A stretch of 64,000 bases of DNA from Rhodanobacter sp. OK091 (GTDB lineage Bacteria; Pseudomonadota; Gammaproteobacteria; Xanthomonadales; Rhodanobacteraceae): contig NZ_FRCH01000001.1 of the NCBI RefSeq assembly GCF_900142825.1, positions 372,001 through 436,000 on the forward strand, given 5' to 3'. Made by a program: the position numbers and the translations under genes. This document shows positions 1 to 64,000 of this stretch, in pieces (positions within the stretch are counted from its first letter, which is position 1; the number at the start of each line of letters is the position of its first letter). The notes beneath the pieces are model-generated. The model was given only the letters and a program-made list of their open reading frames with translations. It made no database searches and was not told the origin of the DNA.

Positions 1-1169
1 GAAAACTTCCACCGTCCTGAAATATCCATGTCGAACGAAGGCTTCGGGGGCAGCGGCCGGCCTAGCGCCTCGAGTGCTTCCGGCGCATGGCTGTCCTTGA
101 ACGACAAGATGCTTTCGTCGGTGTTGGCGTAGCCGGGGTGATCGTTGAGGCTGAGCTTGATGCCCTGGCTGTGCAGCCAGCGCATGAGCTGGCGGGGATG
201 CTGTATCAGCGGGCTCCAGTCATAGCCGCCCTCCCAGCCATAGTTGTGCCAGGCGAAATCCAGCACCAGCGTGTCGAACGGAATGTGATTGTCGCGCAGC
301 CGCGCAAGCTCCTGCTCGAGGCGCTGCTGGTCATACCGTTTGAAGGCCGGCTGCCTGGACTGCACCGAGTCCGGAAAATATTCGAAATTGAGATCGGTGA
401 TCCAGGGGCCCAGCGTGAATCGCGGAATCATCGGCACCGGCCCGCACAACTTCGCGTACTCGTCGAGCACCTTCCGGTAATCGCGGTTGTACGTGAACAG
501 GTACCAGTCCTGGCCGTTCGGCTGCGGCCGCGGTTCAATCCACGTTTTCCGCGCGTTCCATACCGGGGTGCCGCTGTCGTCGATGAACGCATAGCCGCTG
601 CGGCTCAAAAGCCCGGGCTTGGCCTTGGGCAACAGCACGTCAATCCCCGGGATGATGTTGTTGATCGGGCTGTCGATATCCATCCGGCCCGGCGGCAGGT
701 TGGCCTTGCTGATGTTATCCAGGGAATACGTCAACCCGCCCAGGTTCCGCGTATCCACGTCGCCGGGGTGCCAGTCGTGCGTGCCGTCGGCGGGATCGTT
801 CCAGGTCACCTTGAGGTTGGATGCGGCGAACGGGCCGGACTGCAGCCGGTAACGCAAGGTCATGGCGCTGGTGGTGGCGATCAGCCAGCCGTCTTTCTGC
901 GTCGACCGGACCTGGACCACCGGCCAGTCCCTCTTCTGCACCACTGCCGTGGGCGCATCGACGAATGCGCCGGACGCGGAGTATTCCATCCGCACCAGCG
1001 ACGGGGTGAGAAATTCGAAGCGGGCATCACCGACGACGATGGTGGGCCCAACCTCCGCGACGGCGACATCGGGCTTGCCCGGAGATCGGGCACAGGACAC
1101 CAAGCACGCCGGAACCAGTCCGACGAGCAGCCATGTCATGACGCGGCCGAGGATGCGGTGAGAATTCAT
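1..1169 (-). CDS. GH31 family glycoside hydrolase lipoprotein (C-terminus outside window)
   Basis: The minus-strand frame is open from an ATG at 1167-1169 to the window edge (389 residues), so only the N-terminal part is present. The first 22 residues form a hydrophobic leader ending in a lipobox-like LVSC, so the protein is probably a lipoprotein. An N-terminal beta-sandwich is followed by the start of the GH31 barrel: LVLDFAWHNYGWEGGYDWSP and then LSLNDHPG match the 'xDxDWH...GWTGYTW' and 'NLHP' blocks of GH31 alpha-glucosidase/alpha-xylosidase relatives. The catalytic aspartates would lie further downstream, so the substrate cannot be read. It probably acts on alpha-linked oligosaccharides at the cell surface or in the periplasm, in line with the GH78 and GH2 genes elsewhere in the window. 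Confidence 0.8.
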   Translation of the reverse strand, partial: MNSHRILGRVMTWLLVGLVPACLVSCARSPGKPDVAVAEVGPTIVVGDARFEFLTPSLVRMEYSASGAFVDAPTAVVQKRDWPVVQVRSTQKDGWLIATTSAMTLRYRLQSGPFAASNLKVTWNDPADGTHDWHPGDVDTRNLGGLTYSLDNISKANLPPGRMDIDSPINNIIPGIDVLLPKAKPGLLSRSGYAFIDDSGTPVWNARKTWIEPRPQPNGQDWYLFTYNRDYRKVLDEYAKLCGPVPMIPRFTLGPWITDLNFEYFPDSVQSRQPAFKRYDQQRLEQELARLRDNHIPFDTLVLDFAWHNYGWEGGYDWSPLIQHPRQLMRWLHSQGIKLSLNDHPGYANTDESILSFKDSHAPEALEALGRPLPPKPSFDMDISGRWKF

Positions 1170-1319
1170 TCGGATGCCCTCGTCTGACCCATCAGGAGCG
1201 ACGCATGGCTGCCGCAAAGCGCGATGTTGCGAGAAACCTGTCGCCGCTCTCGTCGCCATAACGGCGCCGGCCAAAGTTACAACAATCGTGGACCCCTCGG
1301 AAAACCCGCGATTTGGACC

Positions 1320-1405
1320 GTCGTCCCGGCGAAAGCCGGAATCCAGTGCCTCCGATTCATTGAAACCCGGGGGCGCTGGGTCCCAGCTTTCGCTGGGATG
1401 ACGAG
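1320..1405. repeat. REP-like inverted repeat pair
   Basis: Two imperfect inverted arms face each other. The left arm starts TCGTCCCGGCGAAAGCCGG and the right arm ends CTTTCGCTGGGATGACGA. The element lies between the GH31 start and the response-regulator stop. It belongs to the same class as the elements at 12267-12339 and 56129-56156, the common 'CGTCATCCCGGCGAAAGCCGG' type of dispersed palindrome in Xanthomonadales and other proteobacteria. The rest of the 1170-1464 gap shows nothing else. Confidence 0.75.
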
Positions 1406-1464
1406 CAACAGCCGGTTTTTTTAGGTTTCCTCAGGGTAGTGGCGGGTCAGGTCGTACCAGCACC

Positions 1465-2253
1465 CTACTCCGTCCGCTCCTCGCCCCCGGTCGTGACCAA
1501 CCGCAGAAACGTTTCGTGCTGGTAGCGGCTCATGCGCAGCTTCTGGCCGGTATCCATGGTGATGACGTGGTAGCCGTTGAACCATGGGTGGATGGCCTTG
1601 ACGCGGCGGACGTTGATGATGGCGGAGCGGTGCACCCGCGCAAACTGCTTCGGATCGAGGCGTTCGGCCAGCGCGGTCATGGTTTCGCGCAGCTCGTGCA
1701 CGCTGTCGGCCAGGTGGATCTGCACGGTGTTGCGGCTGGCCTTGATCCACACGATGTCTTGAACATCGACGAAGGTGATGTGTTCGTCGATACGCACGGG
1801 GATGCGTTCGAGGTGGTTGTCGCGCCGGCGCAGCGCGTCCAGCGCCTGCATGATCCGGGCGGAGGCCGGCCCACGCATGGCTTCGCCGGCGGCCAGCCGC
1901 GTCTTCACGCGCAGCAGCGATTCGCCGAAGCGCTCGCGACCGAAGGGCTTCACCAGATAGTCCACCGCGTTGGCCTCGAACGCCCGCACCGCGTACTGCT
2001 CGAACGCGGTGACAAACACCGTCGCCGGCATGCGTGCCGCGCCGATGGTCGCCACCACATCCATACCGTTCATCGCGGGCATCTGGATATCGAGGAACAC
2101 CAGATCGGGCGACTGGCTGCGGATCGCCTTCACCGCCGACACGCCGTCGCCGCACTCGCCTAGCAACTCGATGTCCGGATCGTCGCGCAGCAGGCGCACG
2201 ATCGCATGGCGCGCGATCGGCTCGTCGTCCACCACGAGGGTGGCGATGCTCAC
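1465..2253 (-). CDS. LytTR-family response regulator
   Basis: A 262-residue cytoplasmic two-component regulator. Residues 1-120 form a receiver domain with the acidic pair D9-D10, phospho-acceptor D55 (in LVFLDIQMPAMNG), T82 and K102 (in LVKPF). Residues 145-250 form a LytTR DNA-binding domain (RIPVRIDEHITFVDVQDIVWIKASRN and the later ARVHRSAIINV block). It follows the sensor kinase gene with a 4-bp ATGA overlap at 2250-2253, so the two are translationally coupled. LytTR regulators typically control surface, exopolysaccharide or peptide-response genes. The target here is unknown, but the secreted protein gene divergent from the kinase (3578) is a candidate. Confidence 0.93.
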   Translation of the reverse strand: MSIATLVVDDEPIARHAIVRLLRDDPDIELLGECGDGVSAVKAIRSQSPDLVFLDIQMPAMNGMDVVATIGAARMPATVFVTAFEQYAVRAFEANAVDYLVKPFGRERFGESLLRVKTRLAAGEAMRGPASARIMQALDALRRRDNHLERIPVRIDEHITFVDVQDIVWIKASRNTVQIHLADSVHELRETMTALAERLDPKQFARVHRSAIINVRRVKAIHPWFNGYHVITMDTGQKLRMSRYQHETFLRLVTTGGEERTE

Positions 2254-3356
2254 GCGATCGCGACCTCGGGCGCGTCGTCGGACTCCTCGACCTCGCGAAA
2301 CGGCAAGCGGATACGGCAGACCACACCTTGCGGCCAGATCATCTCCAGCCGCACTTGCGCCGCATCACCGTAGAGCTCGCGCAGGCGCAGGCCGGTGTTC
2401 GACAGTCCTATGCCATGCCCCGATGCCGATCCGGCTTCCAGCGTGCTGTTGCGGTTGCGCACATCGACGCAGAGGCTGTCGCCCTCGCGCCGGATCTCGA
2501 TCTCGATACAGTCCGCGCCGACGCGCTCGCTGATGCCATGACGGATGGCGTTTTCCACGATCGGCTGCAGGATCAGGCTCGGCACCGCGCAATCGAGCGT
2601 ATCCGGCGCGACATAGATCTGCGTGGTCAGGCGATCCTTGAAGCGCATGCGCTGGATGCCGAGGTAGAGATCCAGCAGCACCAGTTCCCGCCGCAGGCTG
2701 ATCTCCTGTCCATCGTAGTCCTCGAGGAACGCGCGCAGCAGTTCGCTGAGGCGCAGCAGCATGTCCTCGGCCAACGTGGTGTCCTCGTCCAGCAAGGTCG
2801 CGATCGCGTGCAGCGTGTTGAACAGGAAGTGCGGCTGCAATTGCGACTTCAGCGCCTGCAGCCGCGACTGCGCCAGTTCTGTCGCCAGCCGGCTGGCTTC
2901 CACTTCGCGGCGGGTCTTTTCGGCATGGAACTGCATGGCCTGCTGGATCGCAAACAGCGCCCAGTACGTGAGCAGCCCGGTGGCGACATGCTGGCCGAGA
3001 AACTGCCGCATCTGCTCATCGAAAGAGCTTGGCTCGAACGGCGTGGAGACGATGGCGCCGATCACCATCGCCAGCAAGGTCACACCCAGGCTCGCCGGCA
3101 GTTGCGTGCCCAGCCCGCGCAGGCGCACCGGACTCTGGATCGGATATTTCACCGCCAGCCGAAACACCAACGGCGCCAACGCGGCCCACGTATACCACTG
3201 GATCATCGACCAGCGCAGGTAGGCGAAGGGCGACCACGTATGCCCGTTGAGGGCATCGCGCATGAACCACTGCACAGCGAACACCACCACCACGGCCGTC
3301 CACAAGCCGAGATAGCGGCCCAGGCCGATGTCCGTGTTACCGAGGCGAACCTTCAT
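2250..3356 (-). CDS. LytS/YehU-type sensor histidine kinase
   Basis: 368 residues. Four or five hydrophobic segments occupy residues 15-140, followed by a short coiled linker and the His_kinase domain. The phospho-acceptor is H176 in LQPHFLFNTLHA, the hallmark of the LytS class. The ATPase N-box (LILQPIVENAIRHG) and G-box (GHGIGLSNTGLRLRELYG) are intact, so the enzyme should autophosphorylate. There is no periplasmic sensor domain of any size, so the signal is likely membrane-related. It is the first gene of the operon with the LytTR regulator at 1465-2253 and is divergent from the small secreted protein at 3578. Confidence 0.93.
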   Translation of the reverse strand: MKVRLGNTDIGLGRYLGLWTAVVVVFAVQWFMRDALNGHTWSPFAYLRWSMIQWYTWAALAPLVFRLAVKYPIQSPVRLRGLGTQLPASLGVTLLAMVIGAIVSTPFEPSSFDEQMRQFLGQHVATGLLTYWALFAIQQAMQFHAEKTRREVEASRLATELAQSRLQALKSQLQPHFLFNTLHAIATLLDEDTTLAEDMLLRLSELLRAFLEDYDGQEISLRRELVLLDLYLGIQRMRFKDRLTTQIYVAPDTLDCAVPSLILQPIVENAIRHGISERVGADCIEIEIRREGDSLCVDVRNRNSTLEAGSASGHGIGLSNTGLRLRELYGDAAQVRLEMIWPQGVVCRIRLPFREVEESDDAPEVAIA

Positions 3357-3577
3357 CGCGGAGTGTCCAGGGGAAATCGTCGCCCCATCCTAGGCGTTGC
3401 ACCCGGCGCTGCAAAGCGATTCGCACCGCCACTACGATTCGCCACCGCACCACGACGATTCGTCACGGATCGCTTTCGTGGAACGCCGCCGATCCGGTCC
3501 GATGGCGGTGCCGACGGTACGCGCGCCATGCGCTGCACGTGCCGTCGGCGCTCCCTCATCCCACCAGGACAGCCGCC

Positions 3578-3970
3578 ATGCAAACGACCCGCGCCGCCGC
3601 TTTCACCACCATGCTCGCCGCTATGGCCTTCCTGCTCGCCGACCCTGTGCATGCCGGCGGCAATCGCCACGTCGCGCGGCATTTCAACGTGGTCAACGAC
3701 ACCTCGAACAGCGTGACCGCACTCGCCATCGCGCCCACCGGCAGCGAGACCTTCCACGACATCGCGCTAGGCGAACCGCTGCAGGGTGGACTGACCTCGA
3801 TCACCGTCGACGTTCCCGACGGCGGATGCCTGCGCGACATACGGGTGACCTTCCGCAATGGCCGCACCTTGCTCTACCCTCGAATCGACGCTTGTCGCTA
3901 CCAGGGCTTGCGCCTGATGCCGCGCGACGGTAGCTCGCAAAAAATGGAGCTGGCGTCGGGAACCCTTTGA
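3578..3970 (+). CDS. small secreted protein, unknown function
   Basis: 131 residues with a clear Sec signal peptide (residues 1-27, cut after DPVHA). The ATG at 3578 is preceded by CCAGGAC; the frame is open further upstream but the signal peptide begins here. The mature part (about 104 residues) is predicted beta-rich (NVVNDTSNSVTALAIAPTG, then a cysteine pair in GGCLRDI and IDACRYQG that could form one disulfide). I do not recognise a named family. It is divergent from the LytS/LytTR operon, with 220 bp between them that could hold a shared control region. Confidence 0.7.
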   Translation: MQTTRAAAFTTMLAAMAFLLADPVHAGGNRHVARHFNVVNDTSNSVTALAIAPTGSETFHDIALGEPLQGGLTSITVDVPDGGCLRDIRVTFRNGRTLLYPRIDACRYQGLRLMPRDGSSQKMELASGTL

Positions 3971-4032
3971 AGGACGGAGTTCGTCCGAACGTCCCGAACT
4001 TTCCGGCCCGCTGTCCGTTCGGCTCAATGTCC

Positions 4033-5148
4033 TCAGGCGGTTCGGGTGAAATCGCTGACCCAGTTCAGCTCCCAGGTCGCGCCGCCGTCGGCCGAGCAGG
4101 ACTGCTCCCAGCGCGCCGAGTGCGGAGTGATGCGCGACCACACCACGCGTGTCTTGATCGGACGGCCGTCCAGATGGTCGTCGCCGATGAGGGTGCTGGT
4201 GCCCTCCATGAACCGGCCGCGCACGGGTGGATCGATGACCGAAGGCGTCCTGTTGTCGATCCACCAGCTCAGCCACTCCCCAGTCGCCTGATCGAAGGCG
4301 CGCAGGCCGATGCCGCGCACCGTGCCAGAGGGCAACGCCATGACGTTGTCTCCCACGTTGCCTTTACCGCCAAGCACCGGCCAGTTGACCAGCGTGCCGT
4401 CGAAATTGTCCCAGTCGTGATTGCCGACCAGGCGATGCCGGAGGCGGCGGTGCCGTACCTTCCACGACCCGACCAGGAAATCGTAGTCGCGCGGCGCGTC
4501 CGCCAACTTGGGCAACGGCGTGGGCACGGCGGACGTGCGCGTGAAGTAGTTGCGCCAATTGACCTCCCAACTGGCGCCGTCGTCGGCGGAGAAAGCCTGC
4601 TCCCACCAGGGCCGCGAGCCGTGGATGTCGTTCCATCGGAACCGCATCGTGATCGGACGACCCTTGAAGGTGTCATGGCCGATGAACGTGCCAGCGTCAG
4701 CGTGAAAACCGCCCAGCACGGGTGGATCGATGTGTGTCGGGTCGCGCCCGTCCAGCCACCAGATCGACCACTTGCCGGTGCTTGGATCGAACGTGCGCAA
4801 AGTAAGTCCGCGGTAGGGATCGCCGGGTAGCGCAACCACGTTGTCGTCGATCGTTCCCTGGCCATCCATGACCAGCCACAACGCGCTGCGGCCCGAAAAC
4901 GTCTGCCAATGCGTGTCGCCGACCAGCCGCTCCTTCAACCGGCGATGCCACACGTCCCAGTTGCCGACCAACCAGGCCCAGTCGCGCGCGTGTGCGGCAG
5001 CATCCTGGGCGACGCCACCCGCCATCTCGCGCGAAGCAGGCCGGGCCCCAATCCACTCCGGCAGGCCGAGTGCCGCGGCCCCACCGGCCATCGCCATGAC
5101 CCTGAGGAACGCGCGGCGCGAAAACGGACTGGAACGATGGGGAGGCAT
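4033..5148 (-). CDS. Tat-exported protein with two tandem copies of one domain
   Basis: 371 residues. The N-terminus has a twin-arginine signal (SRRAFLRV, then an alanine-rich h-region, about residues 1-40). The mature part contains two homologous halves of about 150 residues (roughly 55-205 and 218-368). Each follows the order W-x-VG-W-V-HRRL-RLVG, a GG/DG-x-G-x-DNV block, G-R-LR-FD-TG-W-WW-D, IDPPV-G-F, IG-D-GRPI, and RWEQ/WWEQ-SADG-WE-NW-FTRT. The repeated block resembles DUF1579-type domains of unknown function. Export as a folded protein suggests an enzyme or cofactor-binding protein, but no catalytic motif is recognised. It is divergent from the LysR regulator at 5251. Confidence 0.75.
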   Translation of the reverse strand: MPPHRSSPFSRRAFLRVMAMAGGAAALGLPEWIGARPASREMAGGVAQDAAAHARDWAWLVGNWDVWHRRLKERLVGDTHWQTFSGRSALWLVMDGQGTIDDNVVALPGDPYRGLTLRTFDPSTGKWSIWWLDGRDPTHIDPPVLGGFHADAGTFIGHDTFKGRPITMRFRWNDIHGSRPWWEQAFSADDGASWEVNWRNYFTRTSAVPTPLPKLADAPRDYDFLVGSWKVRHRRLRHRLVGNHDWDNFDGTLVNWPVLGGKGNVGDNVMALPSGTVRGIGLRAFDQATGEWLSWWIDNRTPSVIDPPVRGRFMEGTSTLIGDDHLDGRPIKTRVVWSRITPHSARWEQSCSADGGATWELNWVSDFTRTA

Positions 5149-5250
5149 GGGACAGATCCTTGCGAGTCCACCAGGGACGGGACCTGGATGATGGTGGATG
5201 CGCCGCGCAGTTGACCACGCGAAAGCGGGGCCTCAGCATAAGGCAGACTT

Positions 5251-6189
5251 ATGGTCGACCAGCGCCGCTTCCCGTCCCTTTTGGCCATCCGCGCGTTCGA
5301 GACCGCGGCCCGCCTCGGCAGTTTTGCGCGAGCGGCGCAGGAGCTCGACACCACAGCGGCCTCCGTCAGCTACCACGTGCGACGCCTCGAAGAGCAGATC
5401 GGCGTAAGGCTGTTTGCGCGTTACCCGCAGCGCGTGGAACTGACCGAGCCCGGCCAGTGGGTCGCGCGCGAAGCGATCAACGCCTTCGCCGCCTTGCGCG
5501 CCAGCTTCATCAAGGCCGCCAACCTCGATGAAGCCCGACTGTCGCTGACCACGCTGCCTACTCTAGGCACCAGCTGGCTGACACCGAAGCTCGGCCGCTT
5601 CCGCACGAAGCATCCGGAGATCGCGCTCGACCTCGACCTGTCGCCGGATGCCCAGGACCTCAGCACCGGCCATTTCGACGCGGCCATCCGCAACGGCCAC
5701 GGCCGCTGGCCCGGTCTGCGCACGGTCGAACTGTTTCCCAGCATCTTCATGCCACTGTGCGCACCGGCGCTGAAGAACGCTGCCGCGGGCATCGCCGACC
5801 CCCGAAGCTCGCTGGACGTCCCGCTGCTGGGCCGATCCGATTGGTGGGCACTGTGGTACCGCTCGCGGGGTTTCGACGACGTCGTGCTGCACGGCCGGTT
5901 CGGCACCCATCTGTCCGCCGAATACCTGGACATCGCCGCGGCCATCGCCGGCCACGGCATCGCGATCGGCTCGCCGATCCTGTTCCGCAACGAGATCGAG
6001 GCCGGCCGGCTGGTACCGGCGCACGACGCCGTCGCCGGCGATGGCCGCACGTTCTGGTTCACCTGCCCCGTCGCCCGGCAGCACAGCGGCAAGATCACCC
6101 GGTTTCGCGACTGGTTGTGCGACGAAGCGTCGCGCGACCGCGATGCCGCCGATCACTACATCCGCCGGGCGGTCATCGTCGAACCGTAA
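5251..6189 (+). CDS. LysR-family transcriptional regulator (GcvA-like)
   Basis: 312 residues. The N-terminal winged helix (LLAIRAFETAARLGSFARAAQELDTTAASVSYHVRRLEEQIGVRLF) is typical of LysR proteins, and the SVSYHVRRLEE recognition helix is GcvA-like. Residues 95-300 form the periplasmic-binding-like effector domain. The ATG at 5251 has AAGG 6 bp upstream. It is divergent from the duplicated-domain Tat protein (4033-5148) with about 100 bp between starts, the classic arrangement of a LysR regulator and its target, so control of that gene is a reasonable inference. Confidence 0.93.
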   Translation: MVDQRRFPSLLAIRAFETAARLGSFARAAQELDTTAASVSYHVRRLEEQIGVRLFARYPQRVELTEPGQWVAREAINAFAALRASFIKAANLDEARLSLTTLPTLGTSWLTPKLGRFRTKHPEIALDLDLSPDAQDLSTGHFDAAIRNGHGRWPGLRTVELFPSIFMPLCAPALKNAAAGIADPRSSLDVPLLGRSDWWALWYRSRGFDDVVLHGRFGTHLSAEYLDIAAAIAGHGIAIGSPILFRNEIEAGRLVPAHDAVAGDGRTFWFTCPVARQHSGKITRFRDWLCDEASRDRDAADHYIRRAVIVEP

Positions 6190-6310
6190 CAACGGGTTCT
6201 ATCCTGTCCGCGCGGACACTTCCAAGCAGGCTGGCTCAGGACTTTTTCGGGCCTCCTCGGCTTGAAGCGCGACGCTGTGTCACAGCGTGCTTGGGATTTT
6301 CAGATGGGAT

Positions 6311-6324
6311 GATGAGCGCTCATC
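6311..6324. promoter_or_regulatory. 14-bp perfect palindrome upstream of DUF2946 gene
   Basis: GATGAGCGCTCATC is perfectly self-complementary and lies 43 bp before the start of the DUF2946 gene. It could be an operator or a stem. No regulator is assigned. Confidence 0.4.
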
Positions 6325-6366
6325 CCGCGGCAGGATGATCCAGTGGTTTTTATCGGGGTCTGAGAA

Positions 6367-6744
6367 GTGATTCGGTCGCGCACACATCGAAGGTTTGTCG
6401 CCTGGCTGGCTATGGCCGCCATGTGGCTCACGATCGTCGTGCCGGTGGTATCGCAGACACTGCCGTCCTTGCGGTCCACATCGGCTCCTGGCGCTTCGTG
6501 CGGTGGCCATAGTGACGACATGACGCATCCGTCATCGCCGCCACCGCACGGCCATCCGATGGAAAAGTGCGGCTACTGTGGGCTGCTCAGTCATAGTCCG
6601 ACGCTGACCGGTACGGCGTGGCTGCCACATCTGCTTCCGCCTGTTGTCGCTCTCCCGCACAGCATCCCCAAAACGTTGCCGTGGACGCGGCATACCCCGC
6701 TCGCCGCCGCCCCCCGTGGTCCACCCGTTTTCGTGAGCGCCTGA
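6367..6744 (+). CDS. DUF2946 family protein
   Basis: 125 residues, GTG start at 6367. A short N-terminal hydrophobic segment (residues 12-30) is followed by a His/Pro/Met-rich stretch and the conserved CGYCGLLSHSP motif, then a C-terminal proline-rich tail (AAAPRGPPVF) typical of DUF2946. Members of this family are membrane or periplasmic proteins often found next to metal (copper) handling and TonB-dependent genes, and the CxxC and histidines fit metal contact. It stands 59 bp before the CSTCGC outer-membrane protein gene and is probably co-transcribed with it. Confidence 0.75.
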   Translation: MIRSRTHRRFVAWLAMAAMWLTIVVPVVSQTLPSLRSTSAPGASCGGHSDDMTHPSSPPPHGHPMEKCGYCGLLSHSPTLTGTAWLPHLLPPVVALPHSIPKTLPWTRHTPLAAAPRGPPVFVSA

Positions 6745-6803
6745 TTTTTCCGATTGACACGGTAAGCCGTGTCGTTCCGCGTTATCGAATTCCAAGGAAA
6801 ACC

Positions 6804-7820
6804 ATGTCCATTCTTGCTGATCGCCCGCGCCTCGAGGCGCGCTCGTTGCCACGCCCGCTGCACACCGTTCCCAGGCGCGCCGTTGCCATCACATTGATCG
6901 CCGGCGTGCTCGCACCAGGGCTGGCCAATGCCTGCTCCACCTGCGGCTGTTCGCTCAATTCGGACTGGTCGAGTCAGGGCTACGCCATCACCACCGGTCT
7001 GCATCTGAGCGTGCGCGAAGATTATTTCGACCAATCACAGCTCGTCAGCGGAACGGATACGATCAGCCGCTCTTCGATCTCATTTCCGGCCGACCAGGAG
7101 GTGCAGCAGAAAACGATCAATCGCGTAACGCTGCTGGGTGCCGACTACAATTTTTCGCGCTACTGGGGCTTGTCGGTCCAGCTGCCGTATACCGACCGCC
7201 ATCACCAGACGATCGCCGCCGGCGACACCGACATCTCCACATCGAACGCCCGCGGCATCGGCGATCTGCGAGTACTGGCGCGTTATCAGGGCATCAGCGA
7301 CGACGCTGGCATAGGCCTGCAATTCGGATTGAAGCTCCCCACGGGGCGTTTCACTCAGAATTTTGAATCCGGCCCGCAGGCCGGCGCACGCCTCGATCGC
7401 GGCCTGCAATTGGGCACTGGCACCACCGACGCGCTCTTGGGCGTCTACAAGTCGGGGTATCTGAGCCAGTCGATCGGCTACTTCGGACAGGCCATGGCAC
7501 AGATCGCTCTGGATGCGCGTGCTCACTTCCGGCCCGGCAACTCGCTCAACGTGAACTTCGGTCTGCGCTATCTCGATGCTGGCCGTTTCGTGCCGCAGTT
7601 GCAGCTCAACCTGCATAGCGAACAGCGCGAAAGCGGCTCGCAAGCCGACCGTCCCAACAGTGGCGCAACGCTGGCTTACCTCAGCCCCGGCATCGGCATC
7701 AAGATCACGCCACGGCTCGATGCCTTTGCCTTCGTCCAGCTGCCGATTTGGCAACGCGTCAACGGCTTGCAGTTAGAACCTCGACGCCTGTGGTCGGTCG
7801 GTGCGCAGTATCGGTTCTGA
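6804..7820 (+). CDS. outer-membrane beta-barrel protein with N-terminal CxxCGC motif
   Basis: 338 residues. The ATG at 6804 is chosen because it has AAGGAAA upstream and begins a leader (about residues 1-40, ending GLANA). Longer upstream reading lacks this. The mature protein starts directly with CSTCGCSLNSDW, then alternates amphipathic strands (LGADYNFSRYWGLSVQLPY, GIGDLRVLARYQG, LNVNFGLRYLDAG) and ends in VGAQYRF with a terminal phenylalanine, as outer-membrane barrels do. The cysteine cluster at the mature N-terminus suggests metal or thiol chemistry. With the DUF2946 gene upstream, a role in copper or other metal handling is inferred, not shown. Confidence 0.7.
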   Translation: MSILADRPRLEARSLPRPLHTVPRRAVAITLIAGVLAPGLANACSTCGCSLNSDWSSQGYAITTGLHLSVREDYFDQSQLVSGTDTISRSSISFPADQEVQQKTINRVTLLGADYNFSRYWGLSVQLPYTDRHHQTIAAGDTDISTSNARGIGDLRVLARYQGISDDAGIGLQFGLKLPTGRFTQNFESGPQAGARLDRGLQLGTGTTDALLGVYKSGYLSQSIGYFGQAMAQIALDARAHFRPGNSLNVNFGLRYLDAGRFVPQLQLNLHSEQRESGSQADRPNSGATLAYLSPGIGIKITPRLDAFAFVQLPIWQRVNGLQLEPRRLWSVGAQYRF

Positions 7821-7843
7821 TGAACAGTCCGCGGCTGTTTACG

Positions 7844-7869
7844 GGCGGGCGGCATGCATGCCGCCCGCC
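7844..7869. terminator. 26-bp perfect hairpin after the DUF2946/OMP pair
   Basis: The arm GGCGGGCGGCATG is followed at once by its complement, 24 bp downstream of the barrel-gene stop. There is no T-run, so it may be an mRNA-stabilising stem or a weak terminator rather than a standard Rho-independent one. Confidence 0.5.
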
Positions 7870-7973
7870 TGGAAATCGGCGCTCACATCCCGCCTCATGG
7901 CGGGAGTGAGCGCACATCGCTCGTTGATGGAAGAAGACCGGCGAAGAATCGTCGCCAGAGAATCCTTACCAGG

Positions 7974-7990
7974 AATTGTCCCTGACACCT
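7974..7990. repeat. dispersed AATTGTCCCTGACACCT unit
   Basis: The 17-bp unit equals the inner end of the 195-bp inverted-repeat element at 47149-47343 and recurs with one mismatch at 10348-10363. It touches the stop codon of the sigma factor gene. Confidence 0.7.
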
Positions 7991-9255
7991 CATTCCCCGC
8001 AGTGCGGCAATACCGCCTGGCGTCCCTGCAGGAAGCGCCGGACGGCGGGATCGCTAGCAAGGCCGATCGCGATGTCGAAGGCATCGCGAGCCTCGGGATA
8101 GGCATGGGTTCTGGCCAGTAGTGCCGCGCGTGCCGCCCAGTAGGGTTGGTAATCGACGAGCCTGCCGTCGGCGGCAAGCGCATCCACGATCTCGAGTGCA
8201 GCGCGTGGACCTTGCAGTTCCGCGATGGCAAGCGCGCGGTTGAGGGCGACCACCGGCGAACCGGAGAGAGCGAGCAGCGCGTCGTAAATCTGCACCTCGG
8301 GGGTCCAATCGGTGCGCCCGCTGCGGCGACGCTCGACATGCGCGGACTGCAGCGCCGCTTCGAGTTGATAACGGCCGATATGGCCCAGCGCGCTCGCACG
8401 CAGCAGCAGCGTTTCGGCCTCGTCGATCATCGCCGCATCCCACAGCGCGATATCCTGCTCGGCCAACGGCACGTAGTCGCCATCCGCATTGCGGCGCGCG
8501 CGACGGCGCGCCTCCGCGTGCAGCATGCAGGCCAGCAGGCCCAGCGCTTCCGGTTCCTGCGGCAGCAGCCCGGCCACCAGGCCGGCGAGGAAAAGCGCTT
8601 CCGCGGTGAGATCGCGCCGTATCACATCGGTGCCGTCGGGATCGCTCCAGCCTTCCGCAAAAGCGGCGTAAATCGCATTCAGCACGCCGTCCAGCCGCCC
8701 GGCCAACTCATTGCATGCAGGGATGGCAAACCGGATACCGGCCTCGCGGATCTTCTGTTTCGCGCGTCCGAGGCGTTTGCCCATGGCACTCGGCGACGCG
8801 AGAAACGCCGACGCGATGGTCTTCGCATCCAGCCCGAGCACGGCTTGCAACATCAACGGTGCGCGGATGCCGGCATCGATGGCCGGATGCGCGCAGGCGA
8901 ACAACAGCGCCAGGCGTCGATCCGGAATCGCCGCGTCACCCACCACTGTCGACGCTGCCTCGTCGAGCTCTGCCAGTATCTGCAACTGCGCGGCCGCAGC
9001 TTCGCCGCTGCGGCGGCGCCGAAGGCCATCGATTCCTTTACGCCGCGCCACGGTCAGCAACCAGGCTTCCGGATTCGCGGGACAACCGTTGAGCGGCCAG
9101 TCCGCCAGCGCCGTGGCAAACGCTTCCGACAACGCATCTTCGGCCGCCGCCACGTCACGCAGGGCGGCGGCCAGAAAGGCGACCAGCTTGCCGTAGCTGC
9201 GGCGCGCGACGGCGTCCGCGGTACTGCGCGCCTGCGCCGCGCTATCCAACGTCAC
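7990..9255 (-). CDS. ECF42-type RNA polymerase sigma factor with C-terminal TPR-like extension
   Basis: 421 residues from a GTG at 9253-9255, chosen because it overlaps the upstream stop as GTGA; an in-frame start at 9318 would run into the YCII gene. Residues 10-95 form sigma region 2 (DVAAAEDALSEAFATALADWP, NPEAWLLTVARRKGIDGLRRR) and 130-190 form region 4 (VLGLDAKTIASAFLASPSAMGKRLGRAKQKI). The remaining 230 residues (LPQEPEALGLLACMLHAEARRRAR to the end) form the long helical extension typical of ECF42. ECF42 factors are known to be linked to YCII/DGPF protein genes, exactly the gene found upstream here, and the extension is thought to control activity in place of an anti-sigma factor. Confidence 0.9.
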   Translation of the reverse strand: MTLDSAAQARSTADAVARRSYGKLVAFLAAALRDVAAAEDALSEAFATALADWPLNGCPANPEAWLLTVARRKGIDGLRRRRSGEAAAAQLQILAELDEAASTVVGDAAIPDRRLALLFACAHPAIDAGIRAPLMLQAVLGLDAKTIASAFLASPSAMGKRLGRAKQKIREAGIRFAIPACNELAGRLDGVLNAIYAAFAEGWSDPDGTDVIRRDLTAEALFLAGLVAGLLPQEPEALGLLACMLHAEARRRARRNADGDYVPLAEQDIALWDAAMIDEAETLLLRASALGHIGRYQLEAALQSAHVERRRSGRTDWTPEVQIYDALLALSGSPVVALNRALAIAELQGPRAALEIVDALAADGRLVDYQPYWAARAALLARTHAYPEARDAFDIAIGLASDPAVRRFLQGRQAVLPHCGE

Positions 9256-9599
9256 ATGTACCAGACCGGCCGCACTTCGATCGTGCCATGGCTCGCGCCG
9301 GGGCAGCGCGCGGTCCAAGCAAGTGCGGCATCCAGGTCAGGCACATCGATCAGGTAGTAGCCAGCCAACTGCTCCTTGGAATCTACATAGGGACCATCCA
9401 ATACCTGCGACTTGCCGTCCGCCACATGCACGGTAGTCGCGGTCGTGCTGGGTTGCAGGCGGTTCGAGCCGACCAGTACACCCGCCGTCTTCAGCGCCTG
9501 CGTATATGCCCCGTAGGCCGCGACGCCCTGTTCCTGTTCGGCCGGCGTCATCTGCGACCAACCGTTTTCGTTCGAATACAGCATCAATAGGTATTGCAT
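9252..9599 (-). CDS. YCII/DGPF-domain protein, partner of ECF42 sigma
   Basis: 115 residues starting MQYLLMLYSNENGW, with an open but unsupported upstream extension. The core carries the DGPF-family block SQVLDGPYVDSKEQLAGYYLIDVPD and the closing GTIEVRPVWYM. Here the family signature reads DGPY. It is a small dimeric alpha/beta barrel fold with unclear chemistry. It is translationally coupled (GTGA, 9252-9255) to the sigma factor, the conserved ECF42 gene pair. Confidence 0.9.
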   Translation of the reverse strand: MQYLLMLYSNENGWSQMTPAEQEQGVAAYGAYTQALKTAGVLVGSNRLQPSTTATTVHVADGKSQVLDGPYVDSKEQLAGYYLIDVPDLDAALAWTARCPGASHGTIEVRPVWYM

Positions 9600-9846
9600 C
9601 GGGATTCTCCACAATGAGTGATCGGCGGGCAGTGTGCGCCGCCATTCCCATGACGCGCGAGGTTTGGCGATTTGGACAGGGCCGATCTTATCGTCGACCG
9701 CCCCCAAACCGACCTATCCTCCTGTTCCCTGTACGGTGTCGACGTTCTCCGCGACTTTTCGCAGCTAGACTGTTTCGACTCAAGATGAGTTTCGTCGGGT
9801 TACGGGCGGTGCGGGATTTTCCACAATCTTGCTGGGGATGGGTGTC

Positions 9847-10314
9847 ATGGTCATGCCGTTGTCGTGGAAAATCGGGGCTGGCGTGGCGGGCTTGATCGTC
9901 GCCGTGCTGGCCTGGAATGGACTCTCCCAGTACCTCGCGGCACGCCACGCCGATGAGGTCATGCGCGATTCCGCCCGCTCCGCCGAGCTGGATGCGCAAC
10001 AGGCCAAGGCTCATGCCCAGCAATCCCGGGCACAGCTGGCGGCCGACCTGAAGCAGCAACGCGAAGACTTGTCCGACACGTACCAGCAGGTGAACGAGCA
10101 GGCCCGCCAGTACCAGGCGGAGCAAGCCGTACGCCTGGAAAGGCAGCGGCAGGAAGAGCTTCGCGTGCAGGAAAGTTACCGGCTGGACCGAAACCAGCAA
10201 TGCGTCGGTGGTGTCGTCATCAACCGCAACGGCACGAGCTTTACGCAGGTCTTCGGCAAGGATGGCGCGCCGATCCCGTGCAGAGGCGACCTGGCGACGG
10301 AACCACTGCGCTGA
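9847..10314 (+). CDS. inner-membrane-anchored coiled-coil protein
   Basis: About 155 residues. One transmembrane helix near the N-terminus (WKIGAGVAGLIVAVLAW) is followed by a long charged coiled coil (about residues 35-110, rich in Gln, Ala, Glu and Arg), and a short globular end with two cysteines (QQCVGGVVINRNG and IPCRGDL). Earlier in-frame starts at 9829 (TTG) and 9838 are possible; 9847 has GGGG at a suitable distance. No named family recognised. The layout resembles spanin- or TolA-like envelope proteins only in general shape. Confidence 0.6.
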   Translation: MVMPLSWKIGAGVAGLIVAVLAWNGLSQYLAARHADEVMRDSARSAELDAQQAKAHAQQSRAQLAADLKQQREDLSDTYQQVNEQARQYQAEQAVRLERQRQEELRVQESYRLDRNQQCVGGVVINRNGTSFTQVFGKDGAPIPCRGDLATEPLR

Positions 10315-10347
10315 TCCGGCATCGTCATCGCCTCGGCTGCGTCAGGT

Positions 10348-10363
10348 ATTGTCCCCGACACCT
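10348..10363. repeat. dispersed ATTGTCCCCGACACCT unit
   Basis: One mismatch from the unit at 7974-7990 and from the ends of the 195-bp element at 47149-47343. Located 25 bp before the MFS gene. Confidence 0.6.
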
Positions 10364-10387
10364 CTCCGCTTCCGGCAACGCGCCTCA

Positions 10388-11701
10388 ATGACTTCGACTG
10401 AAAAGCACAGCGCCCCCGAAGTCTCGCGTGGCTCGATGGTGGTCGCGGCGCTGTCGACGGTGGTGGAGTGGTACGACTTCACGCTCTACCTGTACTTCGC
10501 CACGGTGCTGTCGCGGGTGTTCTTCGGTGGCGGCAACAACTCGCTGCTGGCCACGCTGGCCGGGTTCGCCATTTCCTATGGCATGCGGCCGCTGGGCGCG
10601 ATGGTGTTCGGGCACATCGGCGACCGCATCGGGCGGCAGCGCACGCTGGTGCTGTCGATGATGCTGATGACGCTGGCGATGCTTGCGACGGCGCTGCTGC
10701 CCGACTATGCCGCGATCGGGCCCGCGGCCGGCGCGCTGCTGCTGTTGCTGCGCTGCTTCATGGCGTTCTCGGTCGGCGGCGAATATACGGGCGTGGTCGC
10801 CTACCTGCTGGAAGGCGCGCGCGAGGACCGACGCGGTTTGATCACCTCGCTGGCATCCGCCGCCAGCGAGATCGGCGCGCTGATGGCGGTGGCGATCTCC
10901 GCACTGGTGGTCGGCGCGATGAGCACCGTCCGTCTCGACGCCTGGGGCTGGCGTATTCCGTTCTTTGTGGGCGCAGCGCTGGCCGGCTGCGTGCTGATCG
11001 CGCGCTCCACCATGGAAGAATCGCCGGATTTCCTGCGCCAGGTGAAGCAACAGACGGTGCCCGAGTCTCCCCTCCGCCACACGCTCGCCCACCATCGCCG
11101 CGCACTTCTGCGCACTTTCACCATTTCGGCGCTGGGCTCCATCACCTATTACGTCGGTATCACGTATGTACCGGCTTTCCTGAGCTCGTCGGGTGTCCTC
11201 GCCGAAGGCCGTTCGCTCTGGTTGTCGACCCTTGCCGCGGTGGCGGTCATCCTGGTCACGCCTCTGGCGGGCGCGCTCTCCGACCGGGTCGGACGCAAGC
11301 CGATGCTGATCTGGTTGGGCGTCGCCGGCATGCTGCTGCCGTTGTCGATGTTCGGCCTGATGGCGGGCGGCGGCGAGCTGCACATCGCTGTCGGCGCGAT
11401 CGTGCTGGCCTGCCTCGCCGGCGGCGTCAGCGCGGTAGGCGCTCCGGCGACCGCCGAGCAGTTTCCCGGCGAAGGCCGACTCAGCGGCCTGGCGCTTGGC
11501 GTAACGGTAGCCACCGCCATCTTCGGCGGCCTGACGCCTTTCCTCGCCGAACTTTTCATCCGGCTGACCGGATGGACCGCCCTGCCCGGCGCCATGATCG
11601 CCGCCGTCGCCCTGGGCGTCATGCCCGTCTTGCTGACCATGCCGGAGACACAGCCGAGTCTGGTCAGGGCTCATGCCCGCGAGCAGGCGGCAGAGCAGTG
11701 A
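10388..11701 (+). CDS. MFS transporter, metabolite:H+ symporter (MHS) family
   Basis: 437 residues with 12 predicted membrane segments. It starts MTSTEKHSAPEVSRGSMVVA and has the MHS hallmarks: VVEWYDFTLYLYFATVLSRVFF in TM1, then GAMVFGHIGDRIGRQRTLV (MFS motif A) between TM2 and TM3, a second copy GALSDRVGRKPML between TM8 and TM9, and SVGGEYTGVVAYLLEGA. MHS members import small organic acids, betaines or amino acids with protons. The substrate cannot be told from sequence. It stands alone, with no regulator next to it. Confidence 0.92.
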   Translation: MTSTEKHSAPEVSRGSMVVAALSTVVEWYDFTLYLYFATVLSRVFFGGGNNSLLATLAGFAISYGMRPLGAMVFGHIGDRIGRQRTLVLSMMLMTLAMLATALLPDYAAIGPAAGALLLLLRCFMAFSVGGEYTGVVAYLLEGAREDRRGLITSLASAASEIGALMAVAISALVVGAMSTVRLDAWGWRIPFFVGAALAGCVLIARSTMEESPDFLRQVKQQTVPESPLRHTLAHHRRALLRTFTISALGSITYYVGITYVPAFLSSSGVLAEGRSLWLSTLAAVAVILVTPLAGALSDRVGRKPMLIWLGVAGMLLPLSMFGLMAGGGELHIAVGAIVLACLAGGVSAVGAPATAEQFPGEGRLSGLALGVTVATAIFGGLTPFLAELFIRLTGWTALPGAMIAAVALGVMPVLLTMPETQPSLVRAHAREQAAEQ

Positions 11702-11739
11702 GAGACATATAGCCAGCAAGTAACCCGCGAGGATTTGTC

Positions 11740-12162
11740 TCAGACCGCTTTGCTTTCTTTGGACGTGTTCAATGCCACGGCAGCGCGAATGAGCGCCTTC
11801 AGCGCCCTCTCATCGATCTTGTCGGTCTCATGGATATCGATGGCGCGCCGGGTGTTGCCTTCGAGGCTGGAGTTGAAAAGGCCTGAAGGGTCTGCCAGCG
11901 AGGCGCCCTTGGCGAAGGTCACCTTCACGGCGTTCTTGTACGTCTCGCCGGTGCAGATCATCCCGGCGCGGTACCACACCGTAACCCCTCGCCACTTCCA
12001 CTCCTCGACCACATCGGGGACGGTCTGCTTGATCAGCGCCCGAACCCGGGCGAGCGTCTCGCCCCGCCAATCGCCCAGCTCCTCGATCCTCGCATCGATC
12101 AACCGGGAAGGGGTGTTGCCTGGGCTTGCTTCTTTCGAGCCGATCTTCTCGTTCTTCATCGT
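11740..12162 (-). CDS. DUF1801 family protein
   Basis: 140 residues from the ATG at 12160-12162, which has AGAAGG 6 bp upstream; an ATG at 12180 is also in frame. The sequence VPDVVEEWKWRGVTVWYRAGMICTGETYKNAVKVTFAKGASL is the core of the DUF1801 (YdhG-like) fold, a small domain of unknown biochemical role. The longer upstream frame merely reads through the REP-like element at 12267-12339, so it is not part of the gene. Confidence 0.85.
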   Translation of the reverse strand, partial: TMKNEKIGSKEASPGNTPSRLIDARIEELGDWRGETLARVRALIKQTVPDVVEEWKWRGVTVWYRAGMICTGETYKNAVKVTFAKGASLADPSGLFNSSLEGNTRRAIDIHETDKIDERALKALIRAAVALNTSKESKAV

Positions 12163-12266
12163 GGCCTTCTCTGTCTCCATGGTTGACGTCGCTCGCCCGT
12201 CGCTTGAGCATCCCCGCGGCCGCCTCGCTGACATAAGGAGCATTGAGTAGTCGTCGCTTTTTTTGC

Positions 12267-12339
12267 TCGTCATTCCTGCGAAGGCAGGAATCGCTCTGGA
12301 CCGTTGTAGAGCGATCCCGGCCTCCGCCGGGATGACGAG
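12267..12339. repeat. REP-like inverted repeat pair
   Basis: Arms TCGTCATTCCTGCGAAGGCA and CCTCCGCCGGGATGACGA face each other across GCTCTGGACCGTTGTAGAGC, itself a short hairpin. Same class as 1320-1405 and 56129-56156. The upstream GCTTTTTTTGCTCG T-run at its left could help terminate transcription. Confidence 0.8.
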
Positions 12340-12374
12340 TCGCACGTCCGCTTTAAGCGCAATCGCCAAAGGGC

Positions 12375-12814
<440 letters not shown>

Positions 12815-12818
<4 letters not shown>

Positions 12819-13264
12819 GCTAAGTCCGGCTCGGGGGTCGTTGCTTCTCGATTCCTGACCGGTCGCGTCACCTGCCGCGCCACGCAGGACGGCATCCCCG
12901 CCGTCGCGTCCGCCGCCTCGCGCCGATAGACACTCGGCGGCACCCCAGCCAGCTCGGTGAAGCGCGTGCTGAACGTTCCCAGCGACGCGCAGCCCACCGC
13001 GAAGCAGACTTCGGTGACGCTGAGGTCGCCACGACGCAGCATCGCCATCGCGCGCTCGATGCGCCGGGTCATCAGATAGGAATAAGGCGACTCGCCGAAG
13101 GCGAGCTTGAACTGGCGACTGAGGTGTCCGGCCGACATGTGCACCCCGCTGGCGAGCGCCTCGACATTCAGCGGCTGCGCGTATTCCCGATCGATCCGGT
13201 CGCGAACGCGGCGCAGTCGTGCGAGGTCGCGCAGGTGCTGTGCTGCGGGTGGTCGGCTGTTCAT
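12815..13264 (-). CDS. AraC-family transcriptional regulator (DNA-binding domain only)
   Basis: 149 residues from the ATG at 13262-13264 (MNSRPPAAQHLRDLARLRRVRDRIDREY); the frame is open further upstream without good support. Almost the whole protein is the two-helix-turn-helix AraC domain (LNVEALASGVHMSAGHLSRQFKLAFGESPYSYLMTRRIERAMAMLRRGDLSVTEVCFAVGC). There is no effector-binding domain. It precedes and overlaps the VOC gene, which it probably controls. A decayed near-copy lies at 21094-21282. Confidence 0.9.
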
Positions 13265-13431
13265 CGGTGCGATCGTCCCATGTGGCATCGGAGTGCTCAA
13301 GTCCGTTGAAGTAAAGGCGACATGTTTACTTTTTCCCGCCGGACCCGGCTCGATGGACCGCATGGTCACGCACGCCATAAAGCAGAGCTAACTCATTACA
13401 ATCCTGCTTCCCTCTGTGGCAGGTAGACGGT

Positions 13432-14487
13432 ATGAATATTCGTTCACGCTGTGCCTTGGCGAGTCGCATGCTTCTTTTGCTGCTGCTCTTCGCGCCCGCC
13501 GTCGCCATCGCCCAAGCCGCGACCGGTGTGGGATTCCAGGCCGTCACGATTCGCGACCCCGTCAACGGAGGCACAACGCCCGGCTACGTGTTCTATCCGT
13601 CCGCGCAAGCCTCGAAGATCACCTGGCACGGACCTTATGAATTGCATGCCACGCCCGATGCACCGCCGATCGCCGGCGCCAAGCCGCTGGTGGTGATCTC
13701 GCACGGCCACGCTGGGTCGGACCTCGGCCATCACGATCTCGCGGTTTACCTGGCGAGCCACGGATTTATGGTGGCCACGCTGGAACACCCCAAGGACAAT
13801 TTCCACGACACGAGCGGCGTCGGAACCGCCGCCGTACTGGACGGCCGGCCGATCCAGGTGAAGGCGGCCATCGACGAACTGCTGAACGATCCGCGCTGGA
13901 AGACACTGATCAATCCGAACCGGATCGGCGTCGCCGGTTTTTCCGCAGGCGGCTACGCCGCGCTGGTGGTTGCCGGTGCAGTACCGCACTTCGATCTCTT
14001 CATAGGCTATTGCAGACGACATCCCAAAGACCCGGACTGCGGGCTGCTGGAGAAGCTCGAATCCGAAGGGACCGCGACAGCGGCGCTCGCCGCACTGCAG
14101 GCAAGCGTCGACCACTGGGGCAAGCCCGCTGATCCGCGCGTGAAAGCCGCCTTCGTCATGGCGCCATTGAGCCTGGTTTTCGACAACGCCAGTCTTGCCC
14201 ACGTCGATCGCCCGGTTTTTCTCTATTACGGCCAGGACGATCAGGTGCTGCTGCCGCAGGAGAACGCTCTGCACATCGCCCCTCTGATCAAGACGCTCGC
14301 CGGCACCGAGATGATTCCCAAGGCGGGGCACTACGTTTTTCTCTCGCCATGCTCGCCACGGCTCGCCAATGACGCAGCGGACATTTGCAAGGACCCGCCA
14401 GGCGTCGATCGCGTCGCGGCGCATCGGAAGATCAACGCCAACGCCCTGGCGTTCTTCCGCAAGACGCTGGGCGTCGCAACGCACTGA
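13432..14487 (+). CDS. secreted alpha/beta hydrolase (dienelactone hydrolase / PAF-acetylhydrolase-like)
   Basis: 351 residues with a signal peptide (about 1-29, ending IAQA). The catalytic elements are visible: LVVISHGHAGS (oxyanion region), the nucleophile elbow GFSAGGYAA with S171, an acid near FLYYGQDDQVLLP, and the histidine in AGHYVFLSPCSP. The insertion with FIGYCRRHPKDPDCGLL suggests a lid with a possible disulfide. Homologues are periplasmic lipases or esterases of unknown substrate. AGGTAGACGG precedes the ATG. No operon partner; the GH78 gene follows 169 bp later. Confidence 0.88.
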   Translation: MNIRSRCALASRMLLLLLLFAPAVAIAQAATGVGFQAVTIRDPVNGGTTPGYVFYPSAQASKITWHGPYELHATPDAPPIAGAKPLVVISHGHAGSDLGHHDLAVYLASHGFMVATLEHPKDNFHDTSGVGTAAVLDGRPIQVKAAIDELLNDPRWKTLINPNRIGVAGFSAGGYAALVVAGAVPHFDLFIGYCRRHPKDPDCGLLEKLESEGTATAALAALQASVDHWGKPADPRVKAAFVMAPLSLVFDNASLAHVDRPVFLYYGQDDQVLLPQENALHIAPLIKTLAGTEMIPKAGHYVFLSPCSPRLANDAADICKDPPGVDRVAAHRKINANALAFFRKTLGVATH

Positions 14488-14656
14488 GCCTCTGCGGGCT
14501 TGCCGGCCGTGATCGGACCGCAAGGCAGCGCGCGGCCAAGCGGACATCGGGTAGACCGACAAATCGCTTGACGGCGAATCGCGTACCTTTGCTGCTAGCT
14601 TCAGCCACGGACCACCCGCTACTTGTCGACCCCGTGGCTAACCGAGGCATGCATCG

Positions 14657-17398
14657 ATGACAGTGACTCTGTGGCGGCGAAGCGCATGCCTTGTCGTCTT
14701 CGCTTCAGCTTTCGGATCCACCGCGGCGGCCGATGCCGCGACGCGCCTGACCATGCCGACCGTGGAAGGGCTGACTGTGGAAGGCCAAACCCAGCCGCTG
14801 AATGTCGATGACGACGCACCTCGCTTTGGCTGGGTCGTGGCGGACGCGCCCCGGGGCGCCGTACCGCTTGCCTATCGCATCGAAGTGGCGCGCAGCGACG
14901 CGGCATTGGCGCACGACCGCCCGGACGTGTGGGACAGCGGCCGTGTGCCGTCGCCGGCGTCGTTCGGGATCGCTTACGACGGTCCGGCGCTGTCGTCGTT
15001 CACCCGTTATTTCTGGAAAGTCGTTGCCGAGACGTCCAGCGGCACCTTCAGCGCACGCTCGTGGTTCGAAAGCGGTCCCCGCCGCCCTACTGACTGGGCG
15101 GATTCGCAATGGATCGGCAAGGGCGGCCATGGCACCACCGCAGCACCGTTGCTGCGCCGTGAATTCCGCGTCGGCCGCGGACTGTCGACGGCGCGCCTGT
15201 ACTTGGCCGCCGGCGGCTATGCGGATGTGTCGGTGAACGGCAGGCCGGCAGGCACCGCAGTGCTGTCGCCCGACTTCACCGACTACGACAAGCGCGTGCT
15301 GTATCAGGCTCACGACGTTACCGCCCTGCTCAAGGCGGGGACGACCAACGCGATGGGTATCGAGCTCGGGCGTGGCTTCTACGGTCTCACCAATCCCGAT
15401 GTCTGGCACTGGGAGAAGGCGCCCTGGCATGGCGAGCCGCGCGTGCGTGCACTGTTGCGGCTTTGCTATGCAGACGGTCATTGCGACGAGCTCGGCAGCG
15501 GGCCCGGCTGGAGGGAGCATGATGGCCCGACCTTGCTGGACGACGTCTACGGTGGCGAGACCTACGACGCCCGTCGCGCCCAACCCGGCTTCGACACAGC
15601 CGGCTTCGACGATCGCAGCTGGCGCCCGGCTGTCGTGATGCCGGCGCCAAAAGGGCAGCTGCAGGCGCAGCGCGAGCCACCGATCCGGGTGGCGCAGACC
15701 CTGCAGGCCGACGTTATCACCGAGCCAAAGCCGGGCGTGTTCGTATTCGCTTTTCCGCGGGTGATCGCCGGCTGGGCAACCCTTGCCGCGCAAGGCCGGC
15801 CTGGCGACACGGTGGCATTGCACTACGGCGAGAAGCTGCTGCCGGACGGCACAGTGGACGATCGCGATGCGCACCACTACTTCAAGCACGGCTTCCAGAC
15901 CGATCGCATGATACTGGCCGGTACCGGTCGCGAGTCCTGGCACGCCCGCTTTTCGTGGAAGGGATTCCGCTACGTGCAGGTCGACGGTTGGCCGGGGCAC
16001 TTGCCGCCGGGCATCGATGCGGTGACGGCGCAACGGGTGCATACGGACGCAAAGGTGATCGGACACTTTTCCAGCAGCCAACCGCTGCTCGACTGGGTCC
16101 ATGCCGCCGCCGTCGACACCTTGCTCAACAACCTCTATGGCCTGCCCACCGACACGCCGATGTACGAGAAGAACGGCTGGACCGGCGACGGCATGCTCGG
16201 CGCGGACATGATGCTGCGCAATCTCGACAGCGCCGCGTTGCTGGCGAAGTGGGTGCAGGACATCGCCGATACGCGCACGGCCGACGGCGCGCCGTTGCTG
16301 ATTGCGCCCAACCCCGGCTGGGGCCTGGGGCGTGCGCCGCCGTGGCACGCAGCCTATGTGCTGGTGCCGTGGTCGCTGTACTGGCAACGCAGCGATCGCC
16401 GCGTGCTGGCTGAACACGCTGCGGGCATGGCGCGTTACGTCGACCTGGAATACGGCCGTTCGCCCGGCGGCATCGCGGACACCGAACTGGGCGACTGGGT
16501 CAGTCCCGAGACGGCCGCCGATGGCGAAAACGCGCCCGAGGACAAGCACGTGGCAGCCACCGCTTATCTCTATCGCATGGCCGACACGATGGCGCGCGTC
16601 GGCAGCACGCTGGGCGATGCTGTGCTGGCTGCACACTTCAGCTCGCTCGCGGCGACCGTGCGCGATGCGTTCAACCAACGCTTCTACGACACCCATGCCG
16701 GGGTTTACCGGGGCGACGGCGATCTAGGCGTTCGGCAGACGCACCAGTTGCTTGCCCTGGGCTTCGGACTGGCTCCGGATGCGCAGCGCACCCGTGTCGC
16801 CGATGCGCTGGTGCAGGCCGTACACGCCCACGACGACCACCTGGATACCGGCGCGCTCGGCACCAAGTTGCTGCTGCCGGTGCTCACCGCTACCGGCCAT
16901 GCCGAGTTGGCGTGGCGCGTGGCCACCCAGGTCAGCTTCCCGGGCTGGGGCTTCTGGCGCGCGCACGGCGCGACGAGCCTGTGGGAGCACTGGAAACTCG
17001 CCTCGCGCTCGCGCGGCCACTATTTCCTCGGCACGATCGACGACTGGCTGTACGGCGATGTCGCCGGACTGCGTCCGCTCGCGCCGGGCTGGCAGCGGAT
17101 CGGCGTCCATCCCGCACTCACGCATGGGCTCGATCACGCCGCCGCCGACACGCTCACGCCGTATGGCAAGGCGGCGGTGTCGTGGTCGCGCACGCCCGGC
17201 GAATTCCGCATCGATGTCGAGGTGCCGGTCGGTGCGGTGGCCGAGTTGCGCCTGCCGGAACCGATTTCGGCGGCATTGACCGAATCGGGGCAAGCAGCGA
17301 CGAAGGCCGTAGGCGTGCACGACGTACATGCTTGCGGCGATGACACCTGCCTGGAGGTAGCGTCGGGGCGCTATCGGTTCCGCGCGCGGCTCCCATGA
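14657..17398 (+). CDS. alpha-L-rhamnosidase, GH78 family
   Basis: 913 residues with an N-terminal signal peptide (ending AADA). Order of parts: an Ig-like domain (residues 35-135), a carbohydrate-binding beta-sandwich with RLYLAAGGYADVSVNG (about 150-330), a second sandwich (about 335-470), the (alpha/alpha)6 barrel (about 480-820) and a C-terminal beta domain. The GH78 signature appears as YGLPTDTPMYEKNGWTGDG, where the usual 'PTDCPQRDERLGWTGD' holds acidic catalytic residues, and later WGFWRAHGATSLWEHW. It removes terminal rhamnose from plant pectin, flavonoid glycosides or exopolysaccharide. Length is normal for the family. Confidence 0.93.
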   Translation: MTVTLWRRSACLVVFASAFGSTAAADAATRLTMPTVEGLTVEGQTQPLNVDDDAPRFGWVVADAPRGAVPLAYRIEVARSDAALAHDRPDVWDSGRVPSPASFGIAYDGPALSSFTRYFWKVVAETSSGTFSARSWFESGPRRPTDWADSQWIGKGGHGTTAAPLLRREFRVGRGLSTARLYLAAGGYADVSVNGRPAGTAVLSPDFTDYDKRVLYQAHDVTALLKAGTTNAMGIELGRGFYGLTNPDVWHWEKAPWHGEPRVRALLRLCYADGHCDELGSGPGWREHDGPTLLDDVYGGETYDARRAQPGFDTAGFDDRSWRPAVVMPAPKGQLQAQREPPIRVAQTLQADVITEPKPGVFVFAFPRVIAGWATLAAQGRPGDTVALHYGEKLLPDGTVDDRDAHHYFKHGFQTDRMILAGTGRESWHARFSWKGFRYVQVDGWPGHLPPGIDAVTAQRVHTDAKVIGHFSSSQPLLDWVHAAAVDTLLNNLYGLPTDTPMYEKNGWTGDGMLGADMMLRNLDSAALLAKWVQDIADTRTADGAPLLIAPNPGWGLGRAPPWHAAYVLVPWSLYWQRSDRRVLAEHAAGMARYVDLEYGRSPGGIADTELGDWVSPETAADGENAPEDKHVAATAYLYRMADTMARVGSTLGDAVLAAHFSSLAATVRDAFNQRFYDTHAGVYRGDGDLGVRQTHQLLALGFGLAPDAQRTRVADALVQAVHAHDDHLDTGALGTKLLLPVLTATGHAELAWRVATQVSFPGWGFWRAHGATSLWEHWKLASRSRGHYFLGTIDDWLYGDVAGLRPLAPGWQRIGVHPALTHGLDHAAADTLTPYGKAAVSWSRTPGEFRIDVEVPVGAVAELRLPEPISAALTESGQAATKAVGVHDVHACGDDTCLEVASGRYRFRARLP

Positions 17399-17480
17399 CG
17401 GACGACGGCCAGAAGCGAGCAGTCAACGTCGGAATCCAGGGAGCGCATGGTGGTGCGCATGTCCATCCGAATGGCTAGAT

Positions 17481-17909
17481 CTAGCGTCGATCTGCCGGGT
17501 GATTGATGCCATCGTTGGTGGGGACGTCTGGAATGTCGAATGGGTTTACACCTTCGAGACAACCTACGTTGAATCCATACTCCTCAGGGTTGGATCGACG
17601 CTGGTGATGCGTGTAGATGCCACAGATCGAGCAAAAATAGTGCTTGGCGGTGTTCGTGTTGAACTGATAGATCCTGAGGACATCGGCGCCCTTGACGACG
17701 CGAATGCCGGCCAACCGGACGGACGCAACGATGGCGCCCTTGCGTCTGCAGATTGAGCAGTCGCATCGTCGAGGGTTGACGATTCCATCGGGAAGATCGA
17801 GCACCAGCTCCACCGCGCCGCAATGACACGAGGCCTTGTGCTTGGGAAGTATTTCAACGCCGCCAACTGCCTTGATCACCTGCCGAATTCCTGCCTTGAG
17901 GTCAAACAC
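17481..17909 (-). CDS. GFA (glutathione-dependent formaldehyde-activating-like) family protein
   Basis: 142 residues with the zinc-binding cysteines of the GFA fold: ASCHCGAVEL, RRCDCSICRRKG and HYFCSICGIYTHH. The ending with GVNPFDIPDVP also fits. GFA proteins bind structural zinc, and some help glutathione add to formaldehyde, but most members have no tested function. The start is uncertain: the first in-frame codon is GTG at 17907-17909, with a weak ribosome site. Confidence 0.85.
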   Translation of the reverse strand: MFDLKAGIRQVIKAVGGVEILPKHKASCHCGAVELVLDLPDGIVNPRRCDCSICRRKGAIVASVRLAGIRVVKGADVLRIYQFNTNTAKHYFCSICGIYTHHQRRSNPEEYGFNVGCLEGVNPFDIPDVPTNDGINHPADRR

Positions 17910-18217
17910 CCTAGGGTGCTAGAGCTGTGATAGATCTGCGATAGATCTCGAATGGCGCCACGCGATCGAATGCGCGAAATGGGCCGCCACGAGACCATCG
18001 GCCGGATGGTCGACGGGTTGGCGATGCCGGTCAAGTTGTGGGGCGAGCCTGGTCGACCGTGCTGGTCATCCGCGGCATGAATCCCGCCACATTTGTCACT
18101 CCCGCCGTTCGGCGGCTGGCGGTAAAACTGTCTCATCACCCACAGCGAGCGATCGGCGGTGAACGATATCGCGTTCCGCCCGAACACACGAGAGATCGCT
18201 CTCATCCGGAGGCTGCG

Positions 18218-19012
18218 ATGACCACGAAAAAATCACCCGAGAAAGGCCGAAAAGAAGCGCGGCGCGCCATGAGCACACCGCCGGTTGTGCTGCCGCACGA
18301 ATGGGAGGCCGCGCGCGAACAGCTTCTCGTCAAGGAGAAGGCCATGACCCGCGCACGCGACGCGGTGGCCGCCGAGCGGCGGCAGATGCCGTGGGTTGCG
18401 GTGGAAAAGCCATATGTATTCGACGGCCCCGAAGGCAAGGCCAGTCTGCTCGACCTGTTCGCGGGCCGCCGTCAGCTGATCGTCTATCGCGCCTTCTTCG
18501 AGCCGGGCGTGCATGGCTGGCCGGAGCATGCGTGCATCGGCTGTTCCCTGGGAGCGGACCAGGTTTCCCACCTCGCCCACTTGAACGCGCGCGACACGAC
18601 GCTCGTGTATGCCTCGCGTGCTCCGCAGGTAGACATCGCGCGCCTGAAAGAGCGGATGGGATGGGAAAGAATCCCCTGGTACACGATCACCGACAGCTTC
18701 GACGCCGACTTCGGCGTGGACGAATGGCACGGCCACAACGCATTCATCCGCGACGGCGACCGCGTGTTCCGCACCTACTTCATCAACAGCCGCGGCGACG
18801 AGGCGATGGGCACCGTCTGGAGCTACCTCGACATGACGGCGCTCGGACGCCAGGAGTCGTGGGAGGACTCGCCGGAAGGCTATCCCCAGACCCGACCGTA
18901 CAAGTGGTGGAACTGGCACGAGCTTTATGTCCCCGGCGCTGCGATCGACCCGGCCTGGGACAGAGTATCGGAAGCCGGAGAAGCCACCTTCCGGGAAAAA
19001 CACGACGACTGA
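18218..19012 (+). CDS. DUF899 family (thioredoxin-fold) protein
   Basis: 264 residues from the ATG at 18218, which has CCGGAGG 6 bp upstream. Family features: LPHEWEAAREQLLVKEKAMTRARDAVAAERRQMPWV near the N-terminus, a DLFAGRRQLIVYRAFFEPG block with CIGCSLGADQ (a CxxC in the thioredoxin position), and the C-terminal YQTRPYKWWNWHELY. DUF899 proteins are cytosolic and usually called predicted dithiol-disulfide oxidoreductases. Function otherwise untested. It ends before a strong bidirectional terminator at 19114-19146. Confidence 0.9.
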   Translation: MTTKKSPEKGRKEARRAMSTPPVVLPHEWEAAREQLLVKEKAMTRARDAVAAERRQMPWVAVEKPYVFDGPEGKASLLDLFAGRRQLIVYRAFFEPGVHGWPEHACIGCSLGADQVSHLAHLNARDTTLVYASRAPQVDIARLKERMGWERIPWYTITDSFDADFGVDEWHGHNAFIRDGDRVFRTYFINSRGDEAMGTVWSYLDMTALGRQESWEDSPEGYPQTRPYKWWNWHELYVPGAAIDPAWDRVSEAGEATFREKHDD

Positions 19013-19113
19013 TCGGGTGAAGCACGACATCGCTCATGCGCAGGCGTGCAAATGTCTCTGCCCCCTTGTTTCCCGGATGCAAGACTGAAGCAGGTCTCGT
19101 TTTATCGATCGAC

Positions 19114-19146
19114 AAAAAAAAGGCCGCGCGAGCGGCCCTTTTTGTT
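19114..19146. terminator. bidirectional Rho-independent terminator
   Basis: Stem GGCCGC, loop GCGA, stem GCGGCC, with an A8 run on the left and a T6 run on the right. It lies between the convergent DUF899 gene (+) and the enol-lactonase gene (-), so it can stop transcription from both sides. Confidence 0.9.
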
Positions 19147-19166
19147 GCCGAAGCATCGACGATGCT

Positions 19167-19964
19167 TCAAGCAGCGAGCAGAAACTCCGATACGGCTCTC
19201 GTGAACTCGGCCGGATATTCGATATTCGACAGATGCACGGCGGGCAGAATCAGCAACTTCGCGCCCGGGATCGTGGCCGCGATCGCCTCGCCATGGCTGG
19301 CGAGCGTCACCGTGTCGTAACGGCCGGCGATAACGAGAGTCGGGCGTGGGATCAACACGATGGTGCGTCGCAAGTCCGTATCGCGAACCGCCGCATATAG
19401 CCCGGCCAAACCCTGTCGGTCGGTCGCCAGAAGCATCGAACGAAACCGACCGATGACGGGTGCGTTCGCTTCGAGCATCTTCGTGGGAAACCAGTTGCTG
19501 AGGAACATTTCGGCCGTCTCAGTCATGTCTCTGGCCCGCAGAACCGCAGCGATTCGCTCATCGAACTGGTCGGCGGGACCGAGGTAAGACGAGGTATTGG
19601 CGAGGATCAATCGGTCGATTCGCTCGGGAGCGTAGACGCCGAGCCACTGGCCGACGAAACCGCCCAGCGACAAACCGAGAAAATGGACGCGCTCGATACC
19701 GAGCCCATCGAGCAGTTCGAGCACGTCGCGACCGAGACGATCGAGAGAATACGCGCCGGGCATGACGCTCGATGCGCCGTGGCCGCGCAAGTCGTAGCGC
19801 AGCACGCGGAAGTGCTTCGACAGCTCTTCGATCTCTCCGTCCCACATGTGCAATGAGGTGCCGATGGAATTGGACAGCATCAGAACCGGCTTTCCTTCCG
19901 CACCGTCGAGGCACCAGGCGATGTGGTGGCCGTCACCGGTCGTGAAAAAGGATGGATCGTTCAT
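19167..19964 (-). CDS. alpha/beta hydrolase, 3-oxoadipate enol-lactonase-like
   Basis: 265 residues from the ATG at 19962-19964 (MNDPSFFTTGDGHHIAW). The body follows the PcaD pattern: SNSIGTSLHMWDGEIEELSKHFRVLRYDLRGHGAS, the nucleophile elbow GLSLGGFVGQWLG, the acid in IAGRYDTVT and the histidine in PAVHLSNIE. PcaD hydrolyses 3-oxoadipate enol-lactone in the beta-ketoadipate pathway, but no other pca gene is in the window, so a different lactone or ester is possible. It is divergent from the LysR gene at 20070, a likely regulator. Confidence 0.85.
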   Translation of the reverse strand: MNDPSFFTTGDGHHIAWCLDGAEGKPVLMLSNSIGTSLHMWDGEIEELSKHFRVLRYDLRGHGASSVMPGAYSLDRLGRDVLELLDGLGIERVHFLGLSLGGFVGQWLGVYAPERIDRLILANTSSYLGPADQFDERIAAVLRARDMTETAEMFLSNWFPTKMLEANAPVIGRFRSMLLATDRQGLAGLYAAVRDTDLRRTIVLIPRPTLVIAGRYDTVTLASHGEAIAATIPGAKLLILPAVHLSNIEYPAEFTRAVSEFLLAA

Positions 19965-20069
19965 TAAGAGTTCGCTCTTGTCGCGGCGTATCCCGCGAAA
20001 CAAATCCTAGTTGCGGCCGATCCGAATAAATATTACAAAGATTTACAAATCATTGTAGAGAAATACGAC

Positions 20070-21011
20070 ATGAGTACGTTCACTCTTCACGACCTGCAGT
20101 GCTTCGACGCGGTAGTCCGAGGCGGCAGCTTCCAGGCCGCGGCGGCGCTGCTGCACCGCTCGCACCCCTCGGTGTTCGCCGCCGTGGCGAAATTGGAAAA
20201 GCAGCTCGACTTGCCTTTGCTCGACCGCAGCGGCTATCGGGTGGCGCCAACCTTGGCCGGCAAGTCGCTCCATCGTCGCGCGCAGACCCTGCTGCGCGAG
20301 ATGGAAAGCCTGCGTACCCATGCGGCCCAACTGGCGATGGGCGAAGAGAGCGAGCTGCGTGTCGTGATCGGCGGTCTATGCCCGCTGAAGCAGACGCTGG
20401 GTCTGCTGAGCCGCTTCTTCGCAACCTGCCCCACCACACGCCTGCATCTCTATTTCGAGGCCCTGTCCGGTCCGCGCGAACGTCTGCTCGACGGTGATGC
20501 AGATCTGATCCTGCATCATGTCGACAAGAACGATCCGCGCGTGGAATGGTTCGATCTATGCCGGCTGGCGATCGTGCCGGTAGCCGCACCGGGTTTCCTG
20601 CCGTTCGCGGCGTCGCGCGCCATCCGGCCCGAGCAACTGCGCGACTTCACCCAATGCGTGATTCGCGACACCGCACGCCATTCGGCCGCATTGAACTACT
20701 TCATCGTCGAGGGCGCCCCACAATGCACCGTAACCGATCAGTCGATGAAGAAGGAAATGATTCTGCAGGGCATGGGATGGGGCCATCTGCCGTACCATTT
20801 GATCGAACGTGAACTGCGCAGCGGCCGGCTGCAGTCGATCGCCGGGCGTCATCTCCCGGGCAAGACCGAAGAAATTGTCGTCGCGCGCCGGCGCGACCGC
20901 CCCCACGGTCCGGTCGCAAACCGACTATGGGACTACTTGCAGGAGCAGGCGCCGAAACTGCGCAAAGCGTTCGCTGGCGGGCCTCCGAAGTCGCGAAAGC
21001 AGTCCGGATAG
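20070..21011 (+). CDS. LysR-family transcriptional regulator
   Basis: 313 residues. N-terminal winged helix: LHDLQCFDAVVRGGSFQAAAALLHRSHPSVFAAVAKLEKQLDLPLLDRSGYRV. The effector domain follows (LRVVIGGLCPLKQTLGLL to about residue 295). The ATG at 20070 is 105 bp from the divergent enol-lactonase-like gene, in an AT-rich gap that includes ATAAATATTACAAAGA, a good place for a shared LysR-type promoter. Confidence 0.93.
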   Translation: MSTFTLHDLQCFDAVVRGGSFQAAAALLHRSHPSVFAAVAKLEKQLDLPLLDRSGYRVAPTLAGKSLHRRAQTLLREMESLRTHAAQLAMGEESELRVVIGGLCPLKQTLGLLSRFFATCPTTRLHLYFEALSGPRERLLDGDADLILHHVDKNDPRVEWFDLCRLAIVPVAAPGFLPFAASRAIRPEQLRDFTQCVIRDTARHSAALNYFIVEGAPQCTVTDQSMKKEMILQGMGWGHLPYHLIERELRSGRLQSIAGRHLPGKTEEIVVARRRDRPHGPVANRLWDYLQEQAPKLRKAFAGGPPKSRKQSG

Positions 21012-21093
21012 AACGCCTCCGATCGAACTGAAGCGACGCCGACTTGTACAACGGAATCTTGGCGCTCGCTGCCCTGTCAACGCGAGAGCCCGC

Positions 21094-21282
21094 CATCGCG
21101 CGCTCAATGCGTCTGTTCATCGGATAGGAAAAGGCGACTCGCCGAAAGCGAGCTTGAACTGGCGGCTGAGGTGCCCGGCCAACATGTGCGCACCGTGGGC
21201 GAACGCCCCCGATGTCCAGCGGCCGCGTGTATTCCCTATCGATCCGGTCGCGAACGCGGCGTAGTCGCGCGAGATAGCCCAT
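21094..21282 (-). pseudogene. decayed AraC-family gene, near-copy of 12815-13264
   Basis: On the minus strand this stretch reads LARLRRVRDRIDREYTRPLD, then shifts frame, then NRRIERAM. It matches the AraC gene at 12815-13264 at the nucleotide level over about 190 bp, for example CGATCCGGTCGCGAACGCGG and GGCGACTCGCCGAAAGCGAG. At least two frameshifts and missing ends make it non-functional. It probably once paired with a downstream target as the intact copy does with its VOC gene. Confidence 0.8.
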
Positions 21283-21314
21283 TAAAAGTGGATCAGAGCT
21301 CCTTCTCGCGCGTT

Positions 21315-22223
21315 CTACGCCACACTCCGGCGATCGAGCGCGCTGCGATCCCACTTGGCCAGGTCGGCGGCGCGCTCGTAGGTGCTGTCGATGAAGGCGT
21401 GGATCATTTCATCCGGCGCGTCGGCTTGCCGGACCGCATCGTAGGGCAGGATGAACTCGCCGAGCTGGCGATGGTAGTAGGCGGCCTGAGGTTGCACCCG
21501 CGCGTCCTTCAGTCCCGGCGGTTCCGGTGCGGCATACGCGTAGAACGCGGGCTCCAGCAGCGCTCCGCTGCCGGGCCAGAAGCCGTGGCTGATGACTTCG
21601 TGCGAGTACGCGTCGCGCTCGAACTGCGGCCCCTCGCGCGGCGGCGCGCGACGGCCGGAGAAGCGCGTCACCGCCAGGTCGAAACTCCCCCAGAAGAAGT
21701 TGACCGGACTGCTCTTGCCGACGAACGCGCATTGCGAGGCGGTAAACACGCGATCGACCTGCACCAGGATGCGCCATACGCGATTGGCGTACTCGGGGTC
21801 GTAGGCGTGGTGCTGCGTGTCCTGGTCGAACCGGACGGGCTGGGCAACCTCGACGGCCCACGGCCGGATCTTCACCGGCAAGCGCATCGCATCCAGCGTC
21901 GCCATCAACTCACGGTAGAAATCGGCGACGCTGCGCGGCGCCAGCGCCAGTGTTCGGATCTCGCCGTCCGAAGCGCGGACGGCCAGCTGGTGATCGATGA
22001 AGTCGAGCTCGATGGTGAAGGAACGAGTGCCGTGCGGCAGCGAGCGCGTCGCCAGTCCTCTCGACGTGACGCGCAGTGCCACCGACCAGCAATGATTGAG
22101 TGGCGGCGCCTGCGCCAGCGCGATCTTGCCGATCACCTGCAGCCACATATGCAACGTCGCGTAAGTGTCCTTCCATGCGCTGTAAGGCAGCGCAGGCCAA
22201 CTGGTTTCAGCTGTCGTTGTCAT
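21315..22223 (-). CDS. DUF5996 family protein
   Basis: About 302 residues from the ATG at 22221-22223; starts at 22238 and 22253 are in frame and cannot be excluded. Family-typical opening WPALPYSAWKDTYATLHMWLQVIGKIALAQAPPLNHCWSVAL and later SSPVNFFWGSFDLAVTRFSGR and a C-terminal FYAYAAPEPPG. DUF5996 proteins are cytosolic and uncharacterised. It is followed downstream by the AraC remnant. The regulator gene at 22396 lies upstream on the same strand. Confidence 0.85.
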   Translation of the reverse strand: MTTTAETSWPALPYSAWKDTYATLHMWLQVIGKIALAQAPPLNHCWSVALRVTSRGLATRSLPHGTRSFTIELDFIDHQLAVRASDGEIRTLALAPRSVADFYRELMATLDAMRLPVKIRPWAVEVAQPVRFDQDTQHHAYDPEYANRVWRILVQVDRVFTASQCAFVGKSSPVNFFWGSFDLAVTRFSGRRAPPREGPQFERDAYSHEVISHGFWPGSGALLEPAFYAYAAPEPPGLKDARVQPQAAYYHRQLGEFILPYDAVRQADAPDEMIHAFIDSTYERAADLAKWDRSALDRRSVA

Positions 22224-22395
22224 GTCCGCTGCCCCCATCGTCTCCGGTTGCACGCGCTTACGATAACCGATCGACAGCGAACCGGCGGGCTGTCCGGCGG
22301 CCCGTCATCACGGAAGCTCGGGGCCAGGTTACTTGCCGCGAAATGCGGGATGGACTCTCATTAAAAGCAGACCGGAGCCCACCCACGGGGCATCT

Positions 22396-23244
22396 TCATG
22401 CGGCCTCCCCTGCCGCGAGTTCGGCGCACACGGCGGCGGTGTGATCGTCGGCCGGGAATGTGCAGTCGATCCGTATCTCGTCGAGAGTCACGTCGTACGG
22501 CGCCGCGAAGGTGGTGAACGTTTCGAAGAAGCGCAGCTCGCCGAACTTGCTGCGGAAGGTGAAGGTGACGATCGGCGAGGGTTCGTCGCCCAGCTCGCGC
22601 TCGCGCCAGCGCGCGGGCACGTCGGGATAGGCAAACATTTCGTCGAGCAGCTGCTGCGTCCGGCGGTCGGTCGGATTGGCGGCGAGATCGTCATGCACAT
22701 GCCGGATGAACCGCGCGGCCACTTCGTGCCAGTTGGCGATCACCGGGCGAAAGTCTTCCGGGTCGAAAATCTGGTGCAGCAGATTGACGTGCCGACCCGG
22801 CCTCCCCTCCATCAGCATCTGACCGACCCTGACCGCCGCCGCATTGGTCGCCAGCACATCCCAATGACGGCTGATCACGAACGCCGGATACGGCTCCTGG
22901 TGCGCGAGAATCAGGTCGACCGCTTGGCGCACGCGATCGAGTGCGGGAGCCGCCAACGAACGCTCGGGATGCATCGCCGCGAAACCCGCGGCGCGCAGCA
23001 ATGCGTTGCGTTCCCTCAGTGGCATGCCCAGCGCGTCGGCCAGCCGCGATACCGTATCGCGGCTCGCGCGCGCCTTGCCGGTTTCGACGCAGCTGAGGTG
23101 CCGGGTCGATATGCCGGTTTCCAACGCCAGGTCGAGCTGGCTCAGACGCCGCGCCGCACGCCACTCGCGCAGCAAGGCGCCGATCGGCGAATGGGACAGC
23201 GGGGCCGTGAGCGTGGCGATGGCGATTCCTTCATGCGGGGCCAC
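22396..23244 (-). CDS. XRE-family regulator with MmyB-like ligand-binding domain
   Basis: 282 residues. Residues 20-80 form a Cro/CI helix-turn-helix (LSQLDLALETGISTRHLSCVETGKARASRDTVSRLADALGMPLRERN). Residues 100-270 are the MmyB-like PAS-type domain (YPAFVISRHWDVLATNAAAVRV, then VARFIRHVHDDLAANPTDRR and IVTFTFRSKFGELRFFETFTTF), thought to bind fatty-acid-like ligands. A typical single-component regulator of neighbouring catabolic or redox genes; DUF5996 (downstream, same strand) and the secreted VOC gene (upstream) are candidates. Confidence 0.92.
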   Translation of the reverse strand: MAPHEGIAIATLTAPLSHSPIGALLREWRAARRLSQLDLALETGISTRHLSCVETGKARASRDTVSRLADALGMPLRERNALLRAAGFAAMHPERSLAAPALDRVRQAVDLILAHQEPYPAFVISRHWDVLATNAAAVRVGQMLMEGRPGRHVNLLHQIFDPEDFRPVIANWHEVAARFIRHVHDDLAANPTDRRTQQLLDEMFAYPDVPARWRERELGDEPSPIVTFTFRSKFGELRFFETFTTFAAPYDVTLDEIRIDCTFPADDHTAAVCAELAAGEAA

Positions 23245-23268
23245 GCGAAGAATATCTCAGTGGCGTCC

Positions 23269-24255
23269 CTAGCTGCCGGCGCCGGCACACGGTGCCCTGC
23301 CCGCCAGGATCGCGTGGAACTCGATCGACAGGCCGAGATCGTCCCGCGTCGGGGCGAGGAAGGATTCGCCGGACAAGCCGCGATAAGTGGTCAGCCTGTG
23401 CTCGTAGCCGCGTTCGACCCAACGTTGCGCACGCCCGAGATCGGCGACGCCGACACTCACGCCCAGAATGCGCGGCCCGCCGGCCGCCATGGCGTCGGCG
23501 GCGGCACCGCTGCCATCGGGCTGAAGCACCAGCAGCGCGGTCGGCCCGACCGGCACGCAAAAGCCGCGGGCGCCGGCTTCGGGCAACCTGGTCGGCACCG
23601 CGCCACCGAAACCCATCTTTTCGAGCTGCCTGCGATCGGATTCGGCATCGCCCGACACCAGCCATATCGCCGACAGTTCGCGCGCGCCGTTGGGATGCTC
23701 GCGCGTCACGCGGTAATCGTCCGCATTGGCAGGATCGATCTGGTCGGGGGCGTAGTGGGCGGCGTAGTCGATGAAGAACGTGTTGCTCGACAGCGGCGCA
23801 CGGTCGAACGCAAACAACCGCCAACCCGGTTTCTTGCTGTCAGGCCCCGTAAAAAAGGGTGTGACCGCATAGCCCAGCCCTTTGAGCGAGCCGCGGATCG
23901 CATCGAGCCCCGCGGAGCGGAAGCCGAAGCTGCGCGATCCCGGGCCGCCCTTGAGCGCCAGCTGGTCTTCCTTCATGCCCGGATCGAAGGCCGGATCGGG
24001 GCGGGTGATGCCGAGCAGTTCGATAAAACTGCTGTCGGCGAACCTGACGTATCGATTTGCGACGCCGCTGGGATCATGTCCCGGGCGCACCTGGAAGCCC
24101 AGCTTGACTGCCATGACCGAGGTTATCTGATCGATCCCGTGCCCCCAGAGCAGAATGTGGTCGAGTCGCGCAGGAGGTGCCGCGGCAGGACGAGGCGAGG
24201 CCTGCGCAGCACCGAGACACAGGAACATTGCCAGAACGAGCAGCATCGGGCGCAT
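23269..24255 (-). CDS. secreted VOC-fold (glyoxalase-like domain) protein
   Basis: 328 residues with a signal peptide (MRPMLLVLAMFLCLGAAQA). The mature chain begins with a glyoxalase_3-like motif, RLDHILLWGHGIDQ, with VANRYVRFADSSFIELLGI, and a second VOC half near the C-terminus (ILGVSVGVADLGRAQRWVERGYEHRLTTY). Export of a double-VOC protein is less common than cytosolic forms. Substrate unknown. It ends just 24 bp before the XRE/MmyB regulator starts on the same strand, so they may form one transcript. Confidence 0.8.
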   Translation of the reverse strand: MRPMLLVLAMFLCLGAAQASPRPAAAPPARLDHILLWGHGIDQITSVMAVKLGFQVRPGHDPSGVANRYVRFADSSFIELLGITRPDPAFDPGMKEDQLALKGGPGSRSFGFRSAGLDAIRGSLKGLGYAVTPFFTGPDSKKPGWRLFAFDRAPLSSNTFFIDYAAHYAPDQIDPANADDYRVTREHPNGARELSAIWLVSGDAESDRRQLEKMGFGGAVPTRLPEAGARGFCVPVGPTALLVLQPDGSGAAADAMAAGGPRILGVSVGVADLGRAQRWVERGYEHRLTTYRGLSGESFLAPTRDDLGLSIEFHAILAGRAPCAGAGS

Positions 24256-24308
24256 GGGGAGTCCCTTGGTGGAAGTGCCGCGATTTTCGTCGAAACAAGC
24301 GCACGAAA

Positions 24309-24331
24309 GCCATGACCTCGGAGGTCATGGC
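24309..24331. promoter_or_regulatory. 23-bp near-perfect palindrome, operator candidate
   Basis: GCCATGACCTC, one central base, then its exact complement. It lies 54 bp upstream of the secreted VOC gene start and 118 bp after the stop of the DUF4440 gene. There is no T-run, so an operator for the VOC/XRE transcription unit is more likely than a terminator. The nearby XRE protein is the obvious candidate ligand. Confidence 0.4.
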
Positions 24332-24448
24332 GCCAGTGCAACGAAAGACTGCAAGGATCCCGGATGAGCTTGGTTTTACCCCTAGTCTCTTTTGGAAATT
24401 CTCATTCTCGGCGAATCGCTGCCGGCAACATCGCAGATGCTTCGAGGT

Positions 24449-24910
24449 TCATTCGCCCGGCAACGCGCGATGGATCTGGGTGAAGACGACCTGCCATCGA
24501 CCGCCGCGCCTGGCCCATACATCGACGAAGCGCGCTCGCATCGTGTAAGGCTTGCCGCGATCGACGCCCTTCGCATCGACCATTCCGCCGAGCACCGCGC
24601 CATCCGACCACGCCTTGCGCACCTGCTGGCTGATCGCAACATATGTCGTCTTGTTGCCCGGCACGATCGCATCGGCGATGGACTCGGCCTTGTTCCGGTT
24701 CTTGCCGTTCGAATCCGCCAGCGTGTAATCGTCGGCGAGATACCGCTCGAGCCCGGCGCGGTCGGATTTCAACTGCGCGATGTCATAGGCGGTCGCGGCG
24801 GCGGCGAGGTCGGCAGGCAGGCTACGGTAGTCGCCAACCCCCTGCTCCGCATGCACCGACGGCGCGATCAGCGCCCCGAGGATGATCCAGATCCAGCTTG
24901 CAGCTCGCAC
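24449..24910 (-). CDS. secreted DUF4440 / SnoaL-like protein
   Basis: 153 residues from a GTG at 24908-24910, chosen because CGGAGAAGAAG stands just before it and a signal peptide starts here (VRAASWIWIILGALIAPSVHA); the ATG at 24964 adds an unlikely charged head. The mature part is a cone-shaped NTF2-like fold: LERYLADDYTLADSNGKNRNKAESIADA, and the end VDVWARRGGRWQVVFTQIHRA typical of DUF4440. Role unknown, perhaps a small-ligand binder or isomerase in the periplasm. Confidence 0.8.
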   Translation of the reverse strand: MRAASWIWIILGALIAPSVHAEQGVGDYRSLPADLAAAATAYDIAQLKSDRAGLERYLADDYTLADSNGKNRNKAESIADAIVPGNKTTYVAISQQVRKAWSDGAVLGGMVDAKGVDRGKPYTMRARFVDVWARRGGRWQVVFTQIHRALPGE

Positions 24911-25060
24911 CTTCTTCTCCGGGTTTCGAGGTTCGAGCGAGTGTTTTCCACGCCGTATGCACAAGCAATAACCAGCGAGGTCAAGTCCCGCGTCGGCCGC
25001 GATGGCGCTTTCCGATCAACCCCAAAGGCTGCCCAGGCTCGCGGCAATTGGCTGACTGGA

Positions 25061-25113
25061 ACTGAACCGGACCCCTTTTTTGCCCGCGTAAAGTGAACCT
25101 CACCCCGTTTTTT
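25061..25113. repeat. two tandem 'GTGAACC-n-ACCCC-Tn' dispersed units
   Basis: Units at 25061-25081 (ACTGAACCGGACCCCTTTTTT) and 25092-25113 (AGTGAACCTCACCCCG plus T6) are variants of one motif. A third variant stands at 63147-63164 (AGTGAACCCGACCCCGTTA). Short motifs of this kind are scattered in many proteobacterial genomes and are often linked to REP/RAYT systems. The T-runs may also terminate transcription. Confidence 0.5.
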
Positions 25114-25163
25114 AGGCCATTTGAGGGGTATGGTCGAGCGTCTGACCCGACTGGAGACCCCCC

Positions 25164-25700
25164 ATGGCCCTGTGGAAAGAAACCGCCAAGACCTCCGCCA
25201 TCGAGACGCCCGAGGCCACGGACCTGGCCCGCCTCAGCATCCCGGAGAGCAAGCCCGAAGCGGAAACGCCGGTACGGCCGGCACCTCGTCCCACACCCTC
25301 GCTCTCGCCCGCGCCGAGCAAACCCAAGACCGAATCGCTGATCGCGCCCGATATCACCATCGAGGGCAAGATCGAAGGTGCGGGCCATGTGCGCATCGCG
25401 GGCAGCTTCAAGGGCGACGTCAACGTGCTCGGCGACCTCACCATCGAGCCCGGTGCCAAGGTGACCGGCAGCGTGCGCGCCGAGAAGGTCACCATCGCGG
25501 GCGAACTGATCGGCAATATCGAATCCGCGGCGCACGTGGAATTGCAGCAGAGCGGTGCACTGACCGGCGACCTGAAGGCAGGATCGCTCAGCGTGGCCGC
25601 AGGTTCGCGCATGCGCGGCCAGGCCGAATTCGGCTGGGACGACGCCAAGGACAGCAACGGCGCGCACAAGACCAACGGGCACAACGGCACAGCTTCATGA
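25164..25700 (+). CDS. bactofilin family cytoskeletal protein
   Basis: 178 residues. A proline-rich unstructured head (residues 1-62) is followed by a right-handed beta-helix of short repeats (DITIEGKIEGAGHVRIAGSFKGDVNVLGDLTIEPGAKVTGSVRAEKVTIAGELIGNI), the bactofilin (DUF583) core, and a short polar tail. Bactofilins polymerise without nucleotide and position cell-wall or polar proteins. It overlaps the next gene (ATGA), so the zinc-ribbon protein is likely a functional partner. Confidence 0.93.
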   Translation: MALWKETAKTSAIETPEATDLARLSIPESKPEAETPVRPAPRPTPSLSPAPSKPKTESLIAPDITIEGKIEGAGHVRIAGSFKGDVNVLGDLTIEPGAKVTGSVRAEKVTIAGELIGNIESAAHVELQQSGALTGDLKAGSLSVAAGSRMRGQAEFGWDDAKDSNGAHKTNGHNGTAS

Positions 25701-26059
25701 CCCTCGCACATCCGGGCACGGCCGGTGCGACGCGCATCTGTCCGCACTGCCGGGAGACCATCCTGGAAAGTGCGGAGGTGTGTCCCGCCTGCCGCCACAA
25801 GCTGCGCTTCAGCGAACCCACCAGCGCGATCGCCACGTCGGCGTCCACACCGCTGCGCGTGGAAGGCAGCTTTCGCAACCCCGTCGACAGCGGTGCGTGG
25901 GAATACTCGATGGTGCTGACCATCCGCAACGAACGCGGCGAAGAGATCGCGCGCAAGCTGGTCGGCGTCGGCGCCATGCAGCCGAACGAGCAACGCACCT
26001 TCACCTTGAACGTCGAGATGAACCCCGCCAGCACGAGCAGCAAGCGCACACGGCATTGA
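25697..26059 (+). CDS. zinc-ribbon protein coupled to bactofilin
   Basis: 120 residues starting MTLAHPGTAGATRICPHC. A rubredoxin-like zinc ribbon with CPHC and CPAC lies at residues 15-38. The rest (LRVEGSFRNPVDSGAWEYSMVLTIRNERGEEIARKLVGVGAMQPNEQRTFTLNVEM) looks like an Ig-like beta-sandwich. The ATG overlaps the bactofilin stop (25697-25700). The pairing suggests a role in bactofilin scaffolds, but no function is established. Confidence 0.75.
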   Translation: MTLAHPGTAGATRICPHCRETILESAEVCPACRHKLRFSEPTSAIATSASTPLRVEGSFRNPVDSGAWEYSMVLTIRNERGEEIARKLVGVGAMQPNEQRTFTLNVEMNPASTSSKRTRH

Positions 26060-26245
26060 TGGCGGATTCCGTCGTGATGTGGCTGGGCGGCGTCTGAACC
26101 CGGCGCTGGCGTTGCCTGCCTGCGTGCAGCAAGTGGCTCCACTGGCAAATCGCAGCTTTCGGGTTCCAATCGGGGATGGTGCAAAAGCGCGGTCGGCTGC
26201 CTGCGCCGCTGCAGGCTGGTCACGAATGTCTACTCGAGGTTAGGC

Positions 26246-27085
26246 CTAGTTCGACAAGAGCAGCGGTACCGAGGTGGCAGCCAGCAACTCCCGGGTGACA
26301 CCGCTCAAAATCCATTCCAGAAACCTGGAGTGACCGTAGCCGCCGGCGACGATCAGATCGGCTCCGGTCTTTTCGGCGTGGGACAAGATAAGGCTGCCGA
26401 TGTCGATGCCGGACGATTCTTGCGAATGGATCCTCGCTTTCACGCCATGGTGGTCCAAATGACTCATCAGCGCATCCATGTGCTCGTCGGCAGAGGCATC
26501 TGATTCGCCGTCATAGATCAGGATGTCGACGGATTTGGCCGTGCGCAGAAAAGGCAAGGCATCATGAACTGCGCGCGCCGCCTCACGTGCAGGTCGCCAG
26601 GCGATGACGACTCGCGTCAGTGGCATGACAAGCGACGCCGTCTCGGGAACGACCAGCACCGGGCGTCCGGCTTGCAGCAACAGCGAGGCGATTTCGTGCG
26701 GTTGCCCTTGCTCATCGGCTTTCCCCAAGCCCGCCCGCGATACAACCACGATGTCGGAATAGAGCGCTTCGAGCGCTGCAACCTTCCAGGCACTGGTATA
26801 GAGCGCCTCCACAACGCGCACCTCCCGATGGCCATTGTGCTCGGCCTTAAGGCGCGTCCGGGCCTTATCGGCGAGCTTTGCGGCCGCGGCGCGGAATCGG
26901 TCGTGAAACTTGTTTATGTCGGGATCCGGGATGAACCCCAAGGCATCGTAAAGCGGTTCCGGGAGCTCGACGATCTGCAAAGGCGACAAACACGCACCGA
27001 AGTATCGAGCCAGGGAAAGCGACACCTCCAAGGCGTGCTCGTCGCCACCGCCACCCGTCATGGGCACCGCAATGTCCTTCAACAT
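26246..27085 (-). CDS. tandem universal stress protein (double USP domain)
   Basis: 279 residues from the ATG at 27083-27085, with GGGAGG upstream. Two USP halves: residues 1-140 (KDIAVPMTGGGGDEHALEVSLSLARYFGA) and 145-279 (RVVIAWRPAREAARAVHDALPFL, ending LIVAGGYGHSRFLEWILSGVTRELLAATSVPLLLSN). The GHSR-x-E-x-x-GGVTR-like block marks the tandem-type USPs. These proteins bind nucleotides and support survival under starvation and low oxygen. It follows the ExoD-like gene on the same strand with a 29-bp gap, and both are downstream of the FNR box at 27859. Confidence 0.92.
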   Translation of the reverse strand: MLKDIAVPMTGGGGDEHALEVSLSLARYFGACLSPLQIVELPEPLYDALGFIPDPDINKFHDRFRAAAAKLADKARTRLKAEHNGHREVRVVEALYTSAWKVAALEALYSDIVVVSRAGLGKADEQGQPHEIASLLLQAGRPVLVVPETASLVMPLTRVVIAWRPAREAARAVHDALPFLRTAKSVDILIYDGESDASADEHMDALMSHLDHHGVKARIHSQESSGIDIGSLILSHAEKTGADLIVAGGYGHSRFLEWILSGVTRELLAATSVPLLLSN

Positions 27086-27114
27086 GACCAGCCTCCCACC
27101 GAATAGCCGAGAAA

Positions 27115-27747
27115 TTAACCGCGCCACCAATCGCTCAAAGCTCCATAAGCCCCTGCTGAAGCGAATGTCACCAGTAGCAATGCACCCGCGGAAATGATCA
27201 GCCCGACACACAAAGCCACACCATCGCGCTCAAGGAGTCCGAGCGACAGCACCGAAATAGCTGTACCGGGTACCACATGACCAAGAGGGATGGGCAAAGC
27301 GATGATCAACGCCAAGACCAGGCACACCAGACCGACCGGAAGCGACACCCATCTTCCAGCGAGCCACCTTCCTCGCGGCCTCACGAATCGCTCAAGGCGA
27401 CGCAACAATGGAATGGCGTGCTCGATCAACTTCCCGAAGGCAACGGCGCCAAGAGGTCGACGAGCAAGAATGCGCGGCAACCAGGCATGCCGACGGCCGA
27501 CGGCGAGTTGAGCGGCGACGATCATCATCGATGCGCCGAATGGCACCGACAGGCCGGGAACAGGAACGGGCAACGCCATCGGAAGCGAGAGCAGAAGAAG
27601 CATCCCTCCTATGGAACGTTCCCCCAGCAACTCCAGCATGTCGCCGACAAGAATCTTGTCGTGAGCCATGGTCAGGGCACGCCGCTCCAAGAGGTCTGAC
27701 AGACACTCTGGAGCCACTTGAGGTGAAGTCCGAGCACGCTCGTGCAT
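27115..27747 (-). CDS. ExoD-family membrane protein
   Basis: 210 residues from the ATG at 27745-27747. Features of ExoD: LSDLLERRALTMAHDKILVGDMLELLGERSIGGMLLLLSLPMALPVPVPGLSVPFG, then ARRPLGAVAFGKLIEHAIPLLRRLERFVRPRGRW and three to four membrane helices. ExoD is named after a Sinorhizobium gene affecting exopolysaccharide and alkali tolerance, and its biochemical role is unclear. It is the first gene of an ExoD-USP operon, with an FNR-type box 112 bp upstream. Confidence 0.9.
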   Translation of the reverse strand: MHERARTSPQVAPECLSDLLERRALTMAHDKILVGDMLELLGERSIGGMLLLLSLPMALPVPVPGLSVPFGASMMIVAAQLAVGRRHAWLPRILARRPLGAVAFGKLIEHAIPLLRRLERFVRPRGRWLAGRWVSLPVGLVCLVLALIIALPIPLGHVVPGTAISVLSLGLLERDGVALCVGLIISAGALLLVTFASAGAYGALSDWWRG

Positions 27748-27858
27748 TTTGTGCCTACCGATGCAAGAAGGCGCGAGGGAAATCCGATGCTCCCGCGGCC
27801 CGATGCTTTTCCCATAAGCGGTCAAACACGAGCTTGTGGTCAGCATCGAACAGTCGTG

Positions 27859-27872
27859 TTGATATGGATCAA
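27859..27872. promoter_or_regulatory. FNR/Anr-type box
   Basis: TTGATATGGATCAA is a perfect match to the FNR/Anr consensus TTGAT-N4-ATCAA. It lies in the divergent gap between the ExoD/USP operon (start 27747) and the USP/ATPase operon (start 28215), 112 bp from the former. Low-oxygen activation of the ExoD-USP operon is inferred. Confidence 0.75.
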
Positions 27873-28125
27873 TTAGGTGCAGTGATGGCTACGCGACCAT
27901 CAACGGCGATCATGCCGCGGACGAATCCGTAGGCTAGTTTCACGAGGCACTCGGGAAAATTTTCTACTGGGTGTTTGGCGCGCATATCGCCGCCTCGTCA
28001 TGGCATCACTTCATGCTTCGCGACAATGCGTTGCGCAGAATGCTTTGAGACAGCATTGCAGCGCACCACCGACACGCGTGGTCGCATCGGCCAGCAAGAC
28101 ACCTTGGCGTCAAAAAACGTTCCGA

Positions 28126-28139
28126 TTGATTCAGGTCAA
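28126..28139. promoter_or_regulatory. FNR/Anr-type box, one mismatch
   Basis: TTGATTCAGGTCAA matches TTGAT-N4-ATCAA with one difference (GTCAA). It is 76 bp upstream of the USP gene at 28215, a normal distance for a class II FNR-activated promoter. Confidence 0.7.
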
Positions 28140-28214
28140 GTCGGCCAACCGGTCGCGGAAGGCTAATGATCATTGACAGCACGGTACGAACCTGAGGCGC
28201 TGGGAGAAGCATTT

Positions 28215-29015
28215 ATGCTCGAATTCACCGTCAATATCGACACTCGCGAGATCGATTCAACGCTGATTCGATTCGCCTTTGGTTTGGCTCGCCAATATGA
28301 CGCCCATCTCACCGGTCTTCAGATCGTCGCGCTGGATACGACGTCGCTGGTGCTTCCCGATGCCTTGATCGCCCTCGATGAAGAGGAACACGACGCCAAC
28401 GGACGGCGCGACTGGTGGCGCGAACTCTGCCGAGGACACGGTGTTGATGGAAGCTGGGAAGTCGTTCGCGACTATTACCAAAATGCCATCGCACGACAGG
28501 CCAGCTTGTCCGACCTGATGATCGGCCGCCTATCCGCCAAAGACACGTTCCCCCTGTTGGGCCTCAATCCATTGAGCCGGTCCCTGTTCGAAGGAGGCAT
28601 TCCCATGCTGCTGGTGCCCGAGGCCTGCGCAAGCCATCCTGGCGTGCAGAAGGTGGCGATCGCATGGAACGGCTCGGTGGAGGCCGCGCGTGCGGTCAAG
28701 ACGGCGCTGCCGCTGCTGCGCAAAGCGGAGAAAATTACGGTCCTGGATGGGGAGGACGTGTCGGACACCGGCAAGCATCGCGCCTCCCTGCCACTGCGGG
28801 AATGGCTGGAACGCCAGCATCTCCCGGTGCAATGGCAATCGATCGATGCGGTTCAAGGGGATGGAAAGGCGATCCACGAACAGGCGAAGGCCATGGAGGC
28901 CGACTTGCTTGTCATGGGAGCGTGGGGACATTCGCGCATGAGCGAATGGATATTGGGTGGCATCACCCGCTATATGCTTCAGCACAGTGACATCCCTCTG
29001 CTGCTGGCCCACTGA
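28215..29015 (+). CDS. tandem universal stress protein (second copy)
   Basis: 266 residues from the ATG at 28215 with GGGAG 8 bp upstream; an earlier in-frame start at 28173 lacks such support. The first half is diverged (FTVNIDTREIDSTLIRFAFGLARQYDAHLTGLQIVAL). The second half is a clear USP: KVAIAWNGSVEAARAVKTALPLL and LLVMGAWGHSRMSEWILGGITRYMLQHSDIPLLLAH. It is the first gene of an operon with the P-type ATPase (36-bp gap). The FNR-type box at 28126 suggests oxygen control. Confidence 0.92.
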   Translation: MLEFTVNIDTREIDSTLIRFAFGLARQYDAHLTGLQIVALDTTSLVLPDALIALDEEEHDANGRRDWWRELCRGHGVDGSWEVVRDYYQNAIARQASLSDLMIGRLSAKDTFPLLGLNPLSRSLFEGGIPMLLVPEACASHPGVQKVAIAWNGSVEAARAVKTALPLLRKAEKITVLDGEDVSDTGKHRASLPLREWLERQHLPVQWQSIDAVQGDGKAIHEQAKAMEADLLVMGAWGHSRMSEWILGGITRYMLQHSDIPLLLAH

Positions 29016-29051
29016 GCATGCAATCCATGGCGATGGAAGCAGAGTGCCGTC

Positions 29052-31571
29052 GTGAACGTCATTGACCCGCCGTCTTCTGTCAGCGGTCTTAGCCAGGCCG
29101 AAGCCGAGGCAAGACGGGATCGCTACGGTCCCAATACCCTGCCCGGCAGCAAGCCGAAATCGCTATGGCTGATTGCACGCGATGTGTTGATCGAGCCGAT
29201 GTTCTTGATGCTGCTTGTCGCGGGCGGCCTCTATCTGGCGCTCGGCGATCTTGCCGAAGCGATATTCCTGTTGATGTCGGTGCTGGTGATCATTGGCATC
29301 ACGCTGGTGCAGGAGCGCAAGACGCAACGGGCACTGGAAGCGTTGCGCGACCTGTCGGCACCACAGGCCCGCGTCATTCGCAATGGACTTGAAACACGCA
29401 TCCCTTCCGCGGAAGTGGTCGTGGACGATGTGCTCTCGCTGCGCGAGGGCGATCGCATCGCGGCCGACGCTACGGTGTTCGGCGGTCACCTGGAGGCGGA
29501 TGAGTCCTTGCTGACAGGCGAGTCCGTGCCCGTTCGCAAGGTTCCCCATCCTGGCGACAGCAGCGTCTTTGCCGGGACCGTAGTGACCAAAGGCCGAGGC
29601 ATGGCACGGGTCACTGCAATAGCCACCGCCACAGCGCTTGGCCGCATCGGGCAGGCCCTGAGTTCGACAATAGAAGTAACCTCCGGGCTCCAGCACGCTT
29701 CACGACGCCTGGTACGCCGTTTTGCGGTGGCCGCCATGCTCTGTGCGATCAGTCTCTGGCTGATGAACTGGCTGTGGGACCGGCATAGCCTAGTGGATAG
29801 CTTGTTGTCGGGCATCGCACTGGCCATGGCGATATTGCCGGAGGAATTTCCCGTCATCCTAACCGTGTTCCTTGCCTTGGGTGCGTGGCGCATCGCCAGG
29901 CAAAAGGTGCTCACACGCCGAATCTCGGCCGTCGAAGCCTTGGGCGCGATCACCATTCTTGCGGTGGACAAGACCGGCACATTGACGCAGAACCGGATGC
30001 GTGTGGCCGAGCTGTACGCCGATCGACATAGCTTTCGCGCCGATGAGGCGGCCCTTCCGCCTGAATTTCACGCACTGCTACGTTTCGCGCTGCTGGCGAC
30101 CCCTGCCGATTCCGCCGATCCGATGGAACAGGCCATCCGCCTGTTCGGTGCAAACCGGCTCGAAGCGGCGGCGTATTCACCGACGAAGGCTACGCCGGTG
30201 AAAGAGTACGGGCTGGATCCAGAGCTTCTCGCCATGACACGGGCATTCCAGGAAGCGCCGAACGAACCGTATCTGCTTGGCGCCAAGGGTGCGCCGGAAG
30301 CGATCATCGAGCTTTGCGGCCTCACGGCCACCGAGCAGACCACACTGAGCAGCCAGGTGCATGCCATGGCGGAGCGCGGCTTGCGGGTGATTGGCGTCGC
30401 GGCAGCAGCCTGGGGCGATGCCGACTGGCCGGCAACCCAGCGTGGCTTCCGCTACCGCTTTATCGGGCTGGTCGGCCTGATCGATCCACCCAGGCCCGAG
30501 GCCGCCGCGGCTATCGCCGAATGCCACACCGCAGGCATCAGGATCATCATGATGACCGGCGATCATCAAGCCACCGCGCGGGCCATCGCCACTCAGGTGG
30601 GACTGAGCCTTGCGCCAAAGGTGATCACCGGCGCGGAAATGGAAGCGCTGACCGACGAACAGCTCGGTGAACGGTTGCGCCATATCGACGTCTGCGCGCG
30701 TGTGCAGCCGACCCAGAAACTGCGCTTGGTGAAAACCCTGCAGCAACAGGGCGAAGTTGTCGGTATGACCGGCGATGGCGTCAACGATGCTCCCGCGCTC
30801 AAAGCAGCGAATGTCGGTGTCGCCATGGGCGAGCGCGGTACCGACGTAGCACGCGAGGCGGCGGCATTGGTGCTGCTCGACGACAACTTCGCCAGCCTGG
30901 TAGTGGCGATCCGCCAGGGACGGAGGATCTACGACAACATCACCAAGGCGACCCGCTTCGTGGTGGCAGTGCATATCCCCATCGTTGCGCTCGCCCTGGT
31001 GCCCAGCCTGTTGCATTGGCCGATTCTTCTGATGCCGGTACAGATCGTTCTGCTCGAGCTGTTGATCGACCCGGCCTGCTCTATCGTCTTCGAATCGGCA
31101 AAGGCTTCACCGGCGATCATGCGACGGCCGCCGCGACCCATCGGCGAGTCTCCATTTCGCGGTATCAATCTCGGCTACGGCATTGCTCAGGGCATTGGCC
31201 TTGCCGCGGTCCTGCTACTTGGCTACGCATTCGCACTGGGGCGCGGCATCGGTGTCGAGCAGGGACGTGCCGCGGTTTTCATCGGCCTGATCGTGGCCGT
31301 GTTCCTGTTGACGCTCGCCAACCATGATCTCGGCCATGCCCTGTGGCGAGGAAGGTTGGCGGACAACCCCTGGCTGCTGCGCATGCTCGGCGGAGTCGGT
31401 CTGATGCTGGCCGGCATCATGAGTATCCCTGCATTGCGTACCATGCTGGGCTTTGGCTCACCTGACGCGATCACGTTGATCTTCGGGCTGTCCATACTCG
31501 CGGGTTGCGTCATCTGGCTCGAGGCTGTGCGCTATCTGACGCGCCATACACCGCTGGCCATCATCGAGTGA
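29052..31571 (+). CDS. cation-transporting P-type ATPase
   Basis: 839 residues, GTG start at 29052. Standard order: N-terminal cation-ATPase domain (GLSQAEAEARRDRYGPNTLP), TM1-2, actuator domain with TGES at 155-158, TM3-4 with PEEFP at 263-267 (the ion-binding kink, PEGLP in SERCA-type pumps), DKTGT with phosphorylated D306, a reduced nucleotide domain, GDGVND at 574-579, and six C-terminal membrane helices. The enzyme is intact. The EEF replacement makes the ion uncertain; P2A (Ca/Mn) relatives are closest in layout. Placement between USP genes and FNR boxes suggests ion or pH balance during oxygen limitation. Confidence 0.93.
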   Translation: MNVIDPPSSVSGLSQAEAEARRDRYGPNTLPGSKPKSLWLIARDVLIEPMFLMLLVAGGLYLALGDLAEAIFLLMSVLVIIGITLVQERKTQRALEALRDLSAPQARVIRNGLETRIPSAEVVVDDVLSLREGDRIAADATVFGGHLEADESLLTGESVPVRKVPHPGDSSVFAGTVVTKGRGMARVTAIATATALGRIGQALSSTIEVTSGLQHASRRLVRRFAVAAMLCAISLWLMNWLWDRHSLVDSLLSGIALAMAILPEEFPVILTVFLALGAWRIARQKVLTRRISAVEALGAITILAVDKTGTLTQNRMRVAELYADRHSFRADEAALPPEFHALLRFALLATPADSADPMEQAIRLFGANRLEAAAYSPTKATPVKEYGLDPELLAMTRAFQEAPNEPYLLGAKGAPEAIIELCGLTATEQTTLSSQVHAMAERGLRVIGVAAAAWGDADWPATQRGFRYRFIGLVGLIDPPRPEAAAAIAECHTAGIRIIMMTGDHQATARAIATQVGLSLAPKVITGAEMEALTDEQLGERLRHIDVCARVQPTQKLRLVKTLQQQGEVVGMTGDGVNDAPALKAANVGVAMGERGTDVAREAAALVLLDDNFASLVVAIRQGRRIYDNITKATRFVVAVHIPIVALALVPSLLHWPILLMPVQIVLLELLIDPACSIVFESAKASPAIMRRPPRPIGESPFRGINLGYGIAQGIGLAAVLLLGYAFALGRGIGVEQGRAAVFIGLIVAVFLLTLANHDLGHALWRGRLADNPWLLRMLGGVGLMLAGIMSIPALRTMLGFGSPDAITLIFGLSILAGCVIWLEAVRYLTRHTPLAIIE

Positions 31572-31596
31572 TGATGGCGGCACCGGCATCATCGCG

Positions 31597-31610
31597 TTGA
31601 CGTGGATCAA
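31597..31610. promoter_or_regulatory. FNR/Anr-type box, one mismatch
   Basis: TTGACGTGGATCAA differs from TTGAT-N4-ATCAA at one base. It is 87 bp before the USP gene at 31697 and is the third such box in the island, each in front of a separate transcription unit. Confidence 0.7.
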
Positions 31611-31696
31611 GATCGCTGGAGGGGTTTGCCGGTTTCATGGGAGCGGACCCGGGGCTGATAGCGCCGGGGTAGACACCGCTACCTGGGAGACAGTGT

Positions 31697-32110
31697 ATGA
31701 AAGTGCTCTTGCCCGTGGATGGAAGTGCCATCAACACCCGTGCGGCCCGATACCTGGTGAAGCATTGGCCTGAAGGCGCGCAGGTAACCCTGCTCCATGT
31801 GGATGTGCCGCTGAGCGAGAACATCGCCGGCTATGTAGACGCGCAGAGCTTGGCCAAGTTCCACACCGACCGGGGCAACGCGGCCTTGAAGCCGGCGCGG
31901 CGCGTCCTGACAGAAGCGGGCCATATTCACGACGAAAAGCTGCTCGTCGGCGACCCTGGCATCGAGATCATCGACATGGCCAAGCGAGGCAAGTACGACC
32001 TCATCGTCATGGGTTCGCATGGACGCGGAGTATTGAAGAGCCTTTTCCTGGGCTCGATTGTGGTCAAGGTGCTTGCAAACTCCACGGTGCCGGTCCTGGT
32101 GATCCGCTGA
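31697..32110 (+). CDS. single-domain universal stress protein (ATP-binding type)
   Basis: 137 residues. Starts MKVLLPVDGSAINTRAARYL and ends with the full ATP-binding motif G-x2-G-x9-G-S (GSHGRGVLKSLFLGS) and VKVLANSTVPVLVIR. This is the UspA/UspFG-like ATP-binding type, different from the two tandem USPs upstream. It has its own FNR-type box. A fourth USP reading frame starts 12 bp downstream but is broken. Confidence 0.93.
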   Translation: MKVLLPVDGSAINTRAARYLVKHWPEGAQVTLLHVDVPLSENIAGYVDAQSLAKFHTDRGNAALKPARRVLTEAGHIHDEKLLVGDPGIEIIDMAKRGKYDLIVMGSHGRGVLKSLFLGSIVVKVLANSTVPVLVIR

Positions 32111-32121
32111 AAGGAGCCGCC

Positions 32122-32316
32122 GTGCTCCACCACGTGGTGGTTCCCCTCGACGGCACAGACACTTCGCTCGAGGCGCTGGGCGCGGCGATTCCCCTTGCGC
32201 GTGCCCTGTATATGAATCATCCAGATCACTTCTGTGGCGGCATGGCGTTCATGTGGGAGAGCCCCCACCCATGGCCGTCTGGGTCGACAAAGCTATGCGT
32301 GTACATGAAGCCGTAA
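32122..32316 (+). pseudogene. truncated universal stress protein gene
   Basis: A GTG at 32122 follows a strong AAAGGAG site and opens a USP-like N-terminus (MLHHVVVPLDGTDTSLEALGAAIPLARAL). Homology stops at about 32205, and the frame then runs through the 3' end of the convergent VOC remnant to a stop at 32316. The intact version would have been the last gene of the USP island, so the break marks a deletion or insertion edge. Confidence 0.8.
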
Positions 32317-32631
32317 TCTTCCGGCTCGTCGTAGATCGAGCCGCCCGCGGCAGGCGCTTTGGCAACGAGACCATCGACCTCATCACGACTCTCGCAACTG
32401 AGGTTGAGCAAAACTTCGACGGCTTTGCTCGTATCGCAGATGGCTCTGGGCGTGAAATCACGAAACCTGGCGTGCGTAAGCAACATGACAAAAATCATGT
32501 CGCTTACAACGATGCACGCGGCAGCATCATCGGTGAACTGCGGGTTTTTGCGAAAAACCGAGCGCACTGAAGAAGGCAACCGACCTCGGGAGATCGGCGA
32601 CCGGAAGATTGATGAATACTTGCTTGCCCAC
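32226..32631 (-). pseudogene. VOC family protein gene broken by a frameshift
   Basis: On the minus strand a GTG at 32629-32631 (GGGAAAG upstream) starts VGKQVFINLPVADLPRSVAFFSALGFS. The reading then continues only after a shift of frame near 32541-32560, within runs of T and A, as NPQFTDDAAACIVVSDMIFVML, and ends WGLSHMNAMPPQK. Joined, they form a normal VOC protein of about 135 residues. The shift lies in homopolymers, so a sequencing error is possible. Its stop is 21 bp from the end of USP homology. Confidence 0.8.
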
Positions 32632-32776
32632 GGTTCTTTCCCATGTGCCGATGGTTGTGTTGATATCCGCTGCAACCCCAGCGCTGGAGTCAAGCGGCGG
32701 CGTAGCCCTCGCACCGGGATAGTCGCAGAAGGTCGCTGACACGCGAGGATGCTCCCAACGTCAAACCGCCTCGGTA

Positions 32777-33541
32777 TCAGTGACTATGCATGCCCGCAGG
32801 CGTCCCGTCGGACCAATTTGCGACCCCGACCAAGAACACGAGAATGGGCGGCAAACCTTTCATCTGGGGTTGCTGGTCCGGATAGAAGAACCAATAAGGG
32901 CTGGACATAACCGGCGAGCCCTCTGCGCCGGAGCCCCAATCCTTACCGTCTTTGACCAGGGTGTCGAACATGAGATGAGGCATGTTGTGGTCCCCTTCGT
33001 CGGTCAGATACGACGATTTCGACAGCATGTAATCCATGGCGCCGCTTTCGAGGTCCGGCAATTGCTTATTCTTGTACGCGGCGTGGAGCGCCGACAGCAT
33101 CTCCGCCTTGGAGCGACCAGCCATCGCCATCTTGGCGCGTAGATAAAAGATCGGCACTATCGAACGTGCAGCCTGGGGGTTCAGACAATCGGCAGCCCTC
33201 ACTTTCGGGTTCCAGAATTCGGGCCAGTCAAACGGCCCTCCCCAACTTCTGCCCACCACGCAGACAAACCCGTTCTTGCCTTCGACCGCTTTCTCGTAGC
33301 CCTCGCGCCCCAGAACCAGGATCGTAGCGTCACGCGAAAGGGACTCCGGCGCCGCGCTACGCGCCAATGCGATTTCGGCTTCCCGGTTCGCCATGAGGTA
33401 TTGGTCAACCGGGGCCATCTTCGGATAAGACGGCGCCACACCAGGTTTCTGCGTATCCTGCGACACCGCTTGCTGCGATGCCCCTAACATAGCAAGCAGT
33501 ACAAAACTCATGATTCCGATGGCGCGCTTCGCTTTTTTCAT
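32777..33541 (-). CDS. secreted protein of unknown function
   Basis: 254 residues with a signal peptide (MKKAKRAIGIMSFVLLAMLGAS). The mature part includes LSRDATILVLGREGYEKAVEGKNGFVCVVGRSWGGPFDWPEFWNPKVRAADCLNP and ends with a His-rich tail (GTPAGMHSH). Two cysteines could pair. I recall similar secreted proteins without function in soil bacteria, but do not assign a family. RBS GGAGGAAT stands before the ATG. No operon partner. Confidence 0.7.
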   Translation of the reverse strand: MKKAKRAIGIMSFVLLAMLGASQQAVSQDTQKPGVAPSYPKMAPVDQYLMANREAEIALARSAAPESLSRDATILVLGREGYEKAVEGKNGFVCVVGRSWGGPFDWPEFWNPKVRAADCLNPQAARSIVPIFYLRAKMAMAGRSKAEMLSALHAAYKNKQLPDLESGAMDYMLSKSSYLTDEGDHNMPHLMFDTLVKDGKDWGSGAEGSPVMSSPYWFFYPDQQPQMKGLPPILVFLVGVANWSDGTPAGMHSH

Positions 33542-33787
33542 GGGATTCCTCCTGACAACGGGTTGTTTTCAGTCAGCCCGTGATAGGCGCTGATGGGCTG
33601 CTTTCACGATGTCGACGAACGGCCGAGCCGGAATTCGACAAGTCATCGGAAAAAATCTAGCTGTGCCCGCATCGAGCAGGGATTGATTCAAGCGGCGATA
33701 GCCAAATTGCCTTCGGAGGGGTCGACCTTTGAATTCGCTGGCCTGCGCGGCTCTTTGCGCAGGTCCGGCGGAATGACTGGTTGGGCG

Positions 33788-34483
33788 TCACGGGGAAAGC
33801 GCCTCTTCGGCAGCCGCGCGTGCGTGAATGGCGGTGGTATCGAACAGCGGGATCTCCGAGTCTTGCTGATTGACCAGAAGCGATATCTCCGTGCATCCAA
33901 GAATGATGGCCTGTGCGCCTTGAGACGCAAGCGTCCGCATAATTCGTCGATACTCGCTGCGAGACTCCGGATTGACGACCCCCAGGCACAGTTCTTCGTA
34001 AATGATGCGGTGCACAGTCTCGCGATCTTCTGAATCGGGAACGATGACTTGAAGGCCGTGACGCTCGCTCAATCGGTCGCGGTAGAACGCCTGCTCCATG
34101 GTAAACCGCGTACCGAGTAAGCCCACGGTTGAATGGCCCGCCCGTTTAATTTCGGTGGCCGTTGGATCGGCGATGTGGAGCAGCGGGATGGCGACGGCTG
34201 CCTCGATGCTGGAGGCCACCTTGTGCATTGTATTTGTGCACAGAACCAAAAAAGCCGCGCCTGCCGCTTCAAGAGAGCGAGCAGCATCGGCCAGGATGGC
34301 TCCGGCTGCCTCCCAGTTCTCGGCATGCTGATGACGCTCGATCTCGTGGAAGTCGACGCTGTAGAGAACGATCTTCGCCGAATGCAGACCGCCCAAACGC
34401 TCTTTGATTGTCTCGTTGATTTGACGGTAATAGGGAACGGTCGACTCCCAACTCATGCCGCCGATTAGACCAATAGTCTTCAC
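33788..34483 (-). CDS. aspartate/glutamate racemase family protein
   Basis: 231 residues from a GTG at 34481-34483 that has AGGAG 6 bp upstream, giving the typical start VKTIGLIGGMSWESTVPYYRQIN. The two catalytic cysteines are visible in LVLCTNTMHK and AIILGCTEI. Related enzymes (YgeA type) racemise several amino acids without PLP. The substrate here is not readable. The minus-strand gene stands alone; the region upstream (34484-34705) carries only a dispersed repeat. Confidence 0.9.
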   Translation of the reverse strand: MKTIGLIGGMSWESTVPYYRQINETIKERLGGLHSAKIVLYSVDFHEIERHQHAENWEAAGAILADAARSLEAAGAAFLVLCTNTMHKVASSIEAAVAIPLLHIADPTATEIKRAGHSTVGLLGTRFTMEQAFYRDRLSERHGLQVIVPDSEDRETVHRIIYEELCLGVVNPESRSEYRRIMRTLASQGAQAIILGCTEISLLVNQQDSEIPLFDTTAIHARAAAEEALSP

Positions 34484-34631
34484 GAACGCTCCTGTGCGAG
34501 AACTGATAACGCTCAACTACCCGGCAGACCGATCCGTATCGGTTTGCACATCTTCAGCTTCGGGGATTCGGACGCTCCATTCAGTCGCTCCGCTCGATGT
34601 TGTTCAATCTTGGTCGGCTTGTACCTGCGGA

Positions 34632-34678
34632 GCAAACCACGACTTGGATCGCCCCACACCAAACCTCATCGTGTCGTC
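34632..34678. repeat. 47-bp dispersed repeat, copy 1
   Basis: About 83 per cent identical, without gaps, to 55794-55840 next to the cassette array. Shared blocks include CCTCATCGTGTC and CCCACA. Not coding. Confidence 0.6.
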
Positions 34679-34705
34679 ATTCATCGGCTCGGTCCGTGTA
34701 TGGGT

Positions 34706-35347
34706 TCAACTTTCCGGAATGGTTGCAGCAGCGAATGGTGCGAGCACCGCCCAACCAAGATTCGCATAAAGGTTGCGGCCGTCTCCTGTCGCGACTAGAA
34801 GCTGCGGACTCACAGGAGATTTTCTCGCAGTTCCAAGAGCGACCATCACCGCGACGCCCAATCCTTTCCGCCTGTGATCCTGCGCAGTCTCGATTCGATC
34901 ATAAATGAAGGCATCTGCAGTTTCTGCCGCACATCCGCTTGCAGCCAGATCGCCATCCGGCGCGATGACGCAAGCTCGGGTGACAGGGCCGTCCTGATGA
35001 AGCTCCATCCTGTACCCATTCGGCAGAGGCTTCGTATCGAGGGTTGTCACTGCCGCCATCATAAAATAGTTCGCCGGCTGAACCTCCCAGAGAGCTGGCA
35101 GTGCACTTCGCAACTCCTCGTCTGAGCCGCACAGCTTCAAGTAATGCCGTGGAGCCGTAATGTCGTGTGCGATTGCGCGCAGCCCATCGCATAGCTGTGG
35201 GAATACCCAGCGTTTCGCTTCCTTTTCCGAGTGGGTATCTACCCGGAAACCTCCACGATCGTGAACAGGGGGCGGGGAGCTCCGAGCGATGGAATGCGCT
35301 GCTTGCCAGGCGAAAACGAGCTTTGGATCGACGTAGGATGGGATCAT
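34706..35347 (-). CDS. GNAT-family N-acetyltransferase
   Basis: 213 residues. The acetyl-CoA site motif appears as ETAQDHRRKGLGVAVMVALG (Q/R-x-x-G-x-G/A) and the C-terminal strand as LLVATGDGRNLYANLGWAVLAPF. The first half (DGLRAIAHDITAPRHYLKLCGSDEELRSALPALW) resembles the less conserved acceptor-binding half. Acceptor unknown. Start at 35347 with a weak ribosome site; alternatives downstream exist. The gap to the next gene (35348-35642) holds nothing I can name. Confidence 0.85.
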   Translation of the reverse strand: MIPSYVDPKLVFAWQAAHSIARSSPPPVHDRGGFRVDTHSEKEAKRWVFPQLCDGLRAIAHDITAPRHYLKLCGSDEELRSALPALWEVQPANYFMMAAVTTLDTKPLPNGYRMELHQDGPVTRACVIAPDGDLAASGCAAETADAFIYDRIETAQDHRRKGLGVAVMVALGTARKSPVSPQLLVATGDGRNLYANLGWAVLAPFAAATIPES

Positions 35348-35642
35348 GGCTGCTCGTATGTGGTGCTCAGATGGGGGCGCATTTTCCGGCGACTACACGT
35401 GTCGTGCCTGTCTCGGCCGCGACGTCTCCGTGACTTTCAACTAGAACATTGCCCTGTCTCAGGAGCTAAGACGACAGCTATAGGGCAGAACGAAAGGAAG
35501 GCTTGGGCAAACCACGGAAAGACGATCGTTCCGCGTATCTATCCCAGTTCATGACTGCGTCTCGGCATGCCCGCATCTACCTCGAATGATGTCCGCTTTG
35601 GTCGAAAGCGGTCGCTCACTTACGCGTTGCGAACAGGCGCTT

Positions 35643-36311
35643 CTAATATGCCCGCGATCGTTGCCTCATCGCAGAATTTTCCAAGATCGTCGTGCCGTCT
35701 TGCCCATGGAGGAATTCGCCGACAAACGCTCGACCAATATCGTCCTGATCAATCGTCCCAAACGATCCCGGAACGAAACGCCCCAGCAAAGCAAGAAACC
35801 CAGGGGTGTGCGCATTACCCGCAATGATGCCGGGGCGAAAAATGGCTAAACGTTTAAATCCGAGACTCCGCACGGCATCTTCTTTTTCCCCCATGATGCG
35901 GGCATAACGAATCCAGCTCTTAGCGCTACTCCCGGCTGCCGAAAGAAGCCCGAAGCGTTCGATCCCCGCCGCCAGGCAGCCACGTGCAAACGCGCCGACC
36001 AAGCCAATTTCCAGTTTCTTGATGTCCTCCTCGCTCCATTGCTGACTTCCTTTACCGATGCCGATACATGATGCGGCATATAACGGTTCGCCCTGCACGC
36101 TGCAGGTCCTGGCAAGTTCGGCGATCTCACCGGAAAAATTTGCCGCACTGGTATCCATGATCACTTGGCGCAGACGCGTGTCGTCCGCAAGAGGAATCGT
36201 CCGGCGATTGACCATCACCACTTCCGTGCACGAGCTAGCAGCGAGCAAAGCCCGAACCAGTCCGGACCCAACTTGCCCGGTACCACCGATGACCAAGACG
36301 CGAAAACTCAT
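35643..36311 (-). CDS. NAD(P)-binding Rossmann protein (atypical SDR)
   Basis: 222 residues. VLVIGGTGQVGSGLVRALL is the Gly-rich dinucleotide site (GGTGxxG) of NmrA/HTATIP2-like atypical SDR proteins, followed by VVMVNRR as the second strand. The mid part (YAASCIGIGKGSQ, GIERFGLLSAAGSSAKSWIRYARIMGEKEDAVR) contains an SAAGSS...Y arrangement where SDR enzymes keep Ser and Tyr. Likely an oxidoreductase or redox sensor. No operon partner. Confidence 0.85.
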   Translation of the reverse strand: MSFRVLVIGGTGQVGSGLVRALLAASSCTEVVMVNRRTIPLADDTRLRQVIMDTSAANFSGEIAELARTCSVQGEPLYAASCIGIGKGSQQWSEEDIKKLEIGLVGAFARGCLAAGIERFGLLSAAGSSAKSWIRYARIMGEKEDAVRSLGFKRLAIFRPGIIAGNAHTPGFLALLGRFVPGSFGTIDQDDIGRAFVGEFLHGQDGTTILENSAMRQRSRAY

Positions 36312-36686
36312 GCTATGTCTCGTGTTCGTTGTAGATCATGTCCGTCATGACGACGCGATCTCCCTGGAAAGGGTATTCAAAGAGTATGCGTGATGTCCGC
36401 ATCGGGTCGGAAGCGAACCTTTCCAGCATGCCGACAAGACCCATTCGACGGCATCCCAGGCCTTCGCGGATAGGCTGATCAACACCAGCAACTGGGCCAG
36501 CCCTTTCCGGAAATAGTGTTCAGTCAGACCCGGACCAGCTCACGCTGCGCCCGTTGTTCTTGCACGCCCCCTTTTCAGAGTTTCTCCCTTAAGCTCGATG
36601 GATGCGAGCGAGGGTGAGCAAGGGGAATGCAGGCGCCGTGTGGCTCGCCGCCTGCATCGGATGACTTCGAACAAAAGGGGAAACAG
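36312..36686. other. intergenic stretch with a dispersed repeat
   Basis: No gene seen. At 36523-36547 a 25-bp unit (GTCAGACCCGGACCAGCTCA and 5 more bases) recurs with two mismatches at 63214-63238, just left of the phased palindrome array. An AAGGGGAAACAG ribosome site at the right end belongs to the lipoprotein gene. Confidence 0.6.
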
Positions 36687-37199
36687 ATGAGCCGATGCCG
36701 GAGCAAGGGCCGACTGGCCTTGATGGTCGCGACAATGATGTACGCGCTGACAGGGTGTGCATCGGTGGGGCGGGATGTCGACACCCTCGCTACTGGCGAT
36801 CAGCGAGCCCCCAGCGACCAGCGCGTTCCCGGCCAACAGCATCCGAGCAGCGTACGCGGCGCCGTCGCTGGGCACCTGGATGGCTGGCCCGAGGCGGTGC
36901 TGCTGCCTGAGGGCGTGGAGATCGATGGCTACCGATGCTCGAACCGGTACTGCACGATTTGGTTCGGCTTGATGGACCTCGACCAGGTGATGGCGCTCAA
37001 GCGCAACTACGTCAAGCTACTCAAGGACAGCGAAAAATGGGAGCAACTCGGCACACCGGGCAATGCCTATGAGCATGAAGCCTTCCGTTACACGGGCGCC
37101 ATGCCGTCCGGATGCGGGTATACCTTGGAAATACGCCAGGGGGCCATCCCCAACGATTACTACCGCCGCTACCGTGTATTCGCTTCGCTGACCTGGTAG
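36687..37199 (+). CDS. small lipoprotein, unknown function
   Basis: 170 residues from the ATG at 36687 with AAGGGG upstream. Lipobox ALTGC at about residue 24. The mature part has four more cysteines (DGYRCSNRYCTIWFG, SGCGYTLEIRQ). No family recognised. It shares orientation with the membrane protein gene 98 bp downstream. Confidence 0.75.
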   Translation: MSRCRSKGRLALMVATMMYALTGCASVGRDVDTLATGDQRAPSDQRVPGQQHPSSVRGAVAGHLDGWPEAVLLPEGVEIDGYRCSNRYCTIWFGLMDLDQVMALKRNYVKLLKDSEKWEQLGTPGNAYEHEAFRYTGAMPSGCGYTLEIRQGAIPNDYYRRYRVFASLTW

Positions 37200-37297
37200 T
37201 CGGGCGACGCGAGCAAATACCCTGGATGGCATTGGACGCTACCCGCTATGCTCGGCCTGTCCGGCGCGGGGGCGCCGATCATCGGGGAAGCGACACC

Positions 37298-38197
37298 ATG
37301 ACGATACGATCCAAGAGACCGTTGGCCGGGTTTGGCTGGCTGACGCAGGGCATCGGCGTGAGCTACCGCCATCCAAAGCCGTTGCTCGGAGGGGCGGCCT
37401 TCTTGGTGCTGGCGTGTTTATTGCCGTCGCTGATCACGATGCCGATGCAATTCCACGCGATAAGCGCTGGCACACCGCTGAGCCCGGCCACCTTCGGCTG
37501 GATCATGGCCGGGTCCATGCTGCTCAGTCTGCTGACCGTGCCGCTCTACGCGGGCTACCTGCAGATGGTCGATGCGGCCGAGCGCGGACTGCCGGCCCAC
37601 GCAGGCGATATTTTCAAGCCTTATCGGCAAGGCGAAGCATGGCGCCTGGTCGGCTACGGACTGGCGATGATTGTGGTCTACGTCGCCATGTTCGGAATCG
37701 TCATCGCCGCAGCGGGAGGCGGCATCGCCAGCTGGTACATGCAAGCGCTGAGCGCGCAGGCCAACCACCTGCCGCCACCGGCGTTGCCCAGCGGCTTGGG
37801 GATCGCCGTGGTACTGTTCATGGTGCTCGGCCTTTTGATGATGGGTTTCTATGCGATCAGCCTTGGCCAGATCGCGCTGCGCCGCCGCAACGTGTTCGGC
37901 GCCATCGGCGACGGCATGATCGGCGCGTTGAAGAACGTGCTCCCGCTGCTGGTGTTTGCACTGAGCGCCGCCCTGGCCTGGGTTGTCGTGGCCATCGCCT
38001 TTCTGATCGTCGCCGCTCTGCTCTCCTTGCTAGGCGCGCTCATCAGCCCTTGGGTGGTGCTCGTGGTGATCGTTCCGCTTTATATCGCCCTGTTTCTGAT
38101 GGTGTTCGCCGTGATGTTCGGAGTGATGTACTACCTATGGCGCGATGTGTGCGGCGACGACATCGCGACCGGCATGGATCCGGCTATCGCCGCCTGA
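37298..38197 (+). CDS. multi-pass membrane protein (BPSS1780-like)
   Basis: 299 residues from the ATG at 37298 (GGGGAAG upstream). Five or six membrane segments with a short cytosolic head (GFGWLTQGIGVSYRHPKPLLGGAAFLVLACLLPSLI) and the loop MVDAAERGLPAHAGDIFKPYRQGEAWRLVGYG. This resembles the BPSS1780/DUF-type membrane family of beta- and gammaproteobacteria, for which no function is known. A strong hairpin follows at 38218-38243. Confidence 0.75.
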   Translation: MTIRSKRPLAGFGWLTQGIGVSYRHPKPLLGGAAFLVLACLLPSLITMPMQFHAISAGTPLSPATFGWIMAGSMLLSLLTVPLYAGYLQMVDAAERGLPAHAGDIFKPYRQGEAWRLVGYGLAMIVVYVAMFGIVIAAAGGGIASWYMQALSAQANHLPPPALPSGLGIAVVLFMVLGLLMMGFYAISLGQIALRRRNVFGAIGDGMIGALKNVLPLLVFALSAALAWVVVAIAFLIVAALLSLLGALISPWVVLVVIVPLYIALFLMVFAVMFGVMYYLWRDVCGDDIATGMDPAIAA

Positions 38198-38217
38198 CCT
38201 GATTCATCCGTTCCGAC

Positions 38218-38243
38218 GCGAAGGCGGCCACGGCCGCCTTCGC
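38218..38243. terminator. hairpin terminator
   Basis: Stem GCGAAGGCGGC, loop CACG, 11-bp complement, 21 bp after the membrane protein stop. The tail TATTTGG is only weakly T-rich. The remaining gap to 38597 shows nothing further. Confidence 0.65.
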
Positions 38244-38597
38244 TATTTGGGGTGTAGCGGTTATTCCCCTGCCCCATGCGCCAGTCGAAACGTCGGCGAT
38301 TTCGTGAGTCTGCTTACACCCGCAGCGCACCCGGCCAAACGACGTGAGGTTCCCCACTCTCGCGTCGACATTGCCGAGGTCGCCATCGAAGACCGCAGCG
38401 CAAAACCCGCACCGCATACCAATACGCACAGCGCATTCTTTGTTATGGTTCACCCTCGAAAGCGCGACCGTGTCCTGCGGGATATCGTTCGCAAGCAACA
38501 CCATCAGTACGTGACGCTCGATCTGGCCCAGCCGCCTCGTCATCAGCAGCCATGCTCGCCATGACGTCGGCAAATCCTCTTGGAGATTGTGATTCTC

Positions 38598-38705
38598 ATG
38601 GTTGATATCACACGCCGCACCTTCGTCATCTCGAGTATGGGATTGTTTGGTTCCTGCCTTCTGCCGCGTGCGGTGTGGGGCGGTACGGCCGAGGGGATGG
38701 CCTGA
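38598..38705 (+). other. orphaned Tat signal peptide, cut from the GH2 enzyme by an in-frame TGA
   Basis: ATG at 38598 opens a 35-codon frame whose start (MVDITRRTFVISSMGLFG) is a textbook twin-arginine signal, followed by a hydrophobic stretch and an A-x-A-like end (TAEGMA). Codon 36 is TGA (38703-38705). The frame is exactly that of the GH2 gene; 12 codons later comes its first ATG (38742). Either the stop is a recent mutation or sequence error, or it is read through. Confidence 0.8.
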
Positions 38706-38741
38706 AAACCGACCGGGCCGCTGGCGCACAGCGGGACGGCC

Positions 38742-41141
38742 ATGGCGCCGCGCGAGCAATGGCTGTTCGATTTCGGTTGGCGGTTCTCGCTTGGCGACGG
38801 CAACGATCCCACCAAGGATTTCGGCTACGGTTTCGGCCAGAGCGATTTTGCGAAGACGGGCACGTTCAAGATCGCCACGGCCGACTTCAACGATGCCGGC
38901 TGGCGCCCACTGAACCTGCCGCACGACTGGGCGGTCGAGCTCCCGTTCGTTCACGACGACAAGGGGGACGAAGACAACCGCATGCTCTCGCATGGCTATA
39001 AACCGCTCGGGCGGCGCTACCCGGCCACCAGCATCGGCTGGTACCGGCGCACGTTCGAGATTCCCGAGAGCGATCGCGGACGCCGCATCTGGATCGAGTT
39101 CGACGGCGCGATGCGCGACGTCGTGCTGTTCGTCAATGGCTGTTTCATCGGCCGTCACGACGACGGCTACACCCCGTTCCGCTTCGACCTCACCGATTTC
39201 CTGCATGTCGGCGGCAAGAATCACATCGCCTTGCGTGTCGACGCCAGTTTCGGCGATGGCTGGTTTTACGAAGGCGCCGGCATCTATCGCCATGTCTGGT
39301 TGACCAAGATGGATCCGGTCCACCTGGGCAACTGGGAAACCGTGGTGCGCACTACCGTCAAGGGCGATGCGGCCGCGCTGGACCTTGCCACGATCGTCCA
39401 GAACGAGAACGAGCACCCGGTGAATGCCTCGCTCGAATGGACCGTCGTCGATGCCGACGGCCACGTGGTGGCTCAGGCGACATCGCCGGCACAGGCGATC
39501 GCACCGAATGCGTCGGCGGACTATCGGGCCACGGCCACCGTCGGCCATCCTGCACTCTGGTCGCCCGACGAACCTCATCTCTACACCGCCCTCGTCAAAG
39601 TCATGGTCGACGGCAGCTTGCGCGACGCCGAACGGATTCCCTTTGGCATCCGCACGGCGACGTTCGATCCCGACCATGGCTTCTTTCTCAATGGCAAGCC
39701 GCTCAAGATCCAAGGCACCTGCAACCACCAGGACCATGCCGGGGTGGGCGCCGCCCTGCCCGACCGGCTGCAGGCGTTCCGGGTGTCGGTGCTGCAAGGC
39801 ATGGGCTGCAACGCGGTACGCACCTCGCACAACATGCCGACGCCCGAATGGGTAGCGGCATGCGACCGCATGGGCTTGATGATGATGTGCGAAACGCGTC
39901 AGATGAGCTCCAACCCCAGCGGCCTGCAGCAGCTCGAAACGATGGTGAAGCGGTATCGCAATTCACCCTCGATCATCCTCTGGTCGATCGGCAATGAGGA
40001 GTGGGTGCTGCAAAAAGGCGACATGGCGAAACAAGGTGCCCACATCGCAGCGAGCATGGTCGAGCGCTGCCACGAACTCGACCCCACCCGCGTCGTTTCC
40101 GCGGCGGTCAATGGCGACAACGAGCAAGGCGTATCGGACGCGCTCGATATCATCGGCTTCAACTACCACACCGATTTTCCCGACGCCTTCCACAAGAAGC
40201 ATCCGACCCGCGCCGTGTTCGGATCGGAAACCTCCAGCGCCATCGCTACCCGCGGCGAATACACCTCCGACCCGGCAAAGAACACCATCAACAGCTATGA
40301 CGGCGTCGTGTCCTGGGGACAGACGCCGGAGCAATGGTGGACTTTCTACGGCACCCGCGACTGGCTGGCAGGCGGGTTCGCCTGGACCGGCTTCGACTAT
40401 CGCGGCGAGCCGACACCTTATGGCTGGCCCTCGATCAGCTCGCAATTCGGTATCGCCGATATGTGCGGCTTTCCCAAGGATTATTACTACTACTACAAGG
40501 CCTGGTGGGGAAAGACGCCCAGCCTCCATGTGTTTCCGCATTGGAATTGGCAAGGCAAGGAAGGCCAGGAAATTACCGTCTGGGCATACAGCAACCTCGA
40601 TGAGGTCGAACTGCTGCTCAATGGCAAGAGCCTCGGCATCAAGCCGGTGCCGCATCTGGGGCATGTGCAGTGGAAGGTCGCCTACATGCCCGGAGTCATC
40701 GAGGCGCGCGGCCGCCGCAACGGCCAAACCGTGCTCGTCGAGCGGCGCGAAACCACCGGCCCGGCGCAAAAAATCCGCCTAACCGCCGATCGCCCGGAGA
40801 TCGCCGCCGACGGACAGGACGTCGTCATCGTCACCGTCGAGGCGCTCGACGAACACGGCCGGCCGGTACCCACGGCGAACCACAAGATCGCTTTCCGCAT
40901 CTCGGGGGCGGGCCAGCTGATCGGCGTCGGCAACGGCAATCCCAATTGCCTGGAGAGCGACAAGGAGCCCAGGCGATCGCTGTTCAATGGCTTGGCCCAG
41001 GTCATCGTCCAGTCGACGGATGAAGCCGGCCACATGCTCATCGAAGCCGTCGAAGACGGGTCAGCGGGGCATCCATTACGCGCTGCCTCGCTGGCGATCA
41101 GAACGAGAAAGCCCGCATCGAAACCTCAGCGCGTCGGTTGA
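38742..41141 (+). CDS. beta-galactosidase-like GH2 glycoside hydrolase
   Basis: 799 residues from ATG 38742. Order: sugar-binding jelly-roll domain (PLNLPHDWAVELPF, then GWYRRTFEIP), Ig-like domain, TIM barrel with acid/base E419 in SIGNEEW and nucleophile E496 in VFGSETSSA, and two C-terminal beta domains including the DUF4982-type segment (HWNWQGKEGQEITVWAYSNLDEVELLLNGKSLG). The active site is complete, so the mature enzyme should work, but its Tat signal is separated by a TGA (38703-38705). As written the protein would stay in the cytoplasm. Substrates could be beta-galactosides of plant cell walls. Confidence 0.88.
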   Translation: MAPREQWLFDFGWRFSLGDGNDPTKDFGYGFGQSDFAKTGTFKIATADFNDAGWRPLNLPHDWAVELPFVHDDKGDEDNRMLSHGYKPLGRRYPATSIGWYRRTFEIPESDRGRRIWIEFDGAMRDVVLFVNGCFIGRHDDGYTPFRFDLTDFLHVGGKNHIALRVDASFGDGWFYEGAGIYRHVWLTKMDPVHLGNWETVVRTTVKGDAAALDLATIVQNENEHPVNASLEWTVVDADGHVVAQATSPAQAIAPNASADYRATATVGHPALWSPDEPHLYTALVKVMVDGSLRDAERIPFGIRTATFDPDHGFFLNGKPLKIQGTCNHQDHAGVGAALPDRLQAFRVSVLQGMGCNAVRTSHNMPTPEWVAACDRMGLMMMCETRQMSSNPSGLQQLETMVKRYRNSPSIILWSIGNEEWVLQKGDMAKQGAHIAASMVERCHELDPTRVVSAAVNGDNEQGVSDALDIIGFNYHTDFPDAFHKKHPTRAVFGSETSSAIATRGEYTSDPAKNTINSYDGVVSWGQTPEQWWTFYGTRDWLAGGFAWTGFDYRGEPTPYGWPSISSQFGIADMCGFPKDYYYYYKAWWGKTPSLHVFPHWNWQGKEGQEITVWAYSNLDEVELLLNGKSLGIKPVPHLGHVQWKVAYMPGVIEARGRRNGQTVLVERRETTGPAQKIRLTADRPEIAADGQDVVIVTVEALDEHGRPVPTANHKIAFRISGAGQLIGVGNGNPNCLESDKEPRRSLFNGLAQVIVQSTDEAGHMLIEAVEDGSAGHPLRAASLAIRTRKPASKPQRVG

Positions 41142-41164
41142 TCCGCATGGAAACCAGGCCGAGT

Positions 41165-41320
41165 TGAGCGCATCAGCTTCAGGCCCGAAGCGACGAACCC
41201 GGCAGCGAGCGCACGCCGCAGCCGCCATAGGGAACGGACGCGATTTCGTGGCCTCCGCCTCCCTATGGCGGGTTGGCTGCCCCAGGGCGTCGTACACGTA
41301 AAAATCACAAATGAACACGG
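41165..41320 (-). pseudogene. fragment of a LysE-type exporter gene (3' end)
   Basis: The plus-strand text GCATCAGCTTCAGGCCC...GACGAACCCGGCAGCGA also stands at 47387-47423 inside the 3' end of the LysE gene. Read on the minus strand it gives AAGFVASGLKLM, matching AAGFVALGLKLM of the intact protein. The upstream part (CDFYVYDALGQPTR) is in another frame and barely recognisable. Non-functional. The remaining gap 41321-41459 is the leader of the next gene. Confidence 0.65.
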
Positions 41321-41459
41321 AGCATGAAGGGGATGCCGAACGTGAGGTGACGAGTCACCCACTTCGGCATTTGGAAGGTGATTCAACGTTTGTGCCGAGG
41401 TCTGCAAAGAAGGAGGCACGTCAGGATCGATTCTCACCAATACGAACAGGGGATTAGTT

Positions 41460-42008
41460 ATGAAACGTACTTCATTACTGCTTGTTGCCTGTGTTTTAGG
41501 GGGTATTGCCGTTTCCGCTCAAGCGGCGAAAACGGGTGCGGCAAACGACCAGGCGAGTGGCCCGGTCACCGTCAAACTGACTAACTTTTACGCCTATGCG
41601 CCGAATGGATCCCGGCTGCCATCCATGGACAAGGAATGCGCGAAGCTCTATGCGGGATTCCTGAACTCTTCGATGGCCACGCAGTTTGCCACCAACCCGA
41701 CCGCGTCGTGGGCCAAATCGACATGGTCGGTGAAAGGGGATCCGGACGTCGTTTTTGATCTTCATCCGCTAGGTACGGCGGGTGTCTATGCTTATGGCAA
41801 TTGGTACCGGCAGCCTTTCAACGGAAAGGAAGTGTACGGGGTTACGTTCACTGCGAACATGGACAAGAGTTCGTCGAAGCCGGTGCCGCCGTATAAGAGC
41901 GTCATCAGCTTCATTGCGAATGCCAATCTCACCTGCGCTCTCATGAACGCTAGTGCGCTAAAGGCCCTGCCCCCGGAAGTGCACTCCGACGCCATGCAGG
42001 CCAAGTAG
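41460..42008 (+). CDS. secreted protein of unknown function
   Basis: 182 residues with a signal peptide (MKRTSLLLVACVLGGIAVSAQA). The mature part (VTVKLTNFYAYAPNGSRLPSMDKECAKLYAGFLNSSMATQFATNPT) has two cysteines (KECAKLY and LTCALMN) that may pair. AT content is slightly higher than in neighbours. No family recognised. A strong terminator follows, so it is a single-gene unit. Confidence 0.7.
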   Translation: MKRTSLLLVACVLGGIAVSAQAAKTGAANDQASGPVTVKLTNFYAYAPNGSRLPSMDKECAKLYAGFLNSSMATQFATNPTASWAKSTWSVKGDPDVVFDLHPLGTAGVYAYGNWYRQPFNGKEVYGVTFTANMDKSSSKPVPPYKSVISFIANANLTCALMNASALKALPPEVHSDAMQAK

Positions 42009-42068
42009 TTGAAGGTATGCGTGGGCTTTGCTGATGCTTTTCTGAGATAGGCAACGTATCGGCATAGC

Positions 42069-42098
42069 GGAATGCGGCTCGCATGCGAGCCGCATTCC
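42069..42098. terminator. 30-bp perfect palindrome, Rho-independent terminator
   Basis: Arms of 15 bp (GGAATGCGGCTCGCA and its complement) followed by ATTTTC, 60 bp after the stop of the secreted protein gene. Confidence 0.8.
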
Positions 42099-42228
42099 AT
42101 TTTCAGAAGCAAGGTTGCCCATCGTTACCCGCCGATCCCGCCACGATCGGCCGCCCGCGCAAAGCGCCGCGCGTGGAGAAAGTCCACCATCCCCTTGCTT
42201 TCGCTGCAACGCCCTCCACCTCGTGGCG

Positions 42229-42984
42229 ATGTTCGAGAAAATCAGAAACTGGCGCATACGGCGCATCGTCGCTCGGCATCCGATCGCCGAATCGCTTTGG
42301 CGAGATGCGCTCGATCGCTGTGCGCCGGCACGTCGGCTGGGCGCTTCCGATCAGGCCGCGTTGCGCGTGCTGGCGACGCTGTTTTTGCAGAGCAAGTCGC
42401 TGGAGCCCACTAAGGAGTTGCAGCTTGGCGACGCCGACCGCGTCTTGCTCGCGACCCATGCTTGTGTACCCATCCTGAAACTCGGCCTTGATTGGTACGA
42501 CGGTTGGTACAGCGTCATCGTGTACCCGGACGCGTTCATCCCGCGTCGCCCGCAAACCGATGCCGCGGGGGTGGTTCATCAGACCGACACCGTGATGGCC
42601 GGTGAGGCATGGCGGCGTGGGCCGGTGATCCTGTCGTGGGCGGATGTGCTGAGCACCGGAAAGAAACCGGGACACAACGTGGTCATCCACGAAATGGCAC
42701 ACAAGCTCGACATGCTCAACGGAGAGCCCAACGGCTTTCCGCCGTTGCACCGGCGCATGGATCGCCGCGAGTGGTCGCGGGTCTTCACCAGCGCATGGGA
42801 TCGCCTGCAGGAGGAGCAACGCAACGGCGCCGAGCTGCCGATGGACCCGTATGCCCTCGAAAGCCCGGCCGAGTTCTTTGCGGTGGCCAGCGAGCAATTC
42901 TTCGAGGCTCCGGCAAACTTGCGCCAGCATTTGCCGGAGGTCTATCAACAGCTCGAACAGTTTTACCGGCAGCACCCGTTCTGA
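42229..42984 (+). CDS. mtfA: MtfA-type zinc metallopeptidase (M90)
   Basis: 251 residues from the ATG at 42229 (MFEKIRNWRIRRI). Zinc site HEMAHKLD with H154, E155 and H158, preceded by GHNVVIHE, and the C-terminal ALESPAEFFAVASEQFFEAPANLRQHLPEVYQQL typical of MtfA. In E. coli MtfA binds the repressor Mlc and so affects glucose PTS regulation; it also has aminopeptidase activity. No Mlc gene is in the window. Its last 84 bp plus 42 bp of 3' sequence recur at 50220-50345, and a shorter part at 63167-63206. Confidence 0.93.
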   Translation: MFEKIRNWRIRRIVARHPIAESLWRDALDRCAPARRLGASDQAALRVLATLFLQSKSLEPTKELQLGDADRVLLATHACVPILKLGLDWYDGWYSVIVYPDAFIPRRPQTDAAGVVHQTDTVMAGEAWRRGPVILSWADVLSTGKKPGHNVVIHEMAHKLDMLNGEPNGFPPLHRRMDRREWSRVFTSAWDRLQEEQRNGAELPMDPYALESPAEFFAVASEQFFEAPANLRQHLPEVYQQLEQFYRQHPF

Positions 42985-43056
42985 GCGGGCCTGTTCAAAA
43001 AAAACCTCACAGCCCCATAGGAGCTGGCGGTCGTTCAATCGATGTCATTCCCTCCG

Positions 43057-44496
43057 TCACCTTATCGCGGCAGCAGCCAGCTGACCGAGTTGCTTCAGCG
43101 CGCGATCGAGCCTTTCATCCCACGGCAAACCGCAGCTCAGCCGCAAGCAGTCCACGTAGTCGCCGCGGCTCGAGAACAGCACGCCCGGCGAGGTACCGAT
43201 ACGTTTCGCGAGCGCTGCTTCAAACAACACGCGACCATCGCCGCCCGGCGGCAGCTGTAGCCACAACGACAGCCCGCCCTGCGGCTCGCTGGCACGGGTA
43301 CCGGCGGGCCAATGCCGGGCGATGGCCTCGTGCAGGCGCTGACCGTTGTCGGCCAGCATGCGGCGCAAACGGCGAAGATGCCGCTCCTGATCGTGGCGTT
43401 GCAGATAGTCGGCCAGCGCCAACTGGGGCAGGCTCGCGCTGCCGACGGTGGAGAAATATTTGGCGCGCACCAGTGCATCGGTCCACTGATTGCCGGCCAG
43501 CCAGCCGACACGCAAGCCCGGCGCCAGGGTTTTGGAGAACGAGCCGCAACTGATCACATTGCCGTGCCGGTCCCACCGGCGCAGCGGCGACGGCCGCTGA
43601 CCCGACCAGGCCAAGTCGCCGTAGATGTCGTCTTCGATCACCACGGTACCGTGCCGCGCACAACTTTCCAGCAACGCCTGCTTGGCGACATCGCTGGTCA
43701 GGCTACCCAGCGGATTGTTGAAGTTGGGTACCACGACGGCCGCGCGCACGGCGTTCCGCTGCAACAACTGCTCCAGGCGGACGACATCGATGCCCTGCCC
43801 GGAAAGATTCGGCACTTCCAATACCTTCAACTGCAACGCGGCGACGGTCTGCAGGATGCCGTGGTAAGTCGGTGTTTCCACCAGCACCACATCGCCCGGT
43901 GCGGTGACGGTGCGCAAGGCCAGATTGATCGCCTCCATCGCGCCGGCGGTGATCACGATTTCGTCCAGCGCCACCCCGGCACCGATCTGCGCATAACGCT
44001 GCGCGATCTGTCGCCGCAGCGCCAGATGACCTTGCGGTGGCGCATAGTCGAGCGCCGCCGACGCGTCGTGCCGCAGGCAACGTGCCAGCGATGCGGTCAG
44101 CGCGGATTGCGGCAAGAGTGCAGGCGCCGGCGTGGCGCTATGCAGCGGCAGCAGATCGCTGCGGGCCAGCATGTCCAACACGTCCTGCAACGCGGGGTTG
44201 CTGACGGTACCGGGCACGCTGCGCCGGGCCGGCCGCGTTGCCGGCGGCTGCGGCGCGGTGGCCCGCACGAAATAGCCGGAGCGCGGCCGCGCCACGGCCA
44301 GCCCTTCGCGCTCCAGTTGCAGGCAGGCCTGCACCGCCGTGGCGGCGCTCACCCCATGGCCGTTCGCCAGCTGCCGGATCGACGGCAACCGCTCGCCGGC
44401 ATGCAGAGCGCCCTGCGCGATCTGTTTGCGCAACTCCCCGGCAAGGCGCTCGTAGAGAAGCATGCGGCCCATCCATCTGTATTGGTCTATTTTCAT
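43057..44496 (-). CDS. MocR-type regulator (GntR winged helix fused to PLP aminotransferase fold)
   Basis: 480 residues; start 44496 is likely, with 44472 as an alternative. Residues 10-75 form the GntR helix (LLYERLAGELRKQIAQGALHAGERLPSIRQLANGHGVSAATAVQACLQLEREGLAVARPRSGYFV). From about residue 110 an aspartate-aminotransferase fold with VVIEDDIYGDLAW and the PLP lysine in CGSFSKTLAPGLRVGW. MocR proteins use PLP or amines as signals. It is divergent from the EamA transporter gene at 44565, the usual arrangement with its target. Confidence 0.93.
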   Translation of the reverse strand: MKIDQYRWMGRMLLYERLAGELRKQIAQGALHAGERLPSIRQLANGHGVSAATAVQACLQLEREGLAVARPRSGYFVRATAPQPPATRPARRSVPGTVSNPALQDVLDMLARSDLLPLHSATPAPALLPQSALTASLARCLRHDASAALDYAPPQGHLALRRQIAQRYAQIGAGVALDEIVITAGAMEAINLALRTVTAPGDVVLVETPTYHGILQTVAALQLKVLEVPNLSGQGIDVVRLEQLLQRNAVRAAVVVPNFNNPLGSLTSDVAKQALLESCARHGTVVIEDDIYGDLAWSGQRPSPLRRWDRHGNVISCGSFSKTLAPGLRVGWLAGNQWTDALVRAKYFSTVGSASLPQLALADYLQRHDQERHLRRLRRMLADNGQRLHEAIARHWPAGTRASEPQGGLSLWLQLPPGGDGRVLFEAALAKRIGTSPGVLFSSRGDYVDCLRLSCGLPWDERLDRALKQLGQLAAAAIR

Positions 44497-44564
44497 CCTA
44501 TCTGAATCTGTATCGATAGCGGCGACTTGCTTACGCTGGCCATCCCACCCGCGAGGAAGGCCCC

Positions 44565-45482
44565 ATGACACCGACCACCAGCCCAGGCGACGCGCGCGCT
44601 GCGTTAGGTCAGCTGCTACTTGGCGAACTGTTGATCGGCTCGGTCGGCGTCTTTGTCCACGAAAGCGGCCAGGACGCGGTGACAGCCGTGTTCTATCGCT
44701 GCCTGTTCGGCGGCTTGTTCCTGCTCGCGTGGGGGCTGGCTCGCGGGCATCTGCGCGGCTTGCTGCAAGAGCGCGTGTTGCTGCGCGGCGCAGTGCTGAG
44801 TGGTGTGCTGCTGGTGCTCAACTGGGTGGCGTTGTTCGCCGGCATGGCACGCTCGTCCATCGGCGTGGCGACGCTGGTCTATCACTTCTTTCCGTTCGTG
44901 ATGCTGATTCTGGCGGCGCTGCTGCAAGGCGAGCGCACCCGCCCGGCTGACCTTGCATGGACGCTGCTCGGCTTCGTTGGCGTAGCGTGCTCGGCCGACC
45001 CGGCACGCCTGTGGCGCGATGCCGATGCGTCCTACCTGATCGGCATCGGCCTGACGTTGCTGGCTGCCGTGCTGTGCGGCGCGTCGCTGTTGATGTCGCG
45101 CAAGATCGGCAAGCAGCGTCCGTTCGCGCTGGTGATGATCCAGTGCTGGGTTGGCGTGGCGATGCTGGCGGGTTTCAGCAGCGCGGGTGTGTTTCATGTG
45201 GGCCCGCATTGGGCGTGGCTGCTGGGATTGGGCGTGATCCACAGCGGCATCGTGTACGTGCTGTTCTATTCGGCGTATCCGCGCTTGCCCGTGGTGACGA
45301 TTGCGGTCGTGGCGTTCGTCTATCCGCTGGTGACACTGCTATTGGATTACCTGATCTACGGACACCGCCTGGCGCCGGTGCAGCTGGCAGGGCTGGTGCT
45401 GATCGTGCTCGGCACGCTGGGAGTCAATTTGAAATGGCGACTGGGTTGGTCGCGCCGGCGAGAGGCGGTGCAAAGCCCTTAG
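44565..45482 (+). CDS. EamA/DMT-family transporter
   Basis: 305 residues, ten membrane helices in two EamA repeats (LGELLIGSVGVFVHESGQDAVTAVFYRCLFGGLFLLAW, and LIGIGLTLLAAVLCGASLLMSRKIGKQRPFALVMIQCWVGVAML). Exporters of this family move amino acids or metabolites out of the cell. Divergent from the MocR gene with 68 bp between starts; control by MocR is inferred. Confidence 0.92.
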   Translation: MTPTTSPGDARAALGQLLLGELLIGSVGVFVHESGQDAVTAVFYRCLFGGLFLLAWGLARGHLRGLLQERVLLRGAVLSGVLLVLNWVALFAGMARSSIGVATLVYHFFPFVMLILAALLQGERTRPADLAWTLLGFVGVACSADPARLWRDADASYLIGIGLTLLAAVLCGASLLMSRKIGKQRPFALVMIQCWVGVAMLAGFSSAGVFHVGPHWAWLLGLGVIHSGIVYVLFYSAYPRLPVVTIAVVAFVYPLVTLLLDYLIYGHRLAPVQLAGLVLIVLGTLGVNLKWRLGWSRRREAVQSP

Positions 45483-45497
45483 AGCCGAAGGGTCGGG

Positions 45498-45571
45498 TTC
45501 GTCATGGTATTTCTTCGTGATCAGGACGGCACGATAGCCCGGTTGACCCCGCTTCGCTCGTGTACCGTCGT
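45498..45571. repeat. 74-bp duplication, copy 1
   Basis: 72 of 74 bases equal 49215-49288. Copy 2 covers the start codon of a small gene (48977-49222); copy 1 has only the repeat, without the gene body. A looser stretch with AATCAA...GGGTTAGAGCCC follows in both places. Confidence 0.85.
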
Positions 45572-45642
45572 GACCCGATCAATCAAGGCGGGTTAGAGCC
45601 CGTTCCGCCAGCGCCCTTGTTCCGCCTCAAAACTGCGGCAAA

Positions 45643-45682
45643 AAGGGGACGGCAATTCATTCAACTTGATTTCCGTCCCCTT
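45643..45682. repeat. 40-bp hairpin unit AAGGGGACGG...CCGTCCCCTT
   Basis: Arms of 10 bp with a 20-bp loop (CAATTCATTCAACTTGATTT). Degenerate copies follow both mtfA tails (about 43027-43070 and 50348-50385), and CCGTCCCCTTA reappears at the broken end of the cassette array (53642-53652). It can also act as a terminator for the minus-strand gene that ends at 45692. Confidence 0.65.
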
Positions 45683-45691
45683 ATCGTCGGT

Positions 45692-46198
45692 CTAGTCACG
45701 AAGAGCCACCTCTGCGACCTGCAGATACTTCGCTCGCGTTGCCGCCAGGTCCTGGCCGCCCCTGCCGGTCCCGATGGGCTGAGGAGCCAACCTGCAATGC
45801 GGGTCTCCCGAAGGCACGGCCCGCTTGCAATACACGTTGACGATAGCCACCGTCACGTTATCGGCGTCGAGCAGCTGGAGCTGTCTCGCCACGCCTGGGC
45901 CCGAGGAGTTGTCGACAGCCACGGCGACAAGCGGCTGCGTGGCCATGCCCCGCTTGCGCAGGGATTCCGATCTGTCGGCCGTCCGCTTGGCCTCTGCGAA
46001 CTGCCGATGTGTGTTGCCGACCAGGGCGTGCAATGTGAAGCCAGCATCCAGGTTGGCAACGTAGGTTTCGTATTGGGGCAATGCGTTGACGGTGACATTG
46101 CGCATGTTGGTGGCCTGAGTCTCGTCCTGGGCCGCACTGACGCCGCCGACGCAGGCAAGACCGAGCGCAAGGGTGGTGGCACTGATCAGATGTCTCAT
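45692..46198 (-). CDS. secreted protein of unknown function
   Basis: 168 residues with a signal peptide (MRHLISATTLALGLACVGGVSA). The mature part includes NVTVNALPQYETYVANLDAGFTLHALVGNTHRQFAEAKRTADRSESLRKRGMATQPLVAVAV, a C-terminal pair of cysteines (NVYCKRAV, PHCRLAP) and ends VAEVALRD. No family recognised. Single gene. Confidence 0.7.
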   Translation of the reverse strand: MRHLISATTLALGLACVGGVSAAQDETQATNMRNVTVNALPQYETYVANLDAGFTLHALVGNTHRQFAEAKRTADRSESLRKRGMATQPLVAVAVDNSSGPGVARQLQLLDADNVTVAIVNVYCKRAVPSGDPHCRLAPQPIGTGRGGQDLAATRAKYLQVAEVALRD

Positions 46199-46704
46199 GG
46201 GAGCCTCCAGACGGACGCCAATGTCCGTTGGATGATCCTGCGCCGGGGTCGCGGCGCTTGCTTGAGGGATTCCGGTGGAATATGCGTGGATTCCTTGAGG
46301 ATTTCTGGCAGATCCAACGGCTGGATGCGAAGGGCGGAAAAACCGGGAGCGTCACCCCATGGGCAGCCACCCGTCGGCTCCCGCGATGGGCCGGGCATGT
46401 ACCGCCGCCGCCTTCCCTGCCCGTACCCGCAGGCGCGGCCAGCCTTGCCGGAAAACAGTCGGGTACGGTCCCGGCGCCATAGCGGGTACCGCATCCCAAG
46501 ACGCTGCGCGTCGCGCCGGAAAGGTGTCACGACACCCAGGCCGGTCGTCGCCGGCGCCGCGCGAGACCTGTCGGCAACACCGGGAAAAAATCGTGCCCAA
46601 CCGACCCGGTGCAGACCACGCCGCAGGCGTTACGTCTGGCAGATGGCGCCGGTCAATGACAGGCACACACTTCGCCTGCAGGTGAGTCATCGACAGGCAC
46701 GATC
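46199..46704. other. 506-bp gap with no gene recognised
   Basis: Open frames exist on both strands, but none has a start with a ribosome site or a recognisable product. No clear repeat. It probably contains the promoter of the winged-helix gene at 46705 and that of the minus-strand secreted gene. Confidence 0.5.
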
Positions 46705-47145
46705 ATGCGTCACACTGAACTCGACACCCACTGGCTCTATCAATGCGACGGCCTCGTCGTCGATCCATCCGCGCACCGACTGGAGCGCGACGGTCAAGCC
46801 CGGCAAGTGGAGCCCAAGACCTATACCGTACTCGTGACGCTGCTGGAGCAGGCCGGCAATATGGTCGACAAGGACACGTTGCTCGATGCAGCGTGGGGCC
46901 ACCGCAACGTCACCCCGGGCGTACTGAGTCACGCCATTTCGCAGCTGCGTCATGCCCTGGGCGACTCGGCACTCCATCCGCGTTACATCGCCACCGTGCA
47001 TACCCTCGGTTATCGCTTCATCGCCGAGGTGCATCGGCGGCCGCGACCCGGTCACGTGGTGACAGAACCCGCACCCGATGACGCGTTCACAGAGGTCGAG
47101 GCCGCGCATGTCAGCCGCTTCAGGCCGCGACTGGTAGCGCGGTGA
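46705..47145 (+). CDS. stand-alone winged-helix (CadC/OmpR-type) DNA-binding protein
   Basis: 146 residues. YQCDGLVVDPSAHRLERDGQARQVEPKTYTVLVTLLEQAGNMVDKDTLLDAAWGHRNVTPGVLSHAISQLRHALGDSALHPRYIATVHTLGYRFIA is a complete Trans_reg_C winged helix as in CadC. CadC-like proteins normally carry a membrane helix and a sensor or TPR domain after it; here only about 35 residues follow, so the protein is truncated or a genuine minimal form. The stop is 3 bp from the 195-bp inverted-repeat element, which may have cut the original 3' part. Confidence 0.8.
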   Translation: MRHTELDTHWLYQCDGLVVDPSAHRLERDGQARQVEPKTYTVLVTLLEQAGNMVDKDTLLDAAWGHRNVTPGVLSHAISQLRHALGDSALHPRYIATVHTLGYRFIAEVHRRPRPGHVVTEPAPDDAFTEVEAAHVSRFRPRLVAR

Positions 47146-47148
47146 TCG

Positions 47149-47343
47149 AAAAAGGTGTCAGGGACAATTTGAACGTCCCCGCTGCACCACGTACTGCGAA
47201 ACACCGGCGAGATCGAAGCGTGGAAGTCGGGCCATGTCCGACGGGGTTTCGCAGCGCCCTCGCCGCGACGACTAGCGCGAGCCGCGCCTCACCCTCTTCC
47301 CAGCATCCAATCCGTTGTCAGAAATTGTCCCTGACACCTTTTT
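47149..47343. mobile_element. 195-bp element with perfect 22-bp terminal inverted repeats (MITE/REP-like)
   Basis: The left end (47149-47170: A5, GGTGTCA, GGGACAATTT) and the right end (47322-47343) are perfect complements over 22 bp. The 151-bp interior has no significant frame. Single ends of the same sequence stand at 7974-7990 and 10348-10363. No transposase is near, so it is a non-autonomous element, perhaps moved by a RAYT-like or other transposase in trans. Between convergent genes it could also fold as a terminator. Confidence 0.7.
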
Positions 47344-47363
47344 TATTTCTGCCGCCCAGGCTC

Positions 47364-47981
47364 CTAGGCCCTACCCGTAGAAAGCATCAGCTTCAGGCCC
47401 AACGCGACGAACCCGGCAGCGAACACACGCCGCAGCCACATCGTGACCTGCGGGCGCGCAAGCACGCGTGCCCGCATGAACGATGCAAACACGCCATAGA
47501 CCGCGAAGACCACCAGCGTCATCAGCATGAAGACCGCGCCGAGCGTCAGCAGGCGCGCCATGGGCGACGGATCGTTCTTGGCGATGAACTGCGGCAGGAA
47601 GGCCAGGAAGAAGATCGGCAACTTGGGATTGAGCAGATTGAACAGGATGGCCGAAGTCACGATTCTCAAGGGCGACCGGGCGGCGATCTTCTGGCTGGGA
47701 TCAAGCGCGCTTCGATCCCGCAACGTGGTCCAGGCCATGTAGAGCAAATAGGCCGCCCCCAGGTATTTCAGCAGCTCGAAGGCGAACGCGCTGGTGCGGA
47801 AGACCGCTGCCAATCCCAGCACAGCGACCGCCATGTGCGGCACGATGCCCAGCGTACAGCCGACAGCCGCCATCAGGCTGGAGCGGGCACCGCGCGACAG
47901 CCCGGTCGAGACCGTATAGAGCACACCGGTTCCCGGCGAGGCCACCACCAGAAGTGAGGTAAGCAGGAACTCGGCGTTCAT
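47364..47981 (-). CDS. LysE-family amino-acid exporter
   Basis: 205 residues, six membrane helices. FLLTSLLVVASPGTGVLYTVSTGLSRGARSSLMAAVGCTLGIVPHM is the LysE/RhtB hallmark near the N-terminus (P-G-P-x5 variant PGTG). It ends VFAAGFVALGLKLMLSTGRA. Exports amino acids or homoserine lactone-like molecules. The AraC regulator upstream on the same strand (48105-48926) is a likely controller. A fragment of its 3' end stands at 41165-41320. Confidence 0.92.
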   Translation of the reverse strand: MNAEFLLTSLLVVASPGTGVLYTVSTGLSRGARSSLMAAVGCTLGIVPHMAVAVLGLAAVFRTSAFAFELLKYLGAAYLLYMAWTTLRDRSALDPSQKIAARSPLRIVTSAILFNLLNPKLPIFFLAFLPQFIAKNDPSPMARLLTLGAVFMLMTLVVFAVYGVFASFMRARVLARPQVTMWLRRVFAAGFVALGLKLMLSTGRA

Positions 47982-48104
47982 GGGCCGGCACTCGCGGCAT
48001 CGAGCGTTCGCGTCATCGTCATGGATGCCTCTCCTCGTGAAAGCGGGAAAGGCTGGACCATCGCAAACCGGCCACGCACCGTCTTGAAGATTATTGCGCC
48101 GCCA

Positions 48105-48926
48105 CTAACCCACGGCGGCCTGGTAACGCCCCGGCGTAATACCGAACTGACGCACGAACGCGCGCGTGAGATGGCTCTGATCCGCGAAGCCCGCCAGCAC
48201 CGCGGCCTCCGCCACGGAGCAGCCCTGTGCCAGGTGTCGCCGGGCCAGCCGCACGCGCAACTGGATGCGGTAGGCATGGGGCGTCGTGCCCACCTCGCGC
48301 ATGAAGCCGCGAATCAGCTGGAAGCGACTCACGCCGCAGGAGGCCGCCAACGCGAACAAGGGCGTGGCGGCATCCGGCTCCGCTTCAATCCATTGAACCG
48401 CCCGCGCGACGGCCGGCGACCTGCGCGGCAACCGCGGGCCGCTCAAGCAGTGCTGCTGCACAACGCGCGCCAGACAGGTGAGCAGAATCTCTTCGGCGTC
48501 ATCACATGTCGTGGAGGGCTCCAGCGCACCCAGCAACTTCATGACCTCACGCGCCAGGGCGCGGTCGTGCGCGACAGGCTGGAACACCACGTCACCGCCG
48601 CCGAACTCGCCAGCCAGTTCGCGCATCACCAGATCAGGTTCGAGATAAAGGATGTGCCAGCCACGCGCACCACCGATGGGCGAACCGTCATGCATCTCGC
48701 CCGGGTTCACCATGATCACGTCGCCCACCGCGGACTCCACCGCCCCCACCTCGCTCCAGGACTTCTGCGCGCCCGTGGTGATCACGCCGATCCCGTACTG
48801 ATCGTGCGCATGGCGGGGAAAGACATGCTCGCTGAGCAGCGACAAGGCTTCCACGCCCGGCAAGCAGGATCGGTGCGGCACGACGTGGTGGGTCTTCTTG
48901 GCCAAGGGATGATCCCTTTCGTTCAT
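48105..48926 (-). CDS. AraC-family regulator with cupin-type sensor domain
   Basis: 273 residues from the ATG at 48924-48926; an in-frame start at 48962 is possible. Residues 10-150 form an AraC-type cupin (HVFPRHAHDQYGIGVITTGAQ, VGDVIMVNPGEMHDGSPIG). Residues 175-270 contain the two helix-turn-helix motifs (PLFALAASCGVSRFQLIRGFMREVGTTPHAYRIQLRVRLARRHLAQGCSVAEAAVLAGFADQSHLTRAFVRQFG). This type commonly regulates an adjacent LysE exporter, here 123 bp downstream. Confidence 0.92.
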   Translation of the reverse strand: MNERDHPLAKKTHHVVPHRSCLPGVEALSLLSEHVFPRHAHDQYGIGVITTGAQKSWSEVGAVESAVGDVIMVNPGEMHDGSPIGGARGWHILYLEPDLVMRELAGEFGGGDVVFQPVAHDRALAREVMKLLGALEPSTTCDDAEEILLTCLARVVQQHCLSGPRLPRRSPAVARAVQWIEAEPDAATPLFALAASCGVSRFQLIRGFMREVGTTPHAYRIQLRVRLARRHLAQGCSVAEAAVLAGFADQSHLTRAFVRQFGITPGRYQAAVG

Positions 48927-48976
48927 GGAGCGTGCTACCGGGATTCGACACCCAGCGATCAAAGCGTGTCGGAGCC

Positions 48977-49222
48977 CTATCCGTCGCTCTCCGCCGCTTT
49001 CTGCGCGAGTTCCTTGATCTTGAGAACACGCATCTGTTCGGATTTTTTGAGTCCTTCGCGAGCCTCTTTGATCACTTCATAGGCCAGATTTTGGCTAGTG
49101 TGATGCCGCTTCGCGTCGATAGCGGCATCCAGCCGTTGCTGGGCTGCCTTGATCGTTTTATCGACACGGTAGAGGGGCGCATGCGGGTTCGTGGTCAGGG
49201 GCGGGTCGTAGCTTTTCGTCAT
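48977..49222 (-). CDS. small helical protein, unknown function
   Basis: 81 residues (MTKSYDPPLTTNPHAPLYRV, then an alpha-helical, Lys/Glu/Ala-rich body to the end). No family recognised. Its start region (49215-49288) is duplicated at 45498-45571. Confidence 0.55.
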   Translation of the reverse strand: MTKSYDPPLTTNPHAPLYRVDKTIKAAQQRLDAAIDAKRHHTSQNLAYEVIKEAREGLKKSEQMRVLKIKELAQKAAESDG

Positions 49223-49288
49223 GGTATTTCTTCGTGATCAGGACGGCACGATAGCCCGGTTGACCCTGCTCCGCTCGTGTACCGTCGT
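49215..49288. repeat. 74-bp duplication, copy 2
   Basis: Partner of 45498-45571 with two differences. It includes the ATG and upstream region of the small gene at 48977-49222, which makes this the likely donor site. Confidence 0.85.
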
Positions 49289-49496
49289 TGCCCGCCCGAA
49301 TCAAAGCAGGTCATAGCCCTTTCCGGCTGAACCACATGCTGCGGAACATCGGCAAGATCAGGTCTGGGTTGGCGCGGCATCCGAAGTCTCCCTCGGCACC
49401 GCTCCAGCCTGCAAAGCCGATCCGGACCTGCTCATCGGTCCTCGCCCTCACCACGTCAGCCGCCACAAACCGTGCTTGTACGTGGCTCTGACCCCG

Positions 49497-49961
49497 TTAG
49501 TTCGTGGCGGGTGCTGGGTCGTCCGACGCGTGGTCCACCGCATACAACCAGTGCCCATGGACCTTGCGCGATACGTCGGTGAACCGGCCGCGCTCAGTGA
49601 CAGGTTTGCCGTCGGCCTTGGACACCATCACGATCTTGAATGTGCCCCAGGTGGTCTTGGCAGAGCCTGCATCCACGTGCCCCATGTCATCGAGGCTGGC
49701 ATCCTTGATGGTGTAGGCCGCAAAGTAGCCGGCATAACCTTTGCGAATGGCCTCACGCCCCTTGACCATCCCGCCACCGGGAAACCACATCACGGCATCG
49801 GGCAGATAGCAGGCTGCCACGGCGTCCACGTCGCGCGCGTTCATCGCCTTCGTCCAGCAATCCCCCGCCGACATCGCGTGCGCCGGTGGCTCGCCGGCCT
49901 GCACCGCCAATGAAAGCACCCCAACCACAACCAACAGCCCCACCTTCCTGACCATGCGCAT
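49497..49961 (-). CDS. secreted SnoaL/DUF4440-like protein
   Basis: 154 residues with a signal peptide (MRMVRKVGLLVVVGVLSLAVQA). NTF2-like cone fold: CWTKAMNARDVDAVAACYLPDAVMWFPGGGMVKGREAIRKGY, with the closing HGHWLYAVDHASDD. YybH-type family, possibly a ligand-binding or ketosteroid isomerase-like enzyme. Stands alone. Confidence 0.85.
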   Translation of the reverse strand: MRMVRKVGLLVVVGVLSLAVQAGEPPAHAMSAGDCWTKAMNARDVDAVAACYLPDAVMWFPGGGMVKGREAIRKGYAGYFAAYTIKDASLDDMGHVDAGSAKTTWGTFKIVMVSKADGKPVTERGRFTDVSRKVHGHWLYAVDHASDDPAPATN

Positions 49962-50175
49962 AACAGTCTCCCCTCGTGGTGTTCCGAGGGAATATACGCT
50001 GCGCAGGACGGAATACGACTTCCTCTAAGCCGACTCCTTTTGGACTGCTTGTGCTCCGCCTTCGGAGCGCCACTGGCGCGCAGTGGTGGATCTGTCAGGA
50101 ACGATCGGGCGATGGAGCTTGTTACTTGGCGTTCTGAGTCCACCTGCAGGGAGCGCCGAGTTTTCGCTCGGCCGG

Positions 50176-50385
50176 TACGAATCAAAGCGGGTCAGAGCCC
50201 TTCTCGGAGCCAGCCATGCTTCGAGGCGCCGGCAACCTTGCGCCAGCATTTGCCGGAGGTCTATCGGCAGCTCGAGCGGTTTTACCGGCAGCACCCGTTC
50301 TGAGTGCAGCTGTTCAAGAATGAACCTCACAGCTCCATAGAAGCCGGAGGCAATTCATTCGATTTAATTTCCTTCGCCCCTGAAG
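50176..50385. repeat. repeat mosaic containing a copy of the mtfA 3' end
   Basis: 50220-50345 aligns without gaps to 42901-43026 (last 84 bp of mtfA, its stop, and 42 bp beyond). It is preceded by GAATCAAAGCGGGTCAGAGCCC (also near 45580 and 49300) and followed by a degenerate copy of the 45643-45682 hairpin unit. No start, so non-functional as a gene. Confidence 0.85.
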
Positions 50386-50410
50386 GCGGAAGAGCCGCCC
50401 CTCACCCCAG

Positions 50411-50441
50411 CCCTCTCCCCCGGCTTCGCCGGGGGAGAGGG
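50411..50441. terminator. 14-bp stem hairpin, intergenic repeat type
   Basis: CCCTCTCCCCCGGC, loop TTC, and complement. Placed 18 bp after the stop of the diguanylate cyclase (minus strand). Similar 'CCCTCACCCC...GGGGAGAGGG' elements are common between genes in Xanthomonadaceae. Confidence 0.7.
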
Positions 50442-50458
50442 GGTCAGGCGCGCTCGCG

Positions 50459-51619
50459 TCAGCCCATCACTACCCGGTTGCGGCCTTCGCGCTTGGCGGC
50501 GTAGAGCGCGTGATCGGCGCGGCTCACCAGGCTTTCGAAGTCGCTGCCGTTGCGCCAGGGCCCGGTGGCGATGCCGACGCTGGCGGTAACGCCGAGCTCA
50601 CCGGCCTGGCTGGCCACGGGCTTGTCGCCGACCAGTGTGCGCAGTTGCTCGCCGGCGGCCTCGGCGACGCCTTTCTTCGCGGCGATCCATACCAGCATGA
50701 ATTCTTCGCCGCCGGTGCGCGCCACCAGGTCGCCCATCCCCATGCCGGCATGCAGCCGTCGCGCGACCTCGGCCAGCACCTCGTCGCCCGCTTGATGGCC
50801 GTGCCGGTCGTTGATCAGTTTGAAGTTGTCCAGGTCCACCACGGCCACCGCCACGTCTGCCGGTACGTGCTCGGCCGCCGGCAGCGGCTGCATCAGCCGC
50901 TCCAGCCGGGAGCGCAGGCCGCGGCGGTTGAGCAAGCCGGTGAGCGGATCGAAATCGGCCAGCTTCAGCAGCTCTTCGCGCAAGGCGCTGTTCACCAACA
51001 CCAGCATGGCGAAGCCTTCGGCCACGATCAGCAGCAACGTCGCCATCAGCCAGCGCTCGTTGGCTTCGTTGAGTTGCGCCGCCGACATGTGGATGGGAAG
51101 GATCGACACCGCGCGGGCCAGCGCGACCAGCGCCGCGGTGCCCAGCACCGCCGCCATCACCACCAGCGCGCCGCTGCCGCCCGGCGGTCGCGCCCGCCAG
51201 GCGATCCAGGCCGCACGGACCATGGCCAGCCCCGCCACGCCCTGGGTGATCGACAGCGACCACCACAGGCTCTGCCCGGTCGCCAACAAGGTAAAGGAAA
51301 AAGCCGCCAGCGCGCCGAACAGCAGCGCCATGCCACGCCACGGAATGCGCTGGCCGAGAAACGCCATCAACCCCGCCAGTACCAGCAAGGCCTGCAGCAC
51401 CCCGCCCAGGTGACCTGGCGGCTTCGACGCCTGGATGCCCCAGATCTCGGCGACGACCGGCCTGATCGCCTGGCTGACCAGCGAGGCCAGGAACGCACCG
51501 GACCACAACCACAACCCGGGCTTGCGCGTGGTCCAGCCGCCCACCAGCGTAAACAACGCGGTCAACCCGGACAGCGCCAGGTAGACACTCAGTAACGTCT
51601 CGGTATCGAGTGGCTGCAA
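50459..51619 (-). CDS. membrane-bound diguanylate cyclase (GGDEF)
   Basis: 386 residues. Seven or so membrane helices (residues 1-210) form a sensor region, followed by a linker and the GGDEF domain (DFDPLTGLLNRRGLRSRLERLM, VAVVDLDNFKLINDRHGHQAGDEVLAEVARRL, active site RTGGEEFML). The intact GGEEF loop and metal-binding Asp indicate activity, making cyclic di-GMP for biofilm or motility control. Single gene. Confidence 0.95.
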   Translation of the reverse strand: MQPLDTETLLSVYLALSGLTALFTLVGGWTTRKPGLWLWSGAFLASLVSQAIRPVVAEIWGIQASKPPGHLGGVLQALLVLAGLMAFLGQRIPWRGMALLFGALAAFSFTLLATGQSLWWSLSITQGVAGLAMVRAAWIAWRARPPGGSGALVVMAAVLGTAALVALARAVSILPIHMSAAQLNEANERWLMATLLLIVAEGFAMLVLVNSALREELLKLADFDPLTGLLNRRGLRSRLERLMQPLPAAEHVPADVAVAVVDLDNFKLINDRHGHQAGDEVLAEVARRLHAGMGMGDLVARTGGEEFMLVWIAAKKGVAEAAGEQLRTLVGDKPVASQAGELGVTASVGIATGPWRNGSDFESLVSRADHALYAAKREGRNRVVMG

Positions 51620-51824
51620 GCAACCTCCGGGTCAACTGACGGCATCATGCCAGCAGCCCCTATGCAATGAAACAGGCGTGCGGCGCCTCAACAGAAAACG
51701 CCCGCACATGCGAGCGTTTTCGTTCGGCCAGAGGGGCGCTCTCGATCAGCAACGGAATATCACGGCTACTGGATCCCAGCCGAAAGGCGGAGCGCGCAGC
51801 CTCCGCACGCTCCGCCGCTTAACA

Positions 51825-52307
51825 TTACTGTTTATCGTAGACCGCGATTTCGTGGGTTGTGCCGCCCTTAGCCGTCTTGATCGCCGAGGACAGAGTCAAC
51901 ACCATCCCCTTGTCGGAGATGGTGCGTGTCGAATGGCCAACCACCTTGCCGTCTTTCTTGAGTTCAGCCTTAACGGTCGTGCCATTGACCTTCTTCAACG
52001 ATACCGCGTCAAACATCGTGGAACCCGTCCACGCAATGTCCTTGCCGTCATAGGTCAACGTCGCCGACTGCGAAATCGCCGATCCGTCCGCGGCGACTCC
52101 CGTGACCGCCAATGTAATGCCCGTGGCAGTCACCGCATACGTCCGGCTCTCGGATTTTGGTGCAGCGCCCTCAGGGTACTTGGACTTTTCAAGATTCAAT
52201 TTCCAGGTGCCGATCACCGGATCGGGCACATTCGCAGCAGATGCGAGTGACGCCAATCCAAAGACCAGCATCGCGCTGATCACCAGCACTTGAAGTAGTC
52301 TGTTCAT
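51825..52307 (-). CDS. secreted lipocalin-like protein, unknown function
   Basis: 160 residues with a signal peptide (MNRLLQVLVISAMLVFGLASLASA). Opening of the mature part: PVIGTWKLNLEKSKYPEG, followed by short beta strands (TYAVTATGITLAVTG, SATLTYDGKDIAWTG) as in small beta-barrel lipocalin-like domains. Function unknown. The gap 52308-52741 upstream shows nothing recognisable. Confidence 0.7.
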   Translation of the reverse strand: MNRLLQVLVISAMLVFGLASLASAANVPDPVIGTWKLNLEKSKYPEGAAPKSESRTYAVTATGITLAVTGVAADGSAISQSATLTYDGKDIAWTGSTMFDAVSLKKVNGTTVKAELKKDGKVVGHSTRTISDKGMVLTLSSAIKTAKGGTTHEIAVYDKQ

Positions 52308-52741
52308 GATCTCTCTCCCTCAGTTGATTGTCTTCTGTGCAGCTGGGTTCTCGATTCGTGCCGAAGCTCCCCCGGTGCGCGGATCGAGGGTCGAGTATGC
52401 TCCCGTGGTCTCCGAATGGCGCAACCTGCGCCGCATCGCTACTGCTGAGCGGACTGGGCGGCTCCGGCTTCATGGCGACAAGACGTCCAATATCGCCGGA
52501 TACCCTGATCCCTGTCGGTTGGCTTGCCACGGTGCGACAGAGAAAGGCGACATCCGTGATTGTCGTCCGACGCATACCGGCCAGGAGCGAACGTTCAACG
52601 CCTAAGCTAAAAGGCTGACCGGCGCGAGGGACGAGGCTCAATTAGCCGCATCTCCTTTTATGGCATGCATCACGGGCGCGATCGGTTACACCGACGACGG
52701 TCCGGCAAACGAACGCCGGCAAGCCACGACGGCAGGCCCTT
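52308..52741. other. 434-bp gap with no gene recognised
   Basis: Lower coding quality on both strands and no recognisable frame, repeat or hairpin. It should contain the promoter of the secreted lipocalin-like gene (minus strand). Confidence 0.4.
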
Positions 52742-53500
52742 CTAGAGCGGCTTGATGCGAATGTCGCGAAACCACAGGTGGATCGGCTGACCCTTCTGTC
52801 CCTTGTCCTCCGTCCCCTGCAGGGCGATATGACCCTGGTGGAAACGGGCGAAGTTGGGCCAGTGCGCGAATTTGGTCTGCGCCACGCGGGCATTCCAGGC
52901 GCTGTCCCACAGCGTGGTATCCACGGTGGTCCGGCCGTTCTGCACAAACTGCACGTGACCGTGGTCGACGCGGATCTCGATCTGGTTCCATTGCCCGGCC
53001 TCTCGCACCGACTCGTACGGTGCGGCGTACAGATCGAACATGTCGCCCGAACGTTCGTACAGCACCCGGCTGTCGGGCACGGTGCAGGCGAGGTCGGCGA
53101 TCTGCATCTCCACCCCGCTCTGGAACGAATAGGTATCGGCAGGCGTCTCGTGCACGTTGAACAGCACGCCGGCATCGGCGCACGGGCTCATCTTCCATTC
53201 CAGCTTGAGGTCGTAGTCCGCGTAGCTGGCATCGGTGATCAGGTCCTGGAAGTCCTTCAGGTCGCCGTCGTGCCCACGTTCCAGACGGATCGCCCCGTCC
53301 ACCACCGACCAATCCTTGCCCGTGCCCTTCTGGTTGTAGCCATGCCAGCCCTTCAGGCTATGGCCATCAAACAGAAGCTGCCAGCCTTCGGCACGTTCTT
53401 GCGCCGACAGCGCATTGTGCGACTGCGCCCATAGCGGCGTGGCGAACAGTGTCGCCAGCGCCAGCACAACGGCGGATCCGGAAAAATGGCGTAGCGTCAT
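52742..53500 (-). CDS. DUF1080 protein (3-keto-disaccharide hydrolase-like)
   Basis: 252 residues from the ATG at 53498-53500, with GAGAAGAGG upstream and a signal peptide (ending LWAQ). The core GWQLLFDGHSLKGWHGYN, WSVVDGAIRLE, YADYDLKLEWKMSPCADAGVLFNV and a closing HLWFRDIRIKPL are the standard blocks of DUF1080. Some members hydrolyse 3-keto-glycosides in the periplasm, which fits the sugar-degrading genes GH31, GH78 and GH2 nearby. Confidence 0.9.
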   Translation of the reverse strand: MTLRHFSGSAVVLALATLFATPLWAQSHNALSAQERAEGWQLLFDGHSLKGWHGYNQKGTGKDWSVVDGAIRLERGHDGDLKDFQDLITDASYADYDLKLEWKMSPCADAGVLFNVHETPADTYSFQSGVEMQIADLACTVPDSRVLYERSGDMFDLYAAPYESVREAGQWNQIEIRVDHGHVQFVQNGRTTVDTTLWDSAWNARVAQTKFAHWPNFARFHQGHIALQGTEDKGQKGQPIHLWFRDIRIKPL

Positions 53501-53654
53501 GACTGCCTCTTCTCGAGCGCGCACGGATTCTCCCGCGCACAACAGCCCGACTTTAGCGTTCTGGTGCTTTCGCGCATGGGACAAAGGTCACGCGTACGGA
53601 TCATGGCGAATCAGGGACGCGGAGGACCCGAGGAGGTAGTCCGTCCCCTTAGCC

Positions 53655-53683
53655 GTCCGTCCGCCTTGAACGAATGGTTAGGC
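53655..53683 (-). repeat. attC 1, right half only (end of array)
   Basis: CCGTCCGCCTTGAACGAATG and the core GTTAGGC (53677-53683) are as in the other sites, but the opposite end with GCCTAAC is absent. CCGTCCCCTTA (53642-53652) of the hairpin repeat stands where the left arm should begin. The stop codon of cassette 1 lies in the core site. Confidence 0.75.
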
Positions 53684-53962
53684 ACCAGCCGATTCGCTGA
53701 AAGGCAGCGGAAGCTGATGCTCGCCAAGCACCGATTTGTAGTGGTTTAAGTATCCCCAGAGCTTATCGCGAAGATCATTGAGTTCGTTATAGCTCCCAGA
53801 GTCGAGGGATGACTTTGCACCAGTACATGCTGCGTCAGCTTGGCAGCAAAGTGCGTAAAGCGAGTCACCCTGCACAAGTACGCCGGGGAACCTACGGTCG
53901 GGATGACGAACCACCACAGCGTTGGCTTGGTCTGAAAAGATCTCAACAGTTGCTGTGTGCAT
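53678..53962 (-). CDS. integron cassette protein 1, unknown function
   Basis: 94 residues (MHTATVEIFSDQANAVVVRH, a GDSLYALCCQADAAC segment, ending FSESAGA). It resembles small cassette proteins of the DUF6959 type by its EIFSDQANAVV...RRFPGVLVQGDSL, but this is from memory. No membrane segment. Last cassette of the array. Confidence 0.7.
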   Translation of the reverse strand: MHTATVEIFSDQANAVVVRHPDRRFPGVLVQGDSLYALCCQADAACTGAKSSLDSGSYNELNDLRDKLWGYLNHYKSVLGEHQLPLPFSESAGA

Positions 53963-53970
53963 GCCCTGGT

Positions 53971-54030
53971 GCCTAACGCTTGAGTTAAGCGGCGCGCGGT
54001 GCGCGCGTCCGTTTGGATGAATTGTTAGGC
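53971..54030 (-). repeat. attC 2
   Basis: 60 bp from GCCTAAC to GTTAGGC, with the inner GAGTTAAGCGGCG and CGTCCG blocks that fold as a stem. Recombination site between cassettes 1 and 2. Confidence 0.9.
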
Positions 54031-54411
54031 ATCAGCAAGCTCAGCCATGCGACTAACAAAGATGCTGCCGAACCAAGTACCAATTCCAAGAGCTGCAACA
54101 AGTACAGCCCATTCTGCTACCACGAAGACTCGTGGGGCCTCGTCAAGCCAATGAGAGAGGGTCGCGGAAAAGAGGGTTGCGGCAAGCACTTGGAAGAGAA
54201 GAGCGAGCCAAGCATGAGCTAACGTCCTGATGGGGTTGCGTGCCGCGAAGCAACCAAAAAGTACCGAGCAAACGACAAGAGAGGCAGCCTTGCCTATAAG
54301 AAACGCCGAGACGCCGGACCTGGGCGACGACAAGAGACCTTCGAGGAAACCGATAGTGAACTGAGCGACGAACAATGAGAGTGCGAGCCAAATGATCTTT
54401 TGCCAGTTCAC
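54025..54411 (-). CDS. integron cassette protein 2, membrane protein
   Basis: 128 residues with four predicted membrane helices (IIWLALSLFVAQFTIGFL; LIGKAASLVVCSVLFGCFAA; AWLALLFQVLAATLF; VVAEWAVLVAALGIGTWFG). Function unknown. Its stop lies in attC 2 and it is bounded by attC 3 at 54429-54488. Confidence 0.75.
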   Translation of the reverse strand: MNWQKIIWLALSLFVAQFTIGFLEGLLSSPRSGVSAFLIGKAASLVVCSVLFGCFAARNPIRTLAHAWLALLFQVLAATLFSATLSHWLDEAPRVFVVAEWAVLVAALGIGTWFGSIFVSRMAELADA

Positions 54412-54428
54412 GAAATACTCCGACTGAT

Positions 54429-54488
54429 GCCTAATGCTGGAGTTAAGCGGCGCGCGTTAGCGCGTCCGCCTTCAAGGAGATGTTAGGC
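54429..54488 (-). repeat. attC 3
   Basis: 60 bp from GCCTAAT to GTTAGGC. GAGTTAAGCGGCGCGCG and CGCGTCCGCC pair as the stem. Confidence 0.9.
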
Positions 54489-54725
54489 CTTGTCCCCAAG
54501 GTCACGACCGAGCCACTTACCAATTGGCTTGGAAAAAATGAGCACAAGCACACCGACGACAATGTAAGCCATGTTGCCTATGACTGTGTGCTCAGGGTAG
54601 TGCTGAACATTGACGCCTGCAGCAGCCTCGATCGCGTACATGCTCCAGCCGAGCACGATGAAGGCCGTCCATACAGCAGCCACAAGACGAAGAATAAGAA
54701 TGGCCAACTTTTGATGAGAGTTCAC
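54483..54725 (-). CDS. integron cassette protein 3, membrane protein
   Basis: 80 residues, two membrane helices (LILRLVAAVWTAFIVLGWSM and NMAYIVVGVLVLIFSKPIG), ending in a basic-acidic tail (KWLGRDLGDKA). Function unknown. Overlaps attC 3 at its stop. Confidence 0.7.
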   Translation of the reverse strand: MNSHQKLAILILRLVAAVWTAFIVLGWSMYAIEAAAGVNVQHYPEHTVIGNMAYIVVGVLVLIFSKPIGKWLGRDLGDKA

Positions 54726-54742
54726 GGCAGACAGTCCTTGTG

Positions 54743-54799
54743 GCCTAACGCTGGAGTTAAGCGGCGGCGAAGCCGTCCGCCTTGAACGAATTGTTAGAC
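54743..54799 (-). repeat. attC 4
   Basis: 57 bp from GCCTAAC to GTTAGAC with the GAGTTAAGCGGCGG / CCGTCCGCC stem. Confidence 0.9.
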
Positions 54800-55216
54800 G
54801 TTCCTGCGACGTTGAGCAAAGCGAACAATTGCTGTCGCCGCTGGCAGCATGAATAAATCACGCAGAACGCTGTTAAAAGCCAAGAAATTACTGTATCGGA
54901 CGGGTTCGATGAAGACTAGGCGGTGTTGCCAAAGAAAGCTTGGTACAACCGCAAGAACTAGGTAGACGAAGAGCCTGCGTGGACGCAATTTGCACAAAAT
55001 ATAAGCGGCTGGAAGGCAGAAAAAAATGCTGATGAGCCAGTCATATATGAGCAGTAGCGAGAGCAAGAAAAAGCTCGTGAAAACGTGCGAAGCGAGCCAG
55101 ATAGGAACTGGGGAATAGGCTGCTATATAGGCGTCCACGTAGCGCAGAAGGAACGTCTGCAAAATGCCGACTGCAAGCGCAACGGACGCCGCGATAGGAA
55201 AGTTGTCAGACTTCAT
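54794..55216 (-). CDS. integron cassette protein 4, membrane protein
   Basis: 140 residues, four membrane segments (VALAVGILQTFLLRYV; WLASHVFTSFFLLSLLLI; WLISIFFCLPAAYILC; LFVYLVLAVVPSFLW) and a basic tail. Noticeably AT-richer than its surroundings, as is usual for cassettes. Function unknown. Confidence 0.75.
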   Translation of the reverse strand: MKSDNFPIAASVALAVGILQTFLLRYVDAYIAAYSPVPIWLASHVFTSFFLLSLLLIYDWLISIFFCLPAAYILCKLRPRRLFVYLVLAVVPSFLWQHRLVFIEPVRYSNFLAFNSVLRDLFMLPAATAIVRFAQRRRNV

Positions 55217-55235
55217 GCAATGCCCCCAAAGAACG

Positions 55236-55292
55236 TCTAACGCTGGAGTTGAGCGGCGGCGTAGCCGTCCGCCTCGAACGAGTAGTTAGGCA
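55236..55292 (-). repeat. attC 5
   Basis: 57 bp from GTCTAAC to GTTAGGC, with GAGTTGAGCGGCGGCG / CCGTCCGCC. Confidence 0.9.
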
Positions 55293-55298
55293 TGAGCC

Positions 55299-55655
55299 TC
55301 AGTCCTTGAGCCCGCCTAGCTCTTTTGAGACTACGTATACCTCGACACCGCTCATTGAACACTCCTGATGAGAAGCATCGTTGACTGTGATGACCTCGAT
55401 GACGTTGCCTGACTTTTCAGTGAAGGTAACATCATGCACTTGCCGATAGAGGTCTTTGCCGATCTTTTCGGATGCGATACGGACCGTTCTTGTTTTTGAA
55501 AAATCGGTAGTGTCGTTGTGAATTAGCCCTGCATTTTTCAGATGAACGAACGCCATGCTCGTGGCCCAGTTGCCCGTGCCGTCGCACTGAGGGTTACCGG
55601 CAATGGCCCCAAATGGCAGCGCAGCCAACAGCATGAAGCCAACAATGGATTTCAT
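55299..55655 (-). CDS. integron cassette protein 5, secreted
   Basis: 118 residues with a signal peptide (MKSIVGFMLLAALPFGAIA). Mature part begins GNPQCDGTGNWATSMAFVHLKNAGLI and ends VYVVSKELGGLKD, with two cysteines. Small secreted proteins of this sort are common in Xanthomonas and environmental integrons. It is the first cassette, next to the attI-like junction. Confidence 0.75.
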   Translation of the reverse strand: MKSIVGFMLLAALPFGAIAGNPQCDGTGNWATSMAFVHLKNAGLIHNDTTDFSKTRTVRIASEKIGKDLYRQVHDVTFTEKSGNVIEVITVNDASHQECSMSGVEVYVVSKELGGLKD

Positions 55656-55671
55656 GACACTTCCCTATGAT

Positions 55672-55712
55672 GCCTAACTACCTAATAGGCCGACCCGGGT
55701 CGGGTTATACAT
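55672..55712 (-). other. first-cassette junction, attI-like end of the array
   Basis: GCCTAAC (55672-55678) is the core site before cassette 5. The following bases lack the attC inner blocks and contain the palindrome CCGACCCGGGTCGG (55691-55704), so this is where attI or a decayed attC would be. No integrase gene (intI) follows on either strand up to 56320. Confidence 0.55.
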
Positions 55713-56128
55713 CTCGCATCAAGCCCTACCCGCAGACACTATCCCCTTGCACCACTTGACGTTGCTGACTCTGCGTCGGGTTATACATCCACTGCAAACC
55801 CCGATTGGGATCGTCCCACAACAAGCCTCATCGTGTCTTCACACGACAGATCGGTGACCGGCAGCATCGGCTCGACCTCTTCCCGTCGAGCTTGCCCGCG
55901 CGCCATCGAGCCCGCAAAGCCTGTGATCGGCCAGCCCGACCAAGTGCGTCAAGTCCGTGGCACACCTAACCCACGCCGAAACGCTTCCGCCTGACCATCG
56001 CAGCCACGCTTGGGCGAACCACGGGGCCGAAGAAAACCGACACCTCTCGCGCCGCCCCAACGATGCGCAGGAAGGGCTGCGCTGATCCCTGTTTGCTTAG
56101 GGAAGGTCTGATCCAATGGCTTCTTGCT
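55713..56128. other. intergenic stretch right of the cassette array
   Basis: GTCGGGTTATACATC occurs at 55698-55712 and again at 55776-55790 as a direct repeat 78 bp apart. A 47-bp unit at 55794-55840 is shared with 34632-34678. No gene or integrase frame recognised. Confidence 0.6.
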
Positions 56129-56156
56129 CGTCATCGCAGCCTTCGCTGGAATGACG
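56129..56156. repeat. single REP-like palindrome
   Basis: CGTCAT...ATGACG around GCAGCCTTCGCTGG. Same class as 1320-1405 and 12267-12339. Confidence 0.6.
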
Positions 56157-56320
56157 GGCAAAATCAGAGTTCTCCCCAAGCCAAGTTGTGCCCGCACCGA
56201 GGCTGGTTCACAGTGGGCCGCCATTCCGGCGCGCCCGGAATGCTCGGGGTGCGGCGCAGGCCGCATCCTCGCCGGATTCGACAGCAACACGCTCCGCTGC
56301 GGGGCGTATCGGGGAGAACC

Positions 56321-58129
56321 ATGAAGACTCGTCGCGATTTCCTGACCCAGGCGCCGCTTGGCCTGCTGGGTGCCATGGTGGCTGGCAGCGCGTTGGCGCA
56401 GACGGGGGCAAACCCCGCCCCCGGCACGCCGCCGCCCGGTTCGCCCGGCGCCTTCGACACCGCGCCGCCGGTGGGGCCGAAGCTGAGCACGGCCACCTTT
56501 GTCGAGGCGGAAAAGCTGGCGCAGGTGAGCATGACCCAGGCGCAGCGCGAGATGGCTGTGGCCAACTGGCCCACCTCCATGGCCGCGCTGCTGGAGCGCC
56601 GCACCGGCCCGCGCAAGGTGGCGTTGGAAGACGGGCTGGCGCCGGCCACCACCTGGTTCCCGGCGATGGGCCGCGCGCACGTCGGGCCCGCGCACGATCG
56701 GTTCGTGCCGTCCAAGGTGGCGGCCACGCCGCTGCCGGCGAAGGACGAGGACATCGCCTTCGCCTCCGTCGCACAGCTCGGCGCGTGGATTCGCGCACGC
56801 AAGCTCACCTCCTCCCGCCTGACGAAGATCTACCTCGAACGCCTGAAGCGTTTCGACCCGCAGCTGCGCTGCGTCATCACGCTGTGCGAAGAGCACGCGC
56901 TGGCGCAGGCCGCGCAGGCCGACAAAGAGATCGCCGCCGGCCACTACCGTGGCCCGCTGCACGGCATCCCGTGGGGCGCGAAGGACCTGCTCGACACCGC
57001 CGGCATCGCCACCACCTACGGCGCCGAGCCGTTCCGCCACCGCGTGCCTAAGGACGACGGCGCGGTCACCCGCAAGCTCAACGAGGCCGGCGCGGTGCTG
57101 GTGGCCAAGCTGAGCCTGGGCGCGCTGGCGCTCAACGACATCTGGTTCGGCGGCCAGACCATGAACCCCTGGCTGCTGCAGGAAGGCGCCTCCGGCTCCA
57201 GCGCCGGCCCGGCCTCGGCCACCGCGGCCGGCCTGGTGGCGTTCGCCATCGGTAGCGAAACCCAGGGCAGCATCATCAGCCCATGCATGCGCTGCGGCAC
57301 CACCGGCCTGCGTCCCACCTACGGCCGCGTGCCGCGCACCGGCGCCATGACCTTGTGCTGGACGATGGACAAGCTCGGCCCCATCGCCCGCTCGGTGGAG
57401 GACACCCTGCTGGTGCTCAACGCCGTCCGCGGCACCGACCCGGGCGACGGCGCCAGCGTGGCCGCACACTTGGACTACGACGCGGCGGCATCCATCAAGG
57501 GCCTGAAAGTCGGCTACTTCCCCGGCTGGATGAAGGACGCGACGGCCACCGACCTGGACCGCGCCGCACTCGACCAGCTGCGCGCGCTCGGCCTGGTGCC
57601 CACCGAAGTGTCCCTGCCCGACTGGCCGTACGACGACCTCAACCTGCTGCTGTTCGCCGAGGCTGCGGCGGCCTTCGAGGAACTCACACTCTCCGGCGCC
57701 GCCGACCAGCTGCCCATGCAAACCCCGGATGCCTGGCCCAACCTGTTCCGCGAAGCGCGCTTCCTCTCCGCCGTGGACTTCGTGCAGGCCGACCGCCTGC
57801 GCCGCAAGGTAGCCAAGGAAATGGAGCGCGTGATGACCGAAGTGGACCTGCTGCTGGTGCCCTCGCTGCGCGACGAGATGATGGTGATCTCCAACATGTG
57901 CGGCCAGCCTTCGCTCACCCTTCGCACCGGCTTCGTGGAAGTGAGCCAGGTGCGCAGCGACTGGGCACCCGACCCGAAACACCCGCTGCCGAAGCTGGCC
58001 AAGCCGCACCGCGTACCCTACGGCGTGACCCTGATCGGCCGGCTGTTCGAGGAAGGCACGCTGGGCCGCGTCGGCCGCGCGCTGGAAGCGAAAGTGGCGG
58101 TGGCTGGGGAGCGGCCGGTGGGGTTTTGA
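56321..58129 (+). CDS. Tat-exported amidase (amidase signature family)
   Basis: 602 residues from the ATG at 56321 with GGGGAGAACC upstream. Tat signal (KTRRDFLTQAPLGLLGAMVAGSALAQ). The amidase signature follows: Lys in HGIPWGAKDLLDTAG, the Ser cluster GASGSSAGPASATAAG and the loop GSETQGSIISP, which together form the Ser-cisSer-Lys triad. It begins with a long extra region (residues 30-180) unlike GatA, as in exported amidases of soil bacteria. Hydrolyses amides in the periplasm. Substrate unknown. Confidence 0.92.
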   Translation: MKTRRDFLTQAPLGLLGAMVAGSALAQTGANPAPGTPPPGSPGAFDTAPPVGPKLSTATFVEAEKLAQVSMTQAQREMAVANWPTSMAALLERRTGPRKVALEDGLAPATTWFPAMGRAHVGPAHDRFVPSKVAATPLPAKDEDIAFASVAQLGAWIRARKLTSSRLTKIYLERLKRFDPQLRCVITLCEEHALAQAAQADKEIAAGHYRGPLHGIPWGAKDLLDTAGIATTYGAEPFRHRVPKDDGAVTRKLNEAGAVLVAKLSLGALALNDIWFGGQTMNPWLLQEGASGSSAGPASATAAGLVAFAIGSETQGSIISPCMRCGTTGLRPTYGRVPRTGAMTLCWTMDKLGPIARSVEDTLLVLNAVRGTDPGDGASVAAHLDYDAAASIKGLKVGYFPGWMKDATATDLDRAALDQLRALGLVPTEVSLPDWPYDDLNLLLFAEAAAAFEELTLSGAADQLPMQTPDAWPNLFREARFLSAVDFVQADRLRRKVAKEMERVMTEVDLLLVPSLRDEMMVISNMCGQPSLTLRTGFVEVSQVRSDWAPDPKHPLPKLAKPHRVPYGVTLIGRLFEEGTLGRVGRALEAKVAVAGERPVGF

Positions 58130-58448
58130 TCGGCATGGCCTGATCCGGGCGACGGGGTCGAAAGCGTGCCGAGGCGACGAGCCCGTGAGCGATTGAAGCG
58201 CTTGAGCGACGGCCCTTTTCCGCGCGGCTGCAGTCTGCCAGTGCAACGTTGAAGAAGCGCGAAAAGGCTGGCGACATCTAAAAGCATCCATCAGACCCAG
58301 TGCTTCATGCTGTTCCTGGAACATGGCCGACGTGGGACTCGACGGTGCATGCACGGCTACCGTGCCTTTGGTTGGGTTGAGTGTATGTAACAGTGCTTAT
58401 ATAAGTTCTCCGTCGACTTGCCGATCATGACCGCGACGGTGAATTTCC
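58130..58448. other. intergenic stretch with a possible promoter
   Basis: No gene seen. An AT-rich box TATATA at 58398-58403 with TTGAGT at 58377-58382 (15-bp spacer) may be a weak promoter for the pirin remnant / CPBP unit. Confidence 0.35.
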
Positions 58449-58724
58449 ATGGTGCATGGCATACAGAAAGTGCGGCGCCTTGGCTTGCTGGTATCCGGTT
58501 TGGCGCAGGTGAGCAGCCACGACAACGTGCACAACGACCACCGTATCGAACCCGGTGACCTGCACTGGACGGTGGTTGGCAAGGGCATCGTGCATACGCA
58601 ACCGCCGGAAGGCGAACATGCCCGGTTGAACGGCCTGCCGTTGTTCTTCAATCTGCCGCAGCGGCTGATAAGTGCGCCCTCGCGTGCCCTTAACCTACGG
58701 TCTGCGAATGGAGTATCAGCGTGA
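58449..58724 (+). pseudogene. pirin-family remnant
   Basis: The middle of the frame reads VHNDHRIEPGDLHWTVVGKGIVHTQPPEG, close to the pirin block 'GDVQWMTAGRGIVHSE' with its metal-binding histidines, followed by LPLFFNLPQRL. The N-terminal first cupin motif is missing or in another frame (58420-58500), and the second cupin is absent. About 90 codons of a normal 230-300 remain. The stop overlaps the CPBP start as GTGA. Confidence 0.7.
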
Positions 58725-59593
58725 AAATTCCTGCAACTAAGCAAGCAAGTCGGCTTCGTGGTGCGCTGCACGTCGTTACCTTCGCAGCGGTAGTCCTTGG
58801 CGCTTTCATTGCGGTGAGTGCGTTGCTGCAAGCTTTCGGCGTACATTTCCACGGCTCGGGGCCGGAAGAATACCCGGTGAGTATCGTCGGCACCTTCATT
58901 CTGGCCCTCATCGTTCTGGGTGCGACCGCGTTGATGTCCCGACTCGAACATGTGTCGGTGCTCGACTATGGGCTCCGCGATCGAAGCGCTGTTCGCCGGG
59001 CTGTGATCGGCGCAGCGACAGGTTTTCTTGCGATTGCCACGCTAGTGCTGGGCCTCCGGGGTACGGGCTCGCTCGCCCTGCACGTCGTTGCACAGCCAGT
59101 TTCAAGCGCTGTCCTGTACGCCGGGATCTGGGCCGCAGGTTATGGTCTCGTCGCGCTTGCAGATGAGATGCTTTTTCGAGGGTACCCACTAGCGGCACTA
59201 TCCCGCGTTTTCGGTGCGCGGGGCGCGGCGATAGTTACGTCGCTCCTGTTTGGCTTGTTGCATCTTGGCAATGGCGGCGAGTCGCGCGTCGCCGCTATCA
59301 ACGGAGTGCTGCTCGCACTCGTGTTCGCGGCGAGTGTGTACCAGACCGGATCGCTCTGGTGGGCCATCGGTTTTCACGCGGCATGGAACTGGGGTGAGTC
59401 ATGGCTGTTTGGAGCAGCAGATAGCGGGATTCTCGCCGCTGGGCGTCTCCTTGAAGCGACGCCTCAGGGCAACGACTGGTTAAGCGGCGGAACTGCAGGG
59501 CCCGAGGGGAGCGCCGGGATGATCGTCATCATAGCTATGGCGGCGCTTTCTCTACATGGTATGAAAAGGCGCTTACAAGATATTACTAAATGA
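58721..59593 (+). CDS. CPBP-family intramembrane glutamic protease
   Basis: 290 residues, GTG start at 58721 preceded by GGAG. Eight membrane helices. Family motifs: ALADEMLFRGYPL (D148, E149, R153; the first acidic residue is usually Glu), FGLLHLGNG (H181), and GFHAAWNWGES (H219, N223). CPBP proteases process prenylated or peptide substrates in the membrane, and some give bacteriocin self-immunity. E149 is kept, so activity is likely. Confidence 0.9.
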   Translation: MKIPATKQASRLRGALHVVTFAAVVLGAFIAVSALLQAFGVHFHGSGPEEYPVSIVGTFILALIVLGATALMSRLEHVSVLDYGLRDRSAVRRAVIGAATGFLAIATLVLGLRGTGSLALHVVAQPVSSAVLYAGIWAAGYGLVALADEMLFRGYPLAALSRVFGARGAAIVTSLLFGLLHLGNGGESRVAAINGVLLALVFAASVYQTGSLWWAIGFHAAWNWGESWLFGAADSGILAAGRLLEATPQGNDWLSGGTAGPEGSAGMIVIIAMAALSLHGMKRRLQDITK

Positions 59594-60055
59594 TTTAAAG
59601 AGTGCCTCTGCCTTTTTCAGCAATATCCCGGAGCAGATGGCACTTGGCGTGGCCGATAGCAGCGTTGACGAATACGGTCGAGATCCTGTGCCTAGGTTGC
59701 CCGGCACCTCGGTCTTGCTGTTTCCCTTGACGATGATTTCCAGGCGCGTCGAGCGAGGTTAGACCGTTGACGTCCAGGCATTCTTTCAAGCTGCAGTGGT
59801 GTCAATTCAGGATTTTCAGCAGTAGATTGAAATGTCCGCTTCCGACCCTTTGCTGCCTTACGGACTTTCCGAAACAAGCCGTTCCAACATGGAATAGCGG
59901 ACGCTGACGATCGGCCATCCATAGCTTTCCAAAGCCACGGCAACCCGCAGAATTTGTGCAGGCGTTAGCGTCCCAGACCAAACGGACCCGACTGTCGACG
60001 CATGAGAGTGCCTCGAACTTTGGCATTGCTTGGCAGTATTTATGCCCGTGTATTA
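59594..60055. other. intergenic stretch before DUF2239 operon
   Basis: No frame recognised. Minus-strand frames (for instance ending at 59802 and 59595) have no family match and may be remnants of a lost gene. The right part is AT-rich and leads into the promoter at 60056. Confidence 0.4.
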
Positions 60056-60084
60056 TTGACAGTGTTTTAACCCGGGTATAAATT
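60056..60084 (+). promoter_or_regulatory. sigma-70-type promoter for the DUF2239 operon
   Basis: -35 TTGACA (60056-60061), 17-bp spacer, -10 TAAATT (60079-60084), or TATAAA with a 15-bp spacer. The gene starts 31 bp downstream. The palindrome CCCGGG lies between the boxes. Confidence 0.65.
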
Positions 60085-60114
60085 GCAGGCCATTCCAGAT
60101 TCGAGATTCAAGTG

Positions 60115-60792
60115 ATGTCACGCGAGTCCCTCCCTCTCTATACCTGCTTCAACGGTCACCGTCGTGTCGTGACGGGTCCACTGGAAACTGTTGCCTTGGC
60201 GGTTAAGCAGGCCGCCGAAAGTGGTGCCGTGGGCCCCCTTTTGATCTTCGATGACACAACCGGGCGCTCGATCGACATCGATACGAGAGGTTCAGATCAG
60301 GAAGTGTTGGCTCGCCTCGCCTCGCACCCGGCCAACACCGAGGGTCGTACCGAGTCAGAGCAACCGGACTATCCACTTCGAGCCGCTCCTGATCCCATCG
60401 ATGCTGACGTTCCAGCGAACCAACCCCGTGGGCGTGGGCGTCCCAAGCTAGGCGTGGTAGCCCGCGAAGTTACCCTGCTGCCGCGTCACTGGGAATGGTT
60501 GACCGCACAACCCGGTAGCGCCTCCGTAGCTTTGCGAAAGCTCGTCGATGAGGCGAGACGAACGCATGGGGAGAAAGACAGGCGTCGTAGAGCGCAGGAG
60601 CGTGCTTACCATTTTATGTCTGCGATGGCCGGAGACATGCCCGGTTTTGAAGAAGCTACGCGCGTGCTATTTGCGAACGATCAGCCACGCTTCCGCGAGC
60701 TTGTTGCCACATGGCCCGAGGGCGTGCGCGATCACGCAACCGCGCTCGCTTTCGGCGCTGACCACGATGTGTGCCCGACAACCCTCGGATAG
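60115..60792 (+). CDS. DUF2239 family protein
   Basis: 225 residues from the ATG at 60115 (an in-frame GTG is just before). Family blocks: YTCFNGHRRVVTGPLETVALAVKQAAESG, LLIFDDTTGRSIDIDTRGSDQEVLARL, and RGRPKLGVVAREVTLLPRHWEWLTAQPGSASVALRKLVDEARR. Soluble, basic in the middle. Function unknown. It precedes the carotenoid-oxygenase gene by 13 bp under one promoter. Confidence 0.9.
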   Translation: MSRESLPLYTCFNGHRRVVTGPLETVALAVKQAAESGAVGPLLIFDDTTGRSIDIDTRGSDQEVLARLASHPANTEGRTESEQPDYPLRAAPDPIDADVPANQPRGRGRPKLGVVAREVTLLPRHWEWLTAQPGSASVALRKLVDEARRTHGEKDRRRRAQERAYHFMSAMAGDMPGFEEATRVLFANDQPRFRELVATWPEGVRDHATALAFGADHDVCPTTLG

Positions 60793-60805
60793 AAGGACTA
60801 CAAAC

Positions 60806-62137
60806 ATGGCCACAATCGACCTGAATTCAGGTGCAGCAGCGGCTGTCCTTGATGAAGTTGACCTTGTCGATCTTCCCGTCATTGGAGCGATTCCGGAAGA
60901 TCTCAACGGTGTGCTGGTACGCAACGGGCCCAACCCTTTGGGTGGCCGTTTCAAGGGAAACGACGTGTTGGACTGGTGGCCCGAAGATGCGATGTTGCAT
61001 GGCATCTCGCTGCATGGCGGCCGCGCAACGAGTTACAGAAATCGCTGGGCTCGTACAAAACGATGGGCTGACGTGTACAGCCCTGATGCTTCACTGGCCC
61101 TGCTCGATACGAATCCGAACGTTAATGTGCTCTATCACGCCGGCGAAATATTGGCGCTGTCTGAAGGCGGTGCCCCGCTTGCTATTACGGCTAAGCTCGA
61201 AACTCTCGGAGCATCCCGTCGTCACCTGGGGATGACGAACGGTATGACGGCCCATCCCAAAGTTGACGCTCAGACAGGTGAACTCATGACCTTTCGAGCC
61301 GATTGGAAGAAGCCGTTTTTGCGCTACGGGGTGACAGACGCGGAAGGTACATCCAGCGTCGACGTCGACATCGAGATGTCATCTCCCTCGATGATGCACG
61401 ACATGGCCATCACCGCCACCCACAGTATCTTGCTTGACCTTAGCGTTGGGTATGACTTCTCGATGCTATCCCGTGGCCATCGCATGCCATTGCGTTGGCG
61501 TGACGACCATAGGGCGCGGCTGGGCATCATTCCTCGTCATGGCGGCGAGATGCGTTGGTTTGAAATTGCACCGTGCTTTATCCAGCATGTGGTGAACGCG
61601 TACGACGCAGATGAGTCTACGGTCGTGCTGGATGCCGTTCGATATCCACAGTACTTTCGTCTCGCGGACAACGGTTTGACGTTCGAGGAAAATCCACTCG
61701 GAGTTCTGTGGCGCTACGTCATCGACCTTGACAGGGGAACCGTGACCGAAAGACAAATTGATGATGTCTGTATCGAACTGCCTCGCATCAACGAAGGCCG
61801 AACAGGCCATCCTTATCGATTTCTCTACGCTGCGGAGCAGCCAACAAATACTGAGTTCCGAGGTGTCGTCCGCTACGATCTCGAGTCGGGTTCGATGCAG
61901 CGATATAGGGTTCCAGAAGGAGACCAAAACAGCGAGCCGGTGTTCGTAGCGCGTCCCAATGCTTCTGATGAAGACGATGGCTGGCTGCTCGTCTGTGTCT
62001 ATCGACGAGCAACAGATACCAGTGACTTGGTCATTCTCGACGGCAGGAATATCGATAGTGATCCGATAGCGACAGTACGGCTGCCCAGGCGAATTCCTGC
62101 AGGATTTCACGGGGTATGGCTGCCAAAGGACTGCTAA
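60806..62137 (+). CDS. carotenoid oxygenase family dioxygenase
   Basis: 443 residues from the ATG at 60806 with AGAAGGA upstream. All four iron-binding histidines of the seven-bladed propeller are found: H150 (GMTAHPK), H198 (MMHDMAIT), H261 (FIQHVVNAYD) and H435 (GFHGVW). These enzymes cleave carotenoids, stilbenes or lignin-derived phenolics with O2. Substrate cannot be told. It is in an operon with DUF2239. Confidence 0.93.
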   Translation: MATIDLNSGAAAAVLDEVDLVDLPVIGAIPEDLNGVLVRNGPNPLGGRFKGNDVLDWWPEDAMLHGISLHGGRATSYRNRWARTKRWADVYSPDASLALLDTNPNVNVLYHAGEILALSEGGAPLAITAKLETLGASRRHLGMTNGMTAHPKVDAQTGELMTFRADWKKPFLRYGVTDAEGTSSVDVDIEMSSPSMMHDMAITATHSILLDLSVGYDFSMLSRGHRMPLRWRDDHRARLGIIPRHGGEMRWFEIAPCFIQHVVNAYDADESTVVLDAVRYPQYFRLADNGLTFEENPLGVLWRYVIDLDRGTVTERQIDDVCIELPRINEGRTGHPYRFLYAAEQPTNTEFRGVVRYDLESGSMQRYRVPEGDQNSEPVFVARPNASDEDDGWLLVCVYRRATDTSDLVILDGRNIDSDPIATVRLPRRIPAGFHGVWLPKDC

Positions 62138-62506
62138 GTCGCCGCGAAGGTCTTCCCCCGCTGCGCCGTATGCTGCTAGCAGCAAGCGAGTCCTTGAATG
62201 GCTGTTTACGGGAAAGCCGACAGGATGACCTGTAGGTCCGCTCCTGGCCGAAGTCGGCCGGTCGACTCTCGCTGTTGGCGAGCCTGGCCAGTTCCACTGG
62301 TGGTGGTGGTTGGGCTCGCCAACGGGAGTGGGCAAACGCGATGGCGATGATGGGCAGCGTGGCCGCCGGCCGTGGTCAGATTCGCTGGCGGAGCTGGTCA
62401 GTGGCTGTGGCGAAGGTGAGCAGGCGGCAGGCGTTTTGCAATCAGGGGCCAGGGCTCGTTTCACCGTTTCGAGAGCCCCTTCCCGGGCCATCTCATCCTG
62501 ACCCGG
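62138..62506. other. intergenic stretch with a short palindrome
   Basis: TGCTGCTAGCAGCA (62171-62184) is a perfect 14-bp palindrome, possibly part of a terminator of the dioxygenase operon. Otherwise no feature is recognised. Confidence 0.45.
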
Positions 62507-62743
62507 TTAGCCGGATGCCCGTTCCTGTTCGAGCCTCTGCTCGTTGACCTGATCGAGAATCTCCCGCAGGGCAAGCGCCGAATCGAGGATGGCCTCCCCC
62601 AGCGTCGACACGCTCTGGGGTTGCAAGTACGACGTATCGCAGAACGTCATCGCGTCGCCATTGGCAGTGATCGTCCGCAGCAAAGTGTTTAGCTCGTCGA
62701 TCTGGTCGATGGTGACTCCGAAAACAAGGTGTTCGTCCGTCAT
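62507..62743 (-). CDS. small hypothetical protein divergent from XRE gene
   Basis: 78 residues from the ATG at 62741-62743, which has GGAGGAGGG upstream; a longer in-frame reading is not needed. It starts MTDEHLVFGVTIDQIDELNT and has a helix-rich end (LGEAILDSALALREILDQVNEQRLEQERA). This end resembles small DUF3077/DUF6124-type proteins of gamma-proteobacteria. Function unknown. Its start is 115 bp from the divergent XRE gene. Confidence 0.7.
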   Translation of the reverse strand: MTDEHLVFGVTIDQIDELNTLLRTITANGDAMTFCDTSYLQPQSVSTLGEAILDSALALREILDQVNEQRLEQERASG

Positions 62744-62858
62744 GGCATCCCTCCTCCGGTGATATGGCGGACATGGCCGTCCGCATGACAACAATATCCC
62801 GTTTTCAGATATTTGAAAAGCAGATATAGCGTCATGGCGGTCTTCACGGATCGTCATC

Positions 62859-63146
62859 ATGCCAGCCAAATCCATACACAAGAGCGAGTACCTGGTGCTG
62901 CTGCGCCGCCTGCGTGCACTTCGCACAGCGGCCGGCCTGACCCAAGTAGCGCTAAGCGTGGAGCTGCAGCGCCCTCAGTCCTATGTCAGCGACGTCGAAC
63001 GTGGCTCACGTCGGATGGACCTGCTTCAGTTGCGTGAACTCTGCAATGCTTGCGGGCAATCACTGACCGAATTCGTCGATGAATTCGAACAGGAGCTGGG
63101 ACAAGTAAAGCCTACTCGCAGGCCACCAAAGCGACCGTCCCGATAA
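62859..63146 (+). CDS. small XRE-family transcriptional regulator
   Basis: 95 residues. A single Cro/CI helix-turn-helix (YLVLLRRLRALRTAAGLTQVALSVELQRPQSYVSDVERGSRRMDLLQLRELCNACGQSLTEFVDEFEQEL) and a basic tail (KPTRRPPKRPSR). It could be an autoregulator of its divergent partner. It lies 104 bp left of the palindrome array at 63250-63518, and is the nearest DNA-binding protein to it. Confidence 0.92.
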   Translation: MPAKSIHKSEYLVLLRRLRALRTAAGLTQVALSVELQRPQSYVSDVERGSRRMDLLQLRELCNACGQSLTEFVDEFEQELGQVKPTRRPPKRPSR

Positions 63147-63238
63147 GTGAACCCGACCCCGTTACTGTTTTACCGGCAGCACCCGTTCTGAGCGTTCGTG
63201 TTCAAAGGTGTCCGTCAAACCCGGGCCAGCTCACGCTG
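63147..63238. repeat. three dispersed repeat pieces in a row
   Basis: 63147-63164 is a 'GTGAACCCGACCCCGTTA' unit (as at 25092); 63167-63206 is a third copy of the mtfA tail including its stop; 63214-63238 is the 25-bp unit also at 36523-36547. Together they fill the gap between the XRE gene and the phased array. Confidence 0.75.
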
Positions 63239-63249
63239 ACCCTGAGGTA

Positions 63250-63518
63250 CTTATCGATGAGGCTCGTCCACCTCGACGATGCGTCGCATCGCCTCACGCG
63301 TGAGGCTCGGGCATGTCATCGATGAGGCAAATCGGCTCAGTGACGAGTTAAAAGGGCTCGGGCGTGAGTGTGCGGAGCCTCATCGTTGAGTATCCGCGAC
63401 CTCATACATGAGTCGTTCCGGCTCAGCGTTGAGGCAAAAACACTCAACATTGAGCCGGCGGGAGTCAGCGATGAGGTGCCATCGCCTCGGCGATGACGAC
63501 CAAAGACTCAACCGTCAC
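63250..63518. repeat. phased array of 13 CTCA-N4-TGAG palindromes, 21/22-bp period
   Basis: Unit starts: 63250, 63272, 63293, 63315, 63336, 63357, 63379, 63401, 63422, 63443, 63464, 63486, 63507. Spacing is 22, 21, 22, 21, 21, 22, 22, 21, 21, 21, 22, 21 (mean 21.4). Five units match CTCA-N4-TGAG exactly, five differ at one base, three at two. Consensus CTCA-N-CG-N-TGAG. Spacers between units are 9 or 10 bp and all different. The period is not a multiple of three, so this is not a coding repeat. A weaker unit may stand at 63230. Ends at an A6 run and a terminator stem. Confidence 0.9.
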
Positions 63519-63563
63519 AAAAAAGGCCTGACGGGTCGCCGGAGTGGCAGGCCGCGTCAGGCC
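63519..63563 (-). terminator. Rho-independent terminator of the right-end gene
   Basis: Stem GGCCTGACG (63525-63533) and CGTCAGGCC (63555-63563), with A6 at 63519-63524 which is T6 on the minus strand. It ends the gene at 63621-64000 and separates it from the palindrome array. Confidence 0.85.
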
Positions 63564-63620
63564 GGGTGGTGCAGCTTTGCGTGTCGATCACCGCGGTGAG
63601 CAGCACGCCGGCAGGCGCGC

Positions 63621-64000
63621 TCAGGGCGCCGGGACGTCGGCGACGCGGCGGCTCTTGGCGAAGCGGCTGGACAGCTCTTGCCGCAGGCCGTCCAGGCCCT
63701 GGTTCTTGCCGGACACCTTGAGCAGGCCGTAACCCTCCAGCGCGGTGCTCATGATGTCGCTGCCCAGCGCCGTCTCCGTATCCTCGCCCCGCTCCACCAG
63801 CTGCTTCATTCGCTGCAGGCGCGGGCGCAACGCGTCCAGCGCGGCCACGTCCTGCTGCGCCTCGGCCAGGCCCAGGCTAGGCGGCACGATCTGCGGGTTG
63901 TTGGTCAGCACGTTGAGCGTCTGCCGGCCGAACTGCTCCGACTTCTCGCCCATCTTGTACAACTCGCGCCGCTGCGACGGCTGCAAGGCAACGAGGCCGG
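63621..64000 (-). CDS. uncharacterised helical protein (N-terminus outside window)
   Basis: At least 126 residues; the frame is open to the right edge, so the true start may lie beyond it (the TTG at 63984-63986 is only the first start-like codon). The sequence YKMGEKSEQFGRQTLNVLTN, an AEAQQDVAALDALRPRLQRM coil, ETALGSDIMSTALEGYGLLK and a basic end (RFAKSRRVADVPAP) predict an all-helical protein. I recall similar uncharacterised proteins in Xanthomonadales but cannot name a family. The neighbouring palindrome array may be functionally linked. Confidence 0.7.
   Translation of the reverse strand, partial: GLVALQPSQRRELYKMGEKSEQFGRQTLNVLTNNPQIVPPSLGLAEAQQDVAALDALRPRLQRMKQLVERGEDTETALGSDIMSTALEGYGLLKVSGKNQGLDGLRQELSSRFAKSRRVADVPAP

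What the first reader, a model, noticed from the sequence alone, without database searches (positions are those of the whole stretch)
63250..63518. Thirteen short palindromes at a strict 21/22-bp period with non-identical spacers
The block CTCA-N4-TGAG occurs 13 times with steps of 21 or 22 bp and no gap (mean 21.4 bp, two turns of DNA, so all sites face one side of the helix). The half-sites are conserved while the four central bases and the 9-10 bp spacers vary, so this is not simple tandem duplication. Two readings fit: (a) a phased array of operators or a centromere-like/loading site for a dimeric DNA-binding protein, perhaps the small XRE protein at 62859; (b) a miniature repeat-spacer RNA array. 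Its dimensions (about 9-nt spacers between short conserved blocks) are reminiscent of the TIGR arrays described with Tas proteins, but no Nop-domain or nuclease gene is visible here. I know of no named element with this form.
Basis: partly seen in the sequence, partly recalled or inferred. Interest (0 to 1): 0.93.

Follow-up and report, generated by a model that had tools for sequence, protein, structure and literature searches.

The report
Phased palindrome array with protein partner
Next to a gene for a small protein of unknown function, here and in distantly related bacteria, lies a row of short two-fold symmetric DNA sites spaced 21 or 22 base pairs (about two helix turns) apart, which the protein likely binds in a stack along one face of the DNA.

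Summary
In detail: 13 CTCA-N4-TGAG-like palindromes at 63250-63518, every step 21 or 22 bp (5 exact, 5 with one mismatch, 3 with two), far beyond chance. It is not isolated: arrays of this kind occur elsewhere in Rhodanobacteraceae and in cyanobacteria and Bacteroidota. The recurring neighbour is the 63621-64000 gene (155 aa, no known domain), not the XRE gene. Searching by protein alone and testing flanks only for 21/22-bp periodicity, 41 of 54 full-length homologues have an array downstream or upstream, against 1 of 203 window segments. The palindrome differs between paralogues; the two-turn step and the symmetry persist. Half-sites diverge more slowly than the rest, the outer half-site pairs do not covary as RNA stems would, and unit order does not favour folding; this points to double-stranded DNA. 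Best reading: an undescribed two-part chromosomal system in which the small protein likely binds its phased array as dimers and builds a one-sided nucleoprotein patch. Binding is inferred. The TIGR reading is not supported: 0 of 8 array-bearing genomes have a Nop protein.

The parts
63250..63518 (.). Array of 13 phased palindromes, consensus CTCR-N4-YGAG with a mostly CG or GC central step; 9-bp spacers (SC-N5-GS, the core often a run of A or T) or 10-bp spacers
   Evidence: consensus from 137 sites of related arrays; orthologous arrays compared
63621..64000 (-). 3' part of the partner gene (155 aa; it runs on to contig position 436088, i.e. 64088 on the window's scale); uncharacterised protein, predicted all-helical
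   Evidence: family; structure; association with arrays
63519..63563 (-). Terminator-like inverted repeat of the partner gene (arms GGCCTGACG 63525-63533 and CGTCAGGCC 63555-63563, then six T at 63524-63519), lying between gene and array
   Evidence: read from the sequence; its loop is too long for the scan, which did not list it
62859..63146 (+). XRE-type helix-turn-helix gene on the other side of the array (95 aa); not a constant neighbour of arrays
   Evidence: Pfam HTH_31 8e-12 and HTH_3 3e-8; homologue in G018, none found at the G023 locus

Best explanation
The block is a helically phased palindrome array lying beside a gene for a small uncharacterised protein, many of whose homologues in other bacteria also lie beside such arrays, and that protein likely binds the sites as dimers and would build a one-sided nucleoprotein patch on them. 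Shown here: the array, its two-turn spacing and dyad symmetry, the slower divergence of the half-sites, and the gene-array association in Gammaproteobacteria, with further cases in cyanobacteria and Bacteroidota. Inferred: dimer binding with one monomer per DNA turn, which would put every dimer on the same face so that neighbours touch and the patch oligomerises. Inferred more weakly: patches on the further arrays of the same genome are bridged or looped to the gene-side array, which would make this a small site-specific chromosome-organising or silencing system. Each paralogue would read its own half-site.
For: Array-blind test: genes found by protein search, flanks tested for 21/22-bp periodicity without any motif: 41 of 54 full-length homologues have an array (22 of 24 Rhodanobacter, the window's own included; 15 of 25 other Rhodanobacteraceae; 4 of 5 other Gammaproteobacteria), downstream in 32, upstream in 9; 42 of the 49 arrays found (partial genes included) are dyad-symmetric at p<=0.05 against column shuffles. 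Background: 1 of 203 window segments, and 2 of 125 in other loci, both from one array-like stretch. Reverse test: in 14 of 14 array loci with a homologue at E<0.01 the array is 3' of the gene, among them Nostoc, Fischerella, Phormidium, Aquimarina, Flavobacterium, Lysobacter and Tahibacter (names). Steps 21 (92), 22 (44), 20 (1) in 12 arrays; 21s and 22s are interleaved so that phase drifts less than in random order (p=0.022, ten arrays). Half-sites diverge less than the rest: 10/104 vs 37/165, p=0.008 (G018); 20/103 vs 76/163, p=7e-6 (G023). Arrays of one genome share spacer edges: 63 of 70 spacer ends T[GA] in three G252 arrays, 90 of 118 [GCT]C in five G023 arrays.
Against: No binding was measured. 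The protein is acidic (pI 5.5; 5.2-9.4 in the 19 rows of A2), has no significant match to a known DNA-binding domain and no fold match. 13 of 54 full-length homologues have no detectable array. CTCA arrays occur without a close homologue in G004, G016 and G035; only 9 of 90 array loci of the genome-contig scan hold a homologue in the DNA held, some of the 90 probably being coding repeats. In array-blind loci array similarity does not follow protein identity below 70% (r=-0.06, p=0.72). Two of the three G252 arrays are 94% identical copies, so shared style partly reflects copying, and between those two the half-sites are not significantly slower (4/96 vs 11/149, p=0.42).
Confidence: 0.52

Rival explanations
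1. The array is the gene's own operator or a cis-regulatory block: an autoregulatory or insulator site for the protein or for a neighbouring gene, with no role elsewhere in the chromosome.
For: In 9 of 41 array-blind cases the array lies upstream, about 200-500 bp before the start codon in the examples printed. In G000 the exact pattern is found only beside the gene.
Against: In 32 of 41 cases it lies downstream, in the window beyond a terminator-like hairpin, where it could hardly control that gene's promoter; further arrays lie far from the gene in G023, G252 and G018.
Confidence: 0.15
2. The array is transcribed into a repeat RNA (TIGR-like guides, or a CsrB-like sponge) that the small protein binds.
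For: Repeat length, 9-10 nt spacers and position beside a gene resemble TIGR arrays (PMC12045711, passages). Both strands fold better than dinucleotide shuffles (z -6.4 and -5.1). Cyanobacterial arrays show mild covariation at pair 4/9 (z 2.4). One-sided changes at pair 4/9 are often all of the G-T or all of the A-C kind within one array (25 of the rarer against 140 of the commoner kind in 34 arrays not oriented by a gene), as wobble pairing on one transcribed strand would give; in the 14 gene-oriented arrays the split is weak (A-C 32, G-T 19).
Against: Pairs 1/12 and 2/11 show no excess of complementary changes and 3/10 none beyond z 1.6, in 187 and 398 sites. The one-sided bias is also what unit copying from an asymmetric ancestor gives; it was not separated from that. 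In 13 arrays the folding energy of the real unit order is within -1.7 to +1.9 sd of unit-permuted controls on both strands. No Nop protein in 8 genomes. No sigma-70-like promoter was listed inside the array.
Confidence: 0.12
3. The arrays are dispersed repeats of REP/BIME type, spread by a transposase encoded elsewhere (RAYT) or by duplication, and the small protein is incidental or exploits them.
For: Arrays are duplicated within genomes: L050 and L088 are 94% identical and share about 100 bp of flank, and L033 and L034 align in unit order better than permuted controls. Y1 transposase domains occur in 10 of 11 genomes tested. Some arrays lack the gene.
Against: Copies seen per genome are few (1 to 5, in searches that score a limited number of candidates); the only G000 Y1_Tnp match lies on another contig than the array; and the partner gene sits beside arrays of differing sequence in 41 of 54 cases, which a passive repeat would not explain.
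Confidence: 0.1
4. The XRE protein at 62859-63146 is the array's ligand.
For: It lies next to the array in G000 and has a homologue (93% over 83 aa) near the orthologous array in G018.
Against: No homologue was found at the orthologous G023 locus, and no XRE cluster is among the listed gene clusters shared by three or more array loci.
Confidence: 0.06
5. It is a neutral minisatellite that happens to be palindromic.
For: Some arrays look like products of tandem duplication, e.g. a repeated five-unit block in L037 as I read the list, and many cyanobacterial units are nearly identical.
Against: The window array and its G018 orthologue align without internal gaps over 13 units and half-sites diverge more slowly; arrays with different sequences keep the same step, symmetry and flanking gene.
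Confidence: 0.03

Closest known systems
[quoted passage not shown]
   Same: Short repeats with 9-nt spacers, most often 5 to 15 units, up- or downstream of one associated gene; repeat sequence differs between loci (PMC12045711, passages read).
   Different: One dyad-symmetric 12-bp site instead of two alternating repeats, step 21/22, spacers with their own consensus, no Nop protein. TIGR is said to be mostly in mobile elements; the partner here matched 0 of 50,697 phage and 1 of 72,556 plasmid records (single-sequence searches).
REP/BIME/REPIN elements with RAYT transposases
   Same: Extragenic palindromes, dispersed in a chromosome, each type linked to a gene flanked by the same palindrome (recalled; of PMC3733652 and PMC3116915 only the starts of the abstracts were seen in listings).
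   Different: Strict two-turn arrays of about 13 sites, few per genome, and a 155-aa all-helical partner without a transposase domain.
Plasmid iterons and Rep proteins
   Same: Tandem sites spaced by whole helix turns (about 22 bp in some plasmids) beside the gene of the binder (recalled, no call).
   Different: Dyad-symmetric sites, position on a 2.13-Mb contig, no known Rep domain in the partner.
EBNA1/LANA-type dyad arrays (family of repeats, dyad symmetry element)
   Same: Dimer sites 21 bp apart centre to centre, cooperative binding and looping between arrays (PMC3798644, two passages): a physical model for what is proposed here.
   Different: Viral episome maintenance; no homology shown or claimed.
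Bacterial centromere sites (parS, parC) with ParB/ParR-type adaptors
   Same: Arrays of binding sites beside the gene of a small dimeric binder (recalled, no call).
   Different: No partition family among the partner's weak Pfam, NCBIfam, PHROG or PADLOC matches; a motor gene was not searched for.

Membership tests
TIGR-Tas | Nop-domain Tas protein | tested here: not met
   PF01798 in 0 of 8 array-bearing genomes; control search rings in 4 of 14 known genomes, all archaeal
TIGR-Tas | two alternating 8-12-nt repeats (edge and loop) with 9-nt spacers | tested here: not met
   one class of 12-bp dyad site, steps 21 or 22; definition
TIGR-Tas | array processed to 36-nt RNAs | not testable with these tools
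   no RNA data
CRISPR array | 25-36-nt repeats with spacers of similar size (as stated in PMC12045711) | tested here: not met
   12-bp sites, 9-10-bp spacers
REP/RAYT | cognate Y1 transposase gene flanked by the repeat | tested here: not met
   the only G000 Y1_Tnp match is on contig C4, the array on C2
Plasmid iteron array | plasmid replication origin with a Rep initiator gene | tested here: not met
   2.13-Mb contig; partner has no Pfam match above cut-off
Partition centromere | adaptor protein plus ParA/ParM/TubZ motor gene | not tested
   motor families were not searched; partner has no significant family match
PARCEL coding repeats | tandem palindromic DNA coding for 25-residue repeats | tested here: not met
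   22-bp steps break the frame and no listed ORF spans the array; definition from the abstract of PMC2996958
Two-part gene-plus-phased-array system proposed here | homologue of the 155-aa protein adjacent to the array | tested here: met
Two-part gene-plus-phased-array system proposed here | protein binds the array | not testable with these tools
   needs binding assays
Known protein fold | structural relative in the PDB | tested here: inconclusive

The most novel reading that the evidence does not exclude
A widespread, undescribed bacterial system of chromosomal address labels: each paralogous 155-aa protein polymerises on its own two-turn-phased palindrome array beside its gene and joins it to the sister arrays elsewhere in the chromosome, and new paralogues switch half-site while keeping the geometry, giving mutually orthogonal DNA-bridging complexes in one cell.
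Probability: 0.3. Interest if true: 0.95.

Novelty: categorically new. Interest (0 to 1): 0.86.

Why it matters
At least 2,164 related proteins, without a named function in the listings seen, gain a concrete molecular context: a companion DNA array with conserved geometry and changing sequence. If binding is confirmed, this would be a family of DNA-organising or silencing complexes found in at least three phyla, with paralogues of different half-site in one genome, a natural set for studying how protein-DNA specificity diversifies and a possible source of orthogonal DNA-tethering tools.

Tried and rejected
XRE protein as partner: not conserved in the loci compared. RNA stems: no covariation of the outer half-site pairs, and the strong folding z-scores vanish against unit-permuted controls; the one-sided bias is told under the RNA rival, whose odds I raised from 0.10 to 0.12 when I put it in. 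Mirror test of protein identity against array similarity: r=0.21, p=0.011 for 25 representatives including loci chosen by the CTCA pattern, but r=-0.06, p=0.72 once those are removed; not used as support. G014, G230 and G228 matches rejected: L089 (G014) is a nearly uniform 21-bp repeat that I take for coding (not tested), L090 and L091 have chains of 2-3 sites. A further weak R1 match in G018 (C74) was not inspected. Scan loci L111, L154, L157, L170 and L179 lie in long open frames and are probably coding; L179 was still among the 29 loci of the cyanobacterial set. The viral scan gave 30 stretches; the chains listed for them have at most 7 sites and were not followed up. PADLOC model PDLC01309 (Cas3) matched 4 of 19 homologues, best E 1e-4; taken as spurious for a helical protein. 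Rfam: no match in 60000-64000. Fold searches in PDB and BFVD found no match at E<=0.001. Nine literature searches were run: six for such arrays found no description in the titles and abstracts listed, one search found TIGR, another the LANA paper, nothing. Only open-access papers are held, so prior description elsewhere is possible.

Not counted: duplicates of the same gene (L077, L257, L276, L279-L281, L288-L291, L293-L297, L299, L300), the pieces L261, L272, L273, L298 and L301, the plasmid homologue L275 (no array), and matches for which no locus was fetched (mostly partial or at contig ends). The array threshold there is 0.14 on flanks of 700 bp (downstream) and 630 bp (upstream), while the background used 0.15 on 620-bp segments; its second background set (L016-L032) had 2 of 125, both from one array-like stretch in L026.

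Full report
WHAT IS THERE. Window 63250-63518 holds 13 sites of the form CTCA-N4-TGAG: 5 exact, 5 with one mismatch, 3 with two, at steps of 22,21,22,21,21,22,22,21,21,21,22,21 bp. The chain score is 33.2 against at most 4.7 in 20 dinucleotide shuffles. The block lies in the gap between the XRE gene (62859-63146, +) and a gene on the other strand that ends at 63621 and runs out of the window; on the contig it codes for 155 aa. Reading the sequence, an inverted repeat followed by six T (63563 down to 63519 on the minus strand) stands between that gene and the array.

NOT A SINGLE ODDITY. The exact two-site pattern occurs in 6 of 45 genomes of the genus and 8 of 233 of the family, with no match to the reversed control pattern in any of them. 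A sequence profile of four units (R1; strict filters, at most 20 candidates scored a genome) found 11 of 233 genomes, of which I accept 8 after inspection: G000, G004, G016 (3 sites only), G018, G023, G035, G227 and G252. The genus is Rhodanobacter: contig lengths of G023 and G004 equal those of Rhodanobacter sp. L36 and R. glycinis S10, and that of a G252 contig equals one of Tahibacter soli. G023 carries at least five arrays, G252 three. In 12 arrays there are 92 steps of 21 bp, 44 of 22 and one of 20.

ANATOMY. The site profile is symmetric: C T C A/G N C/G G/C N T/C G A G (137 sites); the central two bases are complementary, nearly always CG or GC, in 116 of 134 sites. Nine-bp spacers are mostly SC-N5-GS, the core often TTTTT or AAAAA in either orientation; ten-bp spacers mostly begin with G and end with C. 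In Tahibacter (G252) the site is mostly CTCACGCGTGAG and spacer edges change to T[GA]: 63 of 70 ends, against 90 of 118 ends [GCT]C in the five G023 arrays. So what is read likely reaches beyond the 12-mer, about one helix turn per half.

DNA RATHER THAN RNA. If the palindromes were RNA stems, changes in one arm would be compensated in the other. For the outer pairs they are not: 1/12 and 2/11 show no excess of complementary pairs, and 3/10 none beyond z 1.6, in 187 Rhodanobacteraceae sites and 398 cyanobacterial sites. Results on the other side: a mild excess at pair 4/9 in the cyanobacterial set (z 2.4), and a bias of one-sided changes at that pair towards one kind within an array (25 against 140 in 34 arrays), which wobble pairing on one strand or plain unit copying could give. 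Both strands of the window array fold better than dinucleotide shuffles, but this follows from the repeated dyad: permuting units within each of 13 arrays gives the same energies, z between -1.7 and +1.9. Between species, half-sites change less than the rest: 10 of 104 against 37 of 165 positions (window and G018, p=0.008), 20 of 103 against 76 of 163 (window and G023, p=7e-6); the window and G018 arrays align over 13 units without internal gaps. Between the two recent copies L050 and L088 the difference is not significant (4 of 96 against 11 of 149). The order of 21s and 22s keeps the helical phase tighter than random order (p=0.022, ten arrays).

THE PARTNER GENE. Comparing all ORFs around arrays, one family recurred: the 155-aa protein. 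With a profile, 14 array loci hold a homologue or remnant at E<0.01 and in all 14 the array lies 3' of it: G000, G018, G023, G227 (remnant), Tahibacter, Lysobacter ruishenii, Nostoc (three), Fischerella, Phormidium, a FACHB-63 cyanobacterium, Aquimarina and Flavobacterium (the last weak, E 3e-4) (names). These loci were chosen by array, so I then went the other way. Homologues were found by protein alone, and their flanks were tested for 21/22-bp self-similarity without any motif: 22 of 24 full-length genes in Rhodanobacter (the window's own included), 15 of 25 in other Rhodanobacteraceae and 4 of 5 in other Gammaproteobacteria have an array, 41 of 54 in all; of 18 partial genes, 8. Control segments: 1 of 203 in the window and 2 of 125 elsewhere, both from one array-like stretch. 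Arrays found this way were not selected for symmetry, yet 42 of 49 are dyad-symmetric (p<=0.05, column shuffles). Their sequences differ: GAGCCA..TGGCTC, CCTTGCGCGCAAGG, CGAGC..GCTCG and AACCTC types, among others. In 32 of 41 cases the array is downstream, in 9 upstream, so gene plus array is a module, not a fixed promoter layout. The family is patchy: 30 of 233 Rhodanobacteraceae genomes and 5 of 369 genomes drawn from the class.

WHAT THE PROTEIN IS. It has no significant Pfam, NCBIfam or PHROG match and at least 2,164 relatives at E<=1e-3; of the 120 listed, those with a name are 'hypothetical' or 'uncharacterized' apart from one automatic 'Flagellar protein FlgN'. A single-sequence search found none in 50,697 phage records and one in 72,556 plasmid records. 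The model is five helices, one of 53 residues, mean pLDDT 87, pTM 0.65, without a fold match at E<=0.001 in the PDB or among viral proteins. It is mildly acidic. The most conserved stretch is R-x5-MGxKS-x2-F (residues 40-53).

MECHANISM. Shown: the array, geometry, symmetry, slower divergence of half-sites, and the gene association. Inferred: the partner's dimers likely sit on the dyads; a step of two turns puts every dimer on one face, so neighbours can touch and build an oligomer. The 21-bp centre-to-centre spacing of tandem EBNA1 dimer sites (PMC3798644, passages) is a physical precedent, not a relative. That further arrays of the same genome carry the same half-site suggests bridging or a small regulon; this is the least certain step, because some are copies of each other (L050 and L088 94% identical).

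AGAINST. 13 of 54 full-length homologues lack a detectable array. G004, G016 and G035 have CTCA arrays without a close homologue. Only 9 of 90 scan loci show one within the held DNA. Below 70% identity, array similarity does not follow protein identity in array-blind loci (r=-0.06), so half-sites turn over fast or the protein does not read them. Binding is untested.

VERDICT. Observation confirmed; reading (a) kept with a different partner; reading (b) not supported. In six literature searches aimed at such arrays I found no description among the papers listed. I file it under no known family.

Noticed in passing
window 63164-63243: Two short stretches between the XRE gene and the array recur dispersed in other Rhodanobacter genomes and elsewhere in G000 at 86-100% identity; they account for most of the matches listed (28 of 60 genomes matched) and look like a separate dispersed repeat.
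   Followed up: partly
L127:22-209, L124, L226, L177, L184: Rumen Bacteroidales carry palindromes of form GTCTCA-N4-TGAGAC or similar at a constant 22-bp step, without an open frame through them and without a homologue of the 155-aa protein in the held DNA: perhaps a second system of the same geometry.
   Followed up: no
L120:6900-7084, L183:5598-5761: Nocardioides sp. SLBN-35 has several mostly 22-bp palindrome arrays (CTCACCGTTGAGTTGCCGCAGA type), in these two cases between convergent predicted genes.
   Followed up: no
L259, L263, L266, L268-L271, L274 (G428): One gammaproteobacterial genome has many similar, decayed copies of the partner gene, several with an array of CCTTGCGCGCAAGG type; some copies are interrupted near residue 44.
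   Followed up: partly
L216:6956-7492, L223:6103-6677: In Aquimarina and Flavobacterium the homologue's reading frame is also interrupted, somewhere between residues 43 and 68, near the most conserved motif.
   Followed up: no
L026:200-560 (G033): A 21-bp phased array of GGAACCTCC..GGTTC type, found by chance in a control set; no homologue was looked for nearby.
   Followed up: no
L222:3819-4229 (Luteimonas mephitis): A 20-site array at constant 21 bp without an open frame through it and without a detected homologue of the partner.
   Followed up: no
alignment A2: Four of 19 homologues match PADLOC model PDLC01309 (Cas3), best E 1e-4; probably compositional.
   Followed up: no
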